Shown here: positions 1 to 33,786 of the stretch, piece after piece | How the letters are laid out: every line of letters starts with the position of its first letter | Position numbering within the stretch: the stretch's first letter is position 1 | Assembly: GCA_027064165.1 (NCBI GenBank) | Contig: JAMOQE010000060.1 | Location: 1 to 33,786 of the forward strand | Reading direction: 5' to 3' | Source of the DNA: Thermodesulfatator sp. | GTDB taxonomy: Bacteria; Desulfobacterota; Thermodesulfobacteria; Thermodesulfobacteriales; Thermodesulfobacteriaceae | DNA length: 33,786 nucleotides | The notes under the pieces: model-generated | Databases searched by the model: none | The model's input: the letters and a program-made list of their open reading frames with translations, nothing else | Told to the model about the DNA's origin: nothing | Made by a program: the position numbers and the translations under genes

Positions 1-314
1 GCACGATAAAGAGGCTTTAGCACCCTGTAAGGATTATTGGCAAGCTGATAAAGAGATGCACCTTTAGGACAGAGGCTTCCCTCATTAATGGGGCTGTCAG
101 GATCACCCTCAGTGGCAACCACCTTGCCCCCTTTAGTATACACAACGATGCTACAACCAACAGAACAATAGGGGCAAATAGTGGTTGTTTCTTTAGCATT
201 TTTTATCCTGAGCTCTTTAGCATAGGCCTTAACAGGTGCAAGGTCCAAACTAAAAGAGCTCAGGACAAGGGAACCTATTGAAAGCTTTAAAAAATCTCTA
301 CGCGTCAGCTTCAT
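1..314 (-). CDS. fdhA: formate dehydrogenase, large (alpha) subunit, N-terminal part
   Basis: The gene runs off the left edge; the first 104 codons are visible. The N-terminus has a twin-arginine signal (TRRDFLKLS near residues 4-12), a hydrophobic stretch and a likely cleavage site after AYA, so the enzyme should be exported folded to the periplasm. A [4Fe-4S] ligand set follows: CPYCSVGC, then a distal Cys in SLCPKG, as in molybdopterin oxidoreductases. The wording of this segment is typical of FdnG-type formate dehydrogenases, which oxidise formate at a Mo or W bis-MGD centre. The ATG at 314 has a strong Shine-Dalgarno, GGAGGAGGG, just upstream. The active-site Sec/Cys lies outside the window. 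The nearby moeA would supply its cofactor. Another molybdopterin oxidoreductase is possible but less likely. Confidence 0.85.
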   Translation of the reverse strand, partial: MKLTRRDFLKLSIGSLVLSSFSLDLAPVKAYAKELRIKNAKETTTICPYCSVGCSIVVYTKGGKVVATEGDPDSPINEGSLCPKGASLYQLANNPYRVLKPLYR

Positions 315-593
315 ATTCCCTCCTCCTATACAAAGTATTTTTAAAATAAAATAAGTTAATTTATAACTTTCATTTAATAAATTTAAAAATTCGCAAACAA
401 AAGGCAAATTCAAAAAATTAAAAATAATAGTAATTGTTAGCAGTGTTACCTATTGAAAAGCGTTATTCCTTTAATTTTTGCAATTTTTCTAAAAAATTGA
501 ATAATAATACGACACAGGATGTTCCTTTTCAGAAAGGAAGCAGTGAAAAAAATTTTCTTGAAAATTTACAAAGGTGATGTTAATCTTCAAGGT

Positions 594-1838
594 ATGTATA
601 AAAAAAGGCTCATTACCAACCGAATTAAAAAAGCCTTAAAATTTTTCCCGGTTGTAGCAGTTGTTGGAGCAAGGCAAACAGGAAAATCCACCTTAGTACA
701 GCAGGAATTCCCGGAAAGAAATTATCTTTCCTTAGACCTTCCAGAAGTAAGAGCTGCTCTTGAAAGTGATCCTTACGGCTTTTTATCTGCTCAAAAAACA
801 CCTATTACCTTAGATGAAGTCCAAAAAGTTCCTGCAGTCTTTGAGGCTATAAAAATTTTAGTAGATAAAAATCGTAAGCCCGGAGAGTTTCTTCTTACAG
901 GCTCAGCCAACTTTCTTTTATTAAAAAAAGTATCTGAAACACTTGCTGGAAGAATTGCTATTTTTGAATTATCAGGATTTATGGTTTCGGAAGCTCTTGA
1001 AACCTCACCTTCCTTATTTTTACAAATTTGCTTAGAAGAAAAAAAAATTCCTGAAATTCCTAATAAAGTGCCTGAGATTTCTTTAGAATCTTTTATAGTA
1101 AAGGGAAGTCTTCCTCCAGCAGTCCTTGCTCCTGATGATGAGATCCGCAGGCTCTGGTTTGAAAATTACATTGCTACTTATCTGGAAAGAGATTTAAGAG
1201 ATCTTTCTCAAGTAGCTTTTCTTGGAGACTTTAGAAGGCTAATGGGACTTTCCGCTCTTAGAACCTCTCAGGTGTTAAACATCTCAGAGCTTGCACGAGA
1301 CAGTGGAATTTCTGTCTCCACTGCAAAAAACTATCTTCACCTCCTGGAAATTTCTTATCAAATAAGAAGACTTCCTCCATATTTCACTAACATCAGTAAA
1401 CGCTTAATTAAAGCCCCCAAACTTCACTTCCGAGATACAGGATTGGCCCTTTGCCTTTCAGGAATCCTCTCTCACGAAAAAGAATTGATGCTTCATCCTT
1501 ATTATGCCTCTCTTGTAGAAACTTTTATAGTGGAAGAAATAATAAAACTCCTTTATATCCTGAAACCTGAGGCAAAACCCTATTATTTTAGAACCCATGC
1601 AGGAGCAGAAGTAGATTTAGTAATAGAATTTGGAGAAAGACTCTTTCCTATAGAAATCAAGGCATCTTCTTATGTTCCTTTAAAAAAAATATCAGGCTTA
1701 AAGCAATTTCTAAAAGATTTTAAAGATAAAGCTCCTTTTGGATTGGTAATTTACACAGGAAAGAAAATTTTTAAGGTTTGTGAAAATATTCTTTTTGTTC
1801 CATGGAGTTCTGTGCTAATAGAAGAAAAAGGTGTATAA
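594..1838 (+). CDS. AAA ATPase with DUF4143 C-terminal domain
   Basis: The 414-residue protein belongs to the AAA_14/DUF4143 ATPase family, which is common and of uncertain role. Walker A is GARQTGKST (residues 25-33), Walker B is ITLDEVQK, and a sensor-like LLTGSAN follows. The middle holds the family segment around YLERDLRDL and a helix-turn-helix-like stretch. The C-terminus has a PD-(D/E)XK-like pattern, AEVDLVIE followed by IEIKAS. An in-frame ATG exists at 519, but the ATG at 594 (MYKKRL) matches where such proteins usually begin; neither start has an ideal ribosome site (AAGGTG lies 17 bases before 594). The upstream 280 bases to the formate dehydrogenase gene are very AT-rich and should hold divergent promoters, none of them clear. 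Stop and moeA start are 8 bases apart, so co-transcription is likely. Confidence 0.8.
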   Translation: MYKKRLITNRIKKALKFFPVVAVVGARQTGKSTLVQQEFPERNYLSLDLPEVRAALESDPYGFLSAQKTPITLDEVQKVPAVFEAIKILVDKNRKPGEFLLTGSANFLLLKKVSETLAGRIAIFELSGFMVSEALETSPSLFLQICLEEKKIPEIPNKVPEISLESFIVKGSLPPAVLAPDDEIRRLWFENYIATYLERDLRDLSQVAFLGDFRRLMGLSALRTSQVLNISELARDSGISVSTAKNYLHLLEISYQIRRLPPYFTNISKRLIKAPKLHFRDTGLALCLSGILSHEKELMLHPYYASLVETFIVEEIIKLLYILKPEAKPYYFRTHAGAEVDLVIEFGERLFPIEIKASSYVPLKKISGLKQFLKDFKDKAPFGLVIYTGKKIFKVCENILFVPWSSVLIEEKGV

Positions 1839-1846
1839 TAATTAAT

Positions 1847-3079
1847 ATGCTGGATAAAAAATATCTCTCAAGAAAAGAAGCCCTTGAACTGCTTTTGTCT
1901 CACTTAGAATTTAGAACTATTGGTGCAGAAACACTTCCCATAGAAGAAGCCTATGGAAGAGTATCTTATGAAGATATAAAAGCCCCTGAGGATCTCCCCG
2001 GGTTTGAACGCTCAACGGTTGACGGCTATGCTGTAAATGCTGCTGACACCTTTGGTGCAAAGGAAACAACCCCTGCCTATCTCACCCTAAGGGGAGAAAT
2101 CCCCATGGGAGAGGTGCCTTCCTTTGAGCTAAAAAGGGGGGAGTGTGCCTATATCCATACTGGCGGTATGCTACCTCCTGGAGCAGATGCAGTGGTAATG
2201 GTTGAACATACAAGTCTGGCTGGAGAAAATCTGGTGGAAATCTTTAAAGCCGTTTCTCCACACGAAAATGTGATTTTAAAAGACGAGGATGCCAAAAAAG
2301 GAGAAGTAGTTATCCCTGCGGGAAAAAGGCTTAAGCCTCAGGACATAGGAGCACTTGCAGGCCTCGGAATTACCCATATAAAAGTGGTTAAAAAACCAAA
2401 AGTGGGAATTATTCTTACTGGAGACGAAGTAATCCCGCATACTGAAAAAGTTACCCCTGGTAAAGTGAGAGACATAAACTCCTTTACCCTGGCAGGCTTA
2501 ATAAAAGAGCTTGGGGGAGAGCCTATTAAATTTGGCATAGTAAAAGATGATTATCAGAAGATCAAAGAAAGGGTTGAGAGAGCTTTTTCAGAGTGTGATG
2601 TAGTACTTATTACCGGGGGCACAAGTGCTGGAACAAAAGACATGACTGCCAGGATAATTTCCGAGCTTGGAGAGCCTGGCATCCTTTTTCACGGAGTTGC
2701 CATGAAACCCGGAAAACCCATTATTGGAGCAGTTTGCAATGGAAAGCCTGTGTTTGGGCTTCCAGGGCATCCTGTAGCAGTTTATATATGCTTTGAACTT
2801 TTTGTTAAGCCTGCAATAGAAAAACTTATGGGGCTTAAAGAAGAAAAATTTCCGTGTAAGATTAAAGCCCGGCTTGAAAGGAGCCTTCATTCTCAGGCAG
2901 GTAGAGAAGACTATGTGCGTGTAGCCTTGGAAAGGGATGAAAAAGGGCTGAAAGCAATCCCGCTTTTAAGCAAATCCGGACTCATCATGACCCTTGTCAA
3001 AGCAAATGGCATTTTAAAAATTCCTGAAGGCTCTTTGGGTGTTTCAAAGGGTGATGAAGTAGAGATAGAGTTGATATAA
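1847..3079 (+). CDS. moeA: molybdopterin molybdenumtransferase MoeA
   Basis: This 410-residue protein inserts molybdate (or tungstate) into adenylylated molybdopterin, the last common step of molybdenum cofactor synthesis. Visible signatures are the N-terminal STVDGYAV, the central MoCF-binding segment GGTSAGTKD, the following MKPGKP and GLPGHPVAV, and a C-terminal beta domain ending in GDEVEIEL. The length is normal for the family. An upstream in-frame ATG at 1802 lies inside the previous gene and adds residues unlike MoeA, so the ATG at 1847 is preferred; AAAAGGTG about 14 bases upstream is a modest ribosome site. The cofactor serves enzymes such as the formate dehydrogenase starting at the left edge. 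The stop overlaps the first base of the decayed gene that follows. Confidence 0.95.
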   Translation: MLDKKYLSRKEALELLLSHLEFRTIGAETLPIEEAYGRVSYEDIKAPEDLPGFERSTVDGYAVNAADTFGAKETTPAYLTLRGEIPMGEVPSFELKRGECAYIHTGGMLPPGADAVVMVEHTSLAGENLVEIFKAVSPHENVILKDEDAKKGEVVIPAGKRLKPQDIGALAGLGITHIKVVKKPKVGIILTGDEVIPHTEKVTPGKVRDINSFTLAGLIKELGGEPIKFGIVKDDYQKIKERVERAFSECDVVLITGGTSAGTKDMTARIISELGEPGILFHGVAMKPGKPIIGAVCNGKPVFGLPGHPVAVYICFELFVKPAIEKLMGLKEEKFPCKIKARLERSLHSQAGREDYVRVALERDEKGLKAIPLLSKSGLIMTLVKANGILKIPEGSLGVSKGDEVEIELI

Positions 3080-3333
3080 TGAGCTTTAAAAAGACAGCAT
3101 ATTTTGAATATATGTTCAAAAAAACCTGACAGAAAGCAGATTAAAAAAGAATGGATAATAGAAGCTATTCAAAATCCAGACTTTGAAGAGTTACAAAAGA
3201 TAGAAGAATAAAAAATGGAAATATATTGAAGAAGTCAAAAAAATTTTTAAGAGTAATTTTATTAGAAGATGGAGAAACAGTTCACAATGCCTTTTTTGAG
3301 AAAACTTTTAAAAGGAGGTTATCAAAATCATAA
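3079..3333 (+). pseudogene. decayed DUF4258-like small protein
   Basis: Fragments of one small protein appear in different frames. They begin at ATG 3079 (TAATG overlap with moeA), then read KPDRKQIKKEW, then WKYIEEVKK, then FLRVILLEDGETVHNAFF to the TAA at 3331-3333. In my reading this is the usual wording of DUF4258-type proteins (residues R/WKYIEEV and ETVHNAFF). At least three shifts of frame are needed. They fall at or near A-rich runs around 3118-3127, 3205-3220 and 3235-3250, plus a TAA at about 3209. No complete product can be made. The partner gene follows directly. The function of the intact family is unknown; a toxin-antitoxin-like role is only a guess from pairing and size. Confidence 0.7.
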
Positions 3334-3563
3334 AAATAAAGTATTTTGAAGATACTGACACGATTTTAATAGAGTTTTTTGATAAAGAAACAAGCGAAAC
3401 CATTGAAATTTGCGAAAATCTTTATGCAGATATAGATTCAAAAGGACGCATAGTGTCATTGACATTAGAACACGCCTCAAAACAAACTGATTTTTCTGAA
3501 ATTTCTTTTTCACCAGTTTTTATTTCAACCACACAAAGATTTTTGAAATCAAAAAAAGCGTAA
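3330..3563 (+). pseudogene. DUF2283 family protein, start codon lost
   Basis: An uninterrupted 77-codon frame reads KIKYFEDTDTILIEFF, then ICENLYADIDSKGRIVSLTLEHAS, the typical DUF2283 sequence. The expected ATG is ATA (3330-3332). AGGAGG sits 11 bases upstream (3313-3318), so the translation signal is otherwise intact. There is no ATG, GTG or TTG between the upstream in-frame stop at 3309 and the conserved body. The overlap with the preceding gene is now ATAA; one G-to-A change from the common ATGA overlap would explain both the lost start and the TAA stop of the first gene. It may be silent or very weakly translated from ATA. DUF2283 genes commonly sit beside DUF4258 genes, so both halves of the pair are damaged. 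Confidence 0.7.
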
Positions 3564-3578
3564 GGAGTGGGAGGAAAA

Positions 3579-4358
3579 ATGCTCAGTAAGAGAATCGTTG
3601 TGTGTCTTGATGTAAAAGATGGTAAGACTACAAAGGGAATCAAGTTTAAAGGAAATGTAGAAGTTGGAGATCCTGTGGAAATGGCAGAGAAGTATTATCT
3701 TGAAGGGGCAGATGAAATAGTATTTTACGACATTACTGCCAGTGCAGAGCACCGTTCCATTATGATAGATGTGGTAAGGCGCACTGCAGAAAAGATTTTT
3801 ATTCCTTTTTCTGTGGGTGGCGGGATAAAGAGTGTGGAGGACATGCGGGAGGTGCTTCTTGCTGGAGCAGAGAAAGTCTCAGTGAACACTGCTGCTGTTC
3901 TTAATCCAAAGCTCATTTATGAAGGGGCAAAGCTTTTTGGTTCCCAGTGCATAGTGCTTGGAATGGATGTAAAAAAAGTGGAAAAAAGTGCCAAAATTCC
4001 CTCAGGTTATGAAGTGTGGATAAAAGGTGGAAGGCAGCCCATGGGAATTGATGCAGTATGGTGGGCAAAGGAGGCTGAAAACTTGGGTGCTGGAGAAATA
4101 TGCCTTAATTCCATTGATGCAGATGGCACAAAAGAGGGGTATGAGCTTACCATTACGCAGATGATTGCTGAAGCAGTGAAAATTCCTGTAATAGCCTCTG
4201 GGGGGGCAGGAAAACCTGAGCACCTTTACGAAGTCCTTACCAAGGCAAAGGCAGATGCTGCCCTCATTGCCTCTATGGTGCATTATGGTCTTTACTCTAT
4301 AAAAGAAATAAAAGAGTATCTTTCCCAAAAAGGCGTCAAAGTAAGAATTAAGTGGTAA
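3579..4358 (+). CDS. hisF: imidazole glycerol phosphate synthase cyclase subunit HisF
   Basis: HisF (259 residues) uses ammonia from the HisH glutaminase to convert PRFAR to imidazole glycerol phosphate and AICAR in histidine synthesis. It is a (beta/alpha)8 barrel. The two catalytic aspartates are at the canonical positions, Asp11 in VVCLDV and Asp130 in VLGMDV, and the phosphate-binding segments SVGGGI and ASGGAG are present. The start is ATG 3579, behind GGGAGG; the upstream GTG at 3567 adds only four residues and contains the ribosome site. No other his gene is in the window, so hisF stands alone here, after the decayed DUF4258/DUF2283 pair. It faces mfd convergently across 23 bases. Confidence 0.96.
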
Positions 4359-4381
4359 AATTTCTTTTAGTTAAACTATCC

Positions 4382-7300
4382 CTAGAGGACCTTCAGGATT
4401 TTCAAAGCTACCCCGAGAAAATCGTGGTGTTTGAGATTACACCATATTTTTGTAATTCCCTTTTCTTCCTTCACTCTGATGGGCATTCTCAATTTTTTAG
4501 AAACTTTTCTAAAATCAGGCAAAAGTGAGGAATCTTTTATTAGAAAAACAAGATTTTTGCCTTTTTGCTCTATAAGAGGGATGTCAAGCTGCCTCATAAG
4601 GATTTTCAAATGATAAATAGAAGCAAGATTTTTCACCTCTTCAGGATAAGCTCCGTATCTGTCTGCAAGTTCCTCCAGAAATTCTTCAAGCTCCTCCTCT
4701 GTCTTTATAAGCACAAGTTCTTTATAGACAGAAAGCCTCTCCTCAGGCTCTTTTATGTAATCAGACGGAATGTAAGCAGGTACTTTGATGTTTACTTCTG
4801 GCTCCCAATCCTGAATCTTTTCTCCTTTCAGGGCCTTTACTGTATTTTGGAGAAGCTCTAAATAAAGTTCGTATCCCACGCTGTTTATGTGTCCTGACTG
4901 ATTTACTCCGAGGAGCTGGCCTGCTCCTCTTATCTTAAGGTCACTTAATGCCAGCTTAAAGCCTGAGCCAAGCTCTACAAATTGCATAAGTGCCTTGAGT
5001 CTCTTTTTAGCCTCCTCCGTAAGGGCTTTAAGGCTTGGCACAAGAAGATAGGCATAGGCCTCCTCTTCACTTCTTCCCACCCTGCCCCTTAGCTGATAGA
5101 TGTCTGCAAGGCCAAACATGTCAGCCCTGTTTATAATAATGGTGTTGGCACTGGGTATGTCTATTCCGCTTCCTATAATAGGTGTGCACACAAGCACATT
5201 AACCTTTCCGGACAAAAATTGATACAGGTTGTGTTCTATAACCTCGGAGGGCATCTGGCCGTGAATAATCTCCACACTTGCCTCAGGCACAAGTCTTTTT
5301 ATATAGGCTGCAAGAGAAGAAAGTCCTCTTATTCTGGGATTTACAAAAAAAACCTGGCCTCCCCTTTCAAGCTCCTGCTTGATAGCCTGGGTAATAATTT
5401 CAGGAGAAAACTTTGCCAGAATAGTTTTTATAGGCTTTCTTCCAGGAGGAGGAGTTTCTATCACAGAAAGGTCAAAAATACCAAGAAGGCTCAACTGAAG
5501 GCTCCTCGGAATCGGGGTGGCAGAAAGAGTAAGCACTTTTACGCTCTTTTTTAATTGCTTAAGCTTCTCCTTTTGTCTTACCCCGAACTTGTGCTCTTCG
5601 TCTATTACAAGCAGACCGAGGTCTTTAAATCTTACATCAGAAGAAAGAAGCCTGTGAGTGCCAACCACCACCTGAAGGCTTCCCTCTGCAAGGGCTTTCA
5701 AAGTTTGCCTCTGCTCAGCAGAGCTTCTCAGCCTTGAAAGAACCCCCACTTTTATGCCAAAAGGCTCAAGCCTCTGCCTGAAATTGCGATAGTGCTGCTC
5801 TGCAAGAATGGTTGTAGGTACAAGAAAAGCCACCTGTTTTCCTGCCTTTGCCGTAAGGAAAATAGCCCTCAGAGCCACTTCTGTCTTTCCAAAACCCACA
5901 TCTCCCACAAGAAGCCTTTCCATGGGCTTTTCACTGCAAAGATCAGCGATTATTTCCTCAATGGCCTGAAGCTGATCAGGGGTTTCCTCAAAAGGAAAAG
6001 TTGCCCTGAACTCCTCGTACTCAAAAGAAGAAAAGGGAATAGTAAAGCTTTTCATTGCCTTTCTCTCGGCGTAAAGAGTGAGAAGATCCTGCACAATTTC
6101 TGAAATGGCCTTTTCCACCTTCTTTTTTCTTTTCAAAAAGGCCTGCCTGCCAAGCCTGTCAAGGGAAGGAGGTTTATCTCCAACCCCTGCATAGGGATAA
6201 AGTTCGTTCAATCTCGTAACAGGGAGATAAAGTTTATCTCCTCCCTGATACTCAATCTCAAGAAATTCTCCTTTTGTACCAGCCATTTCAAGAAAAGTAA
6301 GGCCCAAGTATTTGCCAATACCATGTACCCTGTGAACAACAAAGTCTCCGGGTTTCAAGTCTTCAAAGTTTCTGAAACGGGAGGTAAGCCTTTTTTTGCG
6401 AAATCCCCTTGTATGGGCGGGCCTTTTTCTAAAAAGCTCAAATTCAGTAACCACCCAGAGATTCTCCTCTGGATAAAAAAAGCCTTTTTCAAGTTCACCT
6501 TTCCTTATTTCAAGCGAAGAAAAATCGGAAACTTCTCTTTCCCGGAGTCCACTCAAAATCAACTCTTTATCTTTCTCAGAATAGGCACAAAGAAGCACTT
6601 TTTCTCCTGTTTCAACAGCCTTTTTAAGTGCTCTAAAACCTGCTTCTACTGGAGACTCATTTTCTTCCTTTTTCACCTCTCTCTGTGTTATAGTAAAAAT
6701 TCTTCCCTTTCCCTCTGCCACAGGCACCTCTTCGGCCACTACCCCGGGAATTTTCTGAAACCAGCCTTCAATCTCCTCAAAAGGAGCATACACTCTTTCT
6801 GGCTCAAAATGCAATCTTCCTCTTTTTCTGGCCCGTTCTGCAGAAACAATCACTTTTTGCCAGAATTCCCTTGCTTTATCCTTAACAGTCACAGCATCGT
6901 AAAGAAATAGCTGTATTTTTCCTTTTTTACTAAGCTCTTCTGGAATTAAAGTCAGAGATGGATAAAAAAAGGGGAGAAAAAGCTCTTCATTTTCCAGAAT
7001 GGTGCGTTCTTTTACCTGGGAAAGAAGCTCTGGCGCAGAAAGGAGCCTTGAATAAATGTTCTTGCTTTCCTTCTGCCAGAATTCTGGAGCAAAAACAATC
7101 TCCCTGCAGGGCAGAATTATAAATTCTTCTATTCTTTTTATACTTCTCTGAGAAGAAGGGTCAAATGATTTTAAAGAAAGAACTTCGTCTCCGAAAAAGT
7201 CAACCCTCACAGGAAAGGAATAAAGAGGGCTCCACACATCTACTACAGCCCCTTTTACAGCGAATTCTCCTTTTTCTCTAACCAGCCCCACCCTTTCATA

Positions 7301-7708
7301 ACCCAGTGCCACCAGGTTTTCAATAAATTCCTCTCTGGGATACTCCTCTTCCGGGAGTAAGTATAGATAAAGCTTTTTGAGAATCTCCCCGGGCAAAGAT
7401 TTTCTAATAAAGGCCTTTACACTGCCTATTACTAAATGTGCTTCGTTTAAACGAAACAAGCAGGATATTTTCTCCATGCTGTATGTCTTGGGAAGCAGTG
7501 CCTCAGCAAAGGGAGGAAGCTCTGGTTCAGGATAAAGAAGTGCTTTTGATTGGGGAGCAAAAAAAGAAATAGCTTTGTAAAACTCAGTAGCAGTAGCAGA
7601 GTCAGGAAAAACACACCAGAATGCAGAAGAATTTGTTTTTAGTTTTTTACTCAAAAAATAGGCAGCAAAAGAGGGAGTTACGCCATAAATGTATTCTCTT
7701 TCTGCCAT
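4382..7708 (-). CDS. mfd: transcription-repair coupling factor Mfd
   Basis: Mfd (1108 residues) is a dsDNA translocase that removes RNA polymerase stalled at lesions and recruits UvrA. Domains in order: a UvrB-like N-terminal region (about 1-330), the RNA polymerase-interacting CarD-like domain (about 448-505, with [14 protein letters not shown]), an SF2 motor with Walker [10 protein letters not shown] (602-610) and DEEH box (703-706), the TRG region with QLRGRVGR, and the TRCF C-terminal domain. Length is close to the family norm. The start ATG 7708 follows GGAGGAAACT. The gene ends 23 bases from the convergent hisF. Long open frames on the opposite strand of this gene are shadows. Confidence 0.97.
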
Positions 7709-7789
7709 AGTTTCCTCCAGAGACAGGGAAAGGTTAAAAAAAGATTAAAAAATTTCAAGGCTTTTCACTTTAATTTCAAGTCAAAAATC

Positions 7790-7817
7790 TTGACAAAAGG
7801 CAATTTTAAGATATGTT
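7790..7817 (+). promoter_or_regulatory. sigma70-type promoter of rplU-rpmA
   Basis: A consensus TTGACA (7790-7795) is followed after 16 bases by TATGTT (7812-7817). It lies 40 bases before the rplU start in the 148-base gap between the divergent mfd and rplU genes. The -10 matches four of six consensus bases. Confidence 0.55.
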
Positions 7818-7856
7818 AAGGTTCAGCTTTTACAAATCCTCTGAAGGAGGTCTTCT

Positions 7857-8168
7857 GTGTTAGCAGTAATAAAAACAGGTGGAAAGCAATACATAGTAAA
7901 ACCTGGAGATAGGCTAAAGGTGGAAAAACTCAATGCTGAAGTGGGAGAAACTGTTGAGATTTCAGATGTCCTCCTGGTGAAAAAAGAGGACGAAGTAAAG
8001 GTAGGCACTCCTGTAGTGGAAGGAAGTAAGGTGATAGTTTCTGTACTGGAACAGGGCCGTGCTCCCAAAGTGATAGTTTTTAAGAAAAAGCCAAAAAAAG
8101 GATATAAAAGAAAAAGAGGGCACCGTCAGCCCTATACCCTTATTGAAGTAAAAGAAATTGTAGTTTAG
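7857..8168 (+). CDS. rplU: 50S ribosomal protein L21
   Basis: L21 (103 residues) binds 23S rRNA in the large subunit. The sequence begins [12 protein letters not shown] and contains the typical C-terminal [11 protein letters not shown], both hallmarks of the family. The start is GTG at 7857, six bases after a perfect AAGGAGG (7844-7850). It is followed 15 bases later by rpmA, the conserved L21-L27 pair seen in most bacteria. Confidence 0.97.
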
Positions 8169-8183
8169 TAAAGGAGGAAAAAC

Positions 8184-8435
8184 ATGGCCCATAAAAAGTC
8201 TGGTGGTTCTTCAAGAAATGGTAGAGATTCCAATCCCAAGTATCTTGGAGTAAAAAGGTTTGGAGGCCAGAGAGTAAAGCCTGGAGAAATCATTGTAAGA
8301 CAGAGGGGAACCAAATTTCGCCCTGGCTTTAATGTAGGCCTTGGAAGAGACTTTACTATTTTTTCTAAAATTGAAGGTATAGTGAAGTTTGAAACAAGGG
8401 GTGGGAAAAAGGTAGTTAGTGTATATCCAGCCTAA
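8184..8435 (+). CDS. rpmA: 50S ribosomal protein L27
   Basis: L27 (83 residues) sits near the peptidyl transferase centre. It starts directly with [16 protein letters not shown], the mature-type N-terminus, so no N-terminal processing peptide of the Firmicutes kind is present. [10 protein letters not shown] and GRDFTIF are family-typical. ATG 8184 follows AAAGGAGG. The next gene, plsY, has its own promoter immediately after the stop. Confidence 0.97.
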
Positions 8436-8446
8436 ATATCAAAGGC

Positions 8447-8475
8447 TTGTCAAATACCTCTTTTTTGTTTAAAAT
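8447..8475 (+). promoter_or_regulatory. promoter of plsY, placed for a leaderless transcript
   Basis: TTGTCA (8447-8452) and TAAAAT (8470-8475) are separated by exactly 17 bases. Transcription would start near 8482, the first base of the GTG start codon of plsY. No Shine-Dalgarno sequence lies in the 8436-8481 gap. Confidence 0.6.
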
Positions 8476-8481
8476 AAACTC

Positions 8482-9087
8482 GTGTTATGGAAAATTTTTT
8501 TATTTTATTTCTTTAGTTATCTTCTTGGTTCCATTCCTTTTGCCCTTGTTTTCTCCCTGCCCCAGGGTGTAGATCCAAGAAAAGAGGGCAGCAAAAATCC
8601 CGGGGCTACTAATGTAGCCCGCCTTCTTGGGAAAAAGTGGGGAATTCTAACTTTTCTGGGAGATGCAGGAAAAGGAATCCTTGCCCTGCTCCTTGCTTCT
8701 TACTTTTTAAAAGACTCCCATCTTCCTAAGGAAGTAATACTTGCTGGGGTTGGATTTTTTGCAGTGCTTGGGCATCTTTTCTCTATTTTTTTAAAGTTTA
8801 AAGGAGGGAAAGGAGTTGCTACTACTATAGGTGTATTTCTTTTTCTTGCCCCTAAGGCTATGCTTACAGGATTAATTATATTCTTTATAGCGGTTGCTTT
8901 GAGTGGCTTTGTCTCAGTAGGTTCTTTACTCACTACTTTAATTCTTCCCTTTTTAATTCATCTTTTTGGATATCCCAAGGCTTATGTAATTTCCAGTGCA
9001 GCCCTCACAGTTCTTATCTGGATCAAACACAAAGACAACATCAAAAGACTTCTGCGTGGAGAGGAAAAGTCTTGGAAAAAAAGATAG
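8482..9087 (+). CDS. plsY: acyl-phosphate:glycerol-3-phosphate acyltransferase PlsY
   Basis: PlsY (201 residues) transfers an acyl group from acyl-phosphate to glycerol-3-phosphate, the first step of membrane phospholipid synthesis. It is an integral membrane protein. Hydrophobic segments lie at both ends and in the middle, and the conserved motifs LGSIPFA, GSKNPGATNV and GHLFSIFLKFKGGKGVAT are all present. The start is GTG 8482 without a ribosome site; a good promoter ends seven bases upstream, suggesting leaderless translation. The 3' end overlaps the TTG start of the FapA-like gene by 16 bases, so the two are coupled. Length is standard. Confidence 0.95.
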   Translation: MLWKIFLFYFFSYLLGSIPFALVFSLPQGVDPRKEGSKNPGATNVARLLGKKWGILTFLGDAGKGILALLLASYFLKDSHLPKEVILAGVGFFAVLGHLFSIFLKFKGGKGVATTIGVFLFLAPKAMLTGLIIFFIAVALSGFVSVGSLLTTLILPFLIHLFGYPKAYVISSAALTVLIWIKHKDNIKRLLRGEEKSWKKR

Positions 9088-10562
9088 ACCCGGCAGAAAA
9101 AGAACTTTATAAAAAAGAAGGGTTTGTTATTGAAGGCATTCCCTTCAAAATTAGTAAAGATGACATGCTTATTTATGTAGAGGGAAATCCTGATGACCAG
9201 GTCCTTCAAACACTTTTAAAAGAAAATTGGGAAAAAATAAAAGGAGAATTAAAAAAAAGAGGTTTTGCAGGCATTTTAGAAAATCCGGAGATAAAAGATG
9301 GAAAAATCATCATTGCCAGAGGAACTTTTCCCACCAGTCCTATCCCTGAGCACCTGGAGCTTACAGAGAAATTTTTACCACTTATAAAAGGCATTGATTG
9401 CAGGAAAGCCCTTCTTGAATCTGAAGAAATTAAGAAGCTTGATCCCGAAGACTTAAGAGAACTATGCAAAAAAATCATTTGCGCCAGAGAAGGAGAAGTA
9501 ATAGCCAGGTGGTTCCCTGCAAAGAAAGGAAAACCAGGACGCAATGTATGGGGAGAATCCATACCTCCTCCAGATTTGCCAGAAGAAAAGCCATTTTCCT
9601 TAGGAGAAAATGTAGTTCTGGACAAAGAAAAAAAGGTTTTAATAGCAAAGGAAAGTGGAGTGGTTAAAATTGAAGATAATGGGCACATAGAAATATATCC
9701 GGAATATACCATTGAAGAAGATGTAGATTTCTATGTAGGAAATGTTTATTTTACAGGAAAGAAACTTACAATTAAAGGTGATATTAAATTTGGGTTTAAA
9801 GTAATCTGTGAGGGAGAGCTGGAGTTAGAGGGGGCTACAGAAAATAAAGTTTACATAGAAGTAAAGGGAAATTTTTTTAGCAAGGGAATTATAAGGGGGG
9901 AAAATACAGAGTTAATAGTATATGGCAATGCTTTTCTACAAGGTGTGGAGCAGGCAAGCCTGAAAATCTTTGGGAACCTGGAGGTGAAAACAGCCCTTCT
10001 ATTTTCTGATGCCTTCATCAAAGGAGATTTATTTGTGATAGAGGAAAAAGGGGTAGTATATGGGGGGACAATAAAAGTTGAGGGTAATGCAGAAGTAAAA
10101 GTTCTTGGGAATGACACCCACACTCCTACAAAAATTTTTGTAGGCCACAACCCAGAAGTAATAGATCCTTATGTAAGTTTAAATCAAAAAGAAATGCTTA
10201 TAAAAGAAACCCTTAAAAAACTGGCTTATGGAATAACTCTGGGAGAAAGATTAAAAAAAGAAGGGAGGTTAACCCCGGAAAAAGAAAAAATCTGGATGAA
10301 GATAAAAGCCCAGTATGAAAAAAATTTAGAAGCCCTGAAAGAAGTTACAGAAAAGCTTAAAGAACTTGTAACAAGCCTTGAATCTTTGAAAGACAAAAGC
10401 CTTATTGTCTGGGAGAAAGTATATCCAGGTGTTTCTATAGGTATAGTGGATACAATTTATACTATACCTGAGGAAAAAAATGGTCCCATAATGTTCGTAT
10501 TAGAAGCTGATCTTATAAAAGAAAAAAAACCTGATGAATCCATTATCAAGAGAAAGAGATGA
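9072..10562 (+). CDS. FapA (DUF342) domain protein
   Basis: This 496-residue protein matches the FapA/DUF342 family. It has an N-terminal variable part, then a run of glycine-spaced beta-helix-like repeats (about 200-370, for example YVGNVYFTG, GDIKFGFKV, GNAEVKVLGN) and a charged helical, coiled-coil-like tail (about 375-450). Family members are polymer-forming-like cytoplasmic proteins, in some bacteria linked to flagella or surface structures; no flagellar gene is nearby, so the role here is unknown. It starts at TTG 9072 after GGAGAGG, inside the end of plsY. Its stop overlaps the next gene as ATGA. Confidence 0.75.
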   Translation: MEKKIDPAEKELYKKEGFVIEGIPFKISKDDMLIYVEGNPDDQVLQTLLKENWEKIKGELKKRGFAGILENPEIKDGKIIIARGTFPTSPIPEHLELTEKFLPLIKGIDCRKALLESEEIKKLDPEDLRELCKKIICAREGEVIARWFPAKKGKPGRNVWGESIPPPDLPEEKPFSLGENVVLDKEKKVLIAKESGVVKIEDNGHIEIYPEYTIEEDVDFYVGNVYFTGKKLTIKGDIKFGFKVICEGELELEGATENKVYIEVKGNFFSKGIIRGENTELIVYGNAFLQGVEQASLKIFGNLEVKTALLFSDAFIKGDLFVIEEKGVVYGGTIKVEGNAEVKVLGNDTHTPTKIFVGHNPEVIDPYVSLNQKEMLIKETLKKLAYGITLGERLKKEGRLTPEKEKIWMKIKAQYEKNLEALKEVTEKLKELVTSLESLKDKSLIVWEKVYPGVSIGIVDTIYTIPEEKNGPIMFVLEADLIKEKKPDESIIKRKR

Positions 10563-11299
10563 ATAAAAAAAATTGGGAAGACTTTTCTGAACAGCTTGAA
10601 ATAAAAATAAAGAAAGAAATTGCGGAAAATTACTATGGAGAAAAGGTTTACTTAGAAGAGAAATGGAAGGAATATGAAGAGCTTTTGAAGGAGTTAAAAG
10701 AAGCAAAAAAGAAGCTCTCTACAGAGGCATTAAGACTGATTTTACTTCTGGATGACTCCACACTTCTTACCCGGCTGGAAAAAGAAACAGGTTTTCCTTT
10801 CTTAGAATGTGCTAAAAATTGTCCCTTATGGACAAAGAGCAAAGAATGTCAGGAGGAGCTTTTAAAAGAACTCCTTCTGCCTTTTGGCTTTACTAAAAAA
10901 GGAAGGTTTAAAAAAGTTGTCTTTAAAGCATATAAAAGGTTTTATGAAGCATTTAAACAATATGAAAAAAAATTAAAAGAAACTGCTGCTTGGTATAAAT
11001 TGGTAAAGAAAGAAACTGAATCTTTTCACAAAAATTTTGACATAAGTAACATCCTTAACTTTTTTTCCCGGCTTGATAGTTTTTCCACGGAAAGTACCCA
11101 GGATAAAGCAAAGGTATGGGAGGAACTTTCACAAAGCCTTAAACTCCCTATACCTCCTTCTCCTGAAGAAAATTTTCCTCTTTACAAACCTCCCCCTGAA
11201 CCAGAGAAAGTGAGGTCTATTCTATCAAAAATTGCCGGACTCTATTTCAAAAAGCATCCTGAGGAGGCCAAAAAAAAGCTTGAAAAGCTTTATCAATAA
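10559..11299 (+). CDS. uncharacterised protein, helical, with Cys cluster
   Basis: I do not recognise this 246-residue protein. It is very rich in Lys and Glu, almost entirely helical in appearance, with a charged coiled-coil-like N-terminus (about 10-60). A compact CAKNCPLWTKSKEC cluster (about 81-94, spacing C-x3-C-x8-C) could bind metal or form disulfides. There is no signal peptide or membrane segment. The ATG overlaps the FapA-like stop (ATGA) and the gene overlaps the tilS start by 20 bases, so it is firmly embedded in the plsY-tilS operon. The translational coupling suggests a partner of the FapA-like protein. Confidence 0.65.
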   Translation: MNKKNWEDFSEQLEIKIKKEIAENYYGEKVYLEEKWKEYEELLKELKEAKKKLSTEALRLILLLDDSTLLTRLEKETGFPFLECAKNCPLWTKSKECQEELLKELLLPFGFTKKGRFKKVVFKAYKRFYEAFKQYEKKLKETAAWYKLVKKETESFHKNFDISNILNFFSRLDSFSTESTQDKAKVWEELSQSLKLPIPPSPEENFPLYKPPPEPEKVRSILSKIAGLYFKKHPEEAKKKLEKLYQ

Positions 11300-12650
11300 A
11301 GTAAAAAAACATATTGAGAAATTTAAACTTTTTAAAAAAGGAGAAAGAGTACTGGCCTGTGTTTCAGCTGGCGTAGATTCAGTAAGCCTCTTAAAATTTT
11401 TAAAACTTATAGAAAAGGAATATAAGCTGAGTATTTTTGTATCTCATTATGATCATAAAATAAGGAAAGAATCTTTAGAAGATGCTATTTTTGTTTATAA
11501 TTTGTGTAAAGAATGGAAAATTCCTTTCTTTTATAGCACTGCCCCTGTTCCTCTTTATGCCAGGAGAGAAAAGCTCAGTCTGGAAATGGCTGGTAGAGAA
11601 CTTCGTTATAGACTCTGGTACAGGCTTGCCAGGGAACACAATTTTCAGAAAATAGTACTTGCCCATCACCTTGATGACCTTGCTGAAGAAATTTTTATGA
11701 GACTTATCAGGGGGACTGGTAGGAGAGGCCTTACAGGTATTCCCATAAAAAGAGACAACTTAATAGTAAGGCCTTTTTTGTGTGTAAGTAAAGAAGAAAT
11801 TAAAGCTTTTGCTCTTGAACACAATTTAAAGTGGCGAGAGGATGTGACTAACCAGGACCTTCGCTTTTTAAGAAACAAAATCAGGCATATTCTTATTCCC
11901 TTTATTGAAAAACACTTTGGCAGAAATATTAAAACAAACCTAAAAGAGACTGCTTTAATTATTGCAGAAGAAGAAGAACTTATAGAAGAACTTGCCCTCA
12001 GCAAGTTTAAAAAAATAAAATCTAAGATAGAAGATTCCCTGTCTTTGAAGATTCACGAATTAAAAGCACTTCCAGGAAGTCTAAGAAAGAGAATTTATTT
12101 TCTGGCTGCTAAAGAAGCAGGGGTGCCTTTATTTCGGATCACCCATCGGCACATAAACCAGATAGAAACCCTTATAGCCGGCAAAGGAAAAGGCCCTATT
12201 TATCTTCCCGGGAATTATTTAATATACAAAACACATGACCACCTTTTATTTACACAAAAAACTTTTAAAACCTCTTACTGGGAAATCATTGTAAAAAAAG
12301 AAGGAGAATATTTACTGCCAGATAAAAATTTTGTATTTCTTATTAAGAAGTGTAAAAAGGATTCTATAAAACCTGATGAAGGAGAAAAGCTTTCTGCCAA
12401 AAAAATTGCTTTACCATTAATAATAAGGAAAAGAAAAGAAGGAGATAAAGTTTTCATAAAAGGCCTGGGACACAAAAAATTAAAAAAACTCTTTCAGGAA
12501 AAGAAAATTCCTTTTTATTTAAGGGAAGCTGTGCCAGTAGTAGAATATAGAAATGAAATCGTAGCAATCCCGGAAGTTTATTTAAATACAAAGTTCCTGC
12601 CTGAAGAAGATGAAGAAGAGGTGTGGGTAATAGAATTTAAAAAAGCTTAA
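11280..12650 (+). CDS. tilS: tRNA(Ile)-lysidine synthetase TilS
   Basis: TilS (456 residues from this start) converts C34 of tRNA(Ile)-CAU to lysidine with ATP and lysine, allowing AUA decoding. The PP-loop is ACVSAGVDS, with Ala in place of the first Gly of the usual SGGxDS. HYDHKIR, LAHHLDD and EDVTNQDLRFLRNKIRH are classic TilS segments, followed by the substrate-binding middle and the C-terminal domain (RKEGDKVFIKG to the end). The frame is open back to TTG 11232, but TTG 11280 gives a conventional N-terminus and has GAGGAGG (11261-11267) 12 bases upstream; there is no in-frame ATG before the PP-loop. It overlaps the preceding gene by 20 bases. Confidence 0.93.
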   Translation: MKSFINKVKKHIEKFKLFKKGERVLACVSAGVDSVSLLKFLKLIEKEYKLSIFVSHYDHKIRKESLEDAIFVYNLCKEWKIPFFYSTAPVPLYARREKLSLEMAGRELRYRLWYRLAREHNFQKIVLAHHLDDLAEEIFMRLIRGTGRRGLTGIPIKRDNLIVRPFLCVSKEEIKAFALEHNLKWREDVTNQDLRFLRNKIRHILIPFIEKHFGRNIKTNLKETALIIAEEEELIEELALSKFKKIKSKIEDSLSLKIHELKALPGSLRKRIYFLAAKEAGVPLFRITHRHINQIETLIAGKGKGPIYLPGNYLIYKTHDHLLFTQKTFKTSYWEIIVKKEGEYLLPDKNFVFLIKKCKKDSIKPDEGEKLSAKKIALPLIIRKRKEGDKVFIKGLGHKKLKKLFQEKKIPFYLREAVPVVEYRNEIVAIPEVYLNTKFLPEEDEEEVWVIEFKKA

Positions 12651-12736
12651 ATATTCTGAGAAAGGTGTTGTTTTTATACACTTTTGTAATAAATTTTAAA
12701 GTATATAAAAATAGATAAAGGAGGTCTTAGTTTTTT

Positions 12737-14527
12737 ATGAAAGATGCCACCAAGACTTTAATTATCTGGCTTGCTATAGCATTAATAGCTTTGTTTGGAT
12801 ATGATTATTTTGTTTCTCACTCTAATAACTTATACCCTCATTTAAATTTAACTTATTCAGATTTTATAAAAGATGTTAAAAATGGCGTTGTAAAAGAAGT
12901 AACTATTCAGGGACAAAAAATTGTAGGGACGCTTATATCTGGAAAAACTTTTGTTACATACGCTCCGGAGGACAGGGATTTAATACCTTTGTTAAAGAAA
13001 AAAGGGGTGGTGATAAGAGTAAGGCCTTCTGAGAATACAAATTGGATTACTTCTTTTTTGATATCCTGGTTACCTTTTGTAGTATTAATCGTGTTGTGGA
13101 TTTTATTTATGAAGCAAATGCAGCCAGGGAATCGTCCTTTTGCTTTTGGCAGGAGCAAAGCTAAGCTTGTAAAGTCTGGAGACTCCAAGGTTACTTTCAA
13201 AGATGTAGCAGGTATTGAAGAAGCCAAAGAAGAGCTGCAGGAAGTGGTAGAATTTTTGAAAAATCCTCAAAAATTTACCAAACTTGGGGCAAGAATTCCA
13301 AAAGGGATCCTTTTAGTAGGTCCTCCTGGGACTGGAAAAACTCTACTTGCAAAAGCAATTGCAGGAGAGGCGGGAGTGCCTTTTTTTTCCATAAGTGGCT
13401 CAGATTTTGTAGAAATGTTTGTAGGTGTTGGCGCAGCGAGGGTAAGAGATCTCTTTGCTCAGGCCAAGGCCAATGCCCCCTGTATAATTTTTATAGACGA
13501 AATAGATGCAGTGGGAAGACAAAGAGGAGCGGGTCTGGGTGGAGGACACGATGAAAGAGAGCAAACTCTCAATCAGCTCCTTGTTGAAATGGATGGGTTT
13601 GATACAGCTGAAGGCATTGTAGTTATTGCTGCTACAAATCGGCCTGATATTCTTGATCCTGCGCTTTTAAGGCCTGGAAGATTTGACAGGCAGGTGGTGG
13701 TACCTCCACCTGATTTGAATGGAAGAGAAGCTATTTTGAAACTCTATGCAAAAAAGTTTAAAATGGCTGAAAACATAGATTTTAAATCTCTTGCCAAGGC
13801 TACTCCCGGGTTTACAGGAGCAAATCTTGAAAATATGCTGAATGAAGCGGCTCTTATCGCTGCCAAAAAAGGAAAAGAGAAAATAACCATGGAAGAGATA
13901 GAAGAAGCCAAAGACAAAATTCTTATGGGTAAAGAAAGAAAAGGCATGGTACTGACTGAAGAAGAAAGAAAAATTATTGCCTACCACGAAGCAGGACATG
14001 CATTGGTGGCATATTACCTTCCTGATCCTGACCCTGTTCATAAAATAAGTATTATTCCCAGAGGGCAGGCCCTTGGAGTAACCCAGCAGCTTCCCATTGA
14101 TGATAAACACATTTATACCGAAGACTATATTTTGAAAAAAATCACAGTGCTTCTTGGAGGAAGGGTAAGTGAGGAAACCATTTTTCAAAAAATAAGCACC
14201 GGGGCTCAGGATGACCTTAAAAAAGCAACTCAGCTTGCCAGAAAAATGGTATGTGAGTGGGGTATGAGTAAAAAACTTGGCCCTTTAACCTTTGGGAAAA
14301 GCGATGAACAAATTTTTCTTGGTAAAGAATTATTTCAAATAAAGGATTATTCTGAAGAAACAGCAAGACTCATTGACGAAGAAATTAGAAATATCATCAA
14401 TAATTGCTATCAAAAGGCAAGAGAAATAATTTCTCAGTACCTTGATAAACTCCACAAAGTGGCAGAAACCTTACTGGAAGAAGAAACTATTGATGCAGAA
14501 AAATTTAAATTAATACTTGAAAGTTAA
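12737..14527 (+). CDS. ftsH: ATP-dependent zinc metalloprotease FtsH
   Basis: FtsH (596 residues) is the membrane-anchored AAA protease that degrades misfolded membrane proteins and some regulators. It has two membrane segments (about 8-24 and 106-125) flanking a periplasmic domain. The AAA module has Walker A GPPGTGKT (195-202), Walker B IIFIDE (250-255) and arginine-finger RPGRFDR. The protease has the zinc site HEAGH (417-421) and a later conserved Asp in [10 protein letters not shown]. The ATG follows AAGGAGGT by 11 bases. A gap of 86 AT-rich bases after tilS may contain a promoter, but none is clear. The stop lies 4 bases before folP. Confidence 0.97.
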
Positions 14528-14531
14528 CTCC

Positions 14532-15386
14532 ATGCTAAAGCCTATAAAAATTGGAGAAAAGCTATTTGACTGGGAAAATGGGCCTTTTTTTATGGGGATT
14601 TTAAATGTAACTCCTGATTCTTTTTCTGACGGCGGGCAGTTTTTACATCCCGAAAAAGCTATAAAACGCGCCATTGAGCTGGCAGAAGAAGGAGCAGATA
14701 TTATTGATATAGGAGGAGAATCCACAAGGCCTTTTGCTGAACCTGTAACAGTAGAAGAAGAATTAAAAAGGGTAATTCCTGTGATAAAGGCAATAAGAGA
14801 AGCCCTCCCTCAAATTCCAATTTCTATTGATACCTATAAAAGTGCGGTTGCAGAGGCAGCGCTAAAAGCCGGGGCAAACATGGTGAATGACATAAGTGCA
14901 GGCCGGTTTGATGAACGTATGTTCCATGTAGTAAAAGAGTTTGATTGTCCTATAGTAATAATGCATATGAAAGGCAAACCAAAAAACATGCAAATAGACC
15001 CTGTATATCATAATGTAATTTCTGAAATAAAAGAATTTTTTGAAAAGAGAATAGAATCCCTGACCAGAATTGGGGTAGAACAAAGTAAAATAATTATAGA
15101 CCCTGGAATAGGGTTTGGTAAAAAACTGGAACATAACATAGAAATTTTAAGAAATATTGAAAAATTTAAGGAATTAGGCTGTCCTATTTTGGTGGGACAT
15201 TCAAGGAAAAGGTTTCTCAGCAATTTTGTAAACCGCCCTCCTGAAGAAAGAGATGGTGCCACGGTGGGAGTTTCTTTAGGTCTTATTTTAAAAGGAGTAA
15301 ACATCCTTAGGGTTCATAGAGTGGACTTAAATAAAGATGCAGCAATTTTGTTCAAAAATATATTCGGCAAGGTGAGGCTCAATTGA
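14532..15386 (+). CDS. folP: dihydropteroate synthase FolP
   Basis: FolP (284 residues) condenses p-aminobenzoate with 6-hydroxymethyl-7,8-dihydropterin pyrophosphate in folate synthesis and is the sulfonamide target. It is a TIM barrel with the diagnostic NVTPDSFSDGG loop, DIGGESTRP, SIDTYK, IVIMHMKG, IDPGIGFGK and LVGHSRKRF. The ATG at 14532 is preferred over the TTG at 14517, which lies within ftsH. The ribosome site is weak, so translation is probably coupled to ftsH. Its stop overlaps the cdaA start (TTGA). An ftsH-folP-cdaA-cdaR-glmM order is common in related groups. Confidence 0.96.
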   Translation: MLKPIKIGEKLFDWENGPFFMGILNVTPDSFSDGGQFLHPEKAIKRAIELAEEGADIIDIGGESTRPFAEPVTVEEELKRVIPVIKAIREALPQIPISIDTYKSAVAEAALKAGANMVNDISAGRFDERMFHVVKEFDCPIVIMHMKGKPKNMQIDPVYHNVISEIKEFFEKRIESLTRIGVEQSKIIIDPGIGFGKKLEHNIEILRNIEKFKELGCPILVGHSRKRFLSNFVNRPPEERDGATVGVSLGLILKGVNILRVHRVDLNKDAAILFKNIFGKVRLN

Positions 15387-16195
15387 AGGTTTATCTTCTC
15401 AAATTTTTAGAAGTATTCAAAGCTATCCGTATTCAGGACATTCTGGATATTCTTATTGTTTCTTATATCATTTATAGGGTACTTCTTTTATTACAGGGAA
15501 GTCGTGCCCTCCAGATGGTGGGAGGGCTAACAGTGCTGATTTTTCTTTATTTTTTTTCTGAATACTTCCAGTTGCTTACTTTAAACTGGTTACTTCATAC
15601 ATTTATGTCTTCCATATTAATCTTAATAATTATTATTTTTCAAGATGATATAAAAAAGGCACTTGCTCAAATAGGAAAAGCGCCTTTTACCAAAATACAG
15701 ACGGAATTTTCGCACGGGATAGAAGAAGTAGTTAAAGCCGTAACTTTTCTCTCTGAACACAAAATCGGAGCTCTTATAGTTTTTGAGAGAGAAATCAGTT
15801 TAAAAGACTTCCTGGAAAGTGCAGTAATTCTTGATTCAAAAGTTACAAAGGAACTTATTATAAGTATCTTTTATCCTAAATCTCCTTTACACGATGGAGC
15901 TATAATAATAAGTAAAGGTAAAATAATCGCTGCTGGAGTAATCTTGCCTTTATCCACAAACCCTGACATCGCAAAAGAACTTGGCACAAGACACCGCGCA
16001 GCTATTGGCATTACAGAAGTAACAGATGCAGTTGCCATTGTAGTATCTGAAGAAACAGGATATATATCTCTTGCAGTAAGTGGTAAAATAACAAGAGACA
16101 TTACTCCTGCTACCTTAAGAAAACTTCTTTCCCAGCTTCTTGGCTTTCAATCCAAAGCACCCTGGTGGAAAAGAGTAGCCTATCATGAAACTTAA
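15383..16195 (+). CDS. cdaA: diadenylate cyclase CdaA
   Basis: CdaA (270 residues) makes cyclic di-AMP from two ATP at the membrane. The N-terminal 90 residues contain three hydrophobic segments, and the rest is the DisA_N catalytic domain with the key motifs LHDGA (about 170) and GTRHRAAIG (about 209). Start TTG 15383 overlaps the folP stop and is preceded by AAGGTGAGG. The gene overlaps cdaR by 11 bases. The cdaA-cdaR-glmM order is the classical c-di-AMP operon, here extended upstream by ftsH and folP. c-di-AMP generally governs potassium and osmotic balance and cell-wall homeostasis. Confidence 0.95.
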   Translation: MKVYLLKFLEVFKAIRIQDILDILIVSYIIYRVLLLLQGSRALQMVGGLTVLIFLYFFSEYFQLLTLNWLLHTFMSSILILIIIIFQDDIKKALAQIGKAPFTKIQTEFSHGIEEVVKAVTFLSEHKIGALIVFEREISLKDFLESAVILDSKVTKELIISIFYPKSPLHDGAIIISKGKIIAAGVILPLSTNPDIAKELGTRHRAAIGITEVTDAVAIVVSEETGYISLAVSGKITRDITPATLRKLLSQLLGFQSKAPWWKRVAYHET

Positions 16196-16826
16196 AAGAG
16201 AACATAAATTAAAAATAATTTCTGTAATTCTTGCTACTACCTTATGGTATTTTGTAGTATGGGGGAAACCTGTAGAAAAAGTTATAGAAGTGCCTCTGTT
16301 TTATAGGATAAATAAACCCGGTTATCTTATAGAAATAAATCCCAGAAGTATATTAGTAAAACTTTCAGGCACGAGAAATTCTTTCAGAAAATTATCAGAA
16401 AAATTTCTTCAAATCACCCTTGACCTATCTCAATATTTGCCTGTTCAATCGGAAAAAACATATCGGATCAGGGTGCCTATTGAAGCCTTGCATCTTCCTC
16501 CGGAGATTAAATTAAAAGAAGTAACTCCCAGGTATGTAAGTGTTATAATAAAAAAGTTGAGCATAAAAAAAATTCCGGTAAAAGTAAAATTTACAGGAAA
16601 ACCAGAAGGGTTTAAAGTGTCTATTATTCCGGCAGAAGTGATAGTAAAAGGGCCTGTCACCCTTCTCAAAAGGTTAAAATACTTAGAAACTGAACCTGTT
16701 AATCTTTTTCTCCTAAAAAAGAAAAAACAGGTTAAGGTCAGGCTAATTTCTCCACCGGATCTTATTTCGGTCTTTCCTGAAAAAGTAAAAATACTTCTTA
16801 AAAATGAAAGGGAGAAAAAGAAATGA
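16185..16826 (+). CDS. cdaR: YbbR-domain regulator of CdaA
   Basis: This 213-residue protein has one N-terminal membrane helix (about 10-27, IISVILATTLWYFVVWG) and then YbbR-type beta repeats (VPLFYRINKPGYLIE, IPVKVKFTGKPEGF). In characterised operons CdaR is membrane-anchored, faces outward and modulates CdaA activity. The ATG overlaps the cdaA end by 11 bases, and the stop overlaps glmM as ATGA. It is shorter than Firmicutes CdaR, with about two YbbR units rather than four. The assignment rests on the hydrophobic helix, YbbR-like sequence and operon position. Confidence 0.85.
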   Translation: MKLKREHKLKIISVILATTLWYFVVWGKPVEKVIEVPLFYRINKPGYLIEINPRSILVKLSGTRNSFRKLSEKFLQITLDLSQYLPVQSEKTYRIRVPIEALHLPPEIKLKEVTPRYVSVIIKKLSIKKIPVKVKFTGKPEGFKVSIIPAEVIVKGPVTLLKRLKYLETEPVNLFLLKKKKQVKVRLISPPDLISVFPEKVKILLKNEREKKK

Positions 16827-18166
16827 AGAAGTTATTTGGCACAGATGGGATAAGAGGAGAAGCAAATGTATATCCTATGCTTCCAGAAATTGCACTTAAA
16901 TTGGGAAGAGCTATAGGTTATCTTTTTAAAGACAGAGCTTCCCAAAAGGTGATCATTGGTAAAGATACAAGGCTTTCAGGCTATATTTTTGAAAGTGCTC
17001 TGGTAGCTGGTCTCTGTTCCATGGGAGTTTCTGTAGGGCTCCTCGGTCCCCTACCTACCCCAGCAATTGCTTTTCTTACAAAAGACATGCGGGCAGAGGC
17101 GGGTATTGTTATCTCTGCATCTCATAATCCCTATTATGATAATGGCATAAAAATTTTTAATTCTCTGGGATTCAAGCTTTCCGATGAAAAAGAGCTTGAA
17201 ATAGAAAAGCTAATCTTTGATCCAGAATTTGAAAAAGAGAGAAAGTTCAGGGAGGAGATAGGAAGGGCCTTTAGAATAAAAGATGCTGTAGGAAGGTATG
17301 CAGTGTATTTAAAATCCGTAGTACCAGCCCATATAAATTTTGAAGGCTTAAAGGTGGTAATAGATTGTGCCAATGGTGCAGCCTATCATATAGGGCCTCT
17401 TGTTCTTTCTGAACTGGGAGCTGAAGTTATTTGTATGGGGTGCTCACCAAATGGATTAAACATTAATCAAAATTGTGGTGCACTATATCCAGAAGGACTT
17501 AGAGAAAAAGTTGTACAAACAAATGCTGACATAGGAATTGCCCTTGATGGAGACGCAGATAGAATTGTAGTTGTAAATGAAAAAGGAGAACTTCTTGATG
17601 GAGATGACCTGATTGCAACTTTTGCTCTTAACTTAAAAGAAAAAGGCCTTTTAAAGGCAAATACTGTAGTGGGTACCATAATGAGCAATCTTGGACTGGA
17701 AAAATTTTTAAAAGGCCATTCTATTGAATTCAGGAGAACACCTGTAGGCGACAGATATGTTACCATGGAACTCCTCAAAATTGGAGGCGTTCTTGGAGGA
17801 GAAACTTCAGGGCATATAATTTTTCTTGACAAAGCAACCACCGGTGATGGTTTGCTAACAGCTTTAAGACTTATTTCTCTTATGAAAGAAAAGGAAAAAT
17901 CCCTTTCTGAAATTGTCCCGGGTTTTATAAAATACCCACAAATTACAAAAAATGTCAAAGTAAAACAGAAATTCCCTGTAGAACAAATTCCAGGGCTTCC
18001 TGAGCTTATAAAAAAAGCTGAAGATTCATTAAAAATTGGGAGAATCATAGTGCGACCCTCTGGAACAGAACCAAAATATAGAATCACAATAGAAACTGAT
18101 GATAGTACAAAGGCAGAAACGCTGGCAGAGGAAATTGCTTCTTTTATTCAGAAAAAACTGGGCTAA
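16823..18166 (+). CDS. glmM: phosphoglucosamine mutase GlmM
   Basis: GlmM (447 residues) interconverts glucosamine-6-phosphate and glucosamine-1-phosphate on the route to UDP-GlcNAc for peptidoglycan and lipopolysaccharide. It begins KKLFGTDGIRGEAN. The phosphoserine loop is ISASHNP with Ser100, the metal loop is DGDADR (242-247), the sugar loop is GGETSGHI, and the phosphate-binding loop is RPSGTEPKYR near the C-terminus. The ATG overlaps the cdaR stop and follows AAAGGGAG. In other bacteria CdaA, CdaR and GlmM form a complex that couples c-di-AMP to cell-wall precursor supply; the shared operon supports that here. Confidence 0.97.
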   Translation: MKKLFGTDGIRGEANVYPMLPEIALKLGRAIGYLFKDRASQKVIIGKDTRLSGYIFESALVAGLCSMGVSVGLLGPLPTPAIAFLTKDMRAEAGIVISASHNPYYDNGIKIFNSLGFKLSDEKELEIEKLIFDPEFEKERKFREEIGRAFRIKDAVGRYAVYLKSVVPAHINFEGLKVVIDCANGAAYHIGPLVLSELGAEVICMGCSPNGLNINQNCGALYPEGLREKVVQTNADIGIALDGDADRIVVVNEKGELLDGDDLIATFALNLKEKGLLKANTVVGTIMSNLGLEKFLKGHSIEFRRTPVGDRYVTMELLKIGGVLGGETSGHIIFLDKATTGDGLLTALRLISLMKEKEKSLSEIVPGFIKYPQITKNVKVKQKFPVEQIPGLPELIKKAEDSLKIGRIIVRPSGTEPKYRITIETDDSTKAETLAEEIASFIQKKLG

Positions 18167-18174
18167 ATAAAAAA

Positions 18175-18309
18175 ATGAGATTTCTAAAGATATTTTTCCT
18201 CTGTCTTGCCCTATTTCTTTTAGCCTTAGGAGCCTTCACAAAAGGTAAAGAGTTTGTAAAACTCAGGGCTTCTTTTCTTTGTACTGCATGTACAGGGCTG
18301 GGTAAATGA
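18175..18309 (+). CDS. 44-aa CXXC membrane microprotein (CD1871A-like)
   Basis: A small complete gene starts at ATG 18175, eight bases after the glmM stop, and ends TGA 18307-18309 in ATGA overlap with the next gene. It has a short basic N-terminus (MRFLKIF), one membrane helix, and a conserved-looking tail LCTACTGLGK. This matches the CD1871A family of CXXC motif-containing small proteins, whose members also end in a C-x2-C-x-G-x-G tail. The location before a NapH-like Fe-S protein is typical as I recall it. The tail could act in thiol redox or metal handling with the neighbour; the function is unknown. There is no strong ribosome site. Confidence 0.7.
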   Translation: MRFLKIFFLCLALFLLALGAFTKGKEFVKLRASFLCTACTGLGK

Positions 18310-19142
18310 GGAAAAAAATTCAAATCACATCATTAATTTTACATAATGGGTACCTGGGCTTTTTGTTTGGAATCCCGCTTTATCATGGTTTTTTAAAAGG
18401 CTTCTGTGCACCTGGATTAAATTGCCATTCGTGTCCTGCCTCTCTTTTTGCCTGCCCTATTGGAATGCTTCAAAATTCCCTTGCTACATGGAGGAGTCTG
18501 AGTTTTTCAAGCTTTTTCCCCGGGCTTGCATACACTCTTGGTTTTTTAATCCTCTGGGGAGTTCTTCTGGGGAGATTTATCTGCGGCTGGCTTTGCCCTT
18601 TTGGATTGATACAGGAACTTTTTTTTAAAATACCTGCTCCCAAAATTAAAATTTCTCCTTCGCCTTGGACAAGATTTTTTATCAAAATATTAATTTTTTT
18701 TATCACAATAATTATGTTTCCCCTTTTTATAGAAGAAGGTTTTTATGGAGTAAGCGCCTTCTGCAAATATCTTTGTCCTGCAGGTACCTTAGAAGCTGCA
18801 ATTCCTCAACTAATCCTTCAGCCCGGGCTTCGCAATTTAATAGGTGCCCTCTTCTTTTTTAAACTCCTTGTGCTTTTTTTTATTTTACTTTCATGCACTT
18901 TTGAGGAGCGTTTCTTCTGCAAAACCCTATGTCCCCTTGGTTTAATTTATGGACTTTTTAATAAAATAAGCATTATCAATCTGGTTATAAGGCGGGAGAA
19001 ATGCAGAGCATGTAAAAAGTGTAGCAAAGTCTGTCCCGCAGATCTTCAGCCTTATGCACAGATAAACTCTCCTGAGTGTATAAGGTGCCTTAAATGTAAA
19101 GAAGCCTGCCCGGAGCAAGCACTTCTCATAGGAAAAGGCTAA
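18306..19142 (+). CDS. NapH-like membrane protein with two [4Fe-4S] clusters
   Basis: This 278-residue integral membrane protein has about four or five hydrophobic segments. Conserved Cys-Pro segments occur on the polar side: CAPGLNCHSCPASLFACPIG (about 38-57), CGWLCPFGLIQ, CKYLCPAG and CKTLCPLGLIYG. The C-terminus is a two-cluster ferredoxin: CRACKKCSKVCP and CIRCLKCKEACP. The organisation matches NapH/MauN/CcoG-like electron-transfer proteins that pass electrons from the quinol pool. It starts in ATGA overlap with the CXXC microprotein, so they probably work together. The donor and acceptor cannot be told from sequence; a maturation or reducing-power role is possible. Confidence 0.8.
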   Translation: MRKKIQITSLILHNGYLGFLFGIPLYHGFLKGFCAPGLNCHSCPASLFACPIGMLQNSLATWRSLSFSSFFPGLAYTLGFLILWGVLLGRFICGWLCPFGLIQELFFKIPAPKIKISPSPWTRFFIKILIFFITIIMFPLFIEEGFYGVSAFCKYLCPAGTLEAAIPQLILQPGLRNLIGALFFFKLLVLFFILLSCTFEERFFCKTLCPLGLIYGLFNKISIINLVIRREKCRACKKCSKVCPADLQPYAQINSPECIRCLKCKEACPEQALLIGKG

Positions 19143-19143
19143 A

Positions 19144-20316
19144 ATGAATTATCTTACAGTCAAACTTTCAAAAAATGCTATCCCAAAATACCTTTCAGGT
19201 GCCCTCTGGTTTACAAAACAGGATATAAAAAACTTTTCTAAACTTAAAGAAACCATTCAACCAGGTGAAATAGTAAAAATTCTCTCTCAAGAAGGCTTCT
19301 TCCTTGGTATAGGCTATTTTAATCCTCAAGTGTATTATGCCTTAAAGCTTCTCACAAAAGACGAAGCCAAAATTGATGAAAAATTTTTTAAAACAAAATT
19401 TGAAAGGCTCTATACTTTTAAAAAAAGGCTATATCCAGAAGATGAGGCCTTAAGGCTTGTATTTGCAGAAGGAGATTTTTTACCTGGTTTAATAATTGAC
19501 ATCTATAAAAATATAGCAGTTATTCAAACTTATACCACAGGAATGGAAAGGCTCCTTCCTCTTATTCTTAAAGCCCTTAAAGCCGCTTTGCCTTTTGTTA
19601 AGGGCATGGTTATTAAAAATGATTCTTCCAGAAGAAAAGAGGAGAATCTGCCTCTTTATGTAAAGACCGAAGGAAAAGTTGAAGAACTTGTTTCTGTAAA
19701 AATGGGTGGTTTGAAGTGGCTTATACCAGTAATAAAAGGGCAAAAAACAGGGGGTTTTCTTGATCAGAGGCAAAACAGAAATTTTATAAAGATGATTTCC
19801 CGGGACCTTTCCGTAATTGATGCTTTTTCTTATATTGGTGGATTTTCTTTTTATAGCCTTGCAGGTGGAGCCCAGAGGGCCTTTCTGGTAGATAGATCTT
19901 CCTTTGCACTTTCTATAGCAGAAGAAATTGCCAGAATAAATGGATTTAAAGAGAAAATAATCCTGGTAGAAGCCGATGTTTTTCATTTTTTAAAAAATCC
20001 TCCCTTAACAGACATGATAATCCTTGATCCACCAGCTTTTATTAAAAATAAAAAAAGCTTAAAGCAGGGAGAAAAAAAATATGCTTCTTTATATTCGTTG
20101 GGAGTTAAAGCTTTAAAGAAAGGGTTTCTTATGGCTTGTTCCTGTTCTCATCTTCTTGAAGAAAAAAGATTTGAGACTCTGGTGTTGGAAGCAGCCCGAA
20201 AAGAGCAAAGGCAAGTAAAAATAATTTACCGAGGTTATCAGGCTGCAGATCATCCAGTCAATCCTGCTGTAAGAGAGACATTTTATTTAAAAGCAATATG
20301 TCTGGGAGGGTATTAG
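19144..20316 (+). CDS. rlmI: 23S rRNA cytosine-C5 methyltransferase, RlmI family
   Basis: This 390-residue SAM-dependent methyltransferase fits the RlmI group (m5C1962 of 23S rRNA in E. coli). It has an N-terminal PUA domain (about 1-80, with GALWFTKQDI and FLGIGYFNP), a central domain, and a Rossmann fold with DAFSYIGGFSFYSL (motif I), DMIILDPPAF (motif IV) and the catalytic-type ACSCSH. The start ATG 19144 is one base after the preceding stop, behind AGGAAAAGG. The stop TAG is inside the loop of a GC-rich hairpin that probably ends this plus-strand gene block. The precise target base is inferred from the family. Confidence 0.88.
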   Translation: MNYLTVKLSKNAIPKYLSGALWFTKQDIKNFSKLKETIQPGEIVKILSQEGFFLGIGYFNPQVYYALKLLTKDEAKIDEKFFKTKFERLYTFKKRLYPEDEALRLVFAEGDFLPGLIIDIYKNIAVIQTYTTGMERLLPLILKALKAALPFVKGMVIKNDSSRRKEENLPLYVKTEGKVEELVSVKMGGLKWLIPVIKGQKTGGFLDQRQNRNFIKMISRDLSVIDAFSYIGGFSFYSLAGGAQRAFLVDRSSFALSIAEEIARINGFKEKIILVEADVFHFLKNPPLTDMIILDPPAFIKNKKSLKQGEKKYASLYSLGVKALKKGFLMACSCSHLLEEKRFETLVLEAARKEQRQVKIIYRGYQAADHPVNPAVRETFYLKAICLGGY

Positions 20317-20324
20317 ACCCTCCC
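20304..20324. terminator. hairpin between convergent rlmI and TauE genes
   Basis: GGGAGGGT, a five-base loop ATTAG and ACCCTCCC form a perfect 8-bp stem. The loop contains the rlmI stop codon. The sequence lies between convergent genes and could serve both strands, but the following T-runs are weak, so termination is likely rather than certain. Confidence 0.6.
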
Positions 20325-20334
20325 AAAGTTTATA

Positions 20335-21078
20335 CTAAAATTTAACGAATTTAAAGAAAAACTTGATACCCAGTATAAAAAATAGAATACCCAGTAACTT
20401 TTTTACCTGTTGTGGTTTAAGATAGCGGTGAGTAATATAAGAAGCAATGTATCCAGCTATTAAAGAAGGAATAGCAGCACACAGAAGAATTATCCAGTCA
20501 ACGCTTCCCATTTTCCAGTAAGCAAGAAATCCTGTAAAGGAAGAAAAAGGTACTACAAAAGCCGTGGTCACTGCTACTTTTTTAGGATTATATCCAAGAA
20601 GAATAAGAAAAGGAGAAATAAGTCCACCTCCTCCTACTCCCAGAAATCCTGAAACAAAACCTGCTATAGCACCTATAATTATAGGATAAAAAATAGAGCT
20701 CCTTTCTCTAAAAACCGCCTTTTTGGGAATGTAAACCATAGTACCTGCAAAAAAGAGAAAAGCAGTAAAAGCTATAGCAACAATTTTTTCAGGAAGTAAA
20801 TGTGAGGCATAAGCTCCAACCGGAGAAAAACTTATAGATGAAATAATTAAAGGTATAGCTAACCTAAAATCAACAAGGCCCTTTCGTAAATTATAAATGG
20901 TAGCAGAACCAGTAGACATAAAATTTGAAAAGAGTCCGGTAGGCCTTGCAATAGAAAAAGGAATGCCCAGAAATACAAGAATTGGAACTATAGCAACTGC
21001 AGCTCCCACTCCCCCAAGGGCGAAAATAAAAGAAAAACTAAAACACACCCCAGCTACTTCCAGGTAGTGAGTAATCAT
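20335..21078 (-). CDS. TauE/SafE (TSUP) family membrane transporter
   Basis: This 247-residue polytopic membrane protein has about eight hydrophobic segments. It shows the two TSUP repeats: GGVGAAVAIVPILVFLGIP near the N-terminus and GFLGVGGGGLISPFLILLGY in the second half. The family exports sulfite, sulfonates or related organosulfur anions across the inner membrane; the substrate cannot be read from sequence. In a sulfur-metabolising anaerobe sulfite or thiosulfate would fit. ATG 21078 follows AAAGGAGG. A small stem (ATCTC/GAGAT) lies just before the ribosome site. The 230-base gap upstream shows no clear promoter or gene. Confidence 0.85.
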   Translation of the reverse strand: MITHYLEVAGVCFSFSFIFALGGVGAAVAIVPILVFLGIPFSIARPTGLFSNFMSTGSATIYNLRKGLVDFRLAIPLIISSISFSPVGAYASHLLPEKIVAIAFTAFLFFAGTMVYIPKKAVFRERSSIFYPIIIGAIAGFVSGFLGVGGGGLISPFLILLGYNPKKVAVTTAFVVPFSSFTGFLAYWKMGSVDWIILLCAAIPSLIAGYIASYITHRYLKPQQVKKLLGILFFILGIKFFFKFVKF

Positions 21079-21308
21079 TTTTTATTCCTCCTTTATCTCT
21101 TTTTGAGATTTTTCACGTTAACCATAGTTTTCAAAAACAAGTCTTTCTGCCCTGAAACCAGGCCCAGAATGATTAAACTAAAAAGGACAATCAGGATTTT
21201 GCTTTTAAATTGGTACTAAAAAAGAATTATGTGCCTGACCACCAACACTTACACACTTTTTTAGCCTTTTTTTTCCTCATATTTAGTTGAATATACATCC
21301 TCTATCTT

Positions 21309-21950
21309 TTATGTCAAGTGAAAAATGTCCCTTTCTTTTTCCCTTGCTATGGTTGAAGTGGGACTGGGACCATAATCATGGCCGGGGAAAATAACGGTGT
21401 CTTCAGGTAAAGTAAAAAGTTTTTCTTTAATACTCTCTATCATCTGCGAAAAATTACCCCCTGGAAGGTCTGTCCTTCCTACAGCCCCAACAAATAAAGT
21501 ATCTCCTGTAAAAACAATCCTTTCTTTTTCTGAATAAAAACAGCTTGAACCAGGAGTATGTCCGGGAGTATGAATGACTTTAAGCACTTCCTCTCCAAAA
21601 ATTATAAGTTCTCCATCTTCAAATACTTCGTCTTCCTCAGGATTTTCCGGGAAGCCCCATACCAGGAAAGGCTGCATATTGCCAGGTTCTTTAAAAAACT
21701 CTGCATCAAACCTATGAACTAAATAAGTAGCTCCCAACTCTTTCCTTAAATAATCTACTCCTCCAACATGGTCAGGATGAGCATGAGTGGCAAGTATGTG
21801 TTTTATTCTGATCCCAAGTTTATCTACAAGCTCTACTATCCTGGGATCTTCATCTCCAGGATCTATTATCACTCCTTCCCTGTTTCTTTCACAATAAACC
21901 AAATAACAGCACACCTCAAGAGGCCCAACAAGGAGTTTTTCCACTTTCAT
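21309..21950 (-). CDS. MBL-fold metallo-hydrolase, glyoxalase II-like
   Basis: This 213-residue metallo-beta-lactamase fold protein has the metal motif THAHPDHVGG (HxHxDH, about 55-64), a second His in HTPGHTPGSSCF, the bridging Asp in VFTGDTLF and a terminal His in FPGHDYG. The layout is of the YcbL/glyoxalase II-like group, which hydrolyses thioesters; persulfide dioxygenases share the fold. The start ATG 21950 follows GGGGAGGT. It begins three bases after the pdxJ stop, so it is the last gene of the probable M18 aminopeptidase-trmI-ybeY/pdxJ operon. The substrate is unknown. Confidence 0.85.
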   Translation of the reverse strand: MKVEKLLVGPLEVCCYLVYCERNREGVIIDPGDEDPRIVELVDKLGIRIKHILATHAHPDHVGGVDYLRKELGATYLVHRFDAEFFKEPGNMQPFLVWGFPENPEEDEVFEDGELIIFGEEVLKVIHTPGHTPGSSCFYSEKERIVFTGDTLFVGAVGRTDLPGGNFSQMIESIKEKLFTLPEDTVIFPGHDYGPSPTSTIAREKERDIFHLT

Positions 21951-21953
21951 CTT

Positions 21954-23159
21954 TTAACCTCCCCTTGCCCTGAGAATAAGCTCCTTCATTTCTCTCACAG
22001 CATCCTTTAATCCTACAAAAATTGCCCTTGAAATAATACTGTGTCCTATACTGAACTCTTCTATCTCTGGAATGGCAGCAATAGGACCTATATTTTCATA
22101 AGACAAACCGTGTCCTGCATGGACAATAAGCCCTAAGTCTTTGGCTACTCTGGCAGCCAGCTCAACCTTCTCAAGCTCTTTTACCCTCTCCTCCTCAGTT
22201 TCAGCCTCGGCATAGATCCCTGTGTGAATTTCAACTATCTGCGCTCCTACCTTCCTGGCAAGCTCCATTGCCTTTTCTTCTGGATTCAAAAACAGACTCA
22301 CCTTTATACCTGCAGCATTTAGCTCCTTAACTACTTTTTTTATTTCCTTTACTCTACCCCTCAGTTCAAGTCCTCCTTCAGTGGTCACCTCCTCCGGTCT
22401 CTCAGGCACCAAAGTTACCTGATAGGGCTTAATCTCCTTGGCGAAATCCACAAATTCTTCTGAAATAGCCATTTCCAGAATAAGCTTTGTCTTTATAACT
22501 TCTTTTATAAGCCTCACATCTCTTTCCTTAATATGCCTTCTATCAAGACGCAGATGAACTACCACCCCGTCTGCACCCCCAAGCTCTACCATAACTGCTG
22601 CAGCCACTGGGTCAGGATAAGGCGCTTTTCTTGCTTCTCTTACAGTAGCTACATGATCTACATTTACTGCAAGTTTTGCAGGCATATACTCTCTCCTCCT
22701 TAAAAATTTTATTACTGCTTCTTTACCCTGCCTGAAAGCAACTTTTTCAAAAAATTTTAATTCAGTTTTGAGCATAAGCCAAGGGGCATACCAACCCTTT
22801 TCGTGGTCATGCCCAAGAAGGTGTACCAGCCCATGAACTATAAGAGCAAGTAAGTAGTTTTCAAAATTAAGTCCATAAAACTCTGACTCCTCCCTTGCCC
22901 TTGAGACAGAAATTATTATCTCTCCTAAGAACGATTTATCCTCTATAAGGAAAGAAAGCACATTAGTAGGCCAGTTTCTTCCAAGATATTTTGCGTTAAG
23001 TTCCCTGATTGTAGCATCATCACAAAATACAAGAGATACTGTCCGTGTTTTAAAAGCGACATGAGAAGAAAGCAGTTTTTTTATCCGGATCCTTAATTTG
23101 TTAAGGAAAGAAGGCTCAATAAGCTCCTCTTGAAGAAGCGTTACTTCAAGATTTGCCAA
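21954..23159 (-). CDS. ybeY-pdxJ: YbeY-PdxJ in one continuous frame
   Basis: Residues 1-158 are YbeY, the endoribonuclease for 16S rRNA maturation, with zinc motif [11 protein letters not shown] (His109, His113, His119). Residues 159-401 are PdxJ, pyridoxine 5'-phosphate synthase ([46 protein letters not shown]). No stop separates them. At the junction, codons for LRRRE encode AAGGAGGAGAG, then TAT ATG at 22685, giving a full-length 243-residue PdxJ. Two readings are possible: a bifunctional fusion, or a tandem pair lacking the ybeY stop, with PdxJ made from the inner start. Both may occur. The outer start is TTG 23159 behind GGAGG. The HLRLDRR motif has Leu where E. coli PdxJ has Glu. Confidence 0.9.
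22685..22701 (-). promoter_or_regulatory. internal ribosome binding site and ATG for pdxJ
   Basis: On the minus strand AAGGAGG (22701-22695) is followed after nine bases by ATG (22685-22683), inside the ybeY-pdxJ frame. Spacing and strength are optimal, and the ATG is the natural PdxJ start ([11 protein letters not shown]). Confidence 0.75.
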
Positions 23160-23162
23160 TTT

Positions 23163-23930
23163 TTATTTTTCCTCCACTTTTCTTGCAAATATTAAATAGC
23201 CAGTATGAGCAACCATTCTGTCCTCAGGCCTTATCCTTTCGGGATTGGTTTTATACTTCCGCAAAAGAAGCTCCAGCACCTCTATTCCTGCAAAAGGAAG
23301 CCTTTCCAGCTCTTTTAAGCACTGAGAAATCTGATTGGTTGTGGGAACAAGAATTCCAAGAGGTCGTCCGGGTTTTAAAGCATTCCAGGCAGCTTGCAAA
23401 AGGAGCCAGGGCTCCTTTAAATCCAAAAAAACCGCGTCAATCTCTTTTTCATCAAATTTATCTCTTACTTCCTGATTTTTAAACAAAACTCTCTCTTCAA
23501 GCCCAAGCCTTGAAACATTTTTTTTGGCCACTTCCTGAAATTTAGCCTCTTTTTCATAGGAAATAACCTTCCCTTTGTCTCCCACTGCAAAGGCCAGGGC
23601 AGAAGTAAGGGCACCTGAGCCCCCTCCACACTCAAGCACCACCTTACCAGGCCCCACATCAAGCTTGAGTAAAATAAGGCCTATATCTTTAGGATAAATA
23701 ACCTGAGTAAGCCTCTCCACTTTCATAAGAAAGTCGTGAATGGTTGGCTTAAGAAGATAAAAACATGTCCCTTTTTTCCCAAATACTTTAGCTCCATAAT
23801 CAAGGCCTTTAAGATCCCCCAGATAAAGAGTGTCTTTATGAGTACTAAAATAAGTATCTTTTATTTTTATTAAATAAGTATTCCCTCCTTCAGAAAGGAG
23901 TAATACAAAATCTCCTTCTTTTAACGGCAT
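23163..23930 (-). CDS. trmI: tRNA (adenine-58-N1)-methyltransferase TrmI
   Basis: TrmI (255 residues) methylates A58 in the T-loop of tRNA, a modification important for tRNA stability at high temperature. The N-terminal beta domain starts PLKEGDFVLLL. The SAM domain has motif I VLECGGGSGALT (usually GxGSG), then VISYEKEAKFQEVAKKN, the conserved acidic VFLDL and the loop ILVPTTNQ. C-terminal RPEDRMVAHTGYLIFARK is typical of the bacterial/archaeal TrmI group. The start lies four bases after the aminopeptidase stop with only AGGA as ribosome site, so translation is probably coupled. Length is normal. Confidence 0.92.
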   Translation of the reverse strand: MPLKEGDFVLLLSEGGNTYLIKIKDTYFSTHKDTLYLGDLKGLDYGAKVFGKKGTCFYLLKPTIHDFLMKVERLTQVIYPKDIGLILLKLDVGPGKVVLECGGGSGALTSALAFAVGDKGKVISYEKEAKFQEVAKKNVSRLGLEERVLFKNQEVRDKFDEKEIDAVFLDLKEPWLLLQAAWNALKPGRPLGILVPTTNQISQCLKELERLPFAGIEVLELLLRKYKTNPERIRPEDRMVAHTGYLIFARKVEEK

Positions 23931-23934
23931 ATTC

Positions 23935-25326
23935 CTAAGCCTTTAGAAAAACTTTAAAAGCCTTGTAAGTCATATAAATATCTCCCTTATGAGCAACTTC
24001 AAAAGGAGAATGCATAGAAAGCAGTGGAGGCCCTACATCAACTACATCCATACCATACACTGCAAGATACTTAGCAACAGTACCACCTCCTCCTTCATCT
24101 ACTTTTCCCATAGAACATACTTGATAGAGCACCTTTTCTTTGTCCCATTCACCAAGAAGCCAGGCAAGAAACTCCACATGTGCTTCACTTGCCATGTACT
24201 TTCCACCATGTCCAGTATAACGACTCACTGCTATACCATAGCCCATCCGGGCATCGTTTAACTTGTCGTGAACTTCTATATAATTTGGATCTATTCCAGC
24301 TGTTACATCTGCTGAAAGGGCCTTTGCATTTTCCATTACTTTAAAAAAGTTCACAGGGTTGGTATCAACACTTTCTTTTTCAAGAAGAAAATATATCAAT
24401 TTTTCTAAAATTCTGCTTTTAGCTGCGGTATTTCCTTCAGAACCAATTTCTTCTCTATCCATAAAAATTATCAAGTTTGTATAAGCTGGCTCACACACTT
24501 CAAGAGAAGCCTTAAGAGAAAGAAAGGCATTTATTCTATCATCCTGGCCATAGCCTCCTATAAAAGCCCTATCTATCCCTACTTCTCTTGCTCTCCCGGC
24601 AGGTACTGCAAAAAGCTCTGCACAGGTAAAATCTTCTTCTCTAATTCCATAGGCCTCATTCAAAAGACTGAGTACCCTTTTTTTAAATACATCTTCCTTA
24701 TTGTCTTTGTTTTTTTCAGGAGTCCCCCCTGCAAGAAGGCAAAGTTTCTCTCCTACAATAGCTTCTGAAAGTTTTTTTGTAGACTGTACTTTTCTTGCAA
24801 GATGTGGCAAAAGGTCACAAATAGTAAGAACTGGCTCACCTTCTTTTTCGCCTAAAACAATTTTTACTTTGGTCCCGTCTTTCTTTACCACAACTCCGTG
24901 AAGAGCAAGTGGTATGGCCACCCAATGATATTTTTTTATACCTCCATAATAATGGGTTTTAAAAAAGGCCATTGAAGTGTCTTCATAAAGAGGATGAAGC
25001 TTAAGATCAAGTCTGGGCGTATCAATGTGGCTGGCAATGATCCGAAGTCCTTCTGTGACAGGGTGTTTACCCGCCTGCCAGAAAGCAAGAAATTTGTTTT
25101 TGTATACAAAATACCCCTTAGGATATCCCATCTCCTGATAACCATTGCTTTTAAGGACCTCAAGAGTAAACTCTACTGATTCTCTTTCTGTTTTTACATT
25201 TGAAAGAAAATCAATGTATTCCTGACAGAGTTCTTCAAGCTTCTTTTTTTCTCTTCCCAGTACTTCATAAGTATGCACTTTTTTTAAAAGTAAAGATTCT
25301 CCCTTTTTTCTTTTTTCTTTTTTCAT
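23935..25326 (-). CDS. M18 family aminopeptidase
   Basis: This 463-residue enzyme is an M18 metallo-aminopeptidase (aspartyl aminopeptidase family), a cytosolic, often dodecameric, zinc exopeptidase. Metal and catalytic motifs are visible: ASHIDTPRLDLK, GYGQDDRINAF, IFMDREEIGSEG, SADVTAGIDPNY and LSMHSPFEVAHKGD. The start ATG 25326 is preceded by GAGGGGAGGT. It is the first gene of the likely operon with trmI, ybeY-pdxJ and the MBL hydrolase; a promoter is visible upstream. The N-terminal 20 residues are unusually basic (KKEKRKKGE), and could instead be an over-long start, but no better start is seen. Confidence 0.9.
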   Translation of the reverse strand: MKKEKRKKGESLLLKKVHTYEVLGREKKKLEELCQEYIDFLSNVKTERESVEFTLEVLKSNGYQEMGYPKGYFVYKNKFLAFWQAGKHPVTEGLRIIASHIDTPRLDLKLHPLYEDTSMAFFKTHYYGGIKKYHWVAIPLALHGVVVKKDGTKVKIVLGEKEGEPVLTICDLLPHLARKVQSTKKLSEAIVGEKLCLLAGGTPEKNKDNKEDVFKKRVLSLLNEAYGIREEDFTCAELFAVPAGRAREVGIDRAFIGGYGQDDRINAFLSLKASLEVCEPAYTNLIIFMDREEIGSEGNTAAKSRILEKLIYFLLEKESVDTNPVNFFKVMENAKALSADVTAGIDPNYIEVHDKLNDARMGYGIAVSRYTGHGGKYMASEAHVEFLAWLLGEWDKEKVLYQVCSMGKVDEGGGGTVAKYLAVYGMDVVDVGPPLLSMHSPFEVAHKGDIYMTYKAFKVFLKA

Positions 25327-25383
25327 AAATATACCTCCCCTCTTTAAATCTTTTTAAAATTAAAAAACACCAAGATTTTCTAA

Positions 25384-25412
25384 ATTTTAACTACTTTTTA
25401 TCTTATTGTAAA
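25384..25412 (-). promoter_or_regulatory. promoter of the M18 aminopeptidase operon
   Basis: On the minus strand TTTACA (25412-25407) and TAAAAT (25389-25384) are 17 bases apart, about 58 bases before the start codon. A TTGACT slightly upstream lacks a good partner. Confidence 0.5.
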
Positions 25413-25558
25413 GATTAAAAAGTCAAGGAAGATAAGAGCAAAGAGGAGTGTCCACCAATTTGCGTAAATTTTTCATAGCATATCCTCAAAAAGAATTACT
25501 ATCTGGGCATATACTAAAGGCCAATTCTTCACTCCCACTTAGCTGAAATGCTTTAAAT

Positions 25559-26511
25559 TCATTTTTTATTTTGGAAATTATTTTCTAAAGCTCTTTTGAG
25601 ATCTTTAACAATTTCTTTTTTTAACCACTCTGGAGAAATTACCTTAAAATAAGGAAGCCAGCGGTAAAGCCAGTGCTTGAAAACTTCCACTCCCCTTACT
25701 CTAAATTTTACTTCAAGCCAGCCATTTTCTAACTCTTTACATTCCTGCTCTTTTATCCATTTTCTCCTTAAAAAATATTCTTTAATTTCTGGAGCAAAAT
25801 GCACTATAACTTCCTCTTTCTTTGCATCTACATAAGGACCAAATGCCTCCTGTACCTTAGAAATATTTGATATTTCTTCCCTGGGTAAAAAATATTTTCC
25901 TGTAAATTTTAAAGAGCGTATTTTATCAAAGGCAAAGGTTCTCTCTGCCTGTTTCTTTCTACACCAGGCTTCTACATACTAGAAATCCCCAGTAAAAAAA
26001 CACAAAATAAGGCTCTATTTCCTTTTTTTCTGGCTTTTCACCGGGCTCATGTCCATATTCAATTTCTACTATTCTATGCTCTCTTTATTGCTATAGAAAA
26101 CTCTCTCAAAAGCTCAAAAAGATGAGGAGAAGTATAAAACCCCTGGACTCCAAAAATTTCTTCAAAAGAAGGAAAGTTTTTTGAAGCCAGAGCTATTTTA
26201 TTCTCTATTTGCTTAAAAATTTCCGGAATTTTACTTCCAAGTGATTTTTCAATAAATTTGCAACAAAGGGCAAGAACCAAAGCCTCCTCAGTTTTAAGAA
26301 GAACCTTGCTCAGGCTAAATCCTTCTACAAATACATAGCTCTCTTTTTCTTTATCATAATAAATAGGGAATTCAGCTTCAATAAGGGAGTTTATATAATG
26401 ATAAATAGTTCTTTCACTTACTCAAAGTTCCTCTGCAAGTTCCTTGGGCCTGACCTTTTCTCTCTTGTCAAGCTTATTTAATATATAAAGGAGTTTATCA
26501 AGTTTAGTCAT
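25559..26511 (-). pseudogene. WYL-domain transcriptional regulator, broken
   Basis: Read on the minus strand, the gene starts at ATG 26511 with a DeoR-like winged helix (LDKLLYILNKLDK, then KELAEEL and VSERTIYHYI), continues to a central WYL domain (IVEIEYG, EIEPYFVFF, YVEAWCRKKQAERTFAFDKI) and ends with a C-terminal WCX domain (VHFAPEIKEYFLRRKW to the stop at 25559). At least four lesions are visible: TGA at 26424-26422 in the recognition region; loss of frame at the TAG 26076-26074; an extra base in a seven-base A/T run at 25994-26000; and TAG 25981-25979 where Trp is expected. A promoter upstream still looks intact. Such regulators often control defence or DNA-repair genes. Confidence 0.85.
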
Positions 26512-26548
26512 TTAATTTTTCGTGTAATATGTAATATTTTTAACAATT

Positions 26549-26576
26549 ATTATACAAAAAAATTCATAAATACCAA
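26549..26576 (-). promoter_or_regulatory. promoter of the broken WYL regulator
   Basis: On the minus strand TTGGTA (26576-26571), a 16-base spacer and a perfect TATAAT (26554-26549) lie 38 bases before the old ATG. A tandem ATATTAC ATATTAC follows the -10 and could be an operator. Confidence 0.5.
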
Positions 26577-26733
26577 CATAGTGAACTGAAATATTTGCAA
26601 ATTATATGCAGAATATACACAAATCATGCTTAAAAATTTAACCTGACAATCTAATTTTTTTGAAATATCATTCAAGATATGAATAAAAATTATTCAACTT
26701 CTGAATAGAAATACAAAAAATCCCAAAAATCTT

Positions 26734-26761
26734 CTTCGGTTTCTTGAGAAATTTCCCGAAG
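26734..26761. repeat. bulged hairpin upstream of the large palindrome
   Basis: CTTCGG at 26734-26739 pairs with CCGAAG at 26756-26761. Inside, TTTCT and AGAAA pair around a TG turn. The unequal arms leave a bulge. No gene covers 26577-26920; this hairpin and the palindrome at 26795-26868 are the only structures I see there. Confidence 0.5.
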
Positions 26762-26794
26762 TCTTGAGAGGGGTTGTGATTTCTTCACAGCAAA

Positions 26795-26868
26795 ATCTTA
26801 GCCCTCCCCTGGTGGTATTTATAGGTGGGTTATATATAATACCACCGGTCCAAATAGGGCTTTAAGAT
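26795..26868. repeat. 74-bp imperfect palindrome / long hairpin
   Basis: Outer arms are ATCTTA-GCCCT (26795-26805) and AGGGC-tt-TAAGAT (26856-26868), 11 pairs with a two-base bulge. Inner arms are GGTGGTATT (26811-26819) and AATACCACC (26838-26846), which can extend by a TATA pairing. It ends 16 bases before a TATAAT (26884-26889) that probably serves the ATPase gene at 26924, so it lies upstream of that transcript. It could be an operator, the end of a decayed mobile element or a small structured RNA. No second copy is in the window. Confidence 0.6.
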
Positions 26869-26923
26869 GTTTAAAAAATGAAGTATAATGAGAAATACAA
26901 AAGAGTTTATAGGAGGCTAACCA

Positions 26924-27997
26924 ATGCAACAAATCAAAGACATCCCAGAGTTTGTAAATAGGGAGAAAGAAATTAAGCAACTTAGGGCTGTACTCTCTGG
27001 AAGGCCTAATCTTGTGTATTTCGTCTATGGGCCTATAAACAGCGGTAAAACTGCTCTCCTCCTGAAAGTCCTTGATAAGCTTCCTGAAAACTATGTAGTA
27101 TTCTACATAAATTTCAGATGGAAGGATGTTCGTTCTATAGAAGACTTAATAAGAGTTATGTTTAAAATAAAAAGAGGCAAATTTTCTGAGGAAACAGCAG
27201 ATTTTATCAAAGAGTTATTAAAGGGCGGAGCACAAGTTTTAAAAAAGTTGAAAAGTATTCCTATCCCTGAAAATATTTTTGATTTATTATTTAGAAAAGT
27301 AGATAAAGTGGAAGATGTTTTTTCCTTTCTTGAGGAATATTTTGAAACAATAAAAGGAGCTAATTTAACACCAGTGCTTGTGCTTGACGAGATGCAAACA
27401 ATAAAAGATATTGTAAATGCAGCAGAAGTCCCGGTTTTAAGTGGTTTGTTTAATTTTCTTATTGGAATGACCAAAGAAAAACACCTCTGCCACTCTCTCT
27501 GCTCAACAAGTGATTGTTTGTTTATAGATCTGGTGTATAGTTCTGCCCGCCTTGAAGGAAGAGCAGAGTATTTGCTTGTGGATGACCTTCCTGAAAAAGA
27601 GGCTCTGAAAGTTTATGAAGAGTTTGGTTTTGAAGAAAAAGAGCTTATCTGGGACTATATAGGAGGAAAGCTTGGAGACATGGTGCGTCTTTTTGAAAAG
27701 AAAAAACAGGGTTATTCAGAAAAAGAGGCAGTTCAAAGAATGCTTGAAGATGAAAAAAGAAGAATAAAATGGTTATTAAGACTGGCAAAAGAAGGAAATA
27801 AACCTGCTCCAGCACTAAAAGAAATAAAAGAATTTTTGACTATCTTTAAAGAATTTTATGAAATAAAGGATGAAGATTTAAATGGAAAAGTATTAAAATT
27901 TTTGATTAAAGAAAACATATTATTTTACAATCCAGTAAAGGGAACAATTAGACCTCAAAGCCAGTTAATCTATAGAGCCATAAAAGAACTGGCGTAA
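26924..27997 (+). CDS. archaeal-type ATPase (ATPase_2 family)
   Basis: This 357-residue protein matches the archaeal-ATPase (ATPase_2, P-loop) group, abundant in thermophilic archaea and occasional in thermophilic bacteria. It begins with FVNREKEIKQL, then Walker A GPINSGKT (36-43), Walker B PVLVLDEMQ (150-158), and the sensor-like HLCHSLCSTSDCLF. DDLPEKEALKVYEEFGF starts the lid region, and the C-terminus is helical and winged-helix-like. The ATG follows ATAGGAGG. A TATAAT at 26884-26889 is the likely -10, though its -35 is poor. Such genes are frequently mobile and have no settled function. It ends four bases from the convergent nfi gene. Confidence 0.8.
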   Translation: MQQIKDIPEFVNREKEIKQLRAVLSGRPNLVYFVYGPINSGKTALLLKVLDKLPENYVVFYINFRWKDVRSIEDLIRVMFKIKRGKFSEETADFIKELLKGGAQVLKKLKSIPIPENIFDLLFRKVDKVEDVFSFLEEYFETIKGANLTPVLVLDEMQTIKDIVNAAEVPVLSGLFNFLIGMTKEKHLCHSLCSTSDCLFIDLVYSSARLEGRAEYLLVDDLPEKEALKVYEEFGFEEKELIWDYIGGKLGDMVRLFEKKKQGYSEKEAVQRMLEDEKRRIKWLLRLAKEGNKPAPALKEIKEFLTIFKEFYEIKDEDLNGKVLKFLIKENILFYNPVKGTIRPQSQLIYRAIKELA

Positions 27998-28001
27998 AGA
28001 G

Positions 28002-28676
28002 TTAATACTTTTTTACCTGAGAGCAGAGCTGATGGGCTAAACGGATGGGTTCTGGGAGGCGATATTTGGTAGTAGTTTTAAGAGTATAGTCCAAAGTTTC
28101 TTCAAGTGTTATTAAGTTTCCAGGAGATACGAAAACAGGTTTTACACCTTTTTTTGTTCTAAGCACCCAACCCACTTGTTCTTTTTCTAAAAAAATAGGT
28201 TTTGCAGCTCCCTTCAAGTCCTCTGGCATAGAAAAGCTTTTCAACAAGGGCTTTTTAGCACATCCTATGGTAGGAATTTTTAAAATCACTCCCAAGTGAA
28301 CTGCAATGCCTGCCTTTCTTGGATGAGCAGTGCCCTGTCCATCTACAAAAAGAAGATCTGGCTTGTGTTTAAGTTTTCTAAAAGCTTTTATCATTAGTGG
28401 AGCCTCTCTAAAAGACAAAAATCCCGGAATATAAGGGAAACATACCCTCTGCTTCTCCACCACTTCTTCCACTACCTGAAGCTCTGGAAACTTCATTACT
28501 ACAATGCCCGCAACCCCAAAAAGTCCGTCTCTTGTATAAGCAACATCTATACCTGCTATCAAGTTTGGAGAGCGCTCTAAAGATTTGTAGGACGCGCTCT
28601 GAACAAGCCTCTTTTGAGCTTTTATTAAGTGTTTCAAACTAACTTCGTCTCCAAATCCAGTCAAAATCAACTTCAA
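28002..28676 (-). CDS. nfi: deoxyinosine 3' endonuclease (endonuclease V)
   Basis: Endonuclease V (224 residues) nicks DNA one base 3' of deoxyinosine, repairing deaminated adenine, a frequent lesion at high temperature. Visible motifs are the catalytic-Asp strand LIAGIDVAYTRDG, the wedge region FPYIPGFLSFREAP, and VDGQGTAHPRKAGIAVHLG with the conserved Asp and His. The length is standard. The likely start is TTG 28676, without a strong ribosome site (AAAGG just upstream); a TTG at 28670 is also possible. Its first codons overlap the end of a small gene remnant. It is the one clearly functional repair gene in this accessory stretch. Confidence 0.92.
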   Translation of the reverse strand: MKLILTGFGDEVSLKHLIKAQKRLVQSASYKSLERSPNLIAGIDVAYTRDGLFGVAGIVVMKFPELQVVEEVVEKQRVCFPYIPGFLSFREAPLMIKAFRKLKHKPDLLFVDGQGTAHPRKAGIAVHLGVILKIPTIGCAKKPLLKSFSMPEDLKGAAKPIFLEKEQVGWVLRTKKGVKPVFVSPGNLITLEETLDYTLKTTTKYRLPEPIRLAHQLCSQVKKY

Positions 28677-28764
28677 AAGGCCTTTCTATTTCAAATTTGG
28701 ATTTACCTCCATCACTCTCAAAAATTTTTTCATATCTTCCTTCCTTAAGCTTAAAAATCTTCAC
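28639..28764 (-). pseudogene. C-terminal gene remnant, 41 codons
   Basis: A reading frame from GTG 28764 to TAG 28641-28639 encodes a charged peptide (KIFKLKEGRYEKIFES, then KFEIERPFEVDFDWIW). A TAA lies two codons before the GTG, so the frame cannot extend. It reads like the end of a larger protein and loosely resembles the C-terminus of Uma2-type PD-(D/E)XK proteins; that is a weak impression. It overlaps the nfi start by 38 bases. Confidence 0.35.
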
Positions 28765-28821
28765 TTTTTAAGTATTCATCCTTCTAAAAATTTACCATGT
28801 TAATCCACAAAAGCAATTATT

Positions 28822-29775
28822 TTACACAAAGCCAAAAGTTTTTCTTCCAGAAGGATTATTAAACTTGGCTTCCTCTGAGAGGGCTTTAATAAAGCTCTCA
28901 GGAGAAAAGTCCTCTTCTATGAGTTTAAGCCTTCTGTAAACTGTAGCAAAATTTCCTGGAGTAAGAAGAAGCTTTGAAAGTTCAGAGCGATACCTCTCAG
29001 CCTCTTTCTCTCCGAAAAGACTTGCAAAAAATTTTACTGCCTGTACGGGAGTCAAATAGTCAAATTTTACTTTTAAGTCAAATCTTCTCATCACTGCTTC
29101 ATCAAGGGCATCAACAAAATTTGTGGCACAGATAAAAATTCCCTCAAATCCCTCCATCTGGGGTAAAAGCTCGTTTACCATGCTTACTTCCCAGGAATAC
29201 TTGGCATCCTTTCTGCTCAAAAGAAAGGTATCTGCCTCGTCAAGGAGAAGCACTGCCTTTTCTTCTCTTGCCTCTCTAAACATATAGGCAATGTTAATTT
29301 CTGTTTCTCCTACAAAAGGAGAAATTATGTCAGATGCTCTTTTAAGCAGGAGTTCTTTCCCAAGATTCTCGGCTATTTTCCTTGCAAGCTCGGTTTTTCC
29401 CGTTCCAGGAGGCCCATAAAACAAAATCCTTCCTCTTGGGGAGCGTCTAAGGGCAGAGAGAATTTTTTGGATATTACAGTCTGTATTCAGAGCGTCTTCT
29501 AAGAAAGGAAGCTTTACTGCTGAGTTCTCTTCCTTTAAATTTACTTTAAAGCCCAGGGCTTCTAATGAAGAAGTTATAACGAATTCTGCTTCTTTTTCTG
29601 GAGTTTGAGGGTTTGAAAGAGAGACGACTTTTGCCGCTTTTTCAATTACTGATGGTGAAAGGTGTTTTATTTCTGCTATTCTTTTAAGCCAGGCTTCTGA
29701 AACTTTGAGGTTTTTAAAATAGCTTTTCAAAATTTTAAGTCTTGCCGAGCGTGGAAGATAGTCCATTTTAAGCAC
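28822..29775 (-). CDS. AAA ATPase, second domain of a truncated tandem-AAA protein
   Basis: The 317-residue frame begins with a helical linker (DYLPRSARLKILKSYF) and then one AAA module: Walker [10 protein letters not shown] (about 120), Walker B VLLLDEAD, sensor ATNF and arginine-finger MRRFD. Upstream in the same frame the codons read TTILTIL-like residues, TGA (29790-29788), then RFDIVLK directly before the frame. This mirrors the protein's own MRRFDLKVKFDYLTP, so RRFDIVLKMDYLP is the end of a first AAA module interrupted by CGA-to-TGA or similar. Most of that first module is missing. No ribosome site precedes the possible starts (GTG 29775, ATG 29766), so expression is doubtful. Confidence 0.75.
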   Translation of the reverse strand: MLKMDYLPRSARLKILKSYFKNLKVSEAWLKRIAEIKHLSPSVIEKAAKVVSLSNPQTPEKEAEFVITSSLEALGFKVNLKEENSAVKLPFLEDALNTDCNIQKILSALRRSPRGRILFYGPPGTGKTELARKIAENLGKELLLKRASDIISPFVGETEINIAYMFREAREEKAVLLLDEADTFLLSRKDAKYSWEVSMVNELLPQMEGFEGIFICATNFVDALDEAVMRRFDLKVKFDYLTPVQAVKFFASLFGEKEAERYRSELSKLLLTPGNFATVYRRLKLIEEDFSPESFIKALSEEAKFNNPSGRKTFGFV

Positions 29776-29848
29776 TATATCAAAACGTCAGAGGATTGTT
29801 AAAATTTGAAAAATTTCAGAAGAAGTTTTATATAGATTTTAAAAGTTT

Positions 29849-29951
29849 CTGGATAGAAGTTTTACGATGTTTGAACTTGCAAATTTTACTCATTCCGATC
29901 TTTTATGCTGGAAGTATTTTAAAAATTTCTCAATAAAAACTTTCTATCCAG
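29849..29951. repeat. inverted repeat around the nuclease 3' end
   Basis: CTGGATAGAAGTTTT (29849-29863) and AAAACTTTCTATCCAG (29936-29951) are complementary except for one inserted base, 72 bases apart. The right arm includes the last codons of the nuclease gene. It may be an inverted scrap of that gene's end. Confidence 0.4.
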
Positions 29952-30631
29952 TCTATAAAATCCTGAATAAAAAACCTTACCTTCTCTGCTTTACATTCTT
30001 TTAAACACTCTTTTAACCAGGGTTCAAGTAAGTCCCTGTATGAGCATTCAAAATATTTTGAAGATTTTCTCATTTCTTTTGTGGATGTTTCTGCTTCTCT
30101 TCCATCTGGAGTTAAAAAGATTAGAATAAAATTTTCATACTTATTTTTCAAATAATCAAAGTATTCTTCAAGCTGCCGTGGGGTTTCAGGAGCCCATATT
30201 TTATTTTCCAATCCAATAGCAGGCAAATCATATTGGGAAGCAGTATTTGGCTCAATTAACAAATCCAATCTTTTAAATTTTTCCTCTTCTTTCTCCTTTG
30301 TTACTTTTTCTCTTATTATTTTTGCTTTTTTTAAAGATATATAATTTAAAGAACTTACAAGATTGATATTATCGGAAAGTTTTAAAACTGCCTGATAGAA
30401 TAATTTCAAAAATATATCTCCCTGGGCGTGTTCTCCATCTGGATCAAGGAGCATCCTAATAATATCCGAAAATTTATTCTCCTCGTTAGCTGGATTTAAG
30501 AGCTTTACTAAGTTAAAACTTTTCGCAAGATACACATTTATTCCCTTCCATATTTCTTTTTGTGTTTTAAGTTCAAATAGTAAAGAAGATAAAATTGAAT
30601 TCAGTTCCTCCTCATTAACCGAATACTTCAT
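29930..30631 (-). CDS. PD-(D/E)XK nuclease superfamily protein (PDDEXK_4-like)
   Basis: This 233-residue protein shows the PDDEXK_4 pattern. An N-terminal NKFSDIIRMLLDPDGEHAQGDIFLKLF precedes a basic stretch. Then come RLDLLIEP (catalytic Asp strand) and AIGLENKIWAPETPRQLEEY with the E-x-K element, then ILIFLTPDGREAETS. These suggest a Mg-dependent DNA endonuclease; the family includes uncharacterised defence-associated nucleases. The frame is open to 30655, but ATG 30631 has GGTGGAGG six bases upstream and is preferred. It overlaps the preceding gene by 17 bases, which implies coupled expression. Its termination codon is near an inverted repeat. Confidence 0.75.
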   Translation of the reverse strand: MKYSVNEEELNSILSSLLFELKTQKEIWKGINVYLAKSFNLVKLLNPANEENKFSDIIRMLLDPDGEHAQGDIFLKLFYQAVLKLSDNINLVSSLNYISLKKAKIIREKVTKEKEEEKFKRLDLLIEPNTASQYDLPAIGLENKIWAPETPRQLEEYFDYLKNKYENFILIFLTPDGREAETSTKEMRKSSKYFECSYRDLLEPWLKECLKECKAEKVRFFIQDFIDWIESFY

Positions 30632-31406
30632 TACAAACCTCCACCAATTCATCAAATTTGTCCTTAGTCAATTCGTAAATCCTTTTAAATTTGTTTATAT
30701 ATTTATTAACCGTCTCTTGGGGATCTTCTAAAAATTCCCGATAAAAAGCTCTTCTGCTTGATCTTTGACGCTGATCTTTAATCTCGGGATCCCATCCAGT
30801 TGCTCTTCCTATATTCACAATAAATATACCTCCCCACTTTTTAAAATCTTCTTGCCAATTTTCGGTTTTTTCTAAAATTATCTTTTCTTGTATTAAAAGT
30901 TCATATATATTCTCAACGATTTTACAAAATTGAGAATTTTGAAGCAATTTTTCAAAAATTTTTGAAGCTCCTTTTAAATGCTCTGATTCAAATCCAATTT
31001 CTTGAACTCCCAATCCAAAACTAATTTCTTGGCTACCCCAATCAACGCTATTCATAATATAATAATAAAATCCCCATTTTTCTGCTTTTTCTATTTCTTC
31101 GCTAATTTTTTGAGGGAGTCCTATTTTCCAAGCATCTTTATAAATCCAAAATGCCTCATTTTTATCTTTTTTGTCTCCCCATTTCAAATCTCCACTATAG
31201 GCAATCTCAAAATTTTCGTCTATTTCCTTTATTTCCGATATCAACCTATTTTTAAAATCTTCAAATATGCGTTTTTCTATCTCAGGAAATACATCATAAA
31301 TAACACAAAACACTTCAAATCTTTCGCTCCTTTCCTGACCATTTTTTTCATTTAAAACAAATTCTTTTGCTTTTTGTTTTAAGAAACTAAAAAGGGCATC
31401 ACTCAT
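30615..31406 (-). CDS. uncharacterised protein paired with the PD-(D/E)XK nuclease
   Basis: I do not recognise this 263-residue protein. It is acidic and helical, with aromatic-rich strands in the middle (AFWIYKDAWKIGLP, WGFYYYIMNSVDWGSQ) and a helical C-terminus. The middle loosely recalls the C-terminal accessory region that follows the nuclease core in longer PDDEXK_4 proteins, so it may be a separated subunit of the same nuclease; this is inference. The frame opens with GTG 31409, but ATG 31406 behind GAGGAGGT is better. It overlaps the nuclease gene by 17 bases. A broken gene lies immediately upstream. Confidence 0.65.
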   Translation of the reverse strand: MSDALFSFLKQKAKEFVLNEKNGQERSERFEVFCVIYDVFPEIEKRIFEDFKNRLISEIKEIDENFEIAYSGDLKWGDKKDKNEAFWIYKDAWKIGLPQKISEEIEKAEKWGFYYYIMNSVDWGSQEISFGLGVQEIGFESEHLKGASKIFEKLLQNSQFCKIVENIYELLIQEKIILEKTENWQEDFKKWGGIFIVNIGRATGWDPEIKDQRQRSSRRAFYREFLEDPQETVNKYINKFKRIYELTKDKFDELVEVCNEVFG

Positions 31407-31448
31407 CACAACCTCCTCATATTTTTGATTATTTTTTAAAATTTTATT

Positions 31449-31962
31449 TTAATTTTTTATCTCCTCAATTACCACAGGCTCAATTTTATACTCGGCTATA
31501 TCCTCTATTTTTGAGATTTTCTGAGCAGATCTAATAAATACTGAAAACCCTCCATCTTTTTGATAAACATAAAGGTAATTTTCTGGAGAAAAATTTTTAT
31601 TACACCACTCCACAAGAGGCTTAAAAGTATGCTCTAAGTAAAAAGTTTCTATATCCTGATAATATTCCCTATATTCAAGCAAGCGAAGCTCACAATAAAA
31701 TCCCCTTCCCTTCTTTATTTTTAACCAGAGAACTCATTGTAAAAAGATTTGTAAAGTAAAAATTGCAATCATCAGGTATATCCCTATAAAAAATTTCGCA
31801 ATCATCGTCATTTTTTATCTATAATTCAAGCACTGGATTTATTCCTTTAAACCGATAAACTAAACCTACACCTTTATCCTCTCTTACAAAGACAGGCGGA
31901 TTCTTAAACCAATCTGCATAAGTTTTAGGAAATTTGGGAATAAATTTAGCTTTAGCAGTCAT
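31449..31962 (-). pseudogene. uncharacterised gene with nonsense and frameshift
   Basis: Read on the minus strand, ATG 31962 follows a GGGGGGAG ribosome site and gives MTAKAKFIPKFPKTYADWF, to residue 47. Then a TAG (31821-31819) interrupts, after which the same frame continues with NDDDCEIFYRDIPDDC and on to YFTNLFTMSSLV. A shift near 31705-31715 is needed to join FYCELRLLEYREYY and the remaining frame to the stop at 31449. The intact protein would be about 170 residues. The family is not recognised. It precedes the nuclease partner gene with a 42-base gap and was probably the first gene of the same operon. Confidence 0.7.
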
Positions 31963-32123
31963 TTTCTCCCCCCTTTCTTTTCAATCTTTAGATTTTTTCT
32001 CACCTTTCTGGCAACTCCAACTTTTAATCAAATTATAACTCACTCCTCTGACACCATTATGTCAATAAAAAAAGAAATTTTTAAAAAATTTTGACTTTTT
32101 AGAAAGATTAAGAAAAAGTTAGA

Positions 32124-32288
32124 CTAAGAAGCTTCTACAAAAGATTTAACGCTTTTTATAAAAAAGTCCTTTATTTCACCCCAGCGTTTATCCACATTTC
32201 ACTCCTCTAAAAGCTCCTCAGGTGTCCAGAGCCTTTTAGGATCCCTGGCTGAGTGCTAAACATCTTCCCAAAAATCTCTTGATTTTAC
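32124..32288 (-). pseudogene. short gene remnant with two in-frame stops
   Basis: On the minus strand one frame reads SRDFWEDV, TAG (32258-32256), HSARDPKRLWTPEELLEE, TGA (32201-32199), NVDKRWGEIKDFFIKSVKSF and so on to TAG at 32126-32124. The amino-acid pattern is protein-like throughout, and the first stop sits where Trp would fit. No start codon is seen. The family is unknown. Between this and 31963 only AT-rich sequence is visible. Confidence 0.4.
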
Positions 32289-32306
32289 ATTTAATTACAT
32301 TATAAT
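32279..32306 (+). promoter_or_regulatory. promoter of the right-hand DUF4143 ATPase
   Basis: TTGATT (32279-32284), a 16-base spacer and a perfect TATAAT (32301-32306). The expected transcription start is near 32313, only two bases before the ATG at 32315, and no ribosome site is present, so a leaderless mRNA is predicted. Confidence 0.65.
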
Positions 32307-32333
32307 GTAATTAAATGCTTCATTTAATTACAT
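32289..32333. promoter_or_regulatory. perfect 28-bp palindrome plus a third half-site (operator)
   Basis: ATTTAATTACAT (32289-32300), TATA, and the exact complement ATGTAATTAAAT (32305-32316) form a perfect palindrome that contains the -10 box and touches the start codon. A third copy of ATTTAATTACAT lies at 32322-32333, inside codons 3-7, 33 bases from the first copy. The arrangement is that of a repressor operator. Confidence 0.7.
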
Positions 32334-33628
32334 TTAACCGCTGGTGGGATACAGGAAGAGTTCCAGAAGCTTATCTCAAACCTTTTAAGCGTGAACTCTT
32401 TAATAAAATCTTAAAATTTTTAGACGCTCCGCAAATAATCTTGATTTATGGGCTCAGAAGAGTAGGAAAAACCGTTTTAATGTACCAACTGATTGATTAT
32501 CTCTTAAAAAGTGGAATAGACAAAAAGCACATCCTTTACTTTACTTTTGACGAAAAAATTGCTTCTTTAAAAGAACTTCTGGAGGAATATGCCGGGCTGG
32601 TGTTGGGAAAAGATATTTTAACCGCTGGGAAAATTTATGTATTTTTGGATGAAATTCAAAAATTAAAGGACTGGCAGGAGCAGTTGAAACTCTTTTACGA
32701 CCTTTATCCTAATGTAAAGTTTATTGTTTCTGGTTCTGCAAGTCTTGTAATTTCAAAAGGGGCTAAAGAGAGTCTGGCAGGAAGAATTTATGAATTCATC
32801 CTGCCACTTTTAAGTTTCAAAGAATATTTGAGTTTTCTGGGGGAAAGTATCCCTCAAACAAAAAATGTTTACGATTTCTCAGAGCTAAAGGAAATTTATT
32901 TAAAAAGAGAGAGAATTTTTCCTTTATTTTTTTCTTACTTAAAAAGCGGAGGTTTTATTGAAATTGCAGGAGAAGAGGACGATTTTAAGATTAAAGAATA
33001 TTCAAAATCAATTTTAGAGCGAGTAATTCTGGGAGATATTCCTTTAAGTTTTAAGATAAAAGAACCCCTGATTTTAAAAGATATTATTGAGCTGATAGCT
33101 TCTAATCCTGGATTTTTGCTTGATTATTCTAAACTGGCAGAAATTTTTAAGAAAGATAAACGGGTGATTTCAAACTATATCTTTTATCTTCAGTATGCTT
33201 TGTTAATAAAAGTGCTCTCCAATTTTTCAGGCTCAAAATTTTCTTCAGGAAGAAAGCTAAAAAAAGTCTATCTGGCTTCCACAAATTTTATTTTTCAATT
33301 CTTTCAGGAGAAATTTTTTGATTCCGAATTCATAGGAAAAATTATTGAAAATGTGGTAGCAAATTTTTTAAACACAGATTTTTTCTGGCGAGAGAGAAAA
33401 AATGAAGTGGACTTTGTTTTAGAAAACAAAATGGAGAAAATTCCTATAGAAGTAAAATGGAAAGAAAAAATTAAACCAAAAGACTTAAAAGGAATTTTGA
33501 AATTTTGCGAAAAGTTTAATTCTAATAAAGGAATTATTTTGACAAAAGACGAATTAAAAAAAGAAAAATTCAGCTCTACAGAGCTTTATTTTATTCCAGT
33601 CTGGATTTATTTGCTATTTGTAACATAA
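32315..33628 (+). CDS. AAA ATPase with DUF4143 domain (second type)
   Basis: This 437-residue AAA_14/DUF4143 ATPase is of a different subtype from the one at 594. The N-terminus FNRWWDTGRVP is a family signature. Walker A is GLRRVGKT (46-53), Walker B is YVFLDEIQ (108-115), and the sensor is VSGSASL. After a winged-helix-like stretch (DYSKLAEIFKKDKRVISNYIFYL), the C-terminus has WRERKNEVDFVLEN then IPIEVKWKEK, a PD-(D/E)XK-like pattern. ATG 32315 is the only suitable start and has no ribosome site; promoter position suggests leaderless translation under a palindromic operator. The 3' end overlaps the convergent DUF2779 gene by 22 bases. The role is unknown. Confidence 0.85.
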   Translation: MLHLITFNRWWDTGRVPEAYLKPFKRELFNKILKFLDAPQIILIYGLRRVGKTVLMYQLIDYLLKSGIDKKHILYFTFDEKIASLKELLEEYAGLVLGKDILTAGKIYVFLDEIQKLKDWQEQLKLFYDLYPNVKFIVSGSASLVISKGAKESLAGRIYEFILPLLSFKEYLSFLGESIPQTKNVYDFSELKEIYLKRERIFPLFFSYLKSGGFIEIAGEEDDFKIKEYSKSILERVILGDIPLSFKIKEPLILKDIIELIASNPGFLLDYSKLAEIFKKDKRVISNYIFYLQYALLIKVLSNFSGSKFSSGRKLKKVYLASTNFIFQFFQEKFFDSEFIGKIIENVVANFLNTDFFWRERKNEVDFVLENKMEKIPIEVKWKEKIKPKDLKGILKFCEKFNSNKGIILTKDELKKEKFSSTELYFIPVWIYLLFVT

Positions 33629-33786
33629 TGAACAATTTTTACCAACCCTTCGGTATCCATCCTGCAATACCTGCGAAGATCCTCTATTAAAGACTCCCGA
33701 GTTTCTGCAAGGAGTTCGTTTAAAATTAAAGTGGCATACACTGCCTGTGCCATACCTCCATCCTGCACAGCTCCAAGCTGACTATA
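33607..33786 (-). CDS. DUF2779 family protein, C-terminal end
   Basis: The last 59 codons of a minus-strand gene that continues past the right edge. VQDGGMAQAVYATLIL and LRRYCRMDTEGLVKIV match the end of DUF2779 proteins, where QDGG and the YC-x-MDT motif belong to an exonuclease-like fold. The family is often found near nuclease or defence genes, and its function is uncertain. It ends convergently, overlapping the last 22 bases of the DUF4143 ATPase gene. Confidence 0.65.
   Translation of the reverse strand, partial: YSQLGAVQDGGMAQAVYATLILNELLAETRESLIEDLRRYCRMDTEGLVKIVHYVTNSK

Follow-up and report, generated by a model that had tools for sequence, protein, structure and literature searches.

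Comparison with described systems

WYL-domain regulators of the BrxR and CapW type are DNA-binding proteins that control defence genes at promoter repeats, and in self-repressing enzymes and toxin-antitoxin systems (e.g. the DNA methyltransferase M.SsoII) the active protein acts at a palindrome to repress its own promoter. The locus described here, an ATPase gene with a palindrome across its promoter and start codon, differs from both. The WYL-type systems have a separate regulator gene, whereas at the ATPase locus the effector itself is the sole candidate; self-repressors of the M.SsoII type and toxin-antitoxin systems belong to unrelated families, whereas the putative DUF4143 operators vary by clade within a single family.

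We refer to the whole stretch of DNA that was analysed (33,786 bp) as the window. Its ATPase has the same domain composition as the PDC-S01 phage-defence candidates listed by PADLOC. A published account (PMC12988326) describes the PDC-S01 family as an ATPase with a PD-(D/E)XK part, ranks it fourth in frequency among the defences of prokaryotes, and states that experimental validation is pending for most PDCs. Few candidate defence genes are commoner than those of the DUF4143/PDC-S01 ATPases, and we found neither an established mechanism nor a literature report of a promoter palindrome or of self-control in the DUF4143/COG1373/PDC-S01 family.

The nearest solved folds are those of the archaeal ATPases SSO1545 (2fna) and PABY2304 (2qen), whose AAA and winged-helix parts give the closest matches (VIA Z 16.6-16.9), followed by CED-4/NLR-type ATPases and Orc1/Cdc6. 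Sequence identity of the ATPase to SSO1545, PABY2304 and Orc1/Cdc6 is 10-20%, the nuclease-like end falls outside the alignments, and a sequence search of solved structures gave no match to the ATPase. The Orc1/Cdc6 initiators on DNA (2qby) have a similar fold but bind replication origins.

The ATPase and the palindrome at its start

The 437-residue product exceeds the Pfam cut-offs for both AAA_14 and DUF4143, and the PADLOC PDC-S01 model PDLC04787 matches residues 24-434 (E 1e-62). An AlphaFold model built from 15 sequences (mean pLDDT 87.6, pTM 0.87) shows the AAA core, then a unit at residues 251-303, and then a C-terminal alpha/beta unit. The middle unit is predicted to be a winged helix, with helices at 251-263, 271-278 and 282-294 and a strand at 298-303, and a Thermus relative has HTH_IclR and HTH_5 matches above the Pfam cut-off within its DUF4143 domain; the model and these matches both support the winged-helix-like region that the initial annotation had assigned to the protein. 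At the nuclease-like end the Hjc and Mrr_cat matches are below the Pfam cut-off, and E345, D366, E379 and K381 occupy invariant alignment columns and form a PD-(D/E)XK pattern in the model. The protein has the combination of an AAA ATPase and a PD-(D/E)XK-type end by which PDC-S01 is recognised, with sub-threshold Pfam matches for the nuclease.

Table 1. Coordinates of the ATPase gene and of the features at its start (positions in the window)
Feature	Position	Strand	Basis
-35 box TTGATT	32279-32284	+	Promoter scan
Perfect 28-bp palindrome, proposed operator	32289-32316		Exact-copy search, palindrome scoring
Conserved operator core TTACATTNNAATGTAA	32295-32310		Sole exact site in this genome
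-10 box TATAAT, mid-palindrome	32301-32306	+	Promoter scan
AAA_14 + DUF4143 ATPase, 437 aa, PDC-S01 family	32315-33628	+	Pfam, PADLOC, orthologue starts
Third half-site, codons 3-7	32322-32333	+	Exact copy; conservation partial
AAA_14 P-loop domain, residues 40-172	32432-32830	+	Pfam
Winged-helix unit of DUF4143, candidate DNA-binding part	33065-33223	+	AlphaFold model
PD-(D/E)XK nuclease-like end, E345, D366, E379-x-K381	33323-33604	+	Sub-threshold Pfam, invariant columns, model

The three copies of ATTTAATTACAT noted by the initial annotation, one of them inverted, are all present without a mismatch (32289-32300 on the forward strand, 32305-32316 on the reverse strand, and the third half-site of Table 1), and no further exact copy occurs in the 1.49-Mb genome. 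The first two, arranged as ATTTAATTACAT-TATA-ATGTAATTAAAT, make up the perfect 28-bp palindrome, which is extended to 30 bp (32288-32317) by one further pair on each side (C/G flanks). It scores 15, the highest value in the window, where the runner-up scores 11, and among eight Markov-shuffled windows the best palindrome scored 12 in one and below 11 in the other seven. With two mismatches allowed ATTTAATTACAT is no rarer than in shuffled sequence, and it is the order and symmetry of the copies, rather than the 12-mer itself, that is unusual.

The palindrome does cover the -10 box and the start, as had been claimed: TATAAT lies at its centre, and its right arm overlaps the ATG (32315-32317). 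The region has no better promoter-like site than that formed by TTGATT and TATAAT, which are 16 bp apart and match at 10 of 12 positions. Since the ATG overlaps the right arm and no Shine-Dalgarno stretch was seen before it, the ATPase mRNA is probably leaderless. The third half-site encodes the conserved residues HLITF, carries two silent changes in an orthologue from Desantisbacteria and is changed in a decayed copy of the gene; the 28-bp palindrome was borne out, whereas the role proposed for this coding and not strictly conserved third copy was not established.

Conservation with the gene and rarity elsewhere

Orthologues that are 56-83% identical are found in a second Thermodesulfobacterium (L048/L019, genome G008), a Parcubacterium (L049) and a Desantisbacterium (L050), and a decayed copy (L310 1000-1520, G144:C24) has residues 1-25, 42-79 and 325-434 still recognisable. 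All of these share the start MLxLIxxNRWWDTG with TTACATTNNAATGTAA directly before the ATG, which is at an identical position in the orthologues. All, the decayed copy included, also keep a -35-like hexamer, at ~17 bp from the -10 box in L048, L049 and L050. DNA farther upstream is unrelated, and similarity between the window and L049 begins at 32278, at the -35 box. The comparison of orthologues that the initial annotation had proposed thus found the palindrome at all close ones and at the pseudogene, which keeps 20 bp of it. A more distant relative, L109 (~40% identity), has the core ACATTATAATGT twice.

Judged from the translations, the ATPase gene has recG- and priA-like neighbours in L050, sits within a glycosyltransferase cluster in L049 and is next to a transposase-like gene in L048; no regulator gene is common to the four ATPase loci. 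In the closest orthologue (L048 3001-4312, G008:C8) a frameshift, either real or an assembly error, removes the nuclease-like end, and the AAA part, the winged helix, the complete palindrome and the third half-site are retained.

The exact core TTACATTNNAATGTAA occurs at one site each in the genome of the window (G000) and in the Parcubacteria and Desantisbacteria genomes (G232 and G233). Among 395 genomes of the phylum, four have a longer pattern, AATTACATTNNAATGTAAYT. In three of them (G000, G008 and G144) all sites are at this ATPase, that in G144 being the pseudogene start; in the fourth (G050) the pattern lies ~0.3 kb upstream of a different DUF4143 gene. The reversed pattern, used as a control, has no match in the 395 genomes. 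The exact palindrome had no match in a wider set of genome contigs, from which the own and near genomes may have been excluded, and in viral contigs neither a close ATPase relative nor the operator-plus-start pattern was found, with distant relatives recovered by a profile.

Start-region palindromes in the DUF4143 family

For 164 DUF4143-type genes of the phylum the best palindrome in the 230 bp before the P-loop was compared with 100 dinucleotide shuffles. Palindromes with p<=0.01 were found in 37 of these, as opposed to 9 of 224 starts of other genes, which are predicted (first start codon) and hence roughly placed, and to 3 of 156 farther-upstream and 3 of 169 internal regions of the DUF4143 genes themselves (Fisher p 2e-8 to 8e-10, for genes gathered by similarity, which sample the clades unevenly and include near relatives that are not independent). 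Scores of at least 12 were reached at 29 family starts, 1 of their own upstream regions, no internal region and 6 other gene starts. Bacteroidota gave an independent replicate, with 12 of 27 family starts against 0 of 27 and 0 of 28 controls, and start-region palindromes were seen in 0 of 21 members of the MJ1010-like ATPase_2 family, which presumably also combines AAA with a winged helix-turn-helix.

Most palindrome centres fall within the 60 bases preceding the ATG, and in some relatives on the ATG itself. TTGACA is found in the best family palindromes 16 times in the orientation of the gene and once in the opposite one; we therefore regard them as promoter palindromes. More than half of the family genes have no significant palindrome by the shuffle test, in part because short or interrupted sites fail it though conserved; the L049 site, for example, scores 7 and fails, and its conservation shows it to be real. 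Plasmid DUF4143 genes with annotated starts leave the picture unchanged: a number of them have clear palindromes and a number have none.

The palindromes follow the protein lineages. Between pairs with 45-90% protein identity palindrome similarity is 0.41-0.58, compared with a background of 0.22 for the adjacent flank, and below ~40% identity palindromes are mostly unrelated (0.21). Two Azotobacter species have sites of the type TTGAAATTCATCCA...TGG...AATTTCAA, as do one genome each of Bacteroidota and Thermodesulfobacteriota, and Pseudomonas mendocina carries a variant. The proteins of this clade are 37-55% identical between phyla; the Azotobacter clade palindrome reads TGGTGTAATTTC... The site AAGATCA-N6-TGATCTT is shared by an Acinetobacter plasmid, an IMG/VR contig and a Thermodesulfobacteriota locus (L113), whose proteins are 51-59% identical. 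Family members within one genome carry differing palindromes, and in the window an imperfect one, CTTGAAAATTTACA-N7-TGTTAATCTTCAAG at 557-591, immediately precedes the other DUF4143 ATPase gene, whose ATG is near 594, and is common to that gene's relatives L103 and L102 in other genomes.

Palindrome similarity correlates with winged-helix identity at rho 0.40 and with that of the other domains at 0.24-0.27 (n=105, non-independent pairs), and the winged-helix correlation is confined to close pairs, being absent at 28-45% identity; a dependence of the operator sequence on the winged helix is only suggestive from these comparisons. Two other arrangements were seen among the relatives. L100 (G048:C52) has two DUF4143 genes, each with a near-identical 60-bp imperfect palindrome (GGGACGTTGTTACATTGTTAAATT...) that is possibly a small mobile or repeated element, and in L026 and L028 apparently divergent pairs of DUF4143 genes share one intervening palindrome of the CTCTAAAMTGGA-N-TCCATTTTAGAG type.

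Proposed self-repression and its alternatives

The palindrome is very probably a DNA operator, and its operator nature and co-inheritance with the gene are well supported; that it is the operator by which each ATPase represses its own promoter we consider probable. It lies over the promoter, is kept with the gene and is rare elsewhere, and the product has a predicted DNA-binding domain. An operator at the promoter accounts for its position, sense, conservation, rarity and clade specificity. Because the loci have nothing but the ATPase in common, and this protein has a predicted winged helix, binding by the ATPase itself is the simplest reading, and we infer it from the sequences and the structural model. 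Against it, a winged helix is also present in the ATPase_2 proteins, whose genes are without such palindromes, and winged helices in STAND and Orc folds need not bind specific sites. The lineage-following start palindromes across many phyla suggest that these single-gene systems control themselves.

According to this proposal the operator would travel with the ATPase gene in a minimal cassette of promoter, operator and gene. The ATPase, as a symmetric dimer or oligomer, would bind the palindrome through the DUF4143 winged helix, covering the -10 box and the start and keeping a potentially harmful ATPase-nuclease scarce. Some trigger would lift the repression, either by a change of conformation or nucleotide state or by titration during invasion, leading to induction. 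A more speculative extension, which we hold only tentatively, is that each member has a private palindrome, with winged helix and operator co-evolving as lock and key so that copies are independently controlled, and that the operator-bound ATPase is a sensor, pulled off by invader DNA or its processing, which would both activate the protein and induce the gene. A family-wide, clade-specific operator would supply a DNA ligand for biochemistry and a reporter route to the inducer, would explain the safe movement of solitary genes between phyla, and would be a sequence handle for predicting protein-DNA pairs.

In Thermus thermophilus HB27 the DUF4143 gene TT_P0211 is up 6.6-fold with a plasmid and Argonaute together (PMC4406477), a result that demonstrates no more than the inducibility of such a gene. 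A DUF4143 gene of the same megaplasmid, TT_RS11170, which is probably TT_P0211, has CTGAATGACTATCATTCAA directly before its ATG.

Among the alternatives, binding of the operator by a different, unlinked host repressor or activator is the strongest, though improbable. A palindrome in a promoter is usually the site of a dedicated repressor, and WYL-type regulators control other defence loci (PMC9122601). However, in each genome the core is found almost exclusively at the ATPase gene, it is shared by three phyla whose loci have only the ATPase in common, and the differing palindromes within one genome would require a regulator apiece.

Control of translation by an RNA hairpin around the start codon is much less likely than either. 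The right arm (32304-32317) and 32321-32334 do form a second inverted repeat, with perfect 14-bp arms and a 3-nt loop (CTT) that surround the ATG, and a palindrome centred on the ATG in some relatives would fit such a structure. But TATAAT would place the transcription start near 32313, which would leave most of the right arm untranscribed; the hairpin repeat is imperfect in L049 and L050, where the palindrome core is intact, and many family palindromes include -35 boxes, which are not transcribed.

Equally hard to sustain is a recombination or nuclease target, whether as the terminus or insertion site of a mobile gene or as a cleavage site of the PD-(D/E)XK part. Palindromes suit nucleases, and transfer of a solitary gene between phyla, as seen from its unlike surroundings in L050 and L049, is compatible with mobility; on the other hand, the palindromes lie over promoters that are oriented with the gene, the 3' side showed no matching repeat, and a search of 14 genus genomes for the upstream flank gave no match and so no empty site. 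Repeats flanking the ATPase cassettes were limited to a 63-bp direct repeat (94%) in L049 (2809-2871 and 4454-4516), which corresponds to a glycosyltransferase gene start and is better explained as what is left of a glycosyltransferase paralogue than as an insertion trace. Chance, or a compositional effect of AT-rich DNA, could explain the mismatched copies of the 12-mer, which are as frequent in shuffles, but hardly a palindrome that is the strongest in the window and conserved across three phyla, or a family enrichment that survives dinucleotide shuffles and matched controls.

Neighbouring genes

The MJ1010-like ATPase_2 gene at 26924-27997 belongs to a family with ~17 strong members in this genome; its genus relatives show no such expansion. 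By the family test it has no start palindrome, and an inverted repeat, CCTGGTGGTATTTATA...TATATAATACCACCGG, is located ~95 bp before its start. Between this gene and the ATPase, 28822-31409 encodes an IetA-like AAA protein and a PDC-S26-like PDDEXK_4 protein; as these match candidate defence families, the ATPase may be part of a defence neighbourhood.
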